Shown here: piece by piece, positions 1 through 64,000 of the stretch
Layout: each line of letters starts with the position of its first letter
How positions within the stretch are numbered: position 1 is the first letter of the stretch
Assembly: GCF_000227685.2 (NCBI RefSeq)
Contig: NZ_CP007029.1
Coordinates: 2,764,501 to 2,828,500 of the forward strand
DNA from: Thioalkalivibrio paradoxus ARh 1
Lineage (GTDB): Bacteria > Pseudomonadota > Gammaproteobacteria > Ectothiorhodospirales > Ectothiorhodospiraceae
Direction of reading: 5' to 3'
DNA length: 64,000 nt
The notes under the pieces: generated by a model
Seen by the model: only the letters and a program-made list of their open reading frames with translations
Database searches by the model: none
What the model was told of the DNA's origin: nothing
Translations under genes and position numbers: made by a program

Positions 1-2
1 TG

Positions 3-95
3 CGGGCACGCCTCGCGTCGGGCGCGCTCGACCTGCGCGTGGAGGCGGTGCACCCGGCCGACCGCGAGGGCAAGCCCGCTTCCGACGACGCATAG
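3..95 (+). CDS. C-terminal end of an unidentified protein (partial)
   Basis: An open frame enters from the left edge and stops at a TAG at 93-95, giving the last 30 residues of a protein. The tail is charged and hydrophilic (it ends REGKPASDDA), with codon choice like the neighbouring genes. No domain can be recognised in so short a piece. It runs on the same strand as dksA and tail-to-tail with the HAD phosphatase at 214-990. It could also be a chance open frame, since all frames are fairly open in this GC-rich DNA. Confidence 0.4.
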   Translation, partial: RARLASGALDLRVEAVHPADREGKPASDDA

Positions 96-213
96 AGCAC
101 ACCCTCACCGCAGCATGCCACCCCGGTCCCGGACGCGTGGCGGCTTTCGGCAGGGCATCAGGGTTCGATCACGGCCCTTCGGAGCTGCCAGGGTCGGGCG
201 TGGCGCCGAGCGC

Positions 214-990
214 TCATGTACGCCCCTGTATCAGCCGGTGCCAATGCAACAGGCTCGGCACATCCACGTACGGCGATACCGGAGCCGGCCCAGCCAGCAC
301 CGTGGCCGGCGCATCGGGTTCCCCGAACCCGTCGAGCACCACCAGCGCACCGGCAAAATTCTGGTCGCGCGTGTAGCCGTTGGTAGTCACGATCACCGGC
401 AACCCGGCACCCCGCGCCGCACGCACGCCGTTGTCGGAGTCCTCGAACGCCAGACAGGCGTCGGGCGGGAGATCGAGCGCCTGCAGTGCCCGATGAAAGA
501 TATCGGGAGCGGGCTTCTTGGCCGGCACGACATCGCCCGCCGCGATCACTTCGAACCACCCGACCCCCTCCGCGCCGAGCGTGGCCTGCAAGAGCGCAGT
601 CACGTTCTCGGGCGTCGTGGTGGTCGCGATCGCGAGGCGCAGACCGCTGGCGCGGGCCTCCTCCAGCAACCGCCGCACCCCCGGCCGCAGCGGAATCGCA
701 CCGGTCTCGAGCAGCGCCACATAGTGCCGGGTCTTCGCCGCGTGCAACGCCCGGATGCGCGCGTCGATCCCGGGTTCGCGCAACAGATCGGGCCAGTCCT
801 CGGACAGGTACTGGCGGATGCGTTCCTTGCCCCCGGTCACGCGCAGCAGCTGCCCGTATCGGGCCACGTCCCAGTGCCACGTCAATCCCGCCTCCGCGAA
901 CGCACGGTTGAACGCGACACGGTGGCCGTCACGCTCGGTATCCGCCAGGGTTCCATCAACATCGAAGACCAGAGCTGCCAGCGGCGGCAT
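214..990 (-). CDS. HAD-family phosphatase, CbbY-like
   Basis: This 258-residue protein belongs to the CbbY/phosphoglucomutase-like branch of the HAD superfamily. HAD motif I (DVDGT, Asp10 nucleophile and Asp12) sits at the N-terminus, a helical cap follows, motif II lies in the IATTTT stretch, and the Lys of KKPAPDIF and the acidic FEDSDNG motif complete the active site. CbbY of autotrophs removes phosphate from xylulose-1,5-bisphosphate, an inhibitor of RuBisCO. No Calvin-cycle genes are next to it here, so that substrate is only a suggestion. The ATG at 990 is chosen because GGGAGG lies just upstream and motif I then sits where expected; the open frame extends further but has no family similarity there. 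It is divergent from dksA. Confidence 0.8.
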   Translation of the reverse strand: MPPLAALVFDVDGTLADTERDGHRVAFNRAFAEAGLTWHWDVARYGQLLRVTGGKERIRQYLSEDWPDLLREPGIDARIRALHAAKTRHYVALLETGAIPLRPGVRRLLEEARASGLRLAIATTTTPENVTALLQATLGAEGVGWFEVIAAGDVVPAKKPAPDIFHRALQALDLPPDACLAFEDSDNGVRAARGAGLPVIVTTNGYTRDQNFAGALVVLDGFGEPDAPATVLAGPAPVSPYVDVPSLLHWHRLIQGRT

Positions 991-1097
991 GTTTTCCTCC
1001 CTGCCCGGCGCCGCCGAGCGAAACCGGAAAATTCGCAAGTTATAACATTCCTGAAATATGACCCCAGGAGATCGCCCCCCCGGCCGCCACCGCGTGC

Positions 1098-1126
1098 TTG
1101 CCTGGGCGCGCGGACTCTGATAGTAA
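1098..1126 (+). promoter_or_regulatory. Candidate sigma-70 promoter for dksA
   Basis: A TTGCCT -35-like hexamer at 1098-1103 and TAGTAA at 1121-1126 are separated by 17 bp and lie about 33 bp before the dksA start. The match is moderate; an alternative -10 (GATAGT) overlaps it. Confidence 0.4.
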
Positions 1127-1158
1127 AGGCGCCCATTCCAACCCGGAGACCAGCGAAC

Positions 1159-1611
1159 ATGGCCGCAGACCAGAAACAGGCAAAGCCCTCCTCCAAGCAC
1201 ATGGTGGCGAGTGGCATTGCTGCCTACGAGCCGGAAGCGGGCGAAGAATACATGAGCAAGGCCCAGCTGGCACATTTCCGGGAACTGCTGCTGGCGTGGA
1301 AACAGGAACTGATGGAGGAGGTGGACCGCACCGTCGGTCACATGAAACAGGACGCGGCCAACTTCGCCGATCCTGCGGACCGCGCGACCCAGGAAGAGGA
1401 GTTCGGACTCGAGCTTCGCGCCCGCGACCGCGAGCGCAAGCTGTGCAAGAAGATCGACGAGGCGTTGCGCAACATCGACCTCGGCGACTACGGCTACTGT
1501 GAGTCCTGCGGAGTCGAGATCGGCATCCGCCGGCTCGAGGCGCGCCCGACCGCAACGCTTTGCATCGACTGCAAGACGCTGGCCGAGCTCCGGGAGAAGC
1601 AAATGGCGTGA
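1159..1611 (+). CDS. dksA: RNA polymerase-binding transcription factor DksA
   Basis: The 150-residue product matches full-length DksA. It has an N-terminal region, a long coiled coil whose tip carries the DPADRA (DxxDxA) motif at residues 71-76, and a C-terminal four-cysteine zinc finger (Cys114, Cys117, Cys135, Cys138). DksA enters the secondary channel of RNA polymerase and, with ppGpp, represses rRNA promoters and activates amino-acid promoters. Having all four cysteines makes this the zinc-dependent type rather than the zinc-free paralogue. The ATG at 1159 is preceded by GGAG and gives the usual length. The gluQ gene follows 76 bp downstream, the conserved gammaproteobacterial pair. Confidence 0.95.
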   Translation: MAADQKQAKPSSKHMVASGIAAYEPEAGEEYMSKAQLAHFRELLLAWKQELMEEVDRTVGHMKQDAANFADPADRATQEEEFGLELRARDRERKLCKKIDEALRNIDLGDYGYCESCGVEIGIRRLEARPTATLCIDCKTLAELREKQMA

Positions 1612-1687
1612 TGCCGGGGCGCACGCCAGCGAACCGTTCCGGCACCGCCGCCCAAGCCGGTCCGAACCCGGTCGCGGTGCGCGCCTC

Positions 1688-2608
1688 GTGAGCGCCTACG
1701 TCGGCCGCTTTGCGCCCACGCCCTCGGGGCCACTGCATCTGGGGTCGCTCCTGGCCGCGGTGGTCTCCTGGCTCGATGCGCGTGGCCAGCAGGGCCGCTG
1801 GCACCTGCGCATCGACGACATCGATCGGCCGCGGGTTGCTGCAGGCGCCAGCGACGCGATTCTCCGCGCGCTCGACTGTCACGGCCTGGGCTGGGACGGC
1901 CCGGTGCGCTACCAGAGTCGCCGCGGCCAGGCCTACCAGGAGGCGGCGGAGCGGCTGTACGGCGCCGGCCATCTGTTTGCCTGCACCTGCTCGCGCCAGC
2001 AGGTGCTCGCGACGGGCCGCATCGGCTGGGAAGGGCCGGTCTATCCCGGAACCTGCCGCACGGGCCCGCCGCATTCCCGCGACACGCACGCGCTGCGGCT
2101 GCGCGTCCGGCAACGCTACTGGGAAATCGAGGACCGCGCGCTCGGCCCGGTTGCCTTCGACCTGCAGGCACTCGGTGGCGATTTCGTGGTCCGCCGCGCC
2201 GACGGGCTGTTCGCATACCAGCTCGTCACGGTCGTCGACGATCTGGCACTGGGCGTGACCGACGTGGTGCGCGGGATCGATCTTCTGGGATCGGTGCCGC
2301 GCCAGATGCACCTGTACCAGGCACTGGAACAAACCCCGCCACGCTACCTCCACCACCCGGTGGTGGTCGCTCGCGACCACCGCAAACTCGCGAAGTCGCA
2401 CGGCGCAGCGCCGGTGCGCTGCCGCGACGCGGTCCCGGCGCTGGCACGCATCCTGACCGCGATCGGCGTCCCAGACCTGGATCCGGAGATGACCGGCAGC
2501 GGGTCCGGCACGGTGACGATGCTGCTGGAACATGCGCTGCGCCACTGGCATCCTGCACGGCTGCCCGTGGACCCGATCGCCACAGCAGCGCTGCAGCACC
2601 GCGGCTAG
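1688..2608 (+). CDS. gluQ: Glutamyl-Q tRNA(Asp) synthetase
   Basis: The 306-residue product is a truncated glutamyl-tRNA synthetase that lacks the anticodon-binding half. GluQ activates glutamate and transfers it to queuosine at the wobble position of tRNA-Asp. The N-terminus GRFAPTPSGPLHLGS contains the class I HIGH-type signature (HLGS at 17-20). CTC followed by a Tyr/Cys pair (YPGTC) forms the expected zinc site, and KLAKS at about 233-237 is the KMSKS equivalent. The start is a GTG at 1688, since no in-frame ATG lies near and the family N-terminus begins here. Location after dksA is standard. Confidence 0.92.
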   Translation: MSAYVGRFAPTPSGPLHLGSLLAAVVSWLDARGQQGRWHLRIDDIDRPRVAAGASDAILRALDCHGLGWDGPVRYQSRRGQAYQEAAERLYGAGHLFACTCSRQQVLATGRIGWEGPVYPGTCRTGPPHSRDTHALRLRVRQRYWEIEDRALGPVAFDLQALGGDFVVRRADGLFAYQLVTVVDDLALGVTDVVRGIDLLGSVPRQMHLYQALEQTPPRYLHHPVVVARDHRKLAKSHGAAPVRCRDAVPALARILTAIGVPDLDPEMTGSGSGTVTMLLEHALRHWHPARLPVDPIATAALQHRG

Positions 2609-2931
2609 CAGCCTGTCGGATTCGGGGCTGCCAGGGACACCCCGATCAGCGTTCTCCGTGTGACCTGCCGGAAATGCGGTGCCGGTCGAACGCAGCCCGA
2701 CACGCCGGAGCAACGGGGGCAGGTGCAGGAACAACCCAGCTGTTTCAAACTGGTCCAGCGCAGCGCCGGACGGTTCGGCGAAACGTCCCGCGCGGAAGGT
2801 TCCAAAATGGCGGATCTGAGACGCCGTGATGGATTCACTGGTCGGGCCTGCCAAGGCGCTGGCCCAAGCCGTCGATACTGGAGAGAAACGTTGAGTGCAA
2901 CAGCGGGCGGCCAGCGGCCGGAAGAGCACTG
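2609..2931. other. Intergenic region between gluQ and the sensor-kinase operon
   Basis: No credible gene is seen. A GTG-started open frame of about 90 codons overlaps it but has no recognisable domain and a poor start. It begins with a 16-base string (2611-2626) that recurs exactly at 59937-59952. A promoter for the downstream operon presumably lies here, but no convincing -10/-35 or sigma-54 pair stands out. Confidence 0.5.
2614..2626. repeat. Short interspersed repeat, copy 1
   Basis: The 13-mer TGTCGGATTCGGG occurs here and at 55902-55914 and 59940-59952, each time outside genes. Copies 1 and 3 share three further bases on the left. Confidence 0.4.
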
Positions 2932-3102
2932 ATGAACCCGGCGGCCGGCGTGCTGGTCGTGCTGCTGGGGGCCCTGCTGTTCCTGTCACCGATCGCGATC
3001 TGGGTAGCTTCGATCGCCCCGGCCTGGTGGTGGCCGTTCGTGGCCTGGGCCGTGCTGATCGCGGTCATCGCCTTCCACGTTCTCGGCCGCCGTGACCCTT
3101 AG
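2932..3102 (+). CDS. Small two-helix membrane peptide ahead of the sensor kinase (CbrX-like position)
   Basis: A 56-residue ORF starts at an ATG with GGAAG about 8 bases upstream. It encodes two hydrophobic segments (about residues 6-27 and 31-51) with a Trp-rich turn (APAWWWP) and a basic tail, so it should be an inner-membrane peptide. Its last codons overlap the GTG start of the kinase by 11 bases, a strong sign of translational coupling. In Pseudomonas a small ORF (cbrX) sits in the same place before cbrA (from memory). Similar position and size are visible here; sequence homology cannot be tested. Its function is unknown; it may control kinase translation or interact with its membrane domain. 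Confidence 0.75.
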   Translation: MNPAAGVLVVLLGALLFLSPIAIWVASIAPAWWWPFVAWAVLIAVIAFHVLGRRDP

Positions 3103-6022
3103 CCTCGGCCTGCTGTACACCGTCGGCGTCATCTACCTGGCGCTGCTGTTCGGGATCGCGTTCGTCGCGGAACGCAGCCGCAGGTTCGGCCGCATCGCGG
3201 GCAACCCGTGGGTCTACACGCTTTCGCTGGGCGTGTACGCGACGTCCTGGACGTTCTACGGCAACCTGGGGTTCCTCGAGGACCACGGCTACCTGTACCT
3301 GACGATCTACCTGGGGGTCACGCTGGCCTTTGCGGCGACGCCGTGGCTGCTGCGGCCGATTCTGCAGCTCACCCGCGAGCACCAGCTCACCTCGCTCGCG
3401 GACCTGTTCGCGTTCCGGTACCGCAGCCTGCTCACCGGGCCGCTGGTTGCGCTGTTCATGCTGACCGGGATCCTTCCGTACATCGCGCTGCAGATCAAGG
3501 CGGTCGCGGAGTCGGCCGCGGTGCTCACCGCCGACACGCCGCCGCATCTGCTGGCCCTGACCTTCAGCGCCACCATCGCGCTGTTCGCGATCCTGTTCGG
3601 CGCCCGCCACATCTCGCCGCGGGAAAAGCATTCGGGGCTGGTGGTCGCCATCGCGTTCGAGTCGCTGGTGAAGCTGCTGGCGTTGCTGACGATTGCCGCC
3701 ATCGCGCTGTACGCGGTTTTCGGCGGCCTGTCCGGTCTCGACGCCTGGCTCGACCGACATCCGGAGGCGGTCACCGCGCTGTACGAGCCGGTGACCGGCG
3801 GCGGTTGGTACAGCCTGATGGTGCTCGCCTTTGCCGCCGCGTTCCTGCTGCCGCGGCAGTTTCACATGCTGTTCACCGAAAACATCGACCCAAAGGCATT
3901 GAACCGGGCGGCCTGGGGGTTTCCGCTGTTCCTGCTGCTGCTGAACCTGCCGATGCCGGTGTTGTACTGGGCGGGACAGGCCGCCGGACTGACCGACCAC
4001 CCCAACTACTACGCGCTGGGGCTCGCGGGCTGGCTCGAGTCTCCGACCCTCGCGCTGCTGGTATTCATCGGCGGCGTGTCGGCCGCCAGCGCGATGATGA
4101 TCGTGACCACGCTGGCGCTGGCGAACATGGGCATGAACTACCTGTCCCTGCCCGCGCGCCTGCGCGAACGCCAGAGCCTGCCGGCGAACCTGTACCGCAA
4201 CCTGCTCTGGGGCCGGCGCATCTGGATCGTGCTGATCATCGCGCTCGGCTATGGGTTCTACGGCCTGCTGCAGGTCGTCGAGGGTCTGGCCCAGCTCGGC
4301 CTGATTTCCTTCGCCGCGGTGACCCAGTTCCTCCCCGGACTGATCGGGCTGATGCTGTGGCCACGAGCGACCCGCATCGGCTTCCTGCTGGGGCTCGTGG
4401 CCGGCATCACCGGATGGTTCTTCGCGCTGGTCGCGCCGCTGCTCGCGAACGCCGGAATCTGGCCGTCGGCGCCACGACTCCAGCAGGCGATGGGCGCCGA
4501 CGGCCTGGATGTCTGGACCTTCGCCCTGACGCTCAGCCTCGGCGCCAACGCATTGCTGTTCGTGCTCGGATCGATGTGGTCCCGGCCGAATCAGCAGGAG
4601 ATCGAGGCCGGCCAGGCCTGCTGTCCGCGCGAGCCGTTCTACACCAGCGTCGACCTGCCTTTGGCCCGGGACGTGCCCGAGATGGAGGCGGAACTCGCCG
4701 CGACCCTGGGTACGATGCCCGCCCGCCACGAGATCGAACGCGCACTGGACGACCTCGGCCTGCCGCGCCACACCCGCTCGCGGCGTGATCTGCAGCGCCT
4801 GCGCGAGCGTATCGAACGCAATCTGTCGGGGTTGCTCGGGCCGGTGCTGGCGCGGATGATCGTCGACCGCCACCTGCGCCTGGACGCGGCCGGACGCTCC
4901 AGCCTCAGCGAGAGCCTGAGCCGGATCGAGCAGCAGCTGGAGGATGCCCGGCTGCCACTCACCGGACTGGCGGCGGAACTCGACGCGCTGCGCCGTTTCC
5001 ACCGGCAGATCCTGCACGAATTGCCGCTGGGCGTCTGCAGCGTGACCGCCGGCGGCGAGATCACCGGCTGGAATCACGCGTTGACGCAACTGACCGGCGT
5101 CCCGACCGAGAACGCCGTGGGCCAGGTCGTCGAGCGCCTGGAACGCCCCTGGGGCGGGCTGCTGCAGGCCTTCCTCGACAGCGACGACCGGCAGCTCTAC
5201 AAGCTGAATCTGGAAACCTGCCGCGGTCCGCGGCGCCTGAATCTGCACAAGTCGTCGCTGGAAGTCGCGAGCGGGCGGCGCGAGGGCCATGTGATCCTGA
5301 TCGAGGACGTAACCGCCCGGGTGCAGCTGGAGAACGAAGTCGCGCACAGCGACCGCCTGGCGTCGATCGGCCGGTTCGCGGCCGGCGTCGCACACGAGAT
5401 CGGCAACCCGCTGGCCGGGATCGCCTCGCTCGCACAGACCCTGCCACTGGAGGACGACCCCGATGAGATACGGGACATTGCCGACGACATCATCGAGCAG
5501 ACCCGTCGAATCAATGCGATCGTGCAGTCGCTGATCGCGTTTGCCCACTCCGACACGCCCCCGCGCAACCGCTTCGAGACGGTGGATCTCGAGGACGTGG
5601 TCTCGGAAGCGATTCGCCTCACGCGGCTGGCCGGGCGCAAGGACCTGCACTACGCGCCGGAGGGGCTCTGGGCGCTGTCGGTGCAGGGCGCACGCGCGCA
5701 GCTGCTGCAGGTGTTCATCAACCTGTTGACCAACGCGGAGCAAGCCTCGCCGCCCAGTGCCACGATCCAGATCCGCGCACAGCAAAAGGACGCCCGGGTG
5801 CAGGTCGACATCATCGACCAGGGGCCCGGCATCGAGCCATCGTCCCTGGACCGGCTGTTCGAACCCTTCTTCACGACCAAGCCCGCAGGCCAGGGCACCG
5901 GGCTCGGACTGCCGGTTGCCTACAGCATCGTGCAGGATCACGGTGGTAGCCTAGTGGCTGCAAACGCACCGGAAGGCGGCGCAAAGATGATCCTGACGCT
6001 TCCCCTGGGCAGAAAAGCATGA
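3092..6022 (+). CDS. CbrA-like sensor histidine kinase with sodium/solute-symporter domain
   Basis: The 976-residue protein begins with about 13 membrane helices resembling the sodium/solute symporter (SLC5/PutP) family (residues 1-490). A helical linker follows, then a PAS domain (about 645-740), a dimerisation domain with phospho-accepting His768 in GVAHEIGNPLAGI, and an HATPase domain with DQGPGIEP and GTGLGLP boxes. It has no C-terminal receiver. This is the CbrA architecture of Pseudomonas, where the pair CbrA/CbrB controls carbon and nitrogen source use. The start is a GTG inside the end of the preceding small gene, without its own clear ribosome site, so translation is probably coupled. 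The stop overlaps the ATG of the regulator gene (ATGA). Which ligand the symporter domain senses is not visible. Confidence 0.9.
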   Translation: MTLSLGLLYTVGVIYLALLFGIAFVAERSRRFGRIAGNPWVYTLSLGVYATSWTFYGNLGFLEDHGYLYLTIYLGVTLAFAATPWLLRPILQLTREHQLTSLADLFAFRYRSLLTGPLVALFMLTGILPYIALQIKAVAESAAVLTADTPPHLLALTFSATIALFAILFGARHISPREKHSGLVVAIAFESLVKLLALLTIAAIALYAVFGGLSGLDAWLDRHPEAVTALYEPVTGGGWYSLMVLAFAAAFLLPRQFHMLFTENIDPKALNRAAWGFPLFLLLLNLPMPVLYWAGQAAGLTDHPNYYALGLAGWLESPTLALLVFIGGVSAASAMMIVTTLALANMGMNYLSLPARLRERQSLPANLYRNLLWGRRIWIVLIIALGYGFYGLLQVVEGLAQLGLISFAAVTQFLPGLIGLMLWPRATRIGFLLGLVAGITGWFFALVAPLLANAGIWPSAPRLQQAMGADGLDVWTFALTLSLGANALLFVLGSMWSRPNQQEIEAGQACCPREPFYTSVDLPLARDVPEMEAELAATLGTMPARHEIERALDDLGLPRHTRSRRDLQRLRERIERNLSGLLGPVLARMIVDRHLRLDAAGRSSLSESLSRIEQQLEDARLPLTGLAAELDALRRFHRQILHELPLGVCSVTAGGEITGWNHALTQLTGVPTENAVGQVVERLERPWGGLLQAFLDSDDRQLYKLNLETCRGPRRLNLHKSSLEVASGRREGHVILIEDVTARVQLENEVAHSDRLASIGRFAAGVAHEIGNPLAGIASLAQTLPLEDDPDEIRDIADDIIEQTRRINAIVQSLIAFAHSDTPPRNRFETVDLEDVVSEAIRLTRLAGRKDLHYAPEGLWALSVQGARAQLLQVFINLLTNAEQASPPSATIQIRAQQKDARVQVDIIDQGPGIEPSSLDRLFEPFFTTKPAGQGTGLGLPVAYSIVQDHGGSLVAANAPEGGAKMILTLPLGRKA

Positions 6023-7332
6023 CTCGGATCCTTCTGGTCGACGACGAACCCGCGATCCGCCGGGGTGTCCGGCGCTACCTCGAACACCACGGGTTCGAGG
6101 TCGCCCTGGCGGAGGATCTCGGCGCTGCCCGAATCCGTGCCGCGGAGGAATCCTTCGACCTGCTGCTGGCCGATCTGCGCCTGCCCGACGGCGAGGGTAC
6201 CGCGCTGATCGGGGAATTCCCGAACCTGCCGACGGTGATCATGACTGCCTACGCGTCGGTGCCCTCGGCGGTCGAGGCGATGAAATCGGGAGCGATCGAC
6301 TATATCGCCAAGCCTTTCGATCACGATGCTCTGCTGCTGACCCTGCGCGCGGCGCTGCGCAGCAGCAGCCGCAGGGAGCCGCCTGCGCGCCCGCCGACGG
6401 AGGCCGGCCCGGAGCACGGGCTGCTCGGGCACAGCGCGGCGATCGAGACCCTGCGCCAGCAGATTCGCCGGGTCGCGGCGACCCACTCGACGGTGCTGAT
6501 CCGCGGCGAATCGGGTACCGGCAAGGAGGTCGCGGCACGCGCGATCCACGCACTGAGCCCGCGGGCCGACAAGCCCTTCGTCCCGGTGAACTGCGCGTCG
6601 ATTCCGGAGGGACTGGTCGAAGCCGAACTGTTCGGGCACGCCCAGGGCGCGTATACCGGCGCGGTCAAGGCGCGAGCCGGTCTGGTCGAGGCCGCCGACG
6701 GCGGCGTGCTGTTCCTCGACGAGATCGGGGAACTCGCGCCCGCCGCCCAGGCCCGGCTGCTGCGGGTGCTACAGGAGGGCGAGATCCGCCCGGTGGGCGC
6801 AACCCAGGCGCGGCGGGTCGATATCCGGCTGCTGGCCGCGACCCATCGAGACCTCGAGGCGATGATCGAGGCACAGGCGTTCCGGGCCGATCTCTACTAT
6901 CGCCTGCGGGTGCTGGAAATCCGTATTCCACCGCTGCGCGAACGTCTGGAAGACCTGGAACGGCTGATTCCGCACTGCCTGCACGAGCTGGAACGGCGCA
7001 TCGGCCGCGACGGGCTGACGCTCAGCGACGACGCGCTCGCGCGCATGCAGGAATACGACTGGCCGGGCAACGTTCGGGAACTGAAGAATGCGCTGGAGCG
7101 GGCCGCGGTGCTTTCGGAGGACAGCCGGATCGAATGGGCGCATCTCGGGCTCGACAGCCCCGCAGCCCCGCCCGAGAACCCGCCCCGGGGGAATAGCCTG
7201 AATGACTACTTCCGGCGCTTCGTGCTGGAAAACCAGGCTCACATGAACGAAACCGAACTCGCCCGCGCCCTCGGGATCAGCCGCAAGACGCTCTGGGAAC
7301 GCCGCCAGCGCGAACAGCTGCCGAGGCCCTGA
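6019..7332 (+). CDS. Sigma-54-dependent response regulator (NtrC family, CbrB-like)
   Basis: The 437-residue regulator has a receiver domain (Asp52 phosphorylation site, conserved Lys98), an AAA+ domain with Walker A GESGTGKE (163-170), the sigma-54 contact loop GAYTGA (210-215, the Tyr form of GAFTGA) and Walker B LFLDE (231-235), and a Fis-type helix-turn-helix at the C-terminus (ELARALGISRKTLWERR). It should activate sigma-54 promoters when phosphorylated by the kinase, whose gene it overlaps by four bases. A sigma-54 promoter with two upstream palindromes lies about 100-200 bp beyond its stop, making the following genes its likely targets. Confidence 0.92.
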   Translation: MTRILLVDDEPAIRRGVRRYLEHHGFEVALAEDLGAARIRAAEESFDLLLADLRLPDGEGTALIGEFPNLPTVIMTAYASVPSAVEAMKSGAIDYIAKPFDHDALLLTLRAALRSSSRREPPARPPTEAGPEHGLLGHSAAIETLRQQIRRVAATHSTVLIRGESGTGKEVAARAIHALSPRADKPFVPVNCASIPEGLVEAELFGHAQGAYTGAVKARAGLVEAADGGVLFLDEIGELAPAAQARLLRVLQEGEIRPVGATQARRVDIRLLAATHRDLEAMIEAQAFRADLYYRLRVLEIRIPPLRERLEDLERLIPHCLHELERRIGRDGLTLSDDALARMQEYDWPGNVRELKNALERAAVLSEDSRIEWAHLGLDSPAAPPENPPRGNSLNDYFRRFVLENQAHMNETELARALGISRKTLWERRQREQLPRP

Positions 7333-7433
7333 CCCCCGCCATCGGAAGGACGGGTGTGCCGGCCCGCGCAGCCGACGCCCTGCCCCGGCTGGCATCGATG
7401 CCCCCTGCGAGACTCCGCGCCGCAGAGCCCGGC

Positions 7434-7448
7434 GTTACGGACCGTAAC
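7434..7448. promoter_or_regulatory. Upstream activator palindrome 1 (candidate regulator binding site)
   Basis: GTTACG-GAC-CGTAAC is a perfect 6+6 palindrome with a 3-bp centre, 85 bp before the sigma-54 -24 element. Its half-sites are identical to those of the second palindrome, whose centre is 23 bp away, about two helical turns. GTTAC half-sites resemble those described for CbrB (from memory). Confidence 0.7.
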
Positions 7449-7456
7449 CCCCTCCC

Positions 7457-7471
7457 GTTACGCGGCGTAAC
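7457..7471. promoter_or_regulatory. Upstream activator palindrome 2 (candidate regulator binding site)
   Basis: GTTACG-CGG-CGTAAC repeats the half-sites of the first palindrome exactly with a different 3-bp centre, as expected for two dimers of an enhancer-binding protein bound on the same face of the DNA. Confidence 0.7.
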
Positions 7472-7532
7472 ACGGGCCGCGCAACGGACAAGAACACCTT
7501 CGCAACCCATTGTTTTAGATAGAAACATGTCT

Positions 7533-7550
7533 TGGCACGGCCATTGCTTT
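7533..7550 (+). promoter_or_regulatory. Sigma-54 (RpoN) promoter
   Basis: TGGCACG at 7533-7539 and TTGCTTT at 7544-7550 match the -24/-12 consensus TGGCACG-N4-TTGCW completely, with the invariant GG and GC 12 bp apart. Transcription would start near 7560, about 27 bp before the ATG at 7587. It lies on the correct strand for the uptake genes. Confidence 0.88.
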
Positions 7551-7586
7551 TGGTCGCACGACCCTTGCTGACCTGCCAGGCTGCCC

Positions 7587-9461
7587 ATGTCCGATGCGCT
7601 CGACACCACCCGGGAGTTCCTGAACGCCCACGCGCCGTTCGATCATCTCGAACCGGACGCACTGGAGTTCCTGCTGCCGCGCCTGGAGTCCCGTTTCTAC
7701 GCCAGCGGCGAGCGCATCACCGACCCCGATGCCGGCCCGGCACGGCGCTTTCACATCATCCGCCAGGGTCGGGTCCGTGGGGAGAATCCCAGCGAGGACG
7801 AGCAAGTCTCCGGCAAGGCCTGGGAACTGGTGCCCGGCGAGAGCTTTCCGATCGGCGCGCTGCTCGGACGGCGTCCGGTGCATACCGTGCATCGGGCGCT
7901 CGAGGACACGCTCTGCCTGGAACTCTCGCTCGAGGACTTCGACCGCCTGCGCACCCGCTCGCCGGTCTTCAACGATTTCTGCTCGCGCCGGCTGGCCAGC
8001 CTGCTCGACCGACTCCACCAAGGACTGATCGCGGGCCAGCTGGGTCACTCCGGCGCCAGCGGGCAGCTGAACACGCCGCTGGGCGCACGGGTTACCCGCG
8101 AGCCGGTCACCTGCAGCCCGGACACCCCGCTGCGCGCTGCCCTGACCACGATGCGCGACCAGAAGGTCGGCTCCATCGTCGCGGTGGATGGTGAAGGACG
8201 ACCGCTGGGCATCTTCACGATGACCGACCTGCTCTCGCGGGTGACGCTCGAGGAACGGCCACTGGATACGCCGCTGCGACAGGTGATGACACCGGACCCG
8301 ATCGCACTGCCGGACTCGGCGCTGGGTTTCGAGGGCATCGAGACCATGGCCGATCACGGCATGAAGCATATCTGCGTGGTCGCCGGCGGACGCCTGGTCG
8401 GGGTACTCGGCGAGCGCGACCTGCTGACCTCGCACCCGCTGACGCTCGACCGGCTGGTGCGCGGAATCCTCCGTGCCGATACGGTATCCACGATCGCCGA
8501 CCAGCTGCGCGAGCTGCCGCGCCTGATTGGTGCGGTGATCCACCAGGGCGCCGAGGCCGACCAGATCCTGCGCCTGATCACGCGCATCAACGACCATGCC
8601 ACGCGGCGCGTCCTGACGCTGCTCCGGTCACGGCACGACATCGCGGACATCGGTTTCACCTGGCTGGCCTTCGGCTCGCAGGCACGCGAGGAACAGGCGC
8701 TGACAACCGACCAGGACAATGGAATCCTGTTCCGCTGCAAGCCGGGACAAGAGGACGAGACCCGGGAACGCTTGCTGCCGTTCGCGCAGGCGGCCAATCA
8801 GGCGCTGGCGGAATGCGGGTTCGAGCTCTGCCCCGGAAACGTGATGGCCGGCAACCCCGAGTGCTGCCTGAGCGGCACCGAATGGGAGCGCCGCTTCAGC
8901 CGCTGGATCGATCAGGGTACGCCGGAGCACCTGTTGAAAAGCACGATCTTCTTCGATCTGCGCGCGATCGACGGCGATCCGGGCCCGGTAGAAGAACTGC
9001 GCTCACAGCTACTGCACAAGACGGCGTTCAACAGCCGTTTCCGCCGCCAGATGGCGGCCAACCAGATGCGCTTCCGGCCGCCACTGGGGCTGTTCGGGGA
9101 GATCCGCAGCGGCTCCGACGGCATCAACGTCAAGCTGCATGGGCTGACGCCATTCGTCGATGGCGCGCGGGTGATGGCATTGGCCGCGGAACTGCCCGCG
9201 ACCCGCACCCACGAGCGCCTCGACCAGGCGGTATCGGCCGAGACCCTGCGCGAGGACGACGCCCACGACTACCACGCCGCACTGCGCTACCTGCAAATGC
9301 TGCGCCTGCGCAGCCAGCAGCAGGCCCTGGCAGAGGGCCGCGATGGCGGCAACCGCATCCGTCCGGAGGAACTCGGCACCCTCGAGGGCCGCGTGCTCAA
9401 GGAAGCCTTCCGGCAGGCCCGCAAGCTGCAGGGGCAGCTGGCGGTTCAGTACCAGCTCTGA
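7587..9461 (+). CDS. DUF294 nucleotidyltransferase-like protein with cyclic-nucleotide-binding-like and CBS domains (copy A)
   Basis: The 624-residue cytoplasmic protein has an N-terminal cNMP-binding-like domain (1-140), paired CBS domains (about 168-288), and a GlnD-like nucleotidyltransferase core GSQAREEQALTTDQDNG (Gly363-Ser364 and Asp375/Asp377), then a DUF294 C-terminal domain. The catalytic GS and DxD residues are intact. Proteins of this type are usually found beside VC_2705-type sodium/solute symporters, but their substrate is unknown; sensing of adenine nucleotides by the CBS pair and modification of a partner protein is a fair guess. It is the first gene behind the sigma-54 promoter. 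No strong Shine-Dalgarno sequence precedes its ATG. A paralogue lies at 11669. Confidence 0.88.
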   Translation: MSDALDTTREFLNAHAPFDHLEPDALEFLLPRLESRFYASGERITDPDAGPARRFHIIRQGRVRGENPSEDEQVSGKAWELVPGESFPIGALLGRRPVHTVHRALEDTLCLELSLEDFDRLRTRSPVFNDFCSRRLASLLDRLHQGLIAGQLGHSGASGQLNTPLGARVTREPVTCSPDTPLRAALTTMRDQKVGSIVAVDGEGRPLGIFTMTDLLSRVTLEERPLDTPLRQVMTPDPIALPDSALGFEGIETMADHGMKHICVVAGGRLVGVLGERDLLTSHPLTLDRLVRGILRADTVSTIADQLRELPRLIGAVIHQGAEADQILRLITRINDHATRRVLTLLRSRHDIADIGFTWLAFGSQAREEQALTTDQDNGILFRCKPGQEDETRERLLPFAQAANQALAECGFELCPGNVMAGNPECCLSGTEWERRFSRWIDQGTPEHLLKSTIFFDLRAIDGDPGPVEELRSQLLHKTAFNSRFRRQMAANQMRFRPPLGLFGEIRSGSDGINVKLHGLTPFVDGARVMALAAELPATRTHERLDQAVSAETLREDDAHDYHAALRYLQMLRLRSQQQALAEGRDGGNRIRPEELGTLEGRVLKEAFRQARKLQGQLAVQYQL

Positions 9462-9509
9462 CCCCGCGTCGGCGGGAGTTCTTTCACCCAAACCCCAAGG
9501 AGTTATGCC

Positions 9510-9770
9510 ATGACACAACAGGAAAGCAGGGCCGCCTACTGGCGGGCCAACCTGCGGCTGCTGACCATCCTGCTGACCATCTGGTTCGTCGTGTCCTTCG
9601 GCCTCGGCATCCTGCTGTCGCAGCAGTTGAACCACATCAGCCTCGGTGGCTATCCGCTCGGCTTCTGGTTCGCCCAGCAAGGCTCGATCTACACGTTCAT
9701 CGTGCTGATTTTCGTATACGCCTGGCGCATGAGTGTGCTGGACCGCAAGTTCGACGTACACGAGGACTGA
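9510..9770 (+). CDS. DUF4212 membrane protein, putative symporter small subunit
   Basis: The 86-residue protein has two hydrophobic helices (about 18-38 and 54-72). A short loop between them holds LGGYPLGFWFAQQGS, and the tail is RKFDVHED, the pattern of the DUF4212 family described as the small subunit of solute:sodium symporters. AAGGAG stands about 8 bases before the ATG. It ends seven bases before the start of the large symporter gene, so the two should be co-translated and probably form one transporter. Confidence 0.9.
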   Translation: MTQQESRAAYWRANLRLLTILLTIWFVVSFGLGILLSQQLNHISLGGYPLGFWFAQQGSIYTFIVLIFVYAWRMSVLDRKFDVHED

Positions 9771-9777
9771 GACAGCC

Positions 9778-11553
9778 ATGGATCTCAAGACACTGAGTTT
9801 GTTGGTCGTCGGTGCGACCTTCGCGATCTACATCGGCATTGCAATCTGGGCCAGGGCGAGCAGCACCAGCGAATTCTACGTGGCCGGCAAGGGCGTGCCG
9901 CCGGTCCTGAACGGCATGGCCACCGCAGCGGATTGGATGTCCGCGGCGAGCTTCATCTCGATGGCCGGCCTGATCGCGTTCCTCGGCTTCACCGGCGGCG
10001 CCTACCTGATGGGCTGGACCGGGGGCTACGTGCTGATGGCGCTGCTGCTGGCGCCGTACCTGCGCAAGTTCGGGAAGTTCACGGTGCCCGAGTTCATCGG
10101 CGACCGTTTCTACTCGAAAGCTGCGCGGATCGTCGCGGTGATCGCGCTGCTGGTAATGTCGATCACCTACGTGATCGGGCAGATGCGCGGAGTGGGCATC
10201 GCCTTCTCGAACATCCTCGAGGTCAGGCTGGAGTACGGCCTGGTCACCGGCATGGCCGTGGTGTTCATCTACGCGGTGTTCGGCGGGATGAAAGGCATCA
10301 CCTACACGCAGATCGCGCAATACGTGATCATGATCTTCGCCTACACCGTGCCGGCCGTGTTCATCGCAATCCAGCTGACCGGAGCGCCGCTGCCGCAGAT
10401 CGGCCTGGGCTCGACGCTTGCGGGCGAGGATACCTACCTGCTCGAGGCACTCGACCGGACGCTGGTGGATCTCGGCTTCGCCGCGTACACCTCGGTCGCC
10501 GGCATGAGCATGCTGAACATGTTCCTGCTGACGCTGGCGCTGATGATCGGCACCGCCGGCCTGCCGCACGTGATCATCCGCTTCTTCACCGTGCCGCGCG
10601 TGCGCGACGCGCGCAAGTCCGCCGGCTGGGCGCTGGTGTTCATCGGCATCCTGTACACGACTGCGCCCGCGGTCGGTGCGATGGCGATGTACAACCTGAT
10701 CAAGACCGTGCAGCCCGGTGAGGTCGGGGATCCGCAGGGCAACCTGGTGATCGACGAGCGTCCCGACTGGATGCTGCGCTGGGAACGCACCGGCCTGTTG
10801 GAGTGGGAAGACAAGAACGACGACGGCCGCCTGCAGTACTACAACGACGCCAACCCCGAGTTCGCCGAAATGGCACGCGAGGAGTTCGGCTGGGAGGGCT
10901 CCGAGCTCACCCGGATCGACCGCGACATCATGGTGCTCGCAAACCCGCAGATCGCCAATCTGCCGAACTGGGTGATCGCGCTGGTCGCGGCGGGAGGGAT
11001 TGCGGCAGCACTGTCGACCGCGGCGGGCCTGCTGCTGGCGATCGCGTCGGCGATCTCGCATGACCTGCTGAAAGGCGTGTTCATGCCAAAAATATCGGAG
11101 AAACGGGAACTGCTTGCAGGGCGCATCGCGATGGGAGGCGCGATCCTGTTCGCGGGCTACCTGGGCCTGAATCCACCCGGCTTCGCGGCTGAGGTGGTGG
11201 CGCTGGCCTTCGGACTTGCCGCGGCGAGCCTGTTCCCGACGCTGATGATGGGGATCTTCGTCAAGCGGATGAACCGCGAAGGCGCGATCGCCGGAATGCT
11301 GGCGGGCCTGACCAGCACCCTGTTGTACATCTTTCTGTACAAGGGCTGGTTCTTCTTCCCCGGCACCAACGTGTTCCCCGACACCGCCGAGTACTGGCTG
11401 TTCGGCATCAACCCGACCGGCTTCGGTGTGATCGGCGCGCTGCTGAACTTCCTCGTCGCCTATCTGGTGATGAAGGTCACCAAGGCCCCGCCGGAGCATA
11501 TCCAGCACCTGGTCGAGGACGTGCGCGTACCGCGCGTCGGAACCGGTTCGTAA
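9778..11553 (+). CDS. Sodium/solute symporter, VC_2705 family (acetate-permease-like)
   Basis: The 591-residue transporter has the SLC5 fold with about 13 membrane helices. TAADWMSAASFISMAGLIAF in helix 2 is typical of ActP-like carriers. A hydrophilic insertion at about 320-385 (rich in Asp, Glu and Trp) marks the VC_2705 subfamily. It should import a small carboxylate, most likely acetate, with sodium. The substrate is inferred from the family and from acetyl-CoA synthetase encoded 2.9 kb downstream. The ATG at 9778 is used because it aligns with the family N-terminus and follows the small-subunit gene closely; an upstream in-frame ATG would overlap that gene. Confidence 0.88.
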   Translation: MDLKTLSLLVVGATFAIYIGIAIWARASSTSEFYVAGKGVPPVLNGMATAADWMSAASFISMAGLIAFLGFTGGAYLMGWTGGYVLMALLLAPYLRKFGKFTVPEFIGDRFYSKAARIVAVIALLVMSITYVIGQMRGVGIAFSNILEVRLEYGLVTGMAVVFIYAVFGGMKGITYTQIAQYVIMIFAYTVPAVFIAIQLTGAPLPQIGLGSTLAGEDTYLLEALDRTLVDLGFAAYTSVAGMSMLNMFLLTLALMIGTAGLPHVIIRFFTVPRVRDARKSAGWALVFIGILYTTAPAVGAMAMYNLIKTVQPGEVGDPQGNLVIDERPDWMLRWERTGLLEWEDKNDDGRLQYYNDANPEFAEMAREEFGWEGSELTRIDRDIMVLANPQIANLPNWVIALVAAGGIAAALSTAAGLLLAIASAISHDLLKGVFMPKISEKRELLAGRIAMGGAILFAGYLGLNPPGFAAEVVALAFGLAAASLFPTLMMGIFVKRMNREGAIAGMLAGLTSTLLYIFLYKGWFFFPGTNVFPDTAEYWLFGINPTGFGVIGALLNFLVAYLVMKVTKAPPEHIQHLVEDVRVPRVGTGS

Positions 11554-11567
11554 CCGATCCGCCGCAG

Positions 11568-11595
11568 GCCAGGCCCGCCGTTCGGCGGGCCTGGC
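11568..11595 (+). terminator. Strong hairpin after the symporter gene
   Basis: A perfect 12-bp stem (GCCAGGCCCGCC / GGCGGGCCTGGC) with a 4-base loop starts 15 bp after the stop codon. No U-run follows, so it may be a weak terminator or an mRNA-stabilising hairpin that lowers expression of the next genes. Confidence 0.5.
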
Positions 11596-11668
11596 CCCTG
11601 GGCCGGACCGAACCGCAAGGGCAGGCACGCCATTGCCCTTGCGGTTCCATCTGGGGTAAACGGGGAAT

Positions 11669-13528
11669 ATGGACGCGGAATTGCGGGAGATACGCGATTT
11701 CCTGGCCGCGAGCCCGGATTACGCGGTGTTGCCGGAGCCGGCGCTCGACCGCCTGCCCCGGCAGCTGGTCGTACGCTACCTGCGCCGAGGCAACCCGTTC
11801 CCGCCCGCTCCCGCGGACGCGGGCGACCTCTGGCTGGTGCGCACTGGCGCGATCGACCTGCGCACGCGGCAGGAAGAACTGCTCGACAAGCTGGGCGAGG
11901 GCGACGTGTTCGCGGTTCCCGGCGACGACGACGGCGCGGAGGTCATCGGACGGGTCGTCGAGGATGCGCTGTTCTACGTGCTGCCAGCGCCGGCGGCACG
12001 CGAACTGCGGCGCCAGCACCCGGAGTTCGCCGACCGTTTCGACCTGGCCAGCCGCCGCCCGCTGCAGCGGGCGCTGGCCGCCTTCCAGGGCTCCGCCGGC
12101 CGCGGCGACAGCGTACTGACCGTTTCGGTGGGAGAACTCGTGACCCGTGCGCCGGAGCACATCGGTCCGGACGCGACCATCCAGGACGGCGCACGCCATA
12201 TGAGCGAGCAGGAGGTTTCGGCGCTGCTGGTGATGGCGGACGACGAACTGATCGGAATCGTCACCGACCACGACCTGCGCAAGCGCTGCCTCGCGACCGG
12301 GCGTTCGCGCCAGGAACCGATCGGCAGCATCATGAGCAGCGGGCTGCAGACTGTGACACCGGAGACACCGGCATTCGAAGCGCTGCTGCTGATGTCTCGA
12401 CTGGACATCCACCACCTGCCGGTTCTTGCCGGCAGTCAGCCAGTGGGGCTGATCTCCACCACGGACCTGATCCGTCACCAGGGCACCAATGCGGTCTATC
12501 TCGTCCGCGATATTCGTCGCTGCGAGTCGGTCGCCGCCCTCAGGCGCGTGACACAGGCCCTGCCGGAACTGCAGATCCACCTGGTGCAATCCGGGGCTAC
12601 CGCGATGCACCTGGGCCAGGCGGTGACCGCGGTGATCGACGCACTGACCCGGCGCCTGCTGAAGCTGGGCGAAGCGGCACTCGGAACGCCGCCCGTGCCT
12701 TTCGCCTGGCTCGCCTGCGGATCGCAGGGACGCCGCGAACAGACCGTGCACACTGACCAGGACAACGCGCTGATCTACGCCGACACCGAGGATGCCGGCG
12801 CGGACGCGTACTTCGAGCGTCTGGCGCAGTTCGTCACCGACGGCATGGACCAGTGCGGTATTGCCCATTGTCCGGGCCAGGTCAGCCCGCGCTCGGTACA
12901 CTGGCGGCGCCCGGTCAGCGGCTGGCGCGACGAATTCGCCCGCGTGCTGCGCATTCCCGACCGCAAGGCCGCGATGCTCGCCGCGCATTACTTCGACCTG
13001 CGGGTGGTGCATGGCGACGCGCAGCTGTTCGAGCCACTGCGCGCCGAGGCCCTGCGCCACGCCGCGACGCGCCGTCCGTTGCTGGCACAGGTTGCCGAGA
13101 ATGCCCTGGACACCCCGCCCCCGCTCGGCTTTTTCCGGCAACTGGTGCTGATCCAGGGCGGCGACCAGGCCGATACGCTGGACGTGAAAAAGCAGGGACT
13201 GCTCCCGATCACCAGCCTCGCGCGAGTCTACGCGCTGCAGGCGGGGGTTCCTGGCCTGCATACGCTGGACCGGCTGCGTGGCGCGGTGGAGGCAGGCGTG
13301 ATTGGCCAGGACGACGGCGCGAATCTCTGCGGGGCATACGAAACGCTGGCCACGCTGCGCGCTCAGCATCAGGCGCGACAGATCAAGCAGGGCCAGCCCG
13401 CCGACAATTTCATCCCGCCCAGAAGCCTGTCGCCGCTGGAACGCGGTCACCTGAAGGACGCCTTCGGCGTGATCGCGACGATGCAGAAAAACCTGCGCGC
13501 ACGCCTGGTCGGTCTGGGGGGGCCATGA
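11669..13528 (+). CDS. DUF294 nucleotidyltransferase-like protein with CBS domains (copy B)
   Basis: This 619-residue paralogue of the protein at 7587 has the same order: a degenerate cNMP-binding-like N-terminus (1-135), two CBS domains (about 150-275), a nucleotidyltransferase core GSQGRREQTVHTDQDNA (Gly351-Ser352, Asp363/Asp365) and the DUF294 C-terminal domain. The catalytic residues are conserved. Its stop overlaps the ATG of the exonuclease gene (ATGA). With copy A, it brackets the two symporter genes, suggesting both act on or respond to that transport system. A 115-bp gap with a hairpin separates it from the symporter, so it may be expressed at a lower level. Confidence 0.85.
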   Translation: MDAELREIRDFLAASPDYAVLPEPALDRLPRQLVVRYLRRGNPFPPAPADAGDLWLVRTGAIDLRTRQEELLDKLGEGDVFAVPGDDDGAEVIGRVVEDALFYVLPAPAARELRRQHPEFADRFDLASRRPLQRALAAFQGSAGRGDSVLTVSVGELVTRAPEHIGPDATIQDGARHMSEQEVSALLVMADDELIGIVTDHDLRKRCLATGRSRQEPIGSIMSSGLQTVTPETPAFEALLLMSRLDIHHLPVLAGSQPVGLISTTDLIRHQGTNAVYLVRDIRRCESVAALRRVTQALPELQIHLVQSGATAMHLGQAVTAVIDALTRRLLKLGEAALGTPPVPFAWLACGSQGRREQTVHTDQDNALIYADTEDAGADAYFERLAQFVTDGMDQCGIAHCPGQVSPRSVHWRRPVSGWRDEFARVLRIPDRKAAMLAAHYFDLRVVHGDAQLFEPLRAEALRHAATRRPLLAQVAENALDTPPPLGFFRQLVLIQGGDQADTLDVKKQGLLPITSLARVYALQAGVPGLHTLDRLRGAVEAGVIGQDDGANLCGAYETLATLRAQHQARQIKQGQPADNFIPPRSLSPLERGHLKDAFGVIATMQKNLRARLVGLGGP

Positions 13529-14232
13529 TCCGCCCGGGCCCCTGGCTCTTCTGCTGGCGCCGCCGGCGGCTGGCGCTGCGCCTGCCCGACGTCCCGCTGC
13601 GCGCGTATCTGCACCGCAAGATGCCGCGCCTGTGCAGTGACTGCCGCGACACGCCGTTTCTGGCGGTGGATCTCGAGACCACCGGCCTGAACCCTGCGCG
13701 CGATCAGATCCTGAGCATCGGCTGGGTCGCGATGGACGGACTGACGATTCGCCTGGAGACCGCACGACAGACCTGGGTGCGCCCGTCGCAGGCGATTCCG
13801 GAGGCCAGCGCGGTCATTCACCATATCACCGACGACCAGGCGGCCAGAGGCGGCAGCCTCGGCTCCGCGCTGACACTGCTGCTGCAGGCACTGGCAGGCC
13901 GCGTGATGCTTGCCCACCACGCGGCCGTGGAACTGGGCTTTCTGGACCGCGCCTGCGTGAGCGAGTACGGGCACCCCTGTTTGATTCCAACCGTGGACAC
14001 ATTGCGCCTGGCACAGGAACAGCTGGCCCGCCGGCAGGAAGCCATCCGCTCGGACGGGCTGCGCCTCGCGGCGCTGCGCGAGCAGTTCAATCTGCCGCCC
14101 TACCGCTCGCACGACGCGTTGAGCGATGCGCTGGCTGCGGCCGAGCTGTTCTGCGCCCAGGTCAGCCACCGCGCGGGCGACGGTCCGCTGCCGCTGCAGC
14201 GGGTGCTGCACCGCCCGGGTGCGCTGTGGTGA
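13525..14232 (+). CDS. DnaQ-like 3'-5' exonuclease
   Basis: The 235-residue protein has the DEDD exonuclease fold. Motif I is [13 protein letters not shown] (Asp49, Glu51), motif II follows the HHITDDQA segment, and motif III is SHDALSDA, giving the DEDDh active site. The basic N-terminal 40 residues before motif I are an extension. Similar exonucleases often follow a DUF294 gene in acetate-uptake loci; whether it degrades DNA, RNA or a small nucleotide is unknown. It starts inside the stop of the previous gene (overlap of four bases), so it is co-translated with it. Confidence 0.85.
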
Positions 14233-14404
14233 ACCGCGTTGTGGTGACCACGGGGCCGATGCCGCGCGCCAGGGACCGGAAAACCCGCGTGCTATGCTTT
14301 CGAGGCTCCGCTCCCGGCGCCGCGGCGCACCACGGACCCACCGCAGAAGGTCCGACAGAACGTATCGAGAACCCACGAGCCCTGAACCAGTCTGGAGGCA
14401 AGAG

Positions 14405-16363
14405 ATGAGTGACACGATCGAATCCGCGCTGCACGAGAACCGGCATTTCCCACCGCCGGCCGACTTCGTGGCCAACGCCCGCCTGAAACCGGAGGAGGCC
14501 GAAGCGCTGTATCGCAAAGCCGAGGAGGATCACGAAGGCTTCTGGTGCGACCTCGCGCGGGAAAAAATCACCTGGCACCGGGAATTCAGCGTCGGGCTCG
14601 ACGACAGCCAGGCCCCGCACTACGCCTGGTTCACCGATGGGCGGATGAACGTGTCCTACAACTGCATCGACCGGCATCTCGACACGCGCGGCGACAAGCC
14701 CGCGATCATCTTCGAGGGCGAGAACGGCGACACGCGCACCTATACCTACCGGGATCTCTACCACGAGGTCGGCAAGCTCGCGAACGGGCTGCGCGCCAGC
14801 GGCGTGCGCAAGGGCGACCGCGTGGTGATCTACATGCCGATGATCGCCGAAGCCGTGATCGCGATGCAGGCCTGCGCGCGCATCGGCGCGGTCCACTCGG
14901 TGGTGTTCGGCGGCTTCTCCGCGGACGCGCTGCGCGACCGCATCGACAACTCGGGCGCCGAGGTGATGATCACCGCGGACGGCGGAACCCGCGGCGGCCG
15001 GGTCGTCTCGCTGAAGAAGACCGCCGACAAGGCGCTGGACATCTGCAGCGGAACGGTCCGGAAAGTGATCGTCTGCAAGCGGGCGGGCAACGAGGTCAAC
15101 ATGACCGAAGGCCGGGACGTCTGGTGGCAGGACCTGGTGGCCGATCAGCCGGTCGATTGCGAACCCGAATGGGTCGAGTCCGAGCACCCGCTGTTTCTTC
15201 TCTACACCTCGGGTTCGACCGGCAAGCCCAAGGGGATCCAGCACGCGAGCGCGGGCTACCTGCTGAACACGATCATCACCAACGAGTGGGTCTTCGACCT
15301 GCACGACGAGGACATCTTCTGGTGCACTGCCGACGTCGGCTGGATCACCGGGCACTCGTACGTGGCCTATGGGCCGCTGGCGGTCGGCGCCACCCAGGTG
15401 GTCTACGAGGGCGTGCCGACCGTTCCCGACGGCGGGCGCTGGTGGCAGATGTGCCAGGCACACGGGGTGACCGTGTTCTACACCGCTCCGACCGCAATCC
15501 GCGCGCTGATGAAGCTTGGCGACGAGATCCCGGCCGAGTACGACCTTTCGAAACTGCGTCTGCTCGGCACGGTCGGCGAACCGATCAACCCCGAAGCCTG
15601 GATGTGGTACTACCGGACGATCGGCGGCGAGCGCTGCCCGATCGTGGACACCTGGTGGCAGACCGAGACCGGTGCCCACATGATCGCGCCGCTGCCCTCG
15701 GTGACGACGCTGACGCCCGGTTCCTGCACGCGTCCCCTGCCCGGCATCGTCGCCGACGTGGTGAACGAGGAAGGCGAGAGCCTGGGGCCGGACCAGGGGG
15801 GATTCCTGGTGATCAAGAAGCCCTGGCCGTCGATGCTGCGCACGGTCTGGCAGGACGACCACCGCTACAAGTCGACCTACTGGCCGAAGTTCGACGGCAA
15901 GTACTACCTGGCCGGCGACTCGGCCCGGCGCGACCCGGACGGCAATTTCTGGATCATGGGCCGCATCGACGACGTGCTGAACGTTTCCGGCCACCGTCTG
16001 GGAACGATGGAGATCGAGTCGGCGCTGGTCGCACACGAAGCCGTCGCCGAGGCCGCCGTGGTCGGGCGGCCGCACGACGTGAAGGGCGAGGCGATCGTCG
16101 CGTTCGTGATCCTGAAGGGCGAGCGGCCCACCGGTGCCGCAGCGGAGGAAATGGTCAAGGCGCTGCGCGAATGGGTCAGCGAACACATCGGCCCGATCGC
16201 GAAACCCGACGACATCCGCTTCGCCGATGGCCTGCCCAAGACCCGTTCCGGCAAGATCATGCGCCGGCTGCTGCGCTCGATCGCGAAGGGCGAGGAGATC
16301 ACGTCCGACACCTCGACGCTGGAGAACGAGGCCGTGGTCGCGCAGTTGCAGGGCAAGGCGTAG
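14405..16363 (+). CDS. acsA: Acetyl-CoA synthetase
   Basis: The 652-residue enzyme converts acetate, ATP and CoA to acetyl-CoA, AMP and PPi. It shows the A3 motif [11 protein letters not shown] at 267-277, the acetate-pocket/adenylate region [12 protein letters not shown], the hinge region [16 protein letters not shown], and the regulatory/catalytic lysine (Lys617) in RSGKIMRR that protein acetyltransferases modify. Length and motifs fit AcsA over its whole length. GGAGG precedes the ATG at 14405. It follows the uptake genes on the same strand after a 172-bp gap containing a possible extended -10 (TGCTATGCT near 14290), so it may have its own promoter as well. Confidence 0.95.
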
Positions 16364-16408
16364 GCGGACGCAAGGCGGCGCCAGAAGCCGGCGAACGGAC
16401 AGGGCACC

Positions 16409-16435
16409 CCCCGGCGGCGACGGCAGCCGCCGGGG
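16409..16435 (+). terminator. Candidate terminator after acsA
   Basis: A 10-bp perfect stem CCCCGGCGGC / GCCGCCGGGG with a 7-base loop lies 45 bp after the acsA stop. It lacks a U-run, so it is a hairpin that could help termination or protect the 3' end. Confidence 0.4.
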
Positions 16436-16491
16436 ATCCCCAGCCGCGAGATTCGGTGGCACGCGGTCCGCGTCGCCGCGAAGGCCTTGCG

Positions 16492-16520
16492 TTGACGCTT
16501 TCCGGGCCCGGTCCTAGTAT
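16492..16520 (+). promoter_or_regulatory. Sigma-70 promoter for the Anbu gene
   Basis: TTGACG at 16492-16497 (5 of 6 matches) and TAGTAT at 16515-16520 (4 of 6) are spaced by 17 bp. The predicted start near 16527 leaves a leader of about 25 bases. Confidence 0.6.
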
Positions 16521-16551
16521 TCCGGATCCGCGTTGCCCGGAACCCTCGCCG

Positions 16552-17355
16552 ATGACTTACTGTGTTGCGATCAAGCTCGACGAAGGCCTCGTCTTCGCCT
16601 CCGACTCGAGGACCAATGCGGGGGTGGATCAGGTCAGCACCTACAGCAAGATGCACAGCTTCGAAACCGACGGCGAACGGTTGTTCATCGTGCTGACCGC
16701 CGGGAACCTCGCCACCACGCAGGCAGTGGTGAACCGCCTGAAGCGCGAGATGGAAGAAGGCGTCGACGGCAGTTTCGCCGATGCGGTGCACATGTCCGAC
16801 GCCGCCGAGTACCTCGGCCGCGTGAACCGGGAAGAGCAGGAAAAGCACTCCGAAGCGCTGTCCAAGTCCGGCATCGTCGCCGAGGCAACGCTGCTCCTCG
16901 GCGGCCAGATCCGCGGTGGGGAGCCGGAGATCTACCGGGTCTACCCGCAGGGCAACTACATCACCACCAGCCAGCACACGCCTTTTCTGCAAATCGGCGA
17001 AAGCAAATACGGCAAACCGATCCTGGACCGCATCCTGGCGCCGTCGACGCCGCTGGGCGACGCCGCCCGCTGCGCATTGGTTTCGATCGATTCGACCATG
17101 CGCTCCAATCTGACGGTCGGCCCGCCGATCGAGGTGCTCGTGTACGAAACCGACTCGTTCGCTTTCGAGCACTACCTGTGCCTGGAGGCCGACGACGCCT
17201 ACCTGCGATCGCTGACGCATGCCTGGGACGAAAACATCCGGAAGGCGTTCGTCGACCTGCCACGCTTCGACTGGGAAACGGCCGGCGCACGCAAGAAACG
17301 CGGCACCCACGTACACGCCATGCCCGGACGCGGCACTCGCAAGAACTCCCGCTGA
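16552..17355 (+). CDS. Anbu, proteasome-type (Ntn-hydrolase) peptidase
   Basis: The 267-residue protein belongs to Anbu, the bacterial 'ancestral beta subunit' related to HslV and proteasome beta subunits. It begins MTYCVAIKLDEGLVFASDSR: removal of Met would expose Thr2 as the N-terminal nucleophile, and the DSRTNAG segment is the conserved Asp/Arg region. A basic, His-containing tail (KKRGTHVHAMPGRGTRK) extends the usual C-terminus. The alpha-E and ATP-grasp genes that normally accompany Anbu lie convergently just downstream; the usual transglutaminase-like gene is not in the window. The physiological substrate is unknown. The start is fixed by the Thr2 requirement, though no strong Shine-Dalgarno is present. 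Confidence 0.9.
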   Translation: MTYCVAIKLDEGLVFASDSRTNAGVDQVSTYSKMHSFETDGERLFIVLTAGNLATTQAVVNRLKREMEEGVDGSFADAVHMSDAAEYLGRVNREEQEKHSEALSKSGIVAEATLLLGGQIRGGEPEIYRVYPQGNYITTSQHTPFLQIGESKYGKPILDRILAPSTPLGDAARCALVSIDSTMRSNLTVGPPIEVLVYETDSFAFEHYLCLEADDAYLRSLTHAWDENIRKAFVDLPRFDWETAGARKKRGTHVHAMPGRGTRKNSR

Positions 17356-17356
17356 A

Positions 17357-17372
17357 CCCCGTCCTGACGGGG
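17357..17372. terminator. Small hairpin between convergent genes
   Basis: CCCCGT-CCTG-ACGGGG forms a 6-bp stem one base after the Anbu stop codon. There is no U-run; it could serve either strand weakly. Confidence 0.3.
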
Positions 17373-17434
17373 CGGACAGCACGGGGAGATTGGAAACTGC
17401 CAAAAGCGCGGCGCCCAGCGCTGCCGACAGCGCT

Positions 17435-18373
17435 TCAGGCGGCCCGGTCCAGCCGAAACCAGGTATCGGCGACGGCCGTATGAATCGCTCCGATATCCTG
17501 CTGCAGCGTATCGATGAACGCATGCAGCCGATCCTCGGCGACCAGCGCGTCGACATCGGCGTCGAGTGCGTGGCGGCGCGCCTGCATCACCAGCCGCAGC
17601 GGCAGTTCGTTGCGCGGCAGACGTTCCAGCGCTTCCTGCACGTAACGCAACGAATGCGCGACCGCGCGCGGGAACGGAAGGTCCTGGAGCAGGAACCGCA
17701 CCACATCGACTCCGTTGATGCGCCTTTTCACATGCTGGCGGTACATCTGGAAGCCGCTTTGGGAACGCAGGATTCCGGTCCAGAGCAGCCCTTCGTACGG
17801 AGTCGGATCGGCAGCCTTCTTCAGGTAGCGGATCGCGCCGACGTCGATCTGACGGCTGGTCATGTCGGCCCGTTCCAGATTGCGCCCGACGCGGATGAAA
17901 TCGTAGGCCGCGTCGTGACTCATGCAGCCGGCCAGCAGGCCAGTGAGCGTCTGACAGCGCTGCACGACCTCGGTCAGGAACTGGTAGCGCACACGCTTTC
18001 CGATGCCGTTGTCGATGTGGTCCCGCGCGAACAGGTACATTTCGTTCACGACCTCCCAGGCCTCGGAGGGCACCAGATCGCGCGTGGTGCGAACGTTTTC
18101 CCGAGCAGCCTGCAGCGAACTGAGCACCGAACTCGGGTTGTACTGATCGGCGACCAGGAATTTCACGCAGTTGCGCTCGTCCTCGCGCTGGTAGTGCGCG
18201 TCGAAGACGTCGTCGTTGCCGGTGACCGCAACCAACCCCTTCCAGGACAGCTGCACGGTCTTGGGCATGTCCAGCGAGACCAGGTGAAACGAGATGATCA
18301 TGCGGGCCGTGTTCTCGGCCCGTTCGATATAGCGTGCCAGCCAGTAGACACGTTCGGCCACTCTGGAGAGCAT
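17435..18373 (-). CDS. Alpha-E domain protein (DUF403)
   Basis: The 312-residue all-helical protein starts MLSRVAERVYWLARYIERAE, the conserved opening of the alpha-E (DUF403) family, and carries the internal signature FIRVGRNLERADMTSR. Members co-occur with circularly permuted ATP-grasp proteins, Anbu and transglutaminases, and are thought to belong to a peptide-forming or peptide-modifying system. No catalytic residues are established. It begins one base after the stop of the ATP-grasp gene, so the two are co-translated. Confidence 0.9.
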   Translation of the reverse strand: MLSRVAERVYWLARYIERAENTARMIISFHLVSLDMPKTVQLSWKGLVAVTGNDDVFDAHYQREDERNCVKFLVADQYNPSSVLSSLQAARENVRTTRDLVPSEAWEVVNEMYLFARDHIDNGIGKRVRYQFLTEVVQRCQTLTGLLAGCMSHDAAYDFIRVGRNLERADMTSRQIDVGAIRYLKKAADPTPYEGLLWTGILRSQSGFQMYRQHVKRRINGVDVVRFLLQDLPFPRAVAHSLRYVQEALERLPRNELPLRLVMQARRHALDADVDALVAEDRLHAFIDTLQQDIGAIHTAVADTWFRLDRAA

Positions 18374-18374
18374 C

Positions 18375-19823
18375 TCAGGCCTCCTCGTCGACGATCCAGG
18401 TATCCTTGCTGCCCCCGCCCTGCGAGGAGTTCACGACCAGCGACCCCTTGCGCATCGCGACCCGGGTCAGTCCGCCGGCGGTCACATCGGTGCGCACGCC
18501 CTGCAGCACGAACGGGCGCAGATCGAGATGCCGCGGCTCGAGTCCATCCTCACACAGCGTCGGCGCGACCGACAGGCTCAGCGTCGGCTGGGCGATGTAA
18601 TTGCGAGGGTCCGTCCGGATCAGCTGCGCAAACTCCGCGCGCTGCTTCTTGGTCGCATGCGGCCCAACCAGCATGCCGTAGCCGCCGGACTCGTTCGCGG
18701 GTTTCACCACCAGTTCGTCCAGGTGGTCGAGCACGTACGTCCGGTCGTCGTCGTTCACGCAGAGCCAGGTCGGGACATTCGGAATGATCGGATCCTGATC
18801 GAGGTAGTAGCGGATCATCGCCGGCACGAAAGCATAGATCACCTTGTCGTCGGCAACCCCCGAGCCGGGCGCGTTCGCGAGCCCGACATTGCCCTTGCGC
18901 CAGGCACGCATCAGGCCGGGCACGCCGAGCAGCGATTCGGCATTGAACACCTCGGGATCCATGAAGTCGTCGTCGATCCGCCGATAGATCACGTCGACCC
19001 GCTCGAGCCCCTGGATGGTGCGCATGTACACGCAGTCGTCGTCGCCGACGACCAGGTCCGCACCCTCGACCAGTTCGGCGCCCATGCGCTGCGCAAGAAA
19101 CGAGTGTTCGAAATAGGCCGAGTTGAAGATCCCAGGCGTGAGCACCGCGATCTCCGGGTAGTCCTGCGGGCGCGGCGAGATCGACGCCAGCATGTCGAAC
19201 AGCTGGGTCGGGTATTCGTCGACCGGAAGAATGCTCGAATTCTCGAACACCTCGGGGAATACCCGCTTGGTCACCTCGCGGTTTTCCAGCATGTACGACA
19301 CACCGGAAGGCACCCGGAGATTGTCCTCCAGCACGTACAGCGTGCCGTCGCCGTCGCGCACCAGGTCGGAACCGCAGATATGCGCCCAGACGCCGTGCGG
19401 TGGATGGATGCCGCGACACTGCTCGCGAAAATTCCGGGAATGCTCGAGCACGTAGGCCGGCATGACCCCGTCGCGAAAGATCCTCTGCTCGTTGTACACG
19501 TCGTCGATGAACAGGTTCAGCGCGGTCAGACGTTGGACCAGGCCTGCCTCGACCCCGGCCCACTCGTTTTTCGAGATCACTCGGGGAACGATATCGAACG
19601 GCCAGGCGCGGTCGATGTTCTCGCCCTCGCTGTAGACCGTGAAGCTGATGCCCATTTCGAGAATCGCGTGGTCGGCGGCCTGCTTGCGAATTCGCAGCTC
19701 GTTGTCATCGAGCGAGCTGAGGTAATCGGTCAGGCGCCGGGCCACCGGTCGGGGCTTGCCCGGGGAAGCGATCAGCTCGTCGTAGAACGGAGCGGGATCG
19801 TAGGCCTTCCAGTCGATGGACAT
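18375..19823 (-). CDS. Circularly permuted ATP-grasp protein
   Basis: The 482-residue protein matches the circularly permuted ATP-grasp family (DUF404/DUF407): RDGVMPAYVLEHSRNF and DLVRDGDGTLYVLEDNLR hold the metal/ATP-binding Asp and Asn, VYMRTIQGLERVDVIYRRID the middle domain, and VVKPANESGGYGM the Lys and glycine-rich ATP loop moved towards the C-terminus. ATP-grasp enzymes join carboxylates to amines, so an amide or peptide ligation is likely; the substrate is unknown. The ATG at 19823 is chosen because AGGAGG precedes it and the family starts there; a longer frame of 23 codons lacks similarity. It is first of a two-gene operon with the alpha-E gene. Confidence 0.9.
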   Translation of the reverse strand: MSIDWKAYDPAPFYDELIASPGKPRPVARRLTDYLSSLDDNELRIRKQAADHAILEMGISFTVYSEGENIDRAWPFDIVPRVISKNEWAGVEAGLVQRLTALNLFIDDVYNEQRIFRDGVMPAYVLEHSRNFREQCRGIHPPHGVWAHICGSDLVRDGDGTLYVLEDNLRVPSGVSYMLENREVTKRVFPEVFENSSILPVDEYPTQLFDMLASISPRPQDYPEIAVLTPGIFNSAYFEHSFLAQRMGAELVEGADLVVGDDDCVYMRTIQGLERVDVIYRRIDDDFMDPEVFNAESLLGVPGLMRAWRKGNVGLANAPGSGVADDKVIYAFVPAMIRYYLDQDPIIPNVPTWLCVNDDDRTYVLDHLDELVVKPANESGGYGMLVGPHATKKQRAEFAQLIRTDPRNYIAQPTLSLSVAPTLCEDGLEPRHLDLRPFVLQGVRTDVTAGGLTRVAMRKGSLVVNSSQGGGSKDTWIVDEEA

Positions 19824-20129
19824 CCGGGTCAACCTCCTGCAAACGGAAGCGCAAGGTGCGCCTGCTACTGTAACCCAGTGGCAACCTCGCAAGAACCCTG
19901 CCCGTTCTCAGAGAGTCCGGAGGATCGTCCAGCACCGGGTGGCCGCCCGGTCCGCACGGCTTGGGTGCGCACAGGCACCATGGGCACAGGATGGACGCAC
20001 CGTTTTCGTGCGCTCGGCGCCACCTGCGCTCGCCGGCGCCAGATAGCCGGAGGCGGGTCGCGGCGGGGAATAAAGGCGGGAATCGGGGGCTACACCGCTG
20101 CGGTGCAGCCACCGGCCAGATGGGGCCGT
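19824..20129. other. Intergenic region upstream of the ATP-grasp gene
   Basis: No gene is seen. It must hold the promoter of the ATP-grasp/alpha-E operon (a TACAGT -10-like hexamer lies about 45 bp upstream of its start on the minus strand, with a poor -35) and the end of the methyltransferase transcript. GC-rich inverted segments occur but none has a U-run. Confidence 0.4.
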
Positions 20130-20750
20130 TCAGGCCGACTTGGTGAACTGCACCTGTTTCCAGTAGCCGAACAGACTCGCGGGCTCGATCGCGACCGGTT
20201 CGCGGCCGGTCACCGAGACGAAGTGATCCAGCTCCATGTCGGGCCGGAACCCGACGGCCCGCGACAGCGGCCGCAGGCTGCGTTCCAGGGTACGCAGGAA
20301 CCACTGGCGCGACGCGAAATGGTTCACCACCAGGATCTGCCCACCGGGCCGGCAGACCCGCCACATCTCCGCGAACAGCTGCTCGGGATTGGGCACCACC
20401 GACGCCACGTACATCGCGACCACGGCATCGAAGCTGTCGTCCGCGAAACCCAGCCGTTCGGCATTCATCTCGGCCAGGCCGATCACTGCGGGGCAGTCTT
20501 CAGCGGATAGCCGCCGGCGGGCGACGTCGAGCATCTCCCGGCTGATGTCGATGCCCACGACCTCGGAGTCCGTGCAATAGAATGGCAGCGAAATCCCGGT
20601 TCCGACCCCGACCTCGAGCACGCGCTTGCCGGATACCGGAGCCAGCGTGTCCAGCGCAAGGCGCCGGCCCCGGGCGAAAACGCGCCCGAAGATCACGTCG
20701 TAATGACGGGCGTAACGCCGATAGCTTTTTCGGATACTGATCAGGTCCAT
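20130..20750 (-). CDS. SAM-dependent methyltransferase, PmtA-like
   Basis: The 206-residue class I methyltransferase has the SAM motif VLEVGVGTGISL (44-55), the acidic ribose contact VVGIDISREML, and the post-II motif DSFDAVVAMYVASVVPNP. The opening SYRRYARHYDVIFGRVFARGRR resembles phosphatidylethanolamine N-methyltransferases of the PmtA group, so phospholipid methylation is a plausible role; other small-molecule or quinone methylations cannot be excluded. It follows pnp on the same strand after a terminator-like hairpin, with the ATG 76 bp from the pnp stop. Confidence 0.75.
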   Translation of the reverse strand: MDLISIRKSYRRYARHYDVIFGRVFARGRRLALDTLAPVSGKRVLEVGVGTGISLPFYCTDSEVVGIDISREMLDVARRRLSAEDCPAVIGLAEMNAERLGFADDSFDAVVAMYVASVVPNPEQLFAEMWRVCRPGGQILVVNHFASRQWFLRTLERSLRPLSRAVGFRPDMELDHFVSVTGREPVAIEPASLFGYWKQVQFTKSA

Positions 20751-20795
20751 GTCCCCAGAACCCCTCTCGGCACAACCATTCGTCGGAACATGTGA

Positions 20796-20815
20796 AAGCC
20801 GCCCTGGGGCGGCTT
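20796..20815 (-). terminator. Terminator after pnp
   Basis: On the minus strand an 8-bp stem AAGCCGCC / GGCGGCTT closes a 4-base loop and is followed by a short T-rich string (TTTCAC). It lies 12 bp after the pnp stop. Confidence 0.55.
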
Positions 20816-20826
20816 CACTTGGCGCT

Positions 20827-22911
<2,085 letters not shown>

Positions 22912-22977
22912 GCTCTGCTTCCCGCTTGGTGGTGGACTTGGGCGATTTCGGTCAAACGGAACACCATCTTGCTGGTC

Positions 22978-23058
22978 TTTTCGTCCGTCCGCTGCGTTGC
23001 CCGCCCGGGTGCATGGAACCCCATGCGCCCGGGCGGGCGCCTTGCCGACGGACGAAAA
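22978..23058 (-). promoter_or_regulatory. Long rpsO-pnp intergenic hairpin (candidate RNase III processing/autoregulation site)
   Basis: A 12-bp perfect outer stem (arms 22978-22989 and 23047-23058) encloses an 18-bp inner stem (22999-23016 and 23021-23038, one G-U pair) with a 4-base loop. In E. coli the same intergenic region folds into a long hairpin cut by RNase III, through which PNPase limits its own mRNA. The position and size agree; the function here is inference. Confidence 0.7.
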
Positions 23059-23096
23059 TCCGGCGCAATCCGGTACCCTGTTTTGCGTCAATCGCC

Positions 23097-23366
23097 TTAT
23101 CGGCGTAGACCGAGGCTCTGCACCAGCGCCTGATAGCGCTCTTGGTCCCTGCCCTTCAGGTAGCTCAGCAACTTGCGCCGCTGATTGACCATCTTGAGCA
23201 GGCCGCGGCGCGAATGGTGATCTTTCTTGTGGGTCTGGAAATGACCCATCAGGTGCTGGATGCGCGCGGTGAGCAGAGCCACCTGCACCTCCGGCGAACC
23301 CGTGTCGTTGGCATCGCGGCGGTGCTGCTCGACGATGGCCATCTTGGCTTCGGTACCGATTGACAT
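23097..23366 (-). CDS. rpsO: 30S ribosomal protein S15
   Basis: The 89-residue protein matches bacterial S15 end to end, including [17 protein letters not shown], the 16S rRNA-binding [16 protein letters not shown] block and the C-terminal SLGLRR. S15 is a primary binder of the central 16S domain and often represses its own mRNA. The ATG at 23366 (MSIGTEAK) corresponds to the family start, with GGAG about 14 bases upstream. It lies between truB and pnp. Confidence 0.97.
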
Positions 23367-23411
23367 GACGTAGCTTGACTCCTGAATCGTAAACCCTGTT
23401 ACCTGCCTGTC

Positions 23412-23436
23412 GGGTACGGCCCTGCCGGCCGTACCC
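23412..23436 (-). promoter_or_regulatory. Leader hairpin upstream of rpsO
   Basis: A perfect 10-bp stem GGGTACGGCC / GGCCGTACCC with a 5-base loop lies 46 bp before the rpsO start. S15 represses its own translation through leader structures in several bacteria, so this is a candidate control element; no U-run follows, so termination is unlikely. Confidence 0.4.
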
Positions 23437-23519
23437 CCTTGGTCCAATGTCCGGGTGACCCGCTTGCATTGCGCCGGAACACAGGTTCCCAGCGCCACGG
23501 GCACACACGAAGGCGCGAA

Positions 23520-23550
23520 ATAGTAGCATGGCCGGGGCCCGGAATACCAA
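23520..23550 (-). promoter_or_regulatory. Candidate rpsO promoter
   Basis: On the minus strand TTGGTA (23545-23550) and TACTAT (23520-23525), the latter preceded by TGC (extended -10), are 19 bp apart. It lies in the truB-rpsO gap and would let rpsO-pnp be expressed apart from the upstream operon. Confidence 0.45.
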
Positions 23551-23579
23551 GCATGCGCCGCCCCGGAACCGGCGCCGCT

Positions 23580-24506
23580 TCAGGCGCCTGCCGGGCCGCC
23601 GGCCACGAACAGCCGCCGCGGCGCCACCCGGCCGTCATCGAGCAATGCGCCAACCCCGAGAAACTCGCCGTTCGATCCGTACAGCCGCAGGGGCCCGCGG
23701 TCCCGTATCTGGGCGACGAACACCGGCTGCCCCTGACGCAGGAAACGCGTGCTCGCGGCATCCAGCCGCACTTCCGGGCAGCCCGACAGCGCGCTGTCCG
23801 CGGGTAGCAGCCAGCGCTCCAGCGCCTGGGGACCCCCCTCGGCGGACGCGGCCTCCAGTTCTTCCAGGGTGACCATTCCCCTGGCATCGAAGGCTCCATG
23901 ACCCGTTCTGCGCAGTTCCGCAACCGCGGCCCCGCAGCCCAGCACACGGCCGAGATCCTCGATCAGGGTGCGGATATAGGTTCCCTTGCTGCAATGCACC
24001 TCGACGCGCAGCCGGTCCGGCGCCTCGAACACCGCGCGCAGCTCATGGATGGTCACATTCCGCGCAGGCCGTTCCACTTCGATGCCCTTGCGCGCCAGCG
24101 CATACAACCGCTGCCCCTGGTGCTTCAGTGCCGAGTGCATCGGCGGCACCTGCTGGATTTCGCCGCGGAAACCGGCACAGGCCGCATCGATCTCGGCGGC
24201 GGTCAGCACCGGCACCGGACGCTCGTTCTGGATCTCACCTTCCATGTCCCCGGTCGAGGTCTCGACCCCGAGACGGGCCACCGCGCGATACCGCTTGTCC
24301 GCATCCAGAAGCCAAGCGGAGACCTTGGTCGCCTGCCCGAAACAAAGCGGAAGCAGGCCGGTGGCCAGCGGATCCAGGCTGCCGGTATGCCCCGCCTTGC
24401 GGGCCGCAAGCAGGTATTTGACCCGCCCCAGCGCCTGATTCGAACTCAGGCCCCGCGGCTTGTCGAGCAGGATGATGCCATCGATGTCACGGCGCTGGAT
24501 CGGCAT
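23580..24506 (-). CDS. truB: tRNA pseudouridine(55) synthase TruB
   Basis: The 308-residue enzyme makes pseudouridine 55 in the T-loop of tRNAs. The catalytic Asp45 lies in [28 protein letters not shown] near the N-terminus and [14 protein letters not shown] are family blocks, and a C-terminal PUA-like domain (about 245-308) completes it. Start and length fit the family. It lies between rbfA and rpsO in the conserved operon. Confidence 0.95.
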
Positions 24507-24564
24507 AGGGTGGTTCGGCGAGTGCCCGGCCCGCTAACAGCGTGGGCTTGGACGTCAGCGCGGG

Positions 24565-24993
24565 TCAGCGGTCGGACCCGGGATCGGCGGGATCGACGGA
24601 CTCATCCGATGGCGCATCCTGCGGATGCCGGGCGATGTCCTCGGCGATCGCCGAGTCGATCAGCGCCGAAATGCGCGCGCCGCGCTCGGGGGTATCGTCG
24701 TAAATGAAGCGCAGCGTCGGAACGCTGCGCAGACGCAGGCGCGTTCCCAGCGCGTGACGCAGATAGCCGGCGGCATGGTTCAGGCCCTGTTGCGCCTCGA
24801 GCCCCTTGGCTTCGCCGCCCAACTGGGTGAAGAAGACCTTGGCATGCGCAAGATCGCGGCTGACCTCGACCCCCGACAGGGTGATCATCCCGACCCGCGG
24901 ATCCTTGACCTCGAGCCGGATCAGCTCGGCCAGTTCGCGCTGCATCTGGTCGCCGACCCGCTCGCTGCGGTGATAGTCGCGGTGCGCCGTCAT
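24565..24993 (-). CDS. rbfA: 30S ribosome-binding factor RbfA
   Basis: The 142-residue protein is a single KH-type domain (RSERVGDQMQRELAELI near the start, and the kink region LRLRSVPTLRFIYDDTPERG) with an acidic C-terminal tail. RbfA is a late maturation factor of the 30S subunit needed for 16S 5' end processing. Its ATG overlaps the infB stop codon by one base, so the two are co-translated. Confidence 0.95.
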   Translation of the reverse strand: MTAHRDYHRSERVGDQMQRELAELIRLEVKDPRVGMITLSGVEVSRDLAHAKVFFTQLGGEAKGLEAQQGLNHAAGYLRHALGTRLRLRSVPTLRFIYDDTPERGARISALIDSAIAEDIARHPQDAPSDESVDPADPGSDR

Positions 24994-27815
24994 TACAGCG
25001 ACCGCGCCACTTCGACGCGCTGGTACACCTCGATCTGGTCACCCGGACGCACGTCGTTGTAGTTCTTCACCGCGATCCCGCACTCGGTCCCGGTCTTCAC
25101 TTCGTTTACGTCGTCCTTGAACCGCCGCAGGCTCTCGAGTTCGCCCTCGAAGATCACGACATTGTCGCGCAGCACGCGGATCGGGTTGCCGCGCTTGACC
25201 GTGCCTTCGACCACCAGGCAGCCGGCAACGGCACCGAAGCCGGAGGCCTTGAACACGTCGCGCACCTGGGCCAACCCGACGATCTCCTCGCGCATCTCCG
25301 GCGCCAGCAGGCCGGACAGCGCCTGCTTCACGTCCTCGATCGCCTCATAGATCACCGAGTAGTAGCGGATGTCGATCTCGTTCTCGGCCGCGAGCCGTCG
25401 CGCGCCGGCATCGGCACGAACGTTGAACGCGATGATGATCGCCTGACTCGCCATTGCGAGGTTGATATCGGACTCGGAGATCCCGCCCACGCCGGTCGAC
25501 ACCACCTTGACCCGCACCTCGTCGGTCGAAAGCTTGATCAGCGCGTCGCGCAACGCCTCGGCGGAACCCTGCACGTCGGTCTTCAACAGGATGTTGACCG
25601 TTGCGACCTGGCCCTCCTTCATCTGGTTGAAGATATTCTCCAGCTTCGACGCCTGCTGCGCCGCCAGCTTGTGCTCGCGCTGCCGGGTCTCGCGATGCGC
25701 GGCCACCTCGCGCGCGGTCTTCTCGTCCGCGACCACCAGCACTTCGTCGCCGGCGTTCGGCACCCCGGACAGGCCGAGGATCTCGACCGGCATCGACGGC
25801 CCCACCTTCTTCACCGCGGTGCCAGTGTCGTCGAACATCGCGCGGACACGGCCGTATTCCTGACCGCTGAGCAGGATGTCGCCATGCTCCAGACATCCGG
25901 CCTGCACCAGCACGGTAGCCACCGGGCCGCGGCCCTTGTCCAGGCGCGACTCGATCACCACGCCGCGCGCCGGCCCCTCGTCGGGCACCTGCAATTCCAT
26001 CACTTCCGCCTGCAGGCCCACGGCATCGAGCAACTCGTCGATCCCCTGCCCGGTCAGCGCGGACACCGGCACGAACTGGGTCTCTCCGCCCCAGGATTCG
26101 GGGATCACCCCATGCTGGGAGAGTTCGTTCATCACGCGGTCCGGGTCCGCATCCGGCTTGTCGATCTTGTTCACCGCAACGACCAGCGGCACACCGCCCG
26201 CCTTCGCATGTTCGACCGCCTCGATCGTTTGCGGCATCACGCCGTCGTCGGCCGCGACCACCAGGATCACGATGTCGGTCGCCTTCGCGCCGCGTGCACG
26301 CATCGCGGTGAATGCCGCGTGGCCCGGGGTGTCCAGGAAAGTGATCCCGCCCTTGGGCGTTTCGACATGATAGGCGCCGATGTGCTGGGTAATCCCCCCG
26401 GCCTCGCCCGACGCGACCTTGGCCTTGCGGATATGGTCCAGCAGCGAGGTCTTGCCATGATCGACGTGGCCCATCACGGTCACGACCGGCGGACGCGGCT
26501 TGGCTTCCCCGGTCTGCTGGACGTCCAGACTGATCTCGTCCTCGATGCTGCGGGCCACCGCCAGGATCGCCTTGTGTCCCATTTCCTCGACCACCAGCAC
26601 CGCGGTGTCCTGGTCGATGCTTTGGTTGATGGTGGCCATCACGCCCATCTGCATCAGGGTCTTGATCAACTGCGGCGCCTTGATCGCCATCGCCTGGGCC
26701 AACTCGCCGACGGTGATGGTTTCCGGAATCTCGACCTCGCGCACCACGGGCGCCGTCGGCCGCGCAAAGCCATGCTTGCTGGCCACCGCGGCGGCAGCGG
26801 CGGTCTGCGCGACGCGGCTGCGGCCCTTCTCGCGACGGCCACGCCGATCGCCGGCCACATGCAGCTCCTTGCGACCGCCTTCGTCACGCCCACCACGGCG
26901 CCCCTTCTTCCGTGCCGGCTCGGCCTTGCCCGCCGCTTCCTGGCGGGCCTTGGCCTCCTTCTCGGCGAGCAGGCGCTGGGCCTCTTCCTTCTGCTGCCGG
27001 CGTTGTTCCTCGGCCTTTGCCCGCGCGGCCGCCTCGGCCTCTTCACGCTGCCGGCGCTCCTGGCGAACCTTGCGCTCTTCCTGTTCCTGCTGGCGCTGCT
27101 CGACCGCGCGCCGCATCGCGTCGCGCTCGGCCTCGACCTGCCGCGCCAGCTGCTCGGTACGGCTCAGCGGCCGTTCGGCACCGGCCTGCTTCGTCTTGCG
27201 CTCGTCAGGCGCCTCGGCCTCGACCGCCGGCGGCTCGGGTTCGGGCTCGGGCTCAGGTTCGGGAGCCGGCTCCGGCTCGGGAGCTGGCTCGGGTTCCTCG
27301 GGAACCGCGGGGGCTTCCACCGGGACCTCGGCAACCGGTTCCGCCGGCTCTTCGCGCGCCTCGGCCACCGGTTCGGCCCGGGGCTCGGGCGCCTCGACCG
27401 GCGGGGCCTCTGGCACCGGCGTTTCGGTGACCGGTGCCACCTCTGGTTTCGTTTCCGCCACGGCCTCGGCGAGCGCCGCTTCTGGTTCGGGCGCTGCCAC
27501 CTCGGGTTCGGGCTCGCGCCGCAGGATTTGCCGGCGCTTGCGCACCTCGACATTCACGGTCTTCGTCCGCCCCTGGCCCGCGTTCACTTTCAGCGTCTGC
27601 GTCGTCGCCCGGCGCTTCAGGGTCATGCGTCCGGCTGCACCGCGCTCGCCGCCATGGGTCTCGCGCAGGTGTTCGAGCAGGCGCAGTTTCTGCGCATCAG
27701 TCACCATCGCCGCAGGACCATCGACCTCCACGCCCGCTTCCTTGAGCTGGCCAATGAGGCGGTCCACCGGTGTTCCCACCGATTCCGCGAATTGCTGTAC
27801 TGTCATCTGCGACAT
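24993..27815 (-). CDS. infB: Translation initiation factor IF-2
   Basis: The 940-residue GTPase places initiator tRNA on the ribosome. It begins with an IF2_N domain ([19 protein letters not shown]), then a long low-complexity region rich in Pro-Glu pairs and charged helix (about 90-330), a second IF2_N domain ([21 protein letters not shown]) and the GTPase domain with G1 GHVDHGKT near residue 449, DTPGH and NKID motifs, followed by domains II-IV. AGGAGG precedes the ATG. It sits between nusA (68-bp gap) and rbfA. Confidence 0.96.
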
Positions 27816-27883
27816 TGCGCCTACCTCCTGTCCAATTCTATCGGCTCGGGCCCTACGCCTTCACTGCAATCAGCGCGGCCCGT

Positions 27884-29380
27884 TCACGCGCCTTCGGCAA
27901 ACCACGGCGCGCGCGCCGCCATAATCAACTCGGCCGCCTGTTCGGCGTCGATGTCGGTCGCTTCCACCACGTCGTCGACCGCCTGCTCGGCCAGGTCTTC
28001 CATGGAGCAGATCCCATGCGCGGCCAGCTTGTTGGCCAGCGCCTGCGTCATGCCTTCCATGTTCACCAGATCCGGGGCCGGTTGCGCGCCCTCGAGCTGT
28101 TCCTCGGCCGCGATCGCGCGGGTCAACAACGCATCGCGCGCCCGGGCCCGCAGCTCCTCGACGATCTCGGCATCGAATTCCTCGATCGCCAGCAATTCCT
28201 GCTCGTCGACATAGGCCACTTCGTCCAGCGTGGTGAAGCCTTCCTGCACCAGGATCCCCGCGACCTCCTCGTCGACGTCCAGCGCCTCCATGAACTGACC
28301 CTGCAATTGCTGTGCCTCAGCGTCGCTCTTCTCGGCCGCCTGCGCCTCGGTCATCACGTTCAGCTCCCAGCCGGTGAGCTGCGACGCGAGCCGCACGTTC
28401 TGGCCACCGCGACCGATCGCCAGCGACAGCTTGTCCTCGGCCACTGCGATGTCCATGCTCTGCTTCTCTTCGTCGACCACGATCGACAGCACTTCGGCCG
28501 GGGACATCGCGTTGATCACGAACTGCGCCGGATTCTCGTTCCAGACGATGATGTCGATCCGCTCGCCGGCCAGCTCGTTCGAAACCGACTGCACCCGCGA
28601 GCCGCGCATCCCGACACAGGCACCGACCGGGTCGAGGCGCGGGTCGTTCGAGCGCACCGCGATCTTCGCGCGTGCGCCGGGATCGCGCGCCGCGCCCATG
28701 ATCTCGATGATGCCCTGCCCAACCTCGGGCACTTCCAGCTTGAACAACTCGATCAGGAATTCCGGCACCGTGCGGCTGACGAACAGCTGCGGGCCGCGCG
28801 CCTCCGGCCGGATCTCACGCAGATAGCCGCGCAACCGGTCGTTGTTGCGCACCGACTCGCGCGGAATCATGTGCTCCCGGGGCACCAGCGCTTCGGCGTT
28901 GTTGCCGAGGTCCAGGTATACGCCATTGCGGTCGGTGCGCTTGACGATCCCCATCACCAGCGTGCCGACCCGGGACTCGTACTCCTCGAGCACCTTCGCG
29001 CGCTCGGCCTCGCGCACCTTCTGCACGATCACCTGCTTCGCGGTCTGCGCTGCGATACGCCCGAAATCGACCGCCTCGACCGGTTCCTCGATCACCTCGC
29101 CGACCTCGATCTCCGGATACTTCTGGTACGCGTAAGACAGCAGGATCTGGTGATCGGGCGATTCGAATTCCGGATCGTCGTCGTCGATCACGGTCCAGCG
29201 CCGAAAGGCTTCGTAGTCGCCGGTGGCCCGGTCGATCTTCACCCGCACATCCATCTTGCCGCCGTGGCGCTTGCGCGTAGCCATCGCCAGCGCCGATTCC
29301 AGCGCCTCGAAGATAACGCTCTTGTCCACGCCCTTCTCGTTCGAGACGGCGTCGACGACCAGCAGGATCTCCTTGTTCAT
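27884..29380 (-). CDS. nusA: Transcription termination/antitermination protein NusA
   Basis: The 498-residue protein has the NusA N-terminal RNA-polymerase-binding domain, an S1 domain ([20 protein letters not shown]), two KH domains (the first around [18 protein letters not shown], the second around [14 protein letters not shown]) and two acidic C-terminal helix-hairpin repeats. It modulates pausing, termination and antitermination. The start at 29380 ([17 protein letters not shown]) matches the family; upstream in-frame sequence lies in rimP. It follows rimP after 43 bp. In E. coli NusA limits its own operon, which is relevant to the terminators in the rimP leader. Confidence 0.96.
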
Positions 29381-29423
29381 GCTCTTGCTCTCCACAACAT
29401 CGGCGGCTGCCCGCGATGATTGA

Positions 29424-29888
29424 TCAACGACTTGGCTCGATCGGCGGCAGCAGGCGGGCCCGGGCGATCGCGCCGAGCGGCAGCGCATACGCGACGCCGT
29501 CCACCTCCACCTCGATCCCGCTGTCGGACGCCGACAGCAGCCGACCGCGATAGTTGCGCCGGCCATGTTCCGGCCAGGCCAGCCGCACTTTCACATCGCT
29601 CCCGAGGTACTGGCGATACTGCCCGGGCGTGAACAGCGGGCGTTCGATACCGGGGCTCGACACCTCCAACGTGTAGTCACCGCGGATCGGCTCCTCGACA
29701 TCCAGAACCGCAGCCACCTGCTCGCTGACCGTGCCGCAATCGTCCACCGTGATCCCGTCAGGGTGGTCGATGTACAGGCGCAACAGCACCGGGGTCGAAC
29801 CCGACTGGTATTCCACACCCCAGAGTTCGAATCCCAGCGCCTGCACCGAGGGAGCAAGCGTGTCCCAGAGTTCCTGTGCCTTGTCCAA
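29424..29888 (-). CDS. rimP: Ribosome maturation factor RimP
   Basis: The 154-residue protein matches RimP, needed for 30S maturation: an N-terminal alpha/beta domain (ALGFELWGVEYQSG, LRLYIDHPDGITVDDC, VEEPIRGDYTLEVSSPGIERPL in consecutive blocks) and a C-terminal Sm-like beta domain. The only start that gives the family N-terminus is a TTG at 29886-29888, with AGGTG upstream; a TTG start suggests deliberately modest translation. It is first of the rimP-nusA-infB-rbfA-truB operon. Confidence 0.92.
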   Translation of the reverse strand: MDKAQELWDTLAPSVQALGFELWGVEYQSGSTPVLLRLYIDHPDGITVDDCGTVSEQVAAVLDVEEPIRGDYTLEVSSPGIERPLFTPGQYRQYLGSDVKVRLAWPEHGRRNYRGRLLSASDSGIEVEVDGVAYALPLGAIARARLLPPIEPSR

Positions 29889-29931
29889 CGAAATTCACCT
29901 GCTTCGCGAAGCTGCGGACAGCCCCGTCCGG

Positions 29932-29958
29932 AAACAAAAAAGGGGCGTCCTCCGCCCC
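29932..29958 (-). terminator. Intrinsic terminator 44 bp before rimP
   Basis: On the minus strand the stem GGGGCG-GAGGA-CGCCCC is followed by TTTTTTTGTTT (7 T's then TGTTT is read with one G). This is a textbook intrinsic terminator placed inside the 5' leader of rimP, so readthrough must be needed for the operon. Confidence 0.8.
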
Positions 29959-30040
29959 GATACGGCCAACGGTCGCATCCGCGTCCGCCAGACCCGTGCT
30001 CATCATCCGATCCCGGCCGATCCACCGAGACGCAATCCAA

Positions 30041-30065
30041 CAATAAAGGCCCCAACAGGGGCCTT
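30041..30065 (-). terminator. Second leader terminator upstream of rimP
   Basis: On the minus strand the 8-bp stem AAGGCCCC / GGGGCCTT with a 4-base loop is followed by TATTG after the terminal Ts, a weaker U-tract than its neighbour. It would end a transcript of about 140-160 nt from the promoter at 30212-30241. Confidence 0.65.
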
Positions 30066-30211
30066 CGGGCGTCCTCGCGAGCGAACCGCTGAAGACCCAG
30101 TCGACGCCTGACTGCCGCCTCGGCACCAGCCCCGGGCCGGGACCGCCTTTCGGGCCATCCTGCTGCCAAGGGTCCGCGCAACCGACCAGGGTCGTTCCAC
30201 GAGGGACGCAT

Positions 30212-30241
30212 ATGCTACCGCAGCCAGCGGTCGCCCGTAAA
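30212..30241 (-). promoter_or_regulatory. Candidate promoter for the rimP leader (or a small RNA)
   Basis: On the minus strand TTTACG (30236-30241) and TAGCAT (30212-30217) are spaced by 18 bp, each with 4 of 6 consensus bases. It lies downstream of the tRNA terminator and upstream of the two leader terminators. Confidence 0.5.
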
Positions 30242-30320
30242 GCGCGAGCCTGCCGGAATCGCCGGACGGGCCACCCCGGACCCACGTCAACGGGCGCTCC
30301 CACACCTGCCTTGGCCGCAT

Positions 30321-30352
30321 AAAAAAACCCGCGCCGGAGCAGGACGCGGGTT
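30321..30352 (-). terminator. Terminator of the initiator tRNA gene
   Basis: On the minus strand AACCCGCG pairs with CGCGGGTT around an 11-base loop, followed by a run of Ts (seven A's on the plus strand at 30321-30327). It lies 15 bp after the CCA end of the tRNA. Confidence 0.8.
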
Positions 30353-30367
30353 CGATGACATTCAACT

Positions 30368-30444
30368 TGGTAGCGGGGGCAGGATTTGAACCTGCGACCT
30401 TCGGGTTATGAGCCCGACGAGCTGCCAGACTGCTCCACCCCGCA
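30368..30444 (-). tRNA. Initiator tRNA-fMet (anticodon CAT)
   Basis: The 77-nt gene folds as a full cloverleaf with encoded CCA. Anticodon CAT is flanked by the three consecutive G-C pairs (GGG/CCC) that mark initiator tRNA, and bases 1 and 72 do not pair, the other initiator hallmark. Here the unpaired pair reads T1/T72 instead of the C1/A72 of E. coli. Bases 2-7 pair perfectly with 66-71 and the T-arm is GCAGG/CCTGC. It has its own promoter and terminator and lies ahead of rimP, like metY of E. coli. Confidence 0.95.
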
Positions 30445-30457
30445 TCCGAGAAACGGG

Positions 30458-30486
30458 ACTATACCAAAGCCCGTCCTACCCCGCAA
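30458..30486 (-). promoter_or_regulatory. Promoter of the initiator tRNA gene
   Basis: On the minus strand TTGCGG (30481-30486) and TATAGT (30458-30463, 5 of 6) are 17 bp apart. Transcription would start about 7 bp before the mature tRNA 5' end. Confidence 0.65.
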
Positions 30487-30532
30487 GCGCCGAATACCCC
30501 TTCGGCCACGACGCCGCACGCCTGGCCGCGGA

Positions 30533-30555
30533 GGCATCGAGCAGCACCCGATGCC
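30533..30555 (-). terminator. Hairpin after nuoN
   Basis: GGCATCG and CGATGCC pair around a 9-base loop, 41 bp beyond the nuoN stop. There is no U-run; it may mark the 3' end of the nuo mRNA. Confidence 0.3.
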
Positions 30556-30596
30556 ACAGCCTGCCGTGATGCCGCGACGCATAGCGGGCACATGGC

Positions 30597-32051
30597 CTAC
30601 AGCAGGCTGCCGGCGACAGCGTAATGCGTAAGCCCCAACAGCAGGCCGGGGAACACGCCGAGCAGCAGCACCGCCAGGCCGTTCACGCTGATCGCGGTCG
30701 CGAACACGCCGCCGCGGTTCACCGGCGCGCGCTCCTCCACCGGATCGTCGAAGAACATCAGCTTCACCACGCGCAGGTAGTAGAACGCGCCGATGATCGA
30801 GAAGATCACCGCGTAGACGCCGAGCCAGACATAGCCGGCGCCGATCGCCGCCTGAATCACCGCAAGCTTGGCGAAGAAGCCGACGGTCGGCGGCACCCCG
30901 GCCATCGAGAACAGCAGCAGCAGCATCATGAACGCGAACCAGGGGTTGCGCTTCGCCAGGCCCTTGAAATCGTCGAGCCGGTCGGCCTCGTAGCCGCGCC
31001 CGGAGAGCAGGATGATCATCCCGAAGCCGCCGGCCGCGGTGAGCGCATAGACGATGATGTAGAACATCGCCGAGGCATAACCACTCTCGGTGCCGGCGAG
31101 GATGCCCATGAACAGGAAGCCGACATGCGCGATCGTCGAGTAGGCGAACATCCGCTTCAGGCTGGTCTGGGCGATCGCGATCACGTTGCCGACCGCGAGT
31201 GACAACACCGCGAGCACGATCAGCATGTCGCCCCAGTCGCCGTGCAGCGGTCCGAGTCCCTCGACCAGCAGGCGCATCAGCAGCGCGAAGCCGGCGATCT
31301 TCGGCGCGGTCGCGATGAACAGCGTGACCGCGGTCGGCGCGCCGTCGTAGACATCCGGCACCCACATGTGGAACGGCACCGCGCCGAGCTTGAACGCGAC
31401 GGCCACGACCACGAACACCAGGCCGAACACCAGCGGCACGTTCATTCCCGCATCGGCGGTATGCAGCGCGGCCGCGACCGCGGCGATGTCGAGGCTGCCG
31501 GTCATGCCGTAGATCATCGACAGCCCGTACAGCAGCAGCCCGGACGCCAATGCCCCGAGCACGAAGTACTTCATCGCGGCCTCGGACGCGCGGGACGAAT
31601 CGCGCCAGAACGCGACCAGTGCATACGACGCGAGCGCGAGCAGTTCGAGGCCGAGGTAGAGCGTCAGGAAGTTGTGCGCCGAGATCATCACCATCATGCC
31701 CAGCACCGCGAACAGCCCGAGCACGTAGAACTCGCCCTTGTAGATGTCGCGCTCGATCAGGTAGGGACGCGCGTACAGGAACACGAAGAAGGTGACGACG
31801 TACATCGCGAGCTTCAGCACGTCGCTCATCGGATCGGCGACGAAGGTGCCGTTGAAGGTCAGCTGGGTCTCGGGACCGGCCAGCCAGAACGTCAGCACCG
31901 CTGCGCCGACCAGCGTCGCCTGCACCAGGCCGTAGGTGATGTCACGCCGGGAGTCCGGCAGGAAGGCGTCCAGCACCAGGATCAGGCAGGCCATGCCGAC
32001 CACGAACATCTCGGGCACGGCGGGCAGGAAGGCAGGAATCTCGAAATTCAT
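30597..32051 (-). CDS. nuoN: NADH-quinone oxidoreductase subunit N
   Basis: The 484-residue, 14-helix membrane subunit is one of three Mrp-antiporter-like proton channels of complex I. The conserved segment [20 protein letters not shown] contains the Glu of TM5, and [20 protein letters not shown] holds the Lys of TM7. It is the last gene of the operon, 13 bp after nuoM, with the stop 152 bp before the initiator tRNA gene. Confidence 0.96.
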
Positions 32052-32064
32052 CTCAGGTCCCGTG

Positions 32065-33591
32065 TCAGAGTGCCGGCAGCTTCGACTGCCCGATATGGAT
32101 CACGAGCTGGTCGATGGTCGCATTCATCACGTCGAGCAGCGGCGCGGGCCAGATCCCGAGCAGCAGCACGAAGAACGCCAGCACGCCCATGACCAGGAAT
32201 TCGCGCGGGGTCAGATCCTTGAGCTTCGCGACGTTGTCGTTCGCGATCTCGCCGAACACGACGCGCTTCACCAGCCAGAGCGTGTAGGCGGCCGCCAGGA
32301 CCAGCGTGGTCGCGGCCAGGAACGCCAGCCAGAAGTCGGCGCGGAACGCCGCCAGGATCACCATGAACTCGCCGACGAATCCCGAGGTGCCCGGCAGCCC
32401 GGTATTGGCCATCGCGAACAGCACGAAGAAACTCGCGAACCAAGGCATGGTGTTCACGACGCCGCCGTAATCGCCGATGTTGCGACTGTGCAGGCGGTCG
32501 TAGAGCACGCCGACCGCGAGGAACATCGCGGCGGAGATGAAGCCGTGCGAAATCATCTGCACCATGCCGCCAGCGATCCCCAGCGACGCGCCGGTCCAGT
32601 CGCCGGTGTTGCGGAAGATCATGAACGCGATGAAGAAGCCCAGCGTCGCGAAGCCCATGTGCGCGATCGACGAGTACGCGATCAGCTTCTTCATGTCGCT
32701 CTGCACCAGCGCGACCAGTCCGATGTAGACGATCGCGATCAGCGACAGCGTGATGATCAGTACGTCCAACACCGCGGACGCGTCGGGCGTGATCGGCAGG
32801 CTGAAGCGCAGGAAGCCGTAGCCGCCGATCTTCAACATGATCGCCGCCAGGATCACCGAGCCCCCGGTCGGCGCCTCGACGTGGGCATCCGGCAGCCAGG
32901 TATGCACCGGGAACATCGGGATCTTCACCGCGAACGCGGCGAAGAACGCGAGGAAGATCAGGATCTGCGCCGTCATCGGCAGCGGCAGGTGGTGGAAATC
33001 GAGGATCGCGAAGCTGCCGCCGGCCTGGAAATACATGTAGATCAGCGCGATCAACATGAACACCGAACCGAGGAAGGTGTACAGGAAGAATTTGATCGTC
33101 GCGTAAACGCGCCTCGGCCCGCCCCAGATGCCGATCACCAGGAACATCGGGATCAGCATCGCCTCGAAGAACACGTAGAACAGCACCGCGTCCAGCGCCG
33201 AGAACATGCCGATCATCAGCCCCTGCATGATCAGGAACGCCGCGAGGTAATACGCGACACGGTCCTTCACCGACTCCCAGGCCGCGATCACGACCAGCAC
33301 CGTGGTCAATGTGGTCAGCAGGATCAGCGGCATCGAGATGCCGTCGACGCCCAGGTGGTAGTGCACGTTGAACGCCGGGATCCAGGACGTGAACTCCTGG
33401 AACTGCATCTCCGCGGTGCCGCGCTCGAAGCCGAACCAGAGCAGCAGGCTCGCGGCGAAGGTCGCCAGCGCCACGGAGAAGCCGATGCGCAGCGCGACCG
33501 CGGGGGCGTCGCGGCCCGCGACCAGCGTCAGGAAGCCGCCCAGGATCGGCAGCCAGATCAGCAGACTCAGGATGGGCCAGTCAGCAATCAT
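32065..33591 (-). CDS. nuoM: NADH-quinone oxidoreductase subunit M
   Basis: The 508-residue antiporter-like membrane subunit carries the conserved [20 protein letters not shown] (TM5 Glu) and [20 protein letters not shown] (TM7 Lys) motifs. It forms one of the proton paths in the membrane arm of complex I. AAGGAA lies before the ATG. It lies 85 bp from nuoL, a slightly longer gap than elsewhere in the operon. Confidence 0.96.
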
Positions 33592-33676
33592 GGTCGTTCC
33601 TTGATGGAGCCGCGGCGCGCCTGGACATCGCGCCGGCGCCGTGAGAATTCGGGGCTGTGAACATGGCGGTCGTCAT

Positions 33677-35677
33677 TCAGATCACGAACGCGAAGATCAG
33701 GACCAGCAGGCCGATGATCATCACGAACGCATAGTGGTAGAGGAAGCCGGTCTGCACCGCGCGAACACGCGCGGCGATCCAGCCGACCGAGCGTGCGGTA
33801 CCGTTCACCAGCACCCCGTCGATCACCAGCGCGTCGCCGTAGCGCCAGAGCCAGTGACCCAGACGGCGGGCACCGCCGGCGAACACGCGGTCGTTGAAGC
33901 GATCGGCATAATACTTTTCTTCCAGGATTCGAACCGCCAGCCGCAGCCGATCGGCGATCACCCCGGGCAGATCCGGGCGTTTCAGGTAGAGGTACCAGGC
34001 CGTGATCAGACCGGCCATCGCGAGCCAGAACGCCGGCAGCATCAGGCCGTGCAGCACGAAGGCCAGCACGCCGGTGTAGCTTTCGCCCTTGATTCCGAGC
34101 ACGTCGTGTTCTTCCAACACGAACAGGCTGTCGGCGAAGAAGTCGCCGAACAGCATCGGCCCGATGAAATACCCGGCGACCACCGACGGAATCGCCAGCA
34201 GGATCAGCGGCACGGTGACCACCCACGGCGACTCCTTCGGCTTCAGCGGGCCATGGTCGTGGTGATGGTCGTCGTGGTCGTCGCCGTGATCGGGCAGGTA
34301 CCGATGCGCCTGGTCGTAGCGCTCCTTGCCGTGGAACACCAGGAAGAACATGCGGAAGGTGTACAGCGCGGTCACGAACACGCCGAGCAGTACCAGCCAG
34401 TAGGCGAAGGTCGCCCCGGGGATCTGCGAATACCCGACCGCCTCGATGATCGCGTCCTTGGAGAAGAAGCCGGAGAAGAACGGGAACCCGATCAATGCCA
34501 GCGAGCCGATCAGCGCGGTCACGTAGGTGATCGGCATGTGCCGGCGCAGCCCGCCCATCGCGCGCATGTCCTGCAGGTGGTGCATCGCGATGATCACCGA
34601 ACCCGCGGCCAGGAACAGCAGCGCCTTGAAGAACGCGTGGGTCATCAGGTGGAACAGGCCGGCCGCGTAGGCCGACGCGCCAAGCGCGACGGTCATATAG
34701 CCGAGCTGCGACAGTGTGGAGTACGCGACTACGCGCTTGATGTCGTTCTGCACCAGCCCGATCAGGCCCATGAAGAACGCGGTGATCGCGCCGATCACCA
34801 GGATGAACGACAGCGCCGGCACCGAGAACTCGTACAGCGGCGACATGCGCGCCACCATGAAGATGCCGGCGGTGACCATCGTCGCGGCATGGATCAGCGC
34901 CGAGATCGGGGTCGGACCTTCCATCGAGTCCGGCAGCCAGACGTGCAGCGGCACCTGCGCCGACTTGCCCATCGCGCCGATGAACAGGAAGATCAGCGCG
35001 ACGTCGAGCAGGCCGAAAGTCATCCCCGGCCACAGCGTGATCGTCGCGTCGCGCATGCCCTCGGCCTCGGCGAACACCTCGGTGTAGTTCAGGCTGCCGG
35101 CGTAGAACACCAGCGCCGCGATCCCGATCAGGAAGCCGAAGTCGCCGACCCGGTTCACGATGAACGCTTTCAGGTTCGCGTAGATCGCGGTCGGGCGCTT
35201 GTACCAGAAACCGATCAGCAGGTAGGACACCAGGCCCACCGCTTCCCAGCCGAAGAACAGCTGCAGGAAGTTGTTCGCCATCACCAGCATCAGCATCGAG
35301 AAGGTGAACAGCGAGATGTAGGCGAAGAAGCGCTGGTAGCCGGGGTCGTCGGCCATGTAGCCGATGGTGTAGATATGCACCATCAGCGACACGAAGGTGA
35401 CGACCAGCATCATCATCGCGGTCAGGTTGTCGACCAGGAAGCCGACCTCGAAATGCAGGCCGTCGCTGACCATCCAGGTGTAGACGGTCTCGTTGTAGAC
35501 CGGGGTGCCGCCGAACACGTGCGCGTAGAACACCACCGCCGACAGCAGGAACGAGATCGCGACGCCGAGAATCGTCACGCTGTGCGCGCCGACGCGGCCG
35601 ATCTGCCGGCCGAACAAGCCGGCGACGATGGCGCCGAGCAGCGGCGCCAGTACGATGATCAGATAAACCGTATCCAT
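33677..35677 (-). CDS. nuoL: NADH-quinone oxidoreductase subunit L
   Basis: The 666-residue subunit is the distal antiporter-like protein with the long lateral helix HL along the membrane arm. FFGWEAVGLVSYLLIGFWY has the TM5 Glu and GAMGKSAQVPLHVWLPDSME the TM7 Lys. A His/Asp-rich loop (residues about 465-485, DHGDDHDDHHHDHG) stands out and may bind metal or simply be a soluble loop. It begins six bases after the nuoK stop. Confidence 0.96.
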   Translation of the reverse strand: MDTVYLIIVLAPLLGAIVAGLFGRQIGRVGAHSVTILGVAISFLLSAVVFYAHVFGGTPVYNETVYTWMVSDGLHFEVGFLVDNLTAMMMLVVTFVSLMVHIYTIGYMADDPGYQRFFAYISLFTFSMLMLVMANNFLQLFFGWEAVGLVSYLLIGFWYKRPTAIYANLKAFIVNRVGDFGFLIGIAALVFYAGSLNYTEVFAEAEGMRDATITLWPGMTFGLLDVALIFLFIGAMGKSAQVPLHVWLPDSMEGPTPISALIHAATMVTAGIFMVARMSPLYEFSVPALSFILVIGAITAFFMGLIGLVQNDIKRVVAYSTLSQLGYMTVALGASAYAAGLFHLMTHAFFKALLFLAAGSVIIAMHHLQDMRAMGGLRRHMPITYVTALIGSLALIGFPFFSGFFSKDAIIEAVGYSQIPGATFAYWLVLLGVFVTALYTFRMFFLVFHGKERYDQAHRYLPDHGDDHDDHHHDHGPLKPKESPWVVTVPLILLAIPSVVAGYFIGPMLFGDFFADSLFVLEEHDVLGIKGESYTGVLAFVLHGLMLPAFWLAMAGLITAWYLYLKRPDLPGVIADRLRLAVRILEEKYYADRFNDRVFAGGARRLGHWLWRYGDALVIDGVLVNGTARSVGWIAARVRAVQTGFLYHYAFVMIIGLLVLIFAFVI

Positions 35678-35683
35678 GGCCGC

Positions 35684-35989
35684 CTACCCCTTCATTGCGT
35701 CCAGATCCTGGACGTTGATGGTGCGCCGATTGCGGAACAGCAGCACGAGGATCGCCAGGCCGATCGCCGCCTCGGCCGCCGCGACGGTCAGGATGAAGAA
35801 CACGAAGACCTGGCCCGCGAGATCCTGCAGGAAGAACGCGAACGCGATGAAGTTGATGTTCACCGCGAGCAGCATCAGTTCGATGCACATCAGCAGAACG
35901 ATCACGTTCTTGCGGTTCAGGAAGATGCCGGCCACGCTGATCGAAAACAGCAGCGCGGCGAGCACCAGGTAGTGCGACAACGTAATCAT
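35684..35989 (-). CDS. nuoK: NADH-quinone oxidoreductase subunit K
   Basis: The 101-residue, three-helix subunit has the two membrane glutamates of the family in [20 protein letters not shown] and the following [13 protein letters not shown] segment. It links NuoH/J to the antiporter-like subunits. It is separated from nuoJ by 90 bp, the largest gap in the operon. Confidence 0.95.
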
Positions 35990-36045
35990 GTGTTGGCCCT
36001 GAGTTCCCAGTCGGGGTTCCGGTCGCCCGAATCCTGTATCCAGTA

Positions 36046-36066
36046 CGGCGGCCGAATCGGCCGCCG
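36046..36066. repeat. Intercistronic hairpin between nuoJ and nuoK
   Basis: CGGCGGCC-GAATC-GGCCGCCG is an 8-bp perfect inverted repeat in the 90-bp nuoJ-nuoK gap, just after the nuoJ stop. It may stabilise the upstream part of the nuo mRNA. Confidence 0.4.
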
Positions 36067-36079
36067 GGCGTCACAACTG

Positions 36080-36724
36080 CTAGGCGCCCTCGTTATTCTT
36101 GCCCTGTTCGCTCCCGTCGTCCTTCGTGCCCGCAGCCTTGGGCTCGGAGCGCATCGAGACCAGGCGCACCCGGTCCGCACGGCGCACGCGGACCTGCTCT
36201 GCCGGATCGAGGTATTTCGTGTCCGGGCGCCGGCGCATCGTGAGCGCGATCGCCGCGATGATCGCAACCAGCAGGATCGCCGCCGCGATCTCGAACGGGT
36301 AGACGTACTCGGTATAAAGAATCCGGCCGAGTTCCAGCGTGTTCGCGTATTCCGGTCCGGCGCGCTCGGGCGGGTCCATGGTCACGAACCGGGTGATGAC
36401 CAGCGTCAGCACGGTCGCCATCGCCGCGGCCACGACCAGGCCTGCCGGCAGGTACTCGGTGAAGCCCTCGCGCAACCGCGCGAGGTTGATGTCCAGCATC
36501 ATCACCACGAACAGGAACAGCACCATCACCGCGCCGACGTAGACCAGCACCAGCACGATCGCCAGGAACTCGGCCTCGGCCAGCAGCCAGATCGCGGCCG
36601 CGGTGAAGAAGCACAGCACCAGAAACAGCGCGGCGTGCACCGGGTTGCGCACGCTGATCAGCGCCAGCGCGGAGCCGAGCAGGATCGCCCCGAACACGTA
36701 GAAGAGGAACAATTCAAAGGTCAT
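36080..36724 (-). CDS. nuoJ: NADH-quinone oxidoreductase subunit J
   Basis: The 214-residue subunit has five predicted helices, with LVYVGAVMVLFLFVVMMLDI holding the conserved pi-bulge TM3 region. The C-terminal 45 residues are charged (KAAGTKDDGSEQGKNNEGA) and cytoplasmic. It follows nuoI by 15 bp. Confidence 0.95.
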   Translation of the reverse strand: MTFELFLFYVFGAILLGSALALISVRNPVHAALFLVLCFFTAAAIWLLAEAEFLAIVLVLVYVGAVMVLFLFVVMMLDINLARLREGFTEYLPAGLVVAAAMATVLTLVITRFVTMDPPERAGPEYANTLELGRILYTEYVYPFEIAAAILLVAIIAAIALTMRRRPDTKYLDPAEQVRVRRADRVRLVSMRSEPKAAGTKDDGSEQGKNNEGA

Positions 36725-36739
36725 CGTGGAATCCCTGGG

Positions 36740-37228
36740 TCACCGGTAGCTCGCGTCGGCGGCTCGCGCGGCCGCGATCTCCTTCTCGTAGCGATCCCCG
36801 ATCGCCAGCAGCTTGTCCTTGGTCATGATCTGCTCGCCGCGATTCTCGAAATGGTATTCGAACAGGTGCGTCTCGACGATCGAGTCCACCGGGCAGGCTT
36901 CCTCGCAGAAGCCGCAGAAGATGCATTTGAACAGGTCGATGTCGTAGCGCGTCGTGCGCCGCGTGCCATCGGCGCGCGGTTCGGACTCGATGGTGATCGC
37001 CAGCGCCGGACACACGGCCTCGCAGAGCTTGCAGGCGATGCAGCGCTCCTCGCCGTTCGGATACCGGCGCAGTGCGTGCAGCCCGCGGAAGCGCGGCGAC
37101 ATCGGCGTCTTTTCCTCCGGGTACTGCACCGTGAACTTGCGCGCGAACAGGTAACGCCCGGTCAGGCGCAGGCCGAGCAGCAGCTCCCAGAGCAGGAAGC
37201 TCTTGAAAAAATGTCGGATCGCGTTCAT
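36740..37228 (-). CDS. nuoI: NADH-quinone oxidoreductase subunit I
   Basis: The 162-residue ferredoxin-like subunit binds the two [4Fe-4S] clusters N6a and N6b through [12 protein letters not shown] (Cys63, 66, 69, 73) and [12 protein letters not shown] (Cys102, 105, 108, 112). It relays electrons from NuoG to NuoB. GGAGG precedes the ATG, and it lies 18 bp after nuoH. Confidence 0.96.
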
Positions 37229-37246
37229 CTCAGCATCCTCCGCCGC

Positions 37247-38311
37247 CTAGGCGAACCATGGACCCACCTGCAGGAACACCAGCACGCCCAGCACGAACAG
37301 CCAGACGATGGTGACCGGGATCAGGACCTTCCAGCCCAGACGCATGATCTGGTCGTAGCGGTAGCGCGGGAAGGTTGCCCGGAACCACAGGAACAGGAAC
37401 AGGAAGAAGGCGGTCTTCAGCAGGAACCAGTGGATCCCGGAATCGAGGAACCAGCCGATCACCGGCCAGGCGAACACGCTGTCCGGAACGATGCCCTGCA
37501 GCGGCGACAGCCAGCCGCCGAAGAACAGCAGCGCGGTCAGCGCCGAGATCAGGATCATGTTCGCGTATTCGGCGAGGAAGAACACCGCGAACGCCATGCC
37601 CGAATACTCGACATGGAACCCGGCGACGATCTCGGATTCGCCCTCGGCGACGTCGAACGGCGCGCGGTTGGTTTCGGCGACGCCGGAGATGAAATACACC
37701 AGGAACAACGGCAACAGCGGCAGCAGGAACCAGTGATAGACGCTGCCCTCCTGGGCGCGCACGATCTCGCCGACGTTCAGGCTGCCCGCCGCCATGATCA
37801 CGCCGACCAGCGCGAAACCCATCGCGATCTCGTAGGCGACGATCTGCGCCGCCGAGCGCATCGCGCCGAGCAGCGCGTACTTCGAGTTCGACGCCCAGCC
37901 GGCGATGATGATCCCGTAGACGCCCAGCGAGGTCAGCGCCAGCAGGTACAGCAGCCCGGCGTTGACGTCGGCGAGCACCATGCCGTCGTCGAACGGCACC
38001 ACCGCCCAGGCGGCGAGCGCCGGGAACAGCGCCAGCATCGGCGCGATCAGGAACAGGAAGCGGTTGGCGTTGGTCGGAACGATCACTTCCTTGGTCAGCA
38101 GCTTCAGCGCATCCGCGATCGGCTGCAGCCAGCCGCGCGGACCGACCCGGTTCGGCCCGATCCGGACCTGGATGTACCCGATCACCTTGCGTTCGGCATA
38201 GGTCGTGTAGGCCACCGCCAGCATCAGCGGCACTACGATCAGCGTGATCTTGAACAGGATCTGCATCACCACCGGCAGGCCCTGAAAGAGTTCCATGATC
38301 CAGTCGAACAT
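37247..38311 (-). CDS. nuoH: NADH-quinone oxidoreductase subunit H
   Basis: The 354-residue, eight-helix subunit forms the quinone entry chamber with NuoB and NuoD. Conserved loops include [20 protein letters not shown] and the acidic [20 protein letters not shown] region. The ATG at 38311 (MFDWIMELF) is taken since AAGGGA precedes it and the longer frame overlaps nuoG. It is 13 bp from nuoG. Confidence 0.95.
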
Positions 38312-38324
38312 GCGTCGTCCCTTG

Positions 38325-40706
38325 TCAGGCCCGGGCCAAGGTGACCGGGGTTCCGGGCACATCGAGATCGGCGAGCGCGGGGTTGCCCGCCACGGTCACC
38401 GCGACCCCGACCGGGACCGTCTCGTCATGCACCAGCGTGAGTTCCGCGTCGCGACGTCCCTGGCGCAGGCGCACCCGGGCGCCGTCGGCGTGGGCGCCCG
38501 CCGATTGCGGATGGATGCGAACCGTCGCCGCGCGCCGGCCCTCGGGCGCATCCTGCAGCGGCCCGGCCCGGCGCACCAGCGGATCGCAGGAATGGAGCCC
38601 CTGCACCTGCATCCGCACCAGCCCGGAGGCGGAATCGGGCACTTCGGCCTGCGCCAGGCGCAGGTCGACCTGGTTGCTGAATGCCGCGTCGGGCAACTGC
38701 GCCTTCACCGCGTCGCGCACCGCGCGCGAATCGAGGTAGTCGATCCCGCTCACGTTCAGGAGATTGCCGAGTACGCGCCAGGCTTTCCAGCCCGGGCGGA
38801 CATCGCCGGGTGCGGTCGCGACCGCCCGGAAACTCTGCCAGCGCCCCTCCGCGTTGACCAGGGTGCCCGAGGTCTCGAACGCGGTCGCGACCGGCAGCAG
38901 CACGTCGGCGACCTCCTCCAGTGCGGGGTTCGCGAACGCGTTCAGCGCGACCACCAGACGCGCGTCGCGCAGTGCGCGTCGCGCCGGCATCGGGTCCGCG
39001 AAATCGCAGTCCGGATCGATCCCGGCGAGTACGAATGCATCTCGGCCCTGAGCCAGCATGGTCCGGATGTCGGACCCGGCAGGCTCGGCGACCGCACCAC
39101 CGACCGTGCGCGTGGGCACGCAGCCGGCGAGCCAGGCGCCGGCGGCGTTGCCACCGGCCGCGAGGTAGCCCAGGCGCGCACCGGTCTGCCGGGCGATCCA
39201 CCCGGCGAGCGCCCGCAGCGTGGAGAAGGCCGGGCTGGCGATCGCATCGGCACCGAGCAACACCTGCGCCTGCTGCCCCTCGGACAGCGCGACCGCGATG
39301 CGCCGCTGCGCCTCGACCGTCGCCTCGTCCTCGGTGAAGGCCGCCGCGACGACATCGGAGAGGAGCTTCGGCAGCTTCTTGCCCTGATCCTTCAGGCGGG
39401 CCGCGACGCCGGCCAGCGCCAACACCTGGCTGCGCACATCACCCAATAACTGGGCATCGGTGGGATAGGTCAGGTCGACCCCGTGGGCATGCACCACACT
39501 GATGCGGGCCCCCTTCAGGCCGGCCTTGCGCAGCCGATGGGCCAGCATCGGCGCTTCCCGCCGCGGGTTGCAACCGACCAGCAGCACGGCGTCCGCGTGT
39601 TCCAGATCCTCGATGCTACTGCCGAGCCAGGGAAACAGCGGGGCGACGGCGTCGTCGCGGAAATCCAGCTGACCCAGCCGATGGTCGATGTCGCCGGCGC
39701 CAATGCCGCGCAATACGCTCTGCGCCAGGTAGAACTCCTCGAGGGTCAACGACGGAGACAGCAACGCCCCGATGCGCGCCGGGTCGGCCGCGCGCAGCCC
39801 GTCGGCGGCCATCGCCAATGCCTCTTCCCAGCTCGCGTCCCGCCATTCGCCGCCGACCTTGATCCGCGGCCGGGTCAGCCGGTCGGGCGCGTCCAGACCG
39901 GTGTAGCTGAAGCGGTCCCGGTCCGAGATCCAGGTCTCGTTCACCGCGTCGTTCTCGCGTGGCACCACGCGCATCACACGCCCGTTGTAGGTGTGCACGA
40001 AGAGATTCGAGCCGACGCCGTCGTGCGCCGCGATGGAGGCCGCCTGCTGGTACTCCCAGGCGCGGGCGCGGTAGCGCGACGGCTTTGCCGTCAGCGCGCC
40101 GACCGGGCACAGGTCGATCACGTTGCCGGAGAGTTCATGGCTCACAGTGTGCTCGACATAGGTGCCGATGCGCATCTGCTCGCCGCGTCCGGTGGCGCCC
40201 AGTTCGCGCACACCGGCGATTTCCTCGGCGAAGCGCACGCAGCGGGTGCAGTGGATGCACCGCGTCATCTCGGTCTCGATCAGCGGCCCGATGTCCCGGT
40301 CGTGCACGACCCGCTTCGCCTCGGTATAGCGGGACACGCTCTCGCCATACCCCATCGCGACATCCTGCAGCTCGCACTCGCCACCCTGATCGCAGATCGG
40401 GCAGTCCAGCGGGTGGTTGATCAGCAGGAATTCCATCGTGCCCTTCTGCGCCGCCAGCGCCAGCGGTGAGCGCGTGTAGACCTTCATCCCTTCCATCACC
40501 GGGGTCGCGCAGGCCGGGAGCGGCTTCGGCGCCTTTTCCACCTCGACCAGGCACATCCGGCAGTTCGCCGCCACCGACAGCTTCCTGTGGTAGCAGAACC
40601 GCGGTATGCGGATGTTCGCGTCGTCGGCGACGTCGATCAGCATCGTGCCCTTCGGCGCCTGCAGCGTCTGTCCGTCGATCTCGAAGGTGACCAGATCCTG
40701 ACTCAT
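38325..40706 (-). CDS. nuoG: NADH-quinone oxidoreductase subunit G
   Basis: The 793-residue subunit carries the N-terminal [2Fe-2S] cluster (Cys38, 49, 52, 66), the His/Cys-ligated cluster in [14 protein letters not shown] (His98, Cys102, 105, 111), a further [4Fe-4S] cluster ([13 protein letters not shown]) and a molybdopterin-oxidoreductase-like domain that has lost its cofactor role. It is shorter than the E. coli protein (about 908) but typical of many proteobacteria. The ATG at 40706 has AGGAAA upstream. Confidence 0.95.
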
Positions 40707-40729
40707 AAGGGTTTCCTGCACCGGGGCAA

Positions 40730-42010
40730 TCAGGCGGCCTGCGCGACCAGGCTCTTGCCGTGCTCAATGTAGTGGGCGAACTCGTGGCGGTAATGCTTGA
40801 TGAAACTGCGCACCGGCATCGCCGCCGCGTCGCCGAGAGCGCAGATCGTGCGCCCCTCGATCTTGCTCGCGACATCGTCGAGCCGCTCCAGGTCTTCCGG
40901 GCGTCCCCGGCCTTCGACGATGCGGGTGAGCATCCGGTACATCCAGCCGGTACCCTCGCGGCAGGGCGTGCACTGGCCGCACGACTCGGAGAAATAAAAG
41001 CGCGAGATCCGCTGCAGCACGCGGACCATGTCGGTCGTCTCGTCCATCACGATCACGGCACCGGAACCCAGCATGGAACCGGCCTTCGCGATCGAGTCGT
41101 AATCCATGTTCGCCTGCATCATCGCATCACCGGGCACCACCGGCACCGACGAGCCGCCCGGAATCACGGCCTTCAGCCGGCGCCCGTCGAGCACGCCACC
41201 GGCGAGTTCCAGCAGTTCGCTGAACGGCGTTCCGAGCGGCACCTCGTAGTTGCCCGGCCGGTTCACATGGCCCGAAACCGAGAACAGCTTCTCGCCACCG
41301 GACTTGGGCACGCCCAGCTCGGCGAACCAGTCGCCGCCGTTGCGGATGATCGACGGGATCGAAGCCAGCGACTCGGTGTTGTTGATCGTCGTGGGATGCC
41401 CGTACAGCCCGTAGTTGGCCGGAAACGGCGGCTTGAACCGCGGCTGACCCTTCTTGCCTTCCAGCGATTCGAGCAGCGCGGTTTCCTCGCCGCAGATATA
41501 GGCACCGGCACCGAGGCTGCCGTAGAGGTCGAAGTCGACGCCGGAGCCGAGAATGTCCCGGCCCAGGAAGCCCTGGTCGTAGGCTTCCTTCAGCGCATCC
41601 GCAAAGCGTCGGTAGACCTCGTCCATGAACTCGCCGCGCATGTAGTTGTAGCCCACCGTTGCCCCGATCGCGTAGCCGGCGATCGCCATGCCCTCGATCA
41701 ATGCATGCGGGTTGAAACGCAGGATGTCGCGGTCCTTGCAGGTACCGGGCTCGGACTCGTCGGAATTGCAGACGATGTACTTCTGCCCCGGCGTGTTGCG
41801 CGGCATGAAACTCCACTTCAGGCCGGTCGGGAAGCCGGCGCCGCCGCGGCCGCGCAGGTTCGACTTCTTGACCTCCTCGATCACGTCCTCGGGCGGCATC
41901 CGCTCCCCGAAGACCTTCTTCAGCGCCTGGTAGCCGCCGACGCTCAGGTAGGAATCCAGCGACCAGGGCGTGTCGAGTTCGCGGGTCGCGAAACAGATCC
42001 GGTTGGCCAT
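40730..42010 (-). CDS. nuoF: NADH-quinone oxidoreductase subunit F
   Basis: The 426-residue NADH-oxidising subunit has the glycine-rich NADH/FMN loop [15 protein letters not shown], the FMN region [20 protein letters not shown] and the [4Fe-4S] N3 ligands in [12 protein letters not shown] plus a downstream Cys. It forms the tip of the hydrophilic arm with NuoE and NuoG. It begins three bases after the nuoE stop. Confidence 0.96.
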
Positions 42011-42013
42011 GAT

Positions 42014-42517
42014 TCAGGACTCCAGCCGGGCGAGGATCTCGTCCACGCGCTCGGGCGTCAGATTCTCGTAGTACACGTGATCGACCTGCATCATCGGGGC
42101 GCCGCAGCAGGCCGCGAGGCACTCCTCCTCGCGCTTCAGGTAGAACTTGCCGTCAGGGGTCGACTCGCCAAGACGGATCCCGAGCTTGCGTTCCAGATGT
42201 TCGACGATGGCATCGGAGCCGCGGAGCATGCAGGAGACGTTGCTGCAGACCGCGATGGTATGGCGGCCCACCGGTTCGAGTTCGAACATCGAGTAGAACG
42301 ACGCGGCCTCGTAGACGTCCATTTCCGGAATGCGCAGGTACTGCGCGACCGCGTCCATCACCTCGGTGCTCAGATAGCCGTGCTCGTGCTGCGCCGCGCG
42401 CAACGCGCCGAGCACCGCCGAACGGCGCTGGTCATCCGGATAGCGCGCCAGCCAGTCGTCGATCTCCGCACGCAGGTGCTGGCTGAGCACCGGCGCGTTC
42501 TGCTCCTTCGCCGCCAT
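42014..42517 (-). CDS. nuoE: NADH-quinone oxidoreductase subunit E
   Basis: The 167-residue thioredoxin-fold subunit binds the off-path [2Fe-2S] cluster N1a with Cys91, Cys96, Cys133 and Cys137. The start (MAAKEQN) at 42517 shares one base with the nuoD stop codon, so translation is coupled. A longer open frame in the same phase runs inside nuoD and is discarded. Confidence 0.95.
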   Translation of the reverse strand: MAAKEQNAPVLSQHLRAEIDDWLARYPDDQRRSAVLGALRAAQHEHGYLSTEVMDAVAQYLRIPEMDVYEAASFYSMFELEPVGRHTIAVCSNVSCMLRGSDAIVEHLERKLGIRLGESTPDGKFYLKREEECLAACCGAPMMQVDHVYYENLTPERVDEILARLES

Positions 42518-43770
42518 CAGCGGTCCACCTCCCCGAAGACGATATCCTGCGTGCCGATGATCGCCACCACATCGGCGAGCATGTGCCCGCGCGCCATCTC
42601 GTCGAGCGCCGACAGATGGACAAAGCCCGGTGCGCGGACCTTCAGCCGGTAGGGCTTGTTGGCGCCGTCGGAGACCAGATAGACGCCGAACTCCCCCTTC
42701 GGATGCTCGACCGCGGCATAGACCTCGCCTTCCGGCAGGCAGAAACCCTCGGTGAACAGCTTGAAGTGGTGGATCAGCGCCTCCATGTCGGCCTTCATCT
42801 CCTCGCGCCGCGGCGGTGCGACCTTGTAGTTCTCCAGCAGCACCGGGCCGGGATTCGCACGCAGCCAGTCGATGCACTGGCGGATGATGCGGTTCGACTG
42901 GCGCATCTCCTCGATCCGGACCAGGTAGCGGTCGTAGCAGTCGCCGTTCACGCCCACCGGGATATCGAAGTCCAGCCGGTCGTAGACCTCGTAGGGCTGC
43001 TTGCGGCGCAGATCCCACTCGACGCCGGAGCCGCGCAGCATCGGCCCGGTCAGGCCCAACTGCTTCGCGCGCTCGGGGCTGACCACGCCGATGCCGACCG
43101 TGCGCTGCTTCCAGATCCGGTTGTCGGTCAGCAGCGTCTCGTACTCGTCGACGCAGCCGGGGAACCGCTCGGTAAACGACTCGATGAAATCTAGCATCGA
43201 GCCCTGGCGGTTCGCGTTCAGCGCATCGACCTCGGCCTGGGTCTTCCAGCGCGACGGCTGGTATTTCGGCATCGCGTCGGGCAGGTCGCGGGCGACGCCG
43301 CCCGGACGGTAATAGGTCGCATGCAGGCGCGCGCCGCTGACCGCCTCGTAGCAGTCCATCAGGTCTTCGCGCTCGCGGAACGCATACAGGAAGACCGTCA
43401 TCGCGCCGATATCCAGCGCGTGTGCGCCCAGCCAGAGCAGGTGGTTCAGGATCCGCGTGATCTCGTCGAACATCACCCGGATGTACTGCGCACGCAGCGG
43501 CGCCTCGATCTCGAGGAGCTTCTCCATCGCGAGCACGTAGCCGTGCTCGTTGCACATCATCGACACATAGTCGAGCCGGTCCATGTACCCGATCGACTGG
43601 TTGTAGGGCTTGCTCTCGGCGAGTTTCTCGGTGCCGCGATGCAGCAGGCCGATGTGCGGATCTGCGCGCTGCACGACCTCGCCGTCCATCTCGAGCACCA
43701 GCCGCAGCACCCCGTGCGCCGAAGGATGCTGGGGACCGAAGTTCAGCGTGAAGTTGCGGATCTCAGGCAT
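42517..43770 (-). CDS. nuoD: NADH-quinone oxidoreductase subunit D
   Basis: The 417-residue hydrogenase-derived subunit lines the quinone site. It opens [20 protein letters not shown] with the quinone-contact His, and has [12 protein letters not shown] and the C-terminal [14 protein letters not shown]. It is a separate gene from nuoC here, not fused as in E. coli; the two overlap by eight bases. Confidence 0.96.
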
Positions 43771-44479
43771 TGCGTTCGTCTCCGGCCTGCTCGTCGTCCG
43801 CGTAGCGGTGGTCGTCGCGAATCACCTTCGGCACCAGTACCCGCGGTTCGATCGACACCGGCTGGTAGATCACCCGCCGCTGTTCGGGGTCGTAGCGCAT
43901 CTCGACATGGCCGATCAGCGGGAAATCCTTGCGGAACGGGTGGCCGACGAAACCGTAGTCGGTCAGGATCCGGCGCAAGTCCGGGTGGCCCGCGAACAGG
44001 ATGCCGAACAGGTCGAAGGCCTCGCGCTCGAACCAGTTCGCCGACGCCCAGACCTCGGTGACCGAGTCGATCGCGGGGAAGTCGTCGTCCGACAAAAACG
44101 CGCGCACGCGCAGCCGGCGGTTGTGCGCGATCGACAGCAGGTGCACCGCCACCGCGAAACGCGGCCCTTCCCGACCGGAGTCTTCCGGAGCGTCGTCGAA
44201 CGTGAACCGCCCGGAGGTCGCGGGCGAGACCCCGCGCGAAAAGCCTTGGCGGGAGGCTGCCTCGGTCGACCATTCGGTGCGCCCGTACTCGAGGTAGTCG
44301 ACCCCGCAAAGATCCACGAGCATGTCGAACGCAAGCTCCGGATGCTCACGCAACCGCTGTGCGACGGCCTTCCATTGCTCGGCCGCGACCTCGATCGTGA
44401 CCTCGCCATGACCGACCTGTACCCGCTGCGGCTCACACTCGGCGCGCAGGACATCGATCCAGTTGTTGCTTTCGGACAT
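43763..44479 (-). CDS. nuoC: NADH-quinone oxidoreductase subunit C
   Basis: The 238-residue 30-kDa-type subunit shows the signature [20 protein letters not shown] and the C-terminal [20 protein letters not shown] polar insertion of about 25 residues (around 75-100) precedes the first beta-sheet block. The ATG at 44479 has GGGGAAG upstream; the frame before it overlaps nuoB. Confidence 0.94.
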
Positions 44480-44495
44480 CGGCTTCCCCAGCAGA

Positions 44496-44972
44496 TCAGC
44501 GGGCAATGGTGTTGGTGCGGCGGATCTTGTTCTGCAGCTGGATGATCCCGTACAGCAGCGCCTCCGCGGTCGGCGGACACCCGGGGACATAGACGTCCAC
44601 CGGAACGATGCGGTCGCAGCCGCGCACGACTGCGTAGGAATAGTGGTAGTAGCCGCCGCCGTTCGCGCAGGAGCCCATCGAGATCACCCAGCGCGGCTCG
44701 GCCATCTGGTCGTAGACCTTGCGCAGCGCCGGGGCCATCTTGTTCACCAGTGTGCCGGCGACGATCATCACGTCCGACTGCCGGGGACTCGGCCGGAACA
44801 CGATCCCGAAGCGATCGAGGTCATAGCGGGCCGCCCCGGCATGCATCATCTCGACCGCGCAGCACGCCAGCCCGAACGTCATCGGCCACATCGACCCGGT
44901 GCGCGCCCAGTTGATCAGCTTGTCGGCCGAGGTGGTGACGAAGCCTTTCTCGAGAACGCCTTCTATTCCCAT
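44496..44972 (-). CDS. nuoB: NADH-quinone oxidoreductase subunit B
   Basis: The 158-residue subunit binds the terminal cluster N2 through the tandem cysteines Cys37-Cys38, Cys102 and Cys132 ([29 protein letters not shown]). It passes electrons to quinone. The start at 44972 ([11 protein letters not shown]) overlaps the end of nuoA by 10 bases, indicating coupling. Confidence 0.96.
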
Positions 44973-45319
44973 TCCAGAGCTCCCTTCTTCCACTCGTAGA
45001 TGAAGCCGATCACCAGAATGATCAGGAACAGCGCCATCGCCAGCAGTCCGAACAACCCGATGTCGCCGAGCGCGACCGCCCAGGGAAACAGAAACGCGAT
45101 TTCCAGATCGAAGATGATGAACAGGATCGCGACCAGGTAGAAGCGGACGTCGAATTTCAGCCGCGAGTCCTCGAAGGCCTCGAAGCCGCATTCGTAGGGG
45201 GAATCCTTTGCCGCATCCGGCTTGCGCGGGCCGATCGCCATGCCCAGCGCCAGCGGCACGAGACCTGCCACGGCGCCAACCACGAGAAAGATCAGTATCG
45301 GCAGGTAGCCTTCCAGCAT
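44963..45319 (-). CDS. nuoA: NADH-quinone oxidoreductase subunit A
   Basis: The 118-residue, three-helix subunit contains the conserved loop [20 protein letters not shown], whose Cys is exposed in the quinone-site region, and [20 protein letters not shown]. The ATG at 45319 is preceded by GGGAG. It is first in the nuoA-N operon, about 130 bases from the predicted transcription start. Confidence 0.95.
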
Positions 45320-45457
45320 TCTCTTCTCCCGAACGCAGCCCGGGGGCAGGTTCTCTGTGCGGGCGCGGATCGGACGCGTCGCGCGAGGCGTGTGTGCTGG
45401 GTGAGATCCGGTGCGGCCCGGGCCCTGTCCGGACCCGACCGCTCCCACCGGGCTGGC

Positions 45458-45487
45458 AGTCTAGGGGAAGCCCGGAAACGGTGTCAA
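45458..45487 (-). promoter_or_regulatory. Sigma-70 promoter of the nuo operon
   Basis: On the minus strand a perfect TTGACA (45482-45487) and TAGACT (45458-45463) are spaced by 18 bp. The start near 45451 gives a leader of about 130 bases before nuoA. Confidence 0.65.
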
Positions 45488-45528
45488 GCGATCACAACAC
45501 CGTAAACTATTGAAATTAAAGCGATGAG

Positions 45529-45567
45529 GCATCGGACCCGGCAACGCTGGTCGGCCGGATCCGATGC
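45529..45567 (-). terminator. Hairpin after tRNA-Leu
   Basis: GCATCGGATCCGG pairs with CCGGGTCCGATGC (one G-U) on the minus strand around a 13-base loop, eight bases after the tRNA CCA end. A mixed T-rich stretch follows only weakly, so it is a terminator or a tRNA-processing hairpin just ahead of the nuo promoter. Confidence 0.5.
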
Positions 45568-45574
45568 CGACAAT

Positions 45575-45659
45575 TGGTGCAGATGGTGGGACTCGAACCC
45601 ACACGGCTTGCGCCACTACCCCCTCAAGATAGCGTGTCTACCAATTCCACCACATCTGC
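45575..45659 (-). tRNA. tRNA-Leu (anticodon GAG)
   Basis: The 85-nt class II tRNA has a 7-bp acceptor stem (GCAGATG / CATCTGC), discriminator A, encoded CCA, the anticodon GAG in CTTGAGG, and a long variable arm. It lies between secG and nuoA, the place of leuU after secG in E. coli. Confidence 0.95.
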
Positions 45660-45707
45660 ATGTGCTGTAGCGGGCACTGATCCTATGTGCCCTCTTGCCG
45701 CCGCTCC

Positions 45708-46058
45708 CTAGTCGGGAATGTCGCTCGGGCGGCCCGGAATCGGCTCCATCGGCAGCGATTCGTCGAGCATCTCTTCCTGCGCAGCCTGTTCCCGCATCTG
45801 CTCGATCAGGCTGCGAGTCTCCGGCTCCGAGGCCGCCAGATACGCAAGCGACAGGCTGTTCACGAAGAATACCACTGCCAACATGGCGGTGGAACGGCTC
45901 AGGAAATTGGCCGATCCTCTGGCGCCGAACACCGTCGCCGACGCGCCACTGCCGAAGGCCGCACCGGCATCCGCTCCCTTGCCGTGCTGCATCAGCACCA
46001 GCGCGATCAGCGCCAGCGCCACCACCACCTGTATTACCAGGAGAATGCCGTAGATCAT
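45708..46058 (-). CDS. secG: Preprotein translocase subunit SecG
   Basis: The 116-residue protein has two membrane helices (about 1-20 and 55-76) around the cytoplasmic Gly-rich loop QHGKGADAGAAFGSGASATVFGARG (split across the family signature), followed by an acidic tail. SecG assists SecYE in protein export. The ATG overlaps the tpiA stop by four bases. Confidence 0.94.
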   Translation of the reverse strand: MIYGILLVIQVVVALALIALVLMQHGKGADAGAAFGSGASATVFGARGSANFLSRSTAMLAVVFFVNSLSLAYLAASEPETRSLIEQMREQAAQEEMLDESLPMEPIPGRPSDIPD

Positions 46059-46831
46059 GGGGTTCCCGGTCCTCGCGCCGCACCGGCTGCGTTGACGATC
46101 GCGACGAACGAGCCGGCATCGAGCGACGCGCCACCGATCAGTCCACCATCGATATCGGGCAGCGCGAACAGGCCCGCGGCGTTGTCGGCCTTCACGCTGC
46201 CGCCGTACAGGATCCGCAGACCCCCGGCCACCGACGAATCCCGTGCCGCGACCCGGTCACGGATGAACCGGTGCACTTCGGCGGCCTGTTCCGGCGTGGC
46301 CGTGAGCCCGGTACCGATCGCCCAGACCGGCTCGTAGGCGACCACGCCCCGCTCGAACGCAGCCACGCCGGCCTGATCCAGCACCGCATCCAGCTGCTCG
46401 GCCACCACCGCCTCGGTCTGCCCGGCCTCACGGTCGGCGAGCTGCTCGCCGACGCAGAGGATCGGTACCAGCCCCGCGGCCTGGGCTGCGATGAACTTGC
46501 GCGCCACCCAGTCGCTGTCCTCGCGCTGCCGCGCCCGGCGTTCAGAATGGCCGACGATCACGTACTCACAGCCGATTTCCTTCAGCATGCCGGCTGCGAT
46601 CTCGCCGGTGTAGGCACCCGAGGTCTCGTCGGAGCAGTCCTGGCCGCCGACCGCAATCGAGCCGCCCTGCAGCTGGGCCCGCACGTCCGGCAGATAGACC
46701 GCAGGCGGGCACACCGCGACATCGACCGCATCGCTGCCTGGAATGGCCTCTTTCAGCGCCGACAGGAGTTCCCGGTTCGACGCCATCGAACCGTTCATCT
46801 TCCAGTTCCCTGCGACCAGAGCCTTGCGCAT
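46055..46831 (-). CDS. tpiA: Triosephosphate isomerase
   Basis: The 258-residue TIM barrel interconverts dihydroxyacetone phosphate and glyceraldehyde-3-phosphate. Active-site Lys11 (GNWKMNG), His95 (VIVGHSERR) and Glu167 (VAYEPVWAIGTG) are present, as is the phosphate-gripping YGGSVKADN loop. The segment after His95 (ARQREDSDWVARK) departs from the usual QYFGETD-type loop but keeps the acidic residues. It is co-translated with secG. Confidence 0.96.
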   Translation of the reverse strand: MRKALVAGNWKMNGSMASNRELLSALKEAIPGSDAVDVAVCPPAVYLPDVRAQLQGGSIAVGGQDCSDETSGAYTGEIAAGMLKEIGCEYVIVGHSERRARQREDSDWVARKFIAAQAAGLVPILCVGEQLADREAGQTEAVVAEQLDAVLDQAGVAAFERGVVAYEPVWAIGTGLTATPEQAAEVHRFIRDRVAARDSSVAGGLRILYGGSVKADNAAGLFALPDIDGGLIGGASLDAGSFVAIVNAAGAARGPGTP

Positions 46832-46870
46832 GCCACCAACCTTGCTGAAGCGTGAATAAGCCGCGGGATG

Positions 46871-48241
46871 TTACCGGCCGGGCGCGCCCAAATCAACCGC
46901 CCCCGCGACGAGCGCTTCGCGGATCGCGCTCGAAATCCGCTCTGCGGCGGCGACGATCTGGCCGTTGTCCTGGCCCTCCACCATTACCCGCACCAGCGGC
47001 TCGGTGCCCGAGGGACGCAGCAGCACCCGCCCGTTTTGCGCCAGCTCCGCCAGCACCTCGTCCATCGCGGCGCGCACGGGAGGCGCTTCCAACACCTCGG
47101 CGGCAGACCCTTCGACCGGAACATTGATCAGCACCTGGGGCAGTTTCTGAATCACCTGGCGCAGCTCGGACAATGGCCGTCCGGTCCGGTGAATCAGATG
47201 AGCGATGCGCAGCGCCGCGACGGTCCCATCCCCGGTCGTGGTATGGCCCAGGCAGACGATGTGGCCGGACCCCTCGCCACCCAGCTGCCAGCCGTTGCGG
47301 CGCAGCTCCTCGAGCACGTAGCGGTCCCCTACCCGGGCGCGGACGAACGGAATGCCCGCAGCACCCAACGCCAGCTCGAGCCCCAGGTTGGACATCTGCG
47401 TCCCCACCACGCCCCCGTCGAACCCGCCGTTGCCCGGATCGGTCAGCGCCAGGATTCCGAGAATCTCGTCACCGTCGACGATTTCGCCCCGCTCGTCGGC
47501 AAGGATCACGCGATCGCCGTCGCCGTCGAGCGCAACCCCCAGATCAGCGCCGCCGGCCACCACGCGCTGTGCCACCGCGTCCGGATACAGCGCGCCGCAG
47601 TCGGCGTTGATGTTGTAGCCGTCGGGACGGGTTCCAAGGGTGTCGACGTCGGCACCGAGTTCGGCGAACACCTGCGGGGTCACGTTGTAGGTCGCGCCAT
47701 GCGCGCAGTCGACCACGACCCGCAGTCCGCGCAGCTGCGACCGCGCGGGGATCGCGCTCTTGCAGAATTCGATGTACCGGCCGGCCGCATCCTTGACGCG
47801 TTCGGCCTTGCCCAGGTTGCGCGAATCGAGCTGGCCCAGCGGCCGTTCCAGGCGCTCCTCGATCGCCTGCTCCAGCGCATCGGGCAACTTGTCGCCATCG
47901 GGGGTAAAGAACTTGAAGCCGTTGTCTTCGTACGGGTTGTGCGAGGCACTGATCACCACACCCGCCGCGGCACGAAAGGTTCGCGTCAGGTACGCGACCG
48001 CAGGCGTCGGCATCGGGCCCAGCAATGCGATGTCGGTCCCGGCTGCCGACAGGCCTGCCTCGAGCGCGGACTCGAACATGTAACCGGAAACACGGGTGTC
48101 CTTGCCCACCAGCACCGGCCCGGAACTCTGCCGCCCCAGCACCTCGCCGACCGCATAGCCCAGCTGCAGCGCAAAGTCCGGCGTCATCGGCCAGCGGCCG
48201 GTGCGGCCACGAATCCCGTCGGTCCCGAAATATTTCCCCAT
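46871..48241 (-). CDS. glmM: Phosphoglucosamine mutase
   Basis: The 456-residue enzyme turns glucosamine-6-phosphate into the 1-phosphate for peptidoglycan and LPS. It opens KYFGTDGIRGR, has the phospho-serine Ser100 in ISASHNP, the metal-binding DGDGDR loop and the sugar-binding RPSGTEPLVRVM near the end. It starts three bases after the folP stop. Confidence 0.96.
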   Translation of the reverse strand: MGKYFGTDGIRGRTGRWPMTPDFALQLGYAVGEVLGRQSSGPVLVGKDTRVSGYMFESALEAGLSAAGTDIALLGPMPTPAVAYLTRTFRAAAGVVISASHNPYEDNGFKFFTPDGDKLPDALEQAIEERLERPLGQLDSRNLGKAERVKDAAGRYIEFCKSAIPARSQLRGLRVVVDCAHGATYNVTPQVFAELGADVDTLGTRPDGYNINADCGALYPDAVAQRVVAGGADLGVALDGDGDRVILADERGEIVDGDEILGILALTDPGNGGFDGGVVGTQMSNLGLELALGAAGIPFVRARVGDRYVLEELRRNGWQLGGEGSGHIVCLGHTTTGDGTVAALRIAHLIHRTGRPLSELRQVIQKLPQVLINVPVEGSAAEVLEAPPVRAAMDEVLAELAQNGRVLLRPSGTEPLVRVMVEGQDNGQIVAAAERISSAIREALVAGAVDLGAPGR

Positions 48242-48244
48242 TTG

Positions 48245-49114
48245 TCATCCCTCCCCTGTCGTCGGCGGGCCGACCGTCCGGCCCAGTGCCCGCTGCACCG
48301 CAAGCGCGTCCGCAGTCGCCGCCACATCGTGTACCCTCACGATCCGGGCGCCGTACCCTGCCGCCAGCGCGGCGGCGACCGCACTCGCGGTGACCCGACC
48401 CTCCACCGGCCGATCTCCCAGAATTGCGCCGAGCATCGACTTGCGCGAGACGCCGACCAGTACCGGGTATCCCAGCGACACCAGTTCCGCAAGCCCGCGG
48501 AACAGCGCCACGTTGTGTTCCAGCGTCTTGCCGAATCCGAACCCGGGATCGAGCACGATACGGTCGGCCGGCACGCCAAGCCCGCGCAGCGCCGATGCCC
48601 GCTCCGCCAGGAATCCGCATACCTCGCGCAGGACGTCGTCATAACGGGGTTCCCGCTGCATCGAACGGGGCGTGCCCCGCATATGCATCACGCAGATCGC
48701 TGCCGCGCTGTCCGCAGCCGCCGCCAACGCACCGGGCGCGCGCAGACCGTTCACGTCGTTGATCAGGCCGGCGCCGGCCGCGACCGCTGCACGCATCACC
48801 TCGGGCTTGCTGGTGTCGATCGACAGCGGCACCGGGAGCGCTGCGCGCAACGCGGTCAGCACCGGGATCACCCGCCGCAGTTCTTCCTCGAACGGGACCG
48901 GTTCCGAACCGGGGCGGGTGGACTCGCCGCCGACGTCGATGATGTCCGCACCGGCCTCGACCATCGCCCGGGCGTGCGCCACCGCGGCCTCCGGTTCGAG
49001 AAAGCGGCCTCCGTCGGAGAACGAGTCCGGCGTCACGTTCAGCACGCCCATGATCCGGGGGCGATCGAGACGCAGGCGCCGGCCGGAACAGTCGAGGGTC
49101 AGCGAAACAGGCAT
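48245..49114 (-). CDS. folP: Dihydropteroate synthase
   Basis: The 289-residue TIM-barrel enzyme condenses p-aminobenzoate with hydroxymethyl-dihydropterin diphosphate. MGVLNVTPDSFSDGG (22-36), DVGGESTRPGS and GVSRKSML are the substrate loops. The ATG at 49114 is preferred: the alternative GTG at 49138 lies directly against the T-run of the ftsH terminator. Neither has a clear ribosome site. It precedes glmM, the common order after ftsH. Confidence 0.93.
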   Translation of the reverse strand: MPVSLTLDCSGRRLRLDRPRIMGVLNVTPDSFSDGGRFLEPEAAVAHARAMVEAGADIIDVGGESTRPGSEPVPFEEELRRVIPVLTALRAALPVPLSIDTSKPEVMRAAVAAGAGLINDVNGLRAPGALAAAADSAAAICVMHMRGTPRSMQREPRYDDVLREVCGFLAERASALRGLGVPADRIVLDPGFGFGKTLEHNVALFRGLAELVSLGYPVLVGVSRKSMLGAILGDRPVEGRVTASAVAAALAAGYGARIVRVHDVAATADALAVQRALGRTVGPPTTGEG

Positions 49115-49140
49115 CGCGGGATGGTAATGGAAATTCACGC

Positions 49141-49175
49141 AAAAAGGGCCACGCGGGCAGAACCCGGGTGGCCCT
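49141..49175 (-). terminator. Terminator after ftsH
   Basis: On the minus strand AGGGCCAC pairs with GTGGCCCT around a loop that itself contains a small CCGGG/CCCGC stem, followed by TTTTT. It lies 18 bp after the ftsH stop and separates ftsH from folP-glmM. Confidence 0.75.
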
Positions 49176-49193
49176 GGTGCCGCGATCGCCGCG

Positions 49194-51131
<1,938 letters not shown>

Positions 51132-51170
51132 AATGCCACCTCGAAATCGCTGAGTTCGCTGATGCGAACG

Positions 51171-51797
51171 TTACACATCCCGCAGCTCCCGCGCCAATAC
51201 ATACACTTCCCGTGACCGCGGGCGCGACGCCTCGGGCTTGCGCACCACCACACGGCGAAACCGCAGGCGAAGCTCGCGCAGGTAGTCGTCGGAACCCTGC
51301 CCTTGGAACAGTTTGACGAGAAAATCTCCATTCGGTTTCAGCACACGGAGCGCAAGGTCGAGCGCCAGCTCGCACAGGTGGATCGCGCGCGGCTGGTCGA
51401 CGGCATCCGTTCCGGAGAGATTGGGGGCCATATCGGAAAGTACAAGGTCTGCCGGTTCATCGCCAAGCGCTTCGAGAATCCGTTCCAGCACCGCATTCTC
51501 GCGAAAGTCGCCGGTGACGATGCTGACCCCGGGAATCGGGTCCATCGGCAGGATATCCGACGCCACGATACGCCCGGTGGGTCCAACCCGGTCCGCCGCG
51601 TACTGGCTCCACCCCCCCGGCGCAGCACCCAGATCGACCACGCGCAAGCCTCGGTGCAGCAGACGGTCGCGCCGATCGATCTCCTCGAGCTTGAAGACCG
51701 CGCGCGAGCGATACCCCTGCTGCTGGGCGCGCGCGACGAACCGGTCGTCGAAATGTTCCTTCAGCCAGCGCTGGCTGGACTTGCTGCGTTTCGGCAT
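51171..51797 (-). CDS. rlmE: 23S rRNA 2'-O-ribose U2552 methyltransferase
   Basis: The 208-residue enzyme (FtsJ/RrmJ) methylates U2552 in the A-loop. It has the SAM loop [13 protein letters not shown] (53-65), the catalytic Lys36 in [10 protein letters not shown], Asp in [10 protein letters not shown], and the Lys/Glu pair in [11 protein letters not shown] and SREVYVLA. The start at 51797 ([11 protein letters not shown]) matches the family. It is divergent from yhbY and upstream of ftsH. Confidence 0.95.
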
Positions 51798-51827
51798 CGT
51801 GCCCCTTTCGGACCTGCGCGAAAGCCA

Positions 51828-51836
51828 TGCTACACT
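51828..51836 (+). promoter_or_regulatory. Candidate extended -10 promoter for yhbY
   Basis: TGC directly followed by TACACT (51831-51836) is an extended -10 element about 34 bp before the yhbY start. No convincing -35 is seen. Confidence 0.35.
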
Positions 51837-51869
51837 CCGCGCAATCCCAAGCGGTATCCTCCCGAGATA

Positions 51870-52175
51870 GTGAACCTCACCGAACCGCAGCGACGGCTGC
51901 TGCGCAGCCTGGCGCACCCGCGCAAACCCATCGTGACCATCGGCCGCAACGGTCTCACCGACTCGGTGCTGGCCGAACTCGAGCGGGCGCTGAAGCATCA
52001 TGAACTGGTCAAGGTCAAGGTCAATATCGGAGACCGCGAGGGCCGCAACGCCGCGGTCAGCGCCCTCTGCGACCGGACCGGAGCCGAATTGGTGCAGCGC
52101 ATCGGTTTTGTCGCGACGCTGTTCCGGCGCAATGCCGAACACCCGGTGATCAGCCTGGGCCCCTCGGTCAGTTGA
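51870..52175 (+). CDS. yhbY: CRM-domain RNA-binding protein YhbY
   Basis: The 101-residue protein is a single CRM domain with the GxxG loop in [12 protein letters not shown] (residues about 22-33) and the basic strand [12 protein letters not shown]. YhbY associates with pre-50S ribosomes. The start is a GTG at 51870 giving the usual length. The last eight bases overlap the end of greA, which runs the other way. Confidence 0.92.
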
Positions 52176-52643
52176 CGTAGCGAACCTCCAGGATTTCGTA
52201 CTCGAGCGCCCCACCCGGTGCGTTCACGGTCACCAGGTCGCCTTCCTCGCGCCCGATCAGCGCCCGCGCGATCGGCGAGCTGACCGAAATCATTCCCTGC
52301 TTGATGTCGGCCTCGTCGTCGCCGACGATCCGGTAGGTCGCGGGCGTTCCGTCCTCGGTGCCCTCGAGCAGCACGGTCACGCCGAACACGACTTTCCCGG
52401 TCTTCGGCAGCGCGGTGACGTCGATGACCTGGGCGTTCGACAGCTTGCCCTCGATCTCGCGGATACGCCCCTCGATGAAGCTCTGCTGTTCGCGCGCAGC
52501 ATGGTACTCGGCGTTCTCCTTCAGGTCGCCGTGCGCGCGGGCTTCGGCGATCGCGTTCACCACGCGTGGCCGATCGACGGTTTTCAACCGGCGCAGTTCC
52601 TCCTTCAGCTTCTCCGCGCCGGTCACGGTCAAGGGCGTCTTGC

Positions 52644-52647
<4 letters not shown>
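52168..52647 (-). CDS. greA: Transcription elongation factor GreA
   Basis: The 159-residue factor rescues backtracked RNA polymerase. The N-terminal coiled coil carries the tip acids Asp41 and Glu44 in [14 protein letters not shown], which stimulate transcript cleavage, and the C-terminal FKBP-like domain has [18 protein letters not shown]. Its ATG overlaps the carB stop (ATGA), so it is translated with carAB. Confidence 0.96.
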
Positions 52648-55883
<3,236 letters not shown>

Positions 55884-55901
55884 GACAGGGCAGCTCCGGG
55901 G

Positions 55902-55914
55902 TGTCGGATTCGGG
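55902..55914. repeat. Short interspersed repeat, copy 2
   Basis: Second copy of the 13-mer TGTCGGATTCGGG, in the carA-carB gap. Confidence 0.35.
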
Positions 55915-55933
55915 TGGGGCCTGCGCAGCGGTT

Positions 55934-57067
55934 TCAGCCGCGCGCGGTACGCATCGCGGCAATGAACTCGTCGAAGCCGGGGGCCACGTCGTGGGGCCCG
56001 GGGCTCGCCTCGGGATGGCCCTGGAAACCGAACGCCGGGCAGTCGCTGCGGGCGATCCCCTGCAGCGAGCCGTCGAACAGCGAACGGTGGGTGGCCACCA
56101 GGGTTTCGGGAAGGTTGGCCTCATCGACCGCGAAGCCATGATTCTGGCTGGAAATCATCACCCGGCCGCTGCGCAGGTCCTGGATCGGGTGGTTCGCGCC
56201 GTGGTGGCCGAACTTCATCTTGACCGTGCTGGCTCCGCTCGCGAGCCCGAGCAGCTGGTGCCCGAGGCAGATGCCGAACACCGGGCGCTTCTCCGCGCAG
56301 AATCGGCGGATAGTCGCGATCGCGTAGTCGCAGGGCTCCGGATCACCGGGACCGTTCGAAAGGAAGATCCCGTCGGGTTCGAGCGCCAGCGCGTCGTCGG
56401 CCGGGGTCTCGGCCGGCACCACGGTCACGCGGCAGCCACGGCCCACCAGCATGCGCAGGATGTTGTGCTTGATGCCGAAATCGTACGCGACCACGTGAAA
56501 TTCGGCCTGGTCGGGCGGCAACTGCGGCGCCGGGCCGTCGAGCCTCCAGGGACCGTCCAGCCACTCGTAGCGGTTCGCGGTACTGACCTCGCGCGCCAGA
56601 TCCATCCCCTTGATGCCCGGGAACGCGCGCGCCTGTTCCAGCGCCCGGCCGGTATCGACCTCGCCGCCCTGCAGGCAGGCATTCTGTGCCCCCTTCTCGC
56701 GCAGGATCCGCGTCAGCCGGCGGGTATCGATGCCCGCGATCGCGACGACGCCGTGGCGCATCAGGAAGTCGGGCAGCGACTCGCGGCTGCGCCAGTTGCT
56801 GACCAGCGGCGGCACATCGCGCACGATCAGCCCGGCCGCGTGCACTTTGGCCGACTCATCGTCCTCGGGGGTGGTGCCGACGTTGCCGATGTGCGGGTAG
56901 GTCAGCGTCACGATCTGGCGGGCATAGGAGGGGTCGGTCAGGATCTCCTGATAGCCGGTCATCGAGGTGTTGAACACGACCTCGCCGACCGTCTCGCCGG
57001 CCGCCCCCACCGACTGGCCATGAAACACGGTTCCGTCTTCGAGGACGAGCACAGCGGGCGCGGACAC
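55934..57067 (-). CDS. carA: Carbamoyl-phosphate synthase small chain
   Basis: The 377-residue glutaminase subunit supplies ammonia to CarB. The nucleophilic Cys lies in [13 protein letters not shown], the catalytic His/Glu in [11 protein letters not shown], and the N-terminal CPS domain has [18 protein letters not shown]. The C-terminal tail is short. It leads the carA-carB-greA operon behind a candidate promoter and leader hairpin. Confidence 0.96.
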
Positions 57068-57098
57068 GGCAACCTCCAGAGACTGGCCTGAGCGGGAG

Positions 57099-57121
57099 CC
57101 GCCGCCGGAATTCGGCGGCGG
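57099..57121 (-). promoter_or_regulatory. Leader hairpin upstream of carA
   Basis: CCGCCGCCG-(5)-CGGCGGCGG is a 9-bp perfect stem 31 bp upstream of the carA start, inside the predicted leader. It may affect carA translation or pausing; no U-run follows. Confidence 0.4.
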
Positions 57122-57146
57122 CGGGGTACGTCATTGGGATGCGTTC

Positions 57147-57176
57147 AGTGTACGCGAGGCCATAAACGCGGTCCAA
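57147..57176 (-). promoter_or_regulatory. Candidate carAB promoter
   Basis: On the minus strand TTGGAC (57171-57176) and TACACT (57147-57152) are 18 bp apart, giving a start near 57140 and a leader of about 75 bases. Confidence 0.45.
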
Positions 57177-57203
57177 CGCCCCGCCCCGGGAACCCGGAAG
57201 CGG

Positions 57204-57503
57204 TCAGGGTTCCTGCGGGAAAAGGCCGACATAGGCAACGCCGGCGCGCGGCTCGGCCATCATCGGCGCGACCGCGTCACGCCAGGCACGGTAGTGGGGG
57301 GTGTCCTTGTGTGCCTGGGCATCGGCCGCACTCGCGTAGGCTTCGTACAGCACGAAGCGCGCCGGATCCGCGGCATCGCGCAGCACGTCGAAGCGGCGAT
57401 TGCCCGGTTCGCATGTGGACGCGAGGTGGTTCTCGCGCGTCGCCGCGATGAAGGCATCGGCGCATTCCGCCTTCACATGAACGTAGACCAGGGTAACGTA
57501 CAT
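57204..57503 (-). CDS. Antibiotic biosynthesis monooxygenase (ABM)-fold protein
   Basis: The 99-residue protein is a dimeric ferredoxin-like ABM domain: YVTLVYVHVKAECADAFIAA, the NRRFDVLRDAADPARFVLYE core and AHKDTPHYRAWRD. Relatives include YgiN/LsrG-type enzymes and many of unknown substrate. GGGAG precedes the ATG. It lies between dapB (upstream on the minus strand) and carA, but beyond the carA promoter. Its biochemical role cannot be read from the sequence. Confidence 0.8.
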   Translation of the reverse strand: MYVTLVYVHVKAECADAFIAATRENHLASTCEPGNRRFDVLRDAADPARFVLYEAYASAADAQAHKDTPHYRAWRDAVAPMMAEPRAGVAYVGLFPQEP

Positions 57504-57562
57504 CGGGGTTCTCCCTATCCGGTTTCCAGAGTGCGTCGCAACCGCAGGACCGGGCCCCGGCG

Positions 57563-58580
<1,018 letters not shown>

Positions 58581-58600
58581 GTCGCGACCATGGCCGAGCC

Positions 58601-58630
58601 CCTGTGGGAGCGTGCCTTGCACGCGAACGC
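58601..58630. repeat. REP-like palindrome
   Basis: CCTGTGGGAGCGTGC then CTT then GCACGCGAAC forms a 6-bp hairpin (GCGTGC/GCACGC) preceded by a GTGGGAG head. This strongly resembles the GTGGGAGC-type REP sequences common in Pseudomonas and relatives. Confidence 0.5.
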
Positions 58631-58674
58631 GCCGCAGACGCGCCTGGCGCTGGCGACCCACCCAACGCCGTTTC

Positions 58675-58689
58675 GCGAGCGAGGCTCGC
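58675..58689. repeat. Short palindrome in the repeat cluster
   Basis: GCGAGC-GAG-GCTCGC is a perfect 6+6 inverted repeat 45 bp after the REP-like hairpin, possibly its partner in a REP pair. Confidence 0.35.
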
Positions 58690-58746
58690 CTCAAGGCGGT
58701 CGATTCCAGCGTGGCGGCCCACCCAAACGCCGACGCGCCTCCCGGT

Positions 58747-59892
58747 TCACCGGGTCCCGGTGCGCAGCATCCCGGCCACGGACACCAGCGCGCCCACAGC
58801 CGCCAGCAGCGCGGCGAAAACATAGACCGACGCGGGGCCGACGCCATCCCAGAGGTAGCCGCTGCCCAACGCGCCGACGGCGCCGCCCAGCCCGAAGCTG
58901 AGCGACGAATAGAGTGCCTGGCCACGGCCCTGCAGCCGCCCGGGGAAGTAGACATGGATCAGCGAGATCGCCGCCGCATGGTAGACGCCGTAGCTGGCTG
59001 CATGCAGCAGCTGGATGAACAACAGGGCCGGAAGCGTCTCCGGCACCAGGGCCAGCAGCCACCAGCGCAGCGTGGTCAGCAGCAACGCCAGCGTGATCAG
59101 CACCCAGGCCCCGAAGCGCAGGATCAGGCGCGGCATGACCAGGAACAGCAACACCTCGGCAGCCACGCCCAGTGCCCACAACTGCCCCGCGACCGCGCGG
59201 CTGAACCCCTGTTCCTCGACGTACAGCGTGAAAAACGCATAGTACGGACCGTGGCTGGCCTGCATGAAGAAACAGGCGGCCAGCAGTGCAATCACCTCCG
59301 GGCGCCTCAGCACCGCGGCCAGCGGCCGCATGCCGTCTCCGGAGTGGTCGGCCTCGCGGGGTTCGCGCACTTGCAAGGAGGTCAGATACAACCCGGCGAG
59401 CAGCGCCAGCACGATCCAGGGCAGCCAACCCAGCGCGACCCGGCCGAGCAGCCAGCCGAGCGCCGCCACCGCCACGATGAATCCGACCGAACCCCAGAGG
59501 CGCACCAGCGCGTAGCGATGGCTGTCGCGCCCCAGCGTCCGCAGCGTGACCGCCTCGAACTGCGGCAGGATCGCGTTCCAGAAAAAACTGAACACGGCCA
59601 TCACCGCCGCCAGCCACCAGTACCCGGAGTGCAGCAGCACGGCGGCGAAGCCCACCAGCGCCGCCAGCGCGCCCCAGCGGATGATCGGCATCCGCACACC
59701 GGATCGGTCGGCGAGCCAGCCCCAGACGTTCGGTGCAACGATCTTCGTCGCCAGCACGATCGCCATCAATTCGCCGATCTGCGCCCCGGTGAACCCGCGC
59801 TCGGCGAGGTAGGGGCCCCAGTAGGGCATGAACGCCCCGATGCTGGCGAAATAGAAAAAATAGAAGCTGGACAGACGGACGTGCGGGGTCAC
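58747..59892 (-). CDS. MFS transporter, HcaT/LacY-like
   Basis: The 381-residue protein has 12 predicted helices in two halves and belongs to the MFS_1-like group that includes the 3-phenylpropionate permease HcaT and nucleoside/sugar:proton symporters. Family features are the opening RLSSFYFFYFASIGAFMPYWG, the loop WGWLADRSGVRMP between helices 2 and 3, and RLWGSVGFIVAV. The substrate is not predictable from neighbours. The ORF starts with ATG and is bounded by the repeat cluster on one side and a gene-free gap on the other, so it looks like a stand-alone unit. Confidence 0.85.
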   Translation of the reverse strand: MTPHVRLSSFYFFYFASIGAFMPYWGPYLAERGFTGAQIGELMAIVLATKIVAPNVWGWLADRSGVRMPIIRWGALAALVGFAAVLLHSGYWWLAAVMAVFSFFWNAILPQFEAVTLRTLGRDSHRYALVRLWGSVGFIVAVAALGWLLGRVALGWLPWIVLALLAGLYLTSLQVREPREADHSGDGMRPLAAVLRRPEVIALLAACFFMQASHGPYYAFFTLYVEEQGFSRAVAGQLWALGVAAEVLLFLVMPRLILRFGAWVLITLALLLTTLRWWLLALVPETLPALLFIQLLHAASYGVYHAAAISLIHVYFPGRLQGRGQALYSSLSFGLGGAVGALGSGYLWDGVGPASVYVFAALLAAVGALVSVAGMLRTGTR

Positions 59893-60205
59893 AGGTTCAG
59901 ACCGATACGGATGGCGAGGATACGCAAGCCCTGGCCGCCTGTCGGATTCGGGCCGCTACGGAGCCACGCGCACCCTTCGGCCGCGATGGAGCGCGGCATC
60001 CCGATGCAGGAGCCGCCAGCCGACCGGGTTGCCCGACGCAACGCTGGGGCGTCCGGCGATGGGACCGGCTGGCGGACCTTCCCCATGGCCCACTGGAGCC
60101 GCCCGAGGGAGAGCGGGCGGGACGCGTAGCGGACCGGCCGCGCGCAGCGACGCACAAACCCGCCGACTCGCGGAACGCCGGGTTGGCGGCCGAGAGCTCA
60201 GCGAT
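59893..60205. other. Intergenic region between aroC and the MFS gene
   Basis: No gene is seen in these 313 bp. It holds the third copy of the 13-mer repeat and several GC-rich partial palindromes, but no clear promoter or U-tailed terminator. Confidence 0.4.
59940..59952. repeat. Short interspersed repeat, copy 3
   Basis: Third copy of TGTCGGATTCGGG; with the three bases before it (GCC) it is identical to 2611-2626. Confidence 0.4.
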
Positions 60206-61333
60206 TCAGGATTCCCCCGGATCCATGGCGCCACGCGCAGGAACTTCGGCATAGGCCGGGATGCCGGTGTCGACATCGGCGTTCTGGGCGCGATGGCGCA
60301 GCGCATGGTCCATCAGCACCAATGCCAGCATCGCCTCGGCGATCGGCGTCGCACGGATTCCGACACAGGGATCGTGCCGCCCCCGGGTCACGACCTCCAC
60401 CGCTTCCCCGGAGGTGTTCACCGTGCGCCCGGGCAGGCGGATGCTCGACGTCGGCTTCAGCGCGATGCTCACACGCACCGCCTGCCCGGACGAGATCCCG
60501 CCGAGCACACCACCGGAATGGTTGCTCAGAAACCCCTCGGGCGTCATTTCGTCGCGGTGCTCGGTTCCGCGCTGCGCGACCACCCCGAAACCGTCACCGA
60601 TCTCAACGCCCTTCACCGCGTTGATGCTCATCATCGCGTGGGCGATGTCGGCGTCGAGCCGGTCGAAGATCGGTTCGCCCCAGCCGGGCGGCACGCCACG
60701 CGCCTCGACGTCGACGCGCGCACCGACCGAATCGCCCGATTTGCGCAGCGCATCCATGTACTCCTCGAGTTCCGGCACGCGCGCGGGGTCGGGCGCAAAG
60801 AAGGGGTTCGAGTCGATCGCCGACGGATCCCGGAATTCGATCGGGATCGGCCCCAGCTGCGACAGCCAGCCGCGGATCTCCACGCCATAGCGGTGGCGCA
60901 GATACCGTTTCGCGATGCCGCCGGCTGCCACGCGCATCGCGGTCTCGCGGGCCGAGCTGCGACCGCCTCCGCGGTAGTCGCGCACACCGTATTTCTGATG
61001 GTAGGTATAGTCCGCATGCCCCGGACGGAACCGGTCCATGATTTCGCTGTAGTCCTTCGAACGCTGGTCGACGTTCTCGATCAGCAGACCGATCGGCGCC
61101 CCGGTCGTCTGCCCCTCGAAAACCCCGGACAGAATGCGCACGCGGTCGGGTTCCCGGCGCTGGGTGGTGTGCCGCGATTGCCCGGGCCGACGCCGGTCCA
61201 GGTCGTGCTGCAGGTCGGCCTCGGTCAGCGGCAGACCTGGCGGGCAGCCGTCGACGACGGCCCCGAGCGCCGGCCCGTGGCTCTCGCCAAAGCCGGTGAC
61301 GACGAAGAGTTTTCCGAAGCTGTTTCCAGACAT
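60206..61333 (-). CDS. aroC: Chorismate synthase
   Basis: The 375-residue flavoenzyme makes chorismate, the branch point to aromatic amino acids, folate and quinones. It has the N-terminal [20 protein letters not shown], the FMN/substrate block [20 protein letters not shown] and the conserved [15 protein letters not shown] near the end. The ATG at 61333 fits the family; the frame upstream lacks similarity. It sits beside prmB, as in E. coli, with the rhodanese gene inserted between them on the other strand. Confidence 0.96.
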
Positions 61334-61600
61334 CGGCGTAGTGTAGCCCGAGCGAGCGCGCGAGGGTATCGGCGCGCGGGTGTGCGCGCACCCCGCGCGG
61401 TCGCCGTCCCGTGTTCGGCCAGAGATAAGCGCCCCGATCGTACCGGCCCGGTGTTTGCGGCCCACGAAGACCGATCCCCCACGGTCGATCGGCCACCCAA
61501 GCCACCGGCAGGAGCACTATAGTTCCTGTTGCAGTTCCTGTTGCCAAGACCCGGGCTCGCGCAACCCGGGCGTCGCGATCGCACCCGACCGGAGGACACC

Positions 61601-62026
61601 TTGTCCGCAGCCACCCTTAAACGCATTGCACCCCACGAGGCTTTCGAACGGCTGCAGCAGCGGCCACGCGACCTGCTGGTGGATATCCGTTCCACGATGG
61701 AATACCTGTTCGTCGGCCACCCGGTGGGCGCGGTGCACATCCCCTGGATCGACGAGCCGGACTGGGTCGAGAACCCCCAGTTCGTGGCACAGGTGCGCAA
61801 GCTGCTGCTCGGAGGCGTCGGGGACGAAGGCGAGGACGCGCCGGCCATCTATCTGATCTGCCGCAGTGGCAAGCGCTCGCTGGTTGCGGGCCAGACGCTG
61901 ATCGAGGCGGGCATCGAAAACGTGTATTCGGTCGACGAGGGCTTCGAGGGCCCGCTGGATACCGAGCATCACCGTTCGACGACGTCGGGCTGGCGCTTCC
62001 GGGGTCTGCCCTGGGAGCAGTGCTGA
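61601..62026 (+). CDS. Single-domain rhodanese-like sulfurtransferase
   Basis: The 141-residue protein is one rhodanese domain. RDLLVDIRSTMEYLFVGHPVGAVHIPW is the conserved N-terminal half (two blocks), and the active-site loop is LICRSGKRS with Cys87 as sulfur carrier. An extra helix (about 55-80) is inserted before the active site. The start is a TTG at 61601, five bases after a good GGAGG; no ATG fits. Such proteins are common in sulfur-oxidising bacteria, but a specific role is not visible. It is divergent from aroC and convergent with prmB. Confidence 0.8.
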   Translation: MSAATLKRIAPHEAFERLQQRPRDLLVDIRSTMEYLFVGHPVGAVHIPWIDEPDWVENPQFVAQVRKLLLGGVGDEGEDAPAIYLICRSGKRSLVAGQTLIEAGIENVYSVDEGFEGPLDTEHHRSTTSGWRFRGLPWEQC

Positions 62027-62130
62027 CCTGCGCCCGTAGCCGGCGACGCCGGTGGCCCCGTGGGGGTCCGGTGCCCATCGAGCCCGGCCGGCTGCGGCGG
62101 AGCACGGCGGACCGGTGCAGGGATGGCGCG

Positions 62131-63027
62131 CTACGAAGCCGCAGGCAACTGGTCGTGGGTCAACAGGAACACCCCTTCGCCGCCGCCTTCGAACTCGAGC
62201 CAGGTGAACGGGAGATCCGGAAAAGCGGCCTCGAGCGCCGGCTGGCTGTTGCCCACCTCGACGATCAGCACGCCCCCCGGATGCAGGCGGGACCGGGCGC
62301 CCGCGAGGATACGGCGGACGATATCGAGCCCGTCGGCCCCGGCGGCAAGCCCCAGCGCCGGTTCCTGCCGGTACTCCGGCGCAAGGGCCGCCATCTCCGC
62401 GGCATCGACATACGGCGGGTTGGAGACGATCAGGTCGAAACCGATGCCCTCCTCCAGCGCGGAAAACACGTCGCTCTGCACGAGTCGGGTGCGCGCCTCG
62501 AGCCCGTGCCGGCGCACGTTCTCGCGCGCGACCGCGAGCGCGTCCCGCGACAGGTCCGACAGCCAGACCTCCGCTTCGGGCAAGACCGCGGCGGCGGCCA
62601 GCCCGATACAGCCACTGCCGGCACACAGGTCGAGCACCCGGCGCACGCGGTCCGGCTCCAGCCACGGGCTGAATCCTGCGGCGATCAGTTCCGCGATCGG
62701 TGACCGCGGCACCAGCACACGCTCGTCCACGTAGAACGGCATCCCCATGAACCAGGCCTCGCGCGTGATATAGGCGGCGGGCCGGCGGCTGTTCACCCGT
62801 TCCCGCAACACCGCTTCGACACGCAGCCGTTCCGAAGGCGTCAGGCGACTGTCCCACCAGGATTCGGGCAGATCCAGCGGCAGCGCCAGGCTGTGCAGAA
62901 CCAGCCACGCGGCCTCGTCGAACGCGTTATCGGTACCGTGCCCGAACGTCAGGCCCGCGGCCCGGAACTGGCTGGCGCCGAAACGGATGAAGTCGCGAAT
63001 GCTGCGAAGGTCTGCGGCGGAATCCAT
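62131..63027 (-). CDS. prmB: 50S ribosomal protein L3 N5-glutamine methyltransferase
   Basis: The 298-residue enzyme methylates a glutamine of ribosomal protein L3. The catalytic NPPY motif is at 203-206 (IVSNPPYVDAAEM), the SAM loop DLCAGSGCIGLA at 133-144, and an N-terminal helical substrate domain precedes them. PrmB rather than PrmC is chosen from its wording around the motif (PRSPIAELI) and from the neighbouring aroC. Confidence 0.92.
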   Translation of the reverse strand: MDSAADLRSIRDFIRFGASQFRAAGLTFGHGTDNAFDEAAWLVLHSLALPLDLPESWWDSRLTPSERLRVEAVLRERVNSRRPAAYITREAWFMGMPFYVDERVLVPRSPIAELIAAGFSPWLEPDRVRRVLDLCAGSGCIGLAAAAVLPEAEVWLSDLSRDALAVARENVRRHGLEARTRLVQSDVFSALEEGIGFDLIVSNPPYVDAAEMAALAPEYRQEPALGLAAGADGLDIVRRILAGARSRLHPGGVLIVEVGNSQPALEAAFPDLPFTWLEFEGGGEGVFLLTHDQLPAAS

Positions 63028-63570
63028 GGCAACGGTCAGGGCGCGCGGCCACTACCCCTGGCCCCGAAAGGCGCATGCGGCACGCGCAGCGCCCCGTTCA
63101 CATTCTCGCGCGCAAGGCGCCCTGAACAGGCGCAGCCGGCCACGGAAAGCACGGAAACGCACCGGCAATCCATGGAGCCCATCAGGCTTCCCCTGTGTTG
63201 CGCGTCTTTCCGTAGTGGACTCTCAACGGGACTATGCTCCGCAACGGTTTCGGAAACAGGGGATCGGCGACCATGCCACCCAGGCAATTCCTAGCGCCTG
63301 CGGCCGGCTCGCGCCGACTGTGCCACACTCTACAACAAATTCTCGGCGCAAGGACGCCGGTCGGCACGCGCGCCGGGGGCCGCGGGGCGCCAACGGCCGC
63401 CGCCGGGACGCGGGAACACCCATCCAAGAGGCTAGATCGTTCATACTAGGAACATCGGGATCCACCGCCGCCCGGATCCTGTCCACCGGCATACGACCCG
63501 GCCGCCCCTGGTATCGGCCGGAAGCTGGAACAGTCAGGGCCGGATGGGGCGGTTGCGCGCGGAAAGCTTG
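63028..63570. other. Intergenic region between prmB and the receiver-domain gene
   Basis: These 543 bp hold no convincing gene; open frames crossing it show no domain. It contains an imperfect inverted repeat (63140-63218). A promoter for the plus-strand gene at 63571 and one for prmB are expected here, but no strong pair is clear. Confidence 0.4.
63140..63218. repeat. Imperfect inverted repeat with CACGGAAAG motif
   Basis: The left arm (63140-63161, CCACGGAAAGCACGGAAACG) and right arm (63199-63218, ending TCTTTCCGTAGTGG) are partial inverted copies. The CACGGAA tandem resembles short interspersed repeats seen in other proteobacterial genomes (from memory). Confidence 0.35.
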
Positions 63571-64000
63571 ATGATCAACTCCATCAACGTGCTGTTCATC
63601 ACTCAAAGCCCGGACACGGCCGGGCAGGTGATCGGTTGTATCCGTTTCCGCGGCCGTGCGGTTCGTCCAAAACAGGCCGGCAACCGACGGGATCTCGAAC
63701 GACTGCTGCAGAGCTACCGCTTCGATGTGGTCCTGTTGGTCGACAATGACCTGGATCTGGCCCTGGAGGATGTGACCCGGGCACTGCAGCAGAGTGGACG
63801 TCAGACCCCGATCATCGTGCTCACCGACCGACCCGAAGCCCAACGGCTGGAGGACATCGACGCGGGTGCGTTCAGCGCGGTCGGATCCCAGTGCCACGAC
63901 ATGGCTGCAGCCATGACCCTGAAGGCGGTCGATCACCTGCAGCGTACGCGCGAACTCCACCACCTGCGGACCCTGCTCCGGGAAGCCGACCGGCGGTACC
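63571..64000 (+). CDS. N-terminal part of a signalling protein with a degenerate receiver domain (cut by window end)
   Basis: The first 143 codons are present; the gene runs off the right edge. GGAAAG lies shortly before the ATG. The sequence folds like a receiver domain (beta strand INVLFITQSP, then FDVVLLVDND, PIIVLTDR, AFSAVGSQ), but the expected phospho-Asp and its acidic pocket are not in place and the switch Lys is missing. The helix after it (LQRTRELHHLRTLLREADRRY) is the kind of linker that precedes PAS-GGDEF-EAL modules in FimX-like proteins. That identity is inference only. Confidence 0.6.
   Translation, partial: MINSINVLFITQSPDTAGQVIGCIRFRGRAVRPKQAGNRRDLERLLQSYRFDVVLLVDNDLDLALEDVTRALQQSGRQTPIIVLTDRPEAQRLEDIDAGAFSAVGSQCHDMAAAMTLKAVDHLQRTRELHHLRTLLREADRRY

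Follow-up and report, generated by a model that had tools for sequence, protein, structure and literature searches.

The sigma-54 promoter in front of an uptake operon of Thioalkalivibrio paradoxus ARh 1 very probably belongs to a local circuit of the CbrAB family, in which a regulator gene, two palindromic boxes, a -24/-12 element, and the putatively controlled genes lie side by side. The elements, their uniqueness and conservation, the family membership of the kinase and regulator, and the gene order were computed from the window (the whole stretch of 64,000 nucleotides analyzed here) and from related genomes (Table 1). From these we infer a signal-driven chain of events, in which the transporter-like kinase would phosphorylate the CbrB-type regulator, and regulator dimers would bind the two palindromes, each half of which is the GTTAC half-site of Pseudomonas CbrB. 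Assisted by DNA bending at the IHF-like site, the regulator would activate sigma-54 RNA polymerase at the -24/-12 element, and the transcript would run from DUF294a (our name for the first operon gene) through the DUF4212, symporter, DUF294b, and exonuclease genes and probably through acsA. The operon would most likely import acetate or a similar short monocarboxylate, which would then be converted to the CoA ester.

Table 1. Features of the proposed circuit, with positions in the window
Feature	Position	Strand	Sequence or basis
CbrA-family sensor kinase	3092..6022	+	Pfam PAS, HisKA, HATPase_c; alignment to the G197 kinase
CbrB-family NtrC-type response regulator	6019..7332	+	Pfam Response_reg, Sigma54_activat; REC, AAA+, Fis-type HTH
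Upstream palindrome 1	7434-7448	.	GTTACGGACCGTAAC, perfect GTTAC-N5-GTAAC; sequence reading and pattern search
Upstream palindrome 2	7457-7471	.	GTTACGCGGCGTAAC, perfect GTTAC-N5-GTAAC; sequence reading and pattern search
IHF-like element	7503-7515	.	CAACCCATTGTTT; 30 bp before the -24 element
Sigma-54 -24/-12 element, consensus	7533-7547	+	TGGCACGGCCATTGC; sequence reading and pattern search
DUF294a, cNMP-binding/CBS/DUF294/DUF294_C, first operon gene	7587..9461	+	Pfam
DUF4212 small membrane protein	9510..9770	+	Pfam DUF4212 (3.2e-36)
VC_2705-family sodium/solute symporter	9778..11553	+	TIGR03648, 837.2 bits (cut-off 320.75)
DUF294b, CBS/DUF294/DUF294_C	11669..13528	+	Pfam
Exonuclease-domain protein, overlaps the DUF294b stop	13525..14232	+	Pfam RNase_T (9.2e-22)
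acsA, acetate--CoA ligase	14405..16363	+	TIGR02188, 991.2 bits (cut-off 724.95)

Promoter elements and the kinase-regulator pair

Sequence reading and a pattern search both confirmed what the initial annotation had described, namely twin perfect palindromes and a consensus -24/-12 element between the regulator gene and the transport operon. The palindromes are 23 bp apart (start to start), and the -24/-12 element begins 61 bases past the second one; all three lie between the end of the regulator gene and the start of DUF294a (7332 to 7587), thus combining a -24/-12 element with upstream activator sites as is characteristic of sigma-54/NtrC-type promoters. The transcription start is predicted near 7559, and the IHF-like element, which is read on the minus strand, deviates from the IHF consensus at one position.

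A search of the genome for the palindrome, which had been proposed as a check, found GTTAC-N5-GTAAC twice in 3,756,729 bases, with both copies at 7434-7471, and the control pattern, read backwards, once. With one mismatch allowed, the genome has 10 sites, fewer than the 32 obtained with the reversed pattern; outside this locus the motif thus tends, if anything, to be rare. From the composition of the window, 0.97 single palindromes and 3e-6 twin pairs are expected per genome, as well as about 0.013 sigma-54-like sites (at least 5 of 6 beside GG and GC) per 90-bp single-strand stretch. Looser matches are ordinary: a single palindrome with up to two mismatches has a shuffle mean of 0.92 in 64 kb (26 of 100 shuffles reach two), and the 125 -24/-12-like matches with two mismatches in the window are no excess over the shuffle mean of 130. 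The perfect pair, the perfect -24/-12 element, and their conservation are not the product of chance. A wider regulon in this genome was also considered and rejected, as no sigma-54 element (at least 5 of 6) flanks any of the eight one-mismatch sites, left or right, at a distance of 20-200 bp; weaker targets or targets with a single half-site are still conceivable.

The kinase and the regulator had been called CbrAB-like from their sequences, an identity that best matches and two trees bear out. A Pseudomonas-type reference came from a search for CrcZ RNA (RF01675) in 274 genomes of this class, among which only genome G197 scored above the cut-off (306.8 bits). In one-way searches from the window proteins, the kinase matched the CrcZ-adjacent kinase of G197 at 45% over residues 3-971 (803.7 bits; second match there 288 bits) and the regulator matched G197 CbrB at 55% (439.7 bits; next match 314.1 bits). 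G197 CbrB and the window regulator share a clade of 28 rows with a support of 100/100, apart from the included NtrC-type paralogues, and a second tree returned the same grouping with 26 rows (100/100). The transporter-like character of the kinase N-terminus comes from the alignment to G197 CbrA alone; Pfam gave no match to SSF (SLC5) or STAC at E 0.001 and no receiver domain in this protein. Likewise, the regulator HTH, which has no Pfam match, was recognized by its alignment to the nearly identical HTH of CbrB. The canonical sigma-54 contact loop is GAFTGA, and the translated window regulator carries GAYTGA. A kinase architecture without receiver, a place in the regulator clade, and GTTAC half-sites before a sigma-54 promoter are thus features that the window pair has in common with the CbrAB family.

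The kinase is matched at E 1e-120 in 30 of the 274 class genomes. In the window it is preceded by dksA- and gluQ-RS-like genes (1186-1611 and 1688-2608, respectively), and 21 of the 30 class loci, G197 not among them, likewise have gluQ-RS no more than 1.5 kb ahead of the CbrA match. CbrAB has been called unique to Pseudomonadaceae (PMC8871633; PMC6296734), and the presence of a pair assigned by its sequence to the CbrAB family goes against this statement. No report of CbrAB in Thioalkalivibrio or Ectothiorhodospira was found among the top-ranked matches in the open-licence literature. Transcripts of cbrA and cbrB have been described from a mixed marine community, where they were not placed in an organism (PMC5073097), and kinases with a solute-symporter domain have already been reported to be widespread in Bacteria (PMC7918813).

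In Pseudomonas, CbrB is described as a monomer that occupies non-palindromic subsites with TGTTAC/GTAACA half-sites (PMC6296734). The remark in the initial annotation that CbrB recognizes GTTAC-type half-sites is therefore right as to the half-site, but the published sites are reported as non-palindromic. At crcZ of G197, GTTAC-N15-GTAAC-N18-GTAAC is followed by TGGCACGACAACTGC. As the HTH is nearly the same in the window regulator and in CbrB, both probably use the same half-site code with altered spacing. The idea that the Pseudomonas subsites are decayed palindromes was rejected: by eye, the partner halves at G197 crcZ match at only 2, 2, and 1 of 5 positions.

CbrB promoters are reported to be IHF-dependent (PMC6296734). 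A YAA-N5-TGWTT element between boxes and -24 was perfect in 21 of 33 spacers and present with up to two mismatches in 32 of 33, the pattern having been drawn up after inspection of the data, so that its shuffle values are descriptive only. It lies 29-32 bp before the -24 element in 31 of the 33 spacers, and crcZ of G197 has a perfect copy at 32 bp. A CrcZ-like RNA at the window promoter was rejected, since RF01675 has no match in the window genome and the stretch between the -12 element and the start codon measures only 39 bases.

The operon and its probable substrate

Between DUF294a and acsA, the first three intergenic gaps measure 48, 7, and 115 bases; an overlap and a final gap of 172 bases follow. 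The search for terminator-like sites gave none ahead of acsA, the only same-strand site in 5900-16500 being at 9463-9476 (four sites were found in all versus 4.5 in shuffles). The gene order through acsA is kept in the three copies read that far in which the operon is relocated away from the regulator gene (G007, G012, and G022), and acsA is the last gene of the run in the window genome as well as in G007, G010, G012, and G022. It is thus plausible that acsA is the last gene under the same promoter and would be co-transcribed.

Across 25 CbrA-positive loci, which were read over unequal downstream stretches from 2.2 kb (G022, G096, G176, G197, and G230 were left out), an AcsA match lies downstream in 15 (raw count), and acsA directly follows cbrB in seven (G246, G123, G097, G087, G225, G237, and G292). 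The boxes are not a feature of every cbrAB-acsA locus, a possibility that was rejected because the twin palindrome is absent at six of these seven; the seventh, G237, has a twin with one mismatch and a weak sigma-54 element (4 of 6). In G190 (L258), cbrAB is accompanied by half-sites, one palindrome, a sigma-54-like element, ABC-transporter-like genes, and acsA at 72% identity; judged by eye, the genes with the Tat-type binding protein look like an ABC transporter, that is, the same logic with another transporter. In G097, a second transporter-domain kinase-like match (L255:4668-6188, 40% over 510 aa) follows cbrAB-acsA on the strand opposite cbrAB and is perhaps of the CrbS type.

We favor, with some reserve, acetate or a close relative as the substrate of the operon. 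The acsA gene recurs beside or within these loci, and all four AcsA copies tested (the window copy and three others) exceed the AcsA cut-off and fall short of the PrpE cut-offs. Furthermore, a protein of the same domain make-up as DUF294a (PFLU5625, a cAMP-binding/CBS/nucleotidyltransferase protein) belongs to the acetate regulon of P. fluorescens, where deletion of pflu5625 is described as having a negligible effect on growth on acetate (PMC5715377). That the circuit works as described and imports something else, such as pyruvate, lactate, propionate, an amino acid, or another solute, is a lesser but substantial possibility. Neither the VC_2705 symporters nor DUF4212 were found to have a substrate assignment: the literature searched returned no substrate assay for either, and DUF4212 had no match in the open-licence literature. 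RpuS/R, whose kinase is broadly of this type, is reported to control a pyruvate symporter (PMC9100948), Pseudomonas CbrA is reported to bind histidine (PMC13022988), and the transporter-like genes between cbrB and acsA in G190 are of the ABC type.

Within this range of alternatives, the sensor pocket argues against histidine. The contacts are listed with the cryo-EM structure of Pseudomonas CbrA (PMC13022988), and their numbering was transferred by one motif; G197 has the P. putida residue at 11 of the 12 sites. These 12 positions read YTWTYIYKAARF in the window kinase versus YSWAFTYKFSHF in G197, with K196 kept. In 27 of 29 family kinases, including that of the window, A56 is replaced by T or S, F248 by A or S, S251 by A, and H257 by R, and the Na2-site lysine K196 is retained; only G197 and G043 keep A56, F248, and S251. 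The differences suggest a ligand other than histidine and do not themselves name it. The initial annotation had further supposed that the kinase senses the transported substrate, which was not borne out, as the SLC5 transporter domain of P. putida CbrA is described as dispensable for signaling (PMC7096432).

Conservation of the boxes and the genes beside them

The presence of the palindromes in relatives had been named as one of the points on which the proposal should stand or fall, and they were present at all 27 congeneric DUF294a genes found (27 of 30 genomes, the other three being 66-79% complete). Each of the 27 loci has twin boxes with at most two mismatches in 20 bases and, 52-65 bp beyond, a sigma-54 element with a score of at least 5 of 6; 14 loci have no mismatch, two have one, and 11 have two. 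In 15 loci, the regulator gene is found on a different contig or at a distance of at least 57 kb, and it is the operon that retains the boxes (perfect in 2, with one mismatch in 2, and with two mismatches in 11). The other 12 loci, which are not relocated, all have perfect boxes.

Seen from the regulator gene, 30 loci were first read, which are the best of those in 53 of 58 genomes. Twin boxes stand just 3' of the gene in 11 loci of the genus (window included) and in one Ectothiorhodospira (G035); the remainder comprise 15 loci with a different gene next, two at a contig edge, and one without boxes (G032, of the same family, with no palindrome in the 9 kb read). In three further members of the family (G031, G033, and G034), perfect twins immediately precede DUF294a, with sigma-54 scores of 4, 5, and 4 of 6, respectively. 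In the other Thioalkalivibrio clade (L016-L030), the operon is located elsewhere and a different gene directly follows the regulator; we take this gene to resemble a 2'-5' RNA ligase.

Class-wide, 24 DUF294a loci were compared (one truncated locus was dropped, and G169 contributes two). The boxes occur at 7 of 11 loci in CbrA-positive genomes versus 1 of 13 in CbrA-negative ones (Fisher p 0.008), the four CbrA-positive loci without boxes being those of G050, G097, G197, and G237. The exact twin was found in 5 of 274 class genomes, always just upstream of DUF294a (p 3.4e-6), and the reversed pattern in 1 of 274. CbrA is present in 4 of the 5 genomes with the exact twin versus 26 of the 269 without (p 5.5e-4). 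G115 has boxes without a CbrA match, in a genome that is 81% complete.

When the twin pattern alone was searched in the GTDB genome set, at least 120 loci were obtained, and 27 of the matches listed are Pseudomonadota by record name. Among the matches listed, the boxes of 24 of these 27 loci adjoin DUF294a or the kinase/regulator genes: DUF294a lies just downstream in 21 (L112 being counted from the longer stretch L158), the boxes directly follow the family regulator gene in L041 and L063, and they precede the kinase gene in L044. The other three listed (Ensifer, Aurantiacibacter, and Shewanella) adjoin neither. Seven of the 21 DUF294a loci are contigs of the sampled genus; the other 14 include G035 (L060), G115 (L040), and L105, which is named Thioalkalivibrio and has a DUF294a that is only 53% identical. 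In L063, a Rhodocyclaceae genome, the kinase gene is followed by the regulator gene, the boxes, and the genes of DUF4212 and the VC_2705 symporter. The 93 listed loci from unrelated groups gave no DUF294a match over 80 bits. The prediction that the two-component system activates the adjacent DUF294-DUF4212-symporter genes gains support from the conservation of the boxes at DUF294a or the kinase/regulator genes and from the family membership of the pair.

The unrelated groups show several kinds of arrays. Prevotellaceae loci (L033, L036, L038, L039, and many others, mostly of MAG RUG12386) carry dispersed GTTACTGNCAGTAAC-like palindromes with 22-bp spacing, which resemble a repeat family or the sites of a very large regulon. 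Treponema loci (L034, L055, L074, L086, L094, and L106) contain runs of several GTTAC-N5-GTAAC with a spacing of about 23-27 bp, and none of the window genes has a relative there above 80 bits; these are probably the operator of an unrelated regulator. The palindrome pairs of Mycobacterium/Mycobacteroides (L035, L068, L107, L111, and L151), about 24-25 bp apart, are likely sites of another regulator. One Planctomycetota MAG has repeated GTTACGAATCGTAAC / GTTACGAAACGTAAC-like pairs at seven loci (L037, L054, L099, L131, L140, L142, and L146).

Could the boxes be read by another NtrC-family protein or by a repressor, with the adjacent CbrB-type protein controlling other genes? The twin GTTAC palindromes of unrelated phyla imply that other proteins can read this sequence, the window genome encodes seven further proteins that match the regulator (E 1e-70 or better), and G115 has the boxes without a detected CbrA. 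We consider this reading improbable in view of the co-occurrence of the exact twin with CbrA, the position of the twin beside family kinase/regulator genes in several lineages (including Rhodocyclaceae L063), and the agreement with CbrB, whose published subsite has GTTAC as its core and whose HTH is almost the same as in the window regulator. That the palindromes are a structural repeat or arose as chance dyads and regulate nothing, for which the repeat-like Prevotellaceae arrays could speak, was rejected as extremely unlikely on the grounds of the single twin copy in the window genome, the class-wide co-occurrence, the fixed position at one gene in lineages where DUF294a is only 43-55% identical, and the 31 distinct perfect boxes with differing centers among 41 distinct boxes at 33 loci.

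Comparison with known systems

The regulator-box-operon arrangement proposed here shares its kinase and regulator families and its GTTAC half-sites with Pseudomonas CbrAB-crcZ (as described in PMC6296734 and PMC8871633), and in the G197 example an IHF-like element and a -24/-12 promoter also stand just 3' of cbrB, as in the window. The target differs, being a DUF294 uptake operon in the window and crcZ in Pseudomonas, and so do the operators, which are paired perfect palindromes here and are described as non-palindromic in Pseudomonas. The pocket residues differ as well, and the window pair is located outside Pseudomonadaceae. It is therefore not a CbrAB system in the strict Pseudomonas sense, which would entail a crcZ neighbor, non-palindromic subsites, and the histidine-contact residues.

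The sensor-regulator system thus looks wider and differently wired than described. As a tentative reading, on which we would not insist, CbrAB may be of old standing in gamma- and some beta-proteobacteria, where a transporter-like kinase and a regulator binding as a dimer to paired GTTAC palindromes switched on acetate-type uptake and acsA; Pseudomonas may then be derived, with histidine as signal, crcZ as target, loosened non-palindromic half-sites, and the acetate genes left to CrbS/CrbR. It has been pointed out that non-palindromic CbrB sites depart from what is usual among activators of this type, which leaves room for a re-evaluation of the binding model (PMC8871633). Relatives in which the palindromes are clean and paired would provide an evolutionary context for that question and a well-defined operator for biochemistry. 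Moreover, the altered pocket suggests that the ligand has changed in a transporter-kinase of which the Pseudomonas structure has just been published (PMC13022988).

CrbS/CrbR (MxtR/ErdR) of Vibrio and Pseudomonas (PMC5715377; PMC5436829) likewise has a transporter-like kinase and is reported to control acs, a symporter gene, and a cAMP-binding/CBS/nucleotidyltransferase protein, a set like that of the window. However, CrbS is described with a receiver domain, whereas none was found in the window kinase, and CrbR is described as a LuxR-type regulator that binds an imperfect inverted repeat beside an RpoD promoter, in contrast to the NtrC-type regulator and sigma-54 element of the window. No CrbR-like inverted repeat was detected at the window promoter, where 181 of 300 shuffles score as well (the matrix was built from four boxes, including that of PFLU5625). 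The window system was rejected as CrbS/CrbR on these three grounds (receiver, regulator type, and box).

In P. fluorescens, CrbS/CrbR is reported to govern acs, actP, and PFLU5625 via an inverted repeat (PMC5715377). The closest DUF294a homolog in G197 (43%) has 17 bases upstream that are identical to the PFLU5625 CrbR box and no twin palindrome there. With a CrbR box at the G197 homolog and CbrB-type boxes without a CrbR box in the window, the sequences suggest that CrbR controls the DUF294a homolog of one lineage and that a CbrB-type sigma-54 promoter drives that of the other. Such an apparent swap of acetate-gene regulators at the closest homologs of one gene offers a testable example of regulatory rewiring.

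As for symporter-domain kinases in general, the domain combination is covered by a survey that places CbrA/CbrB in Pseudomonas and Azotobacter and, in the portion available, names no NtrC-type pair with palindromic boxes (PMC7918813). RpuS/RpuR-mctP of Sinorhizobium fredii (PMC9100948) is described with an imperfect direct repeat as operator and pyruvate as substrate, and the term NtrC is absent from the main text of that report. What it has in common with the window is the layout: an SLC5/STAC-type kinase adjoins a symporter operon, which its system controls in S. fredii and would control in the window, so that both would form local circuits.
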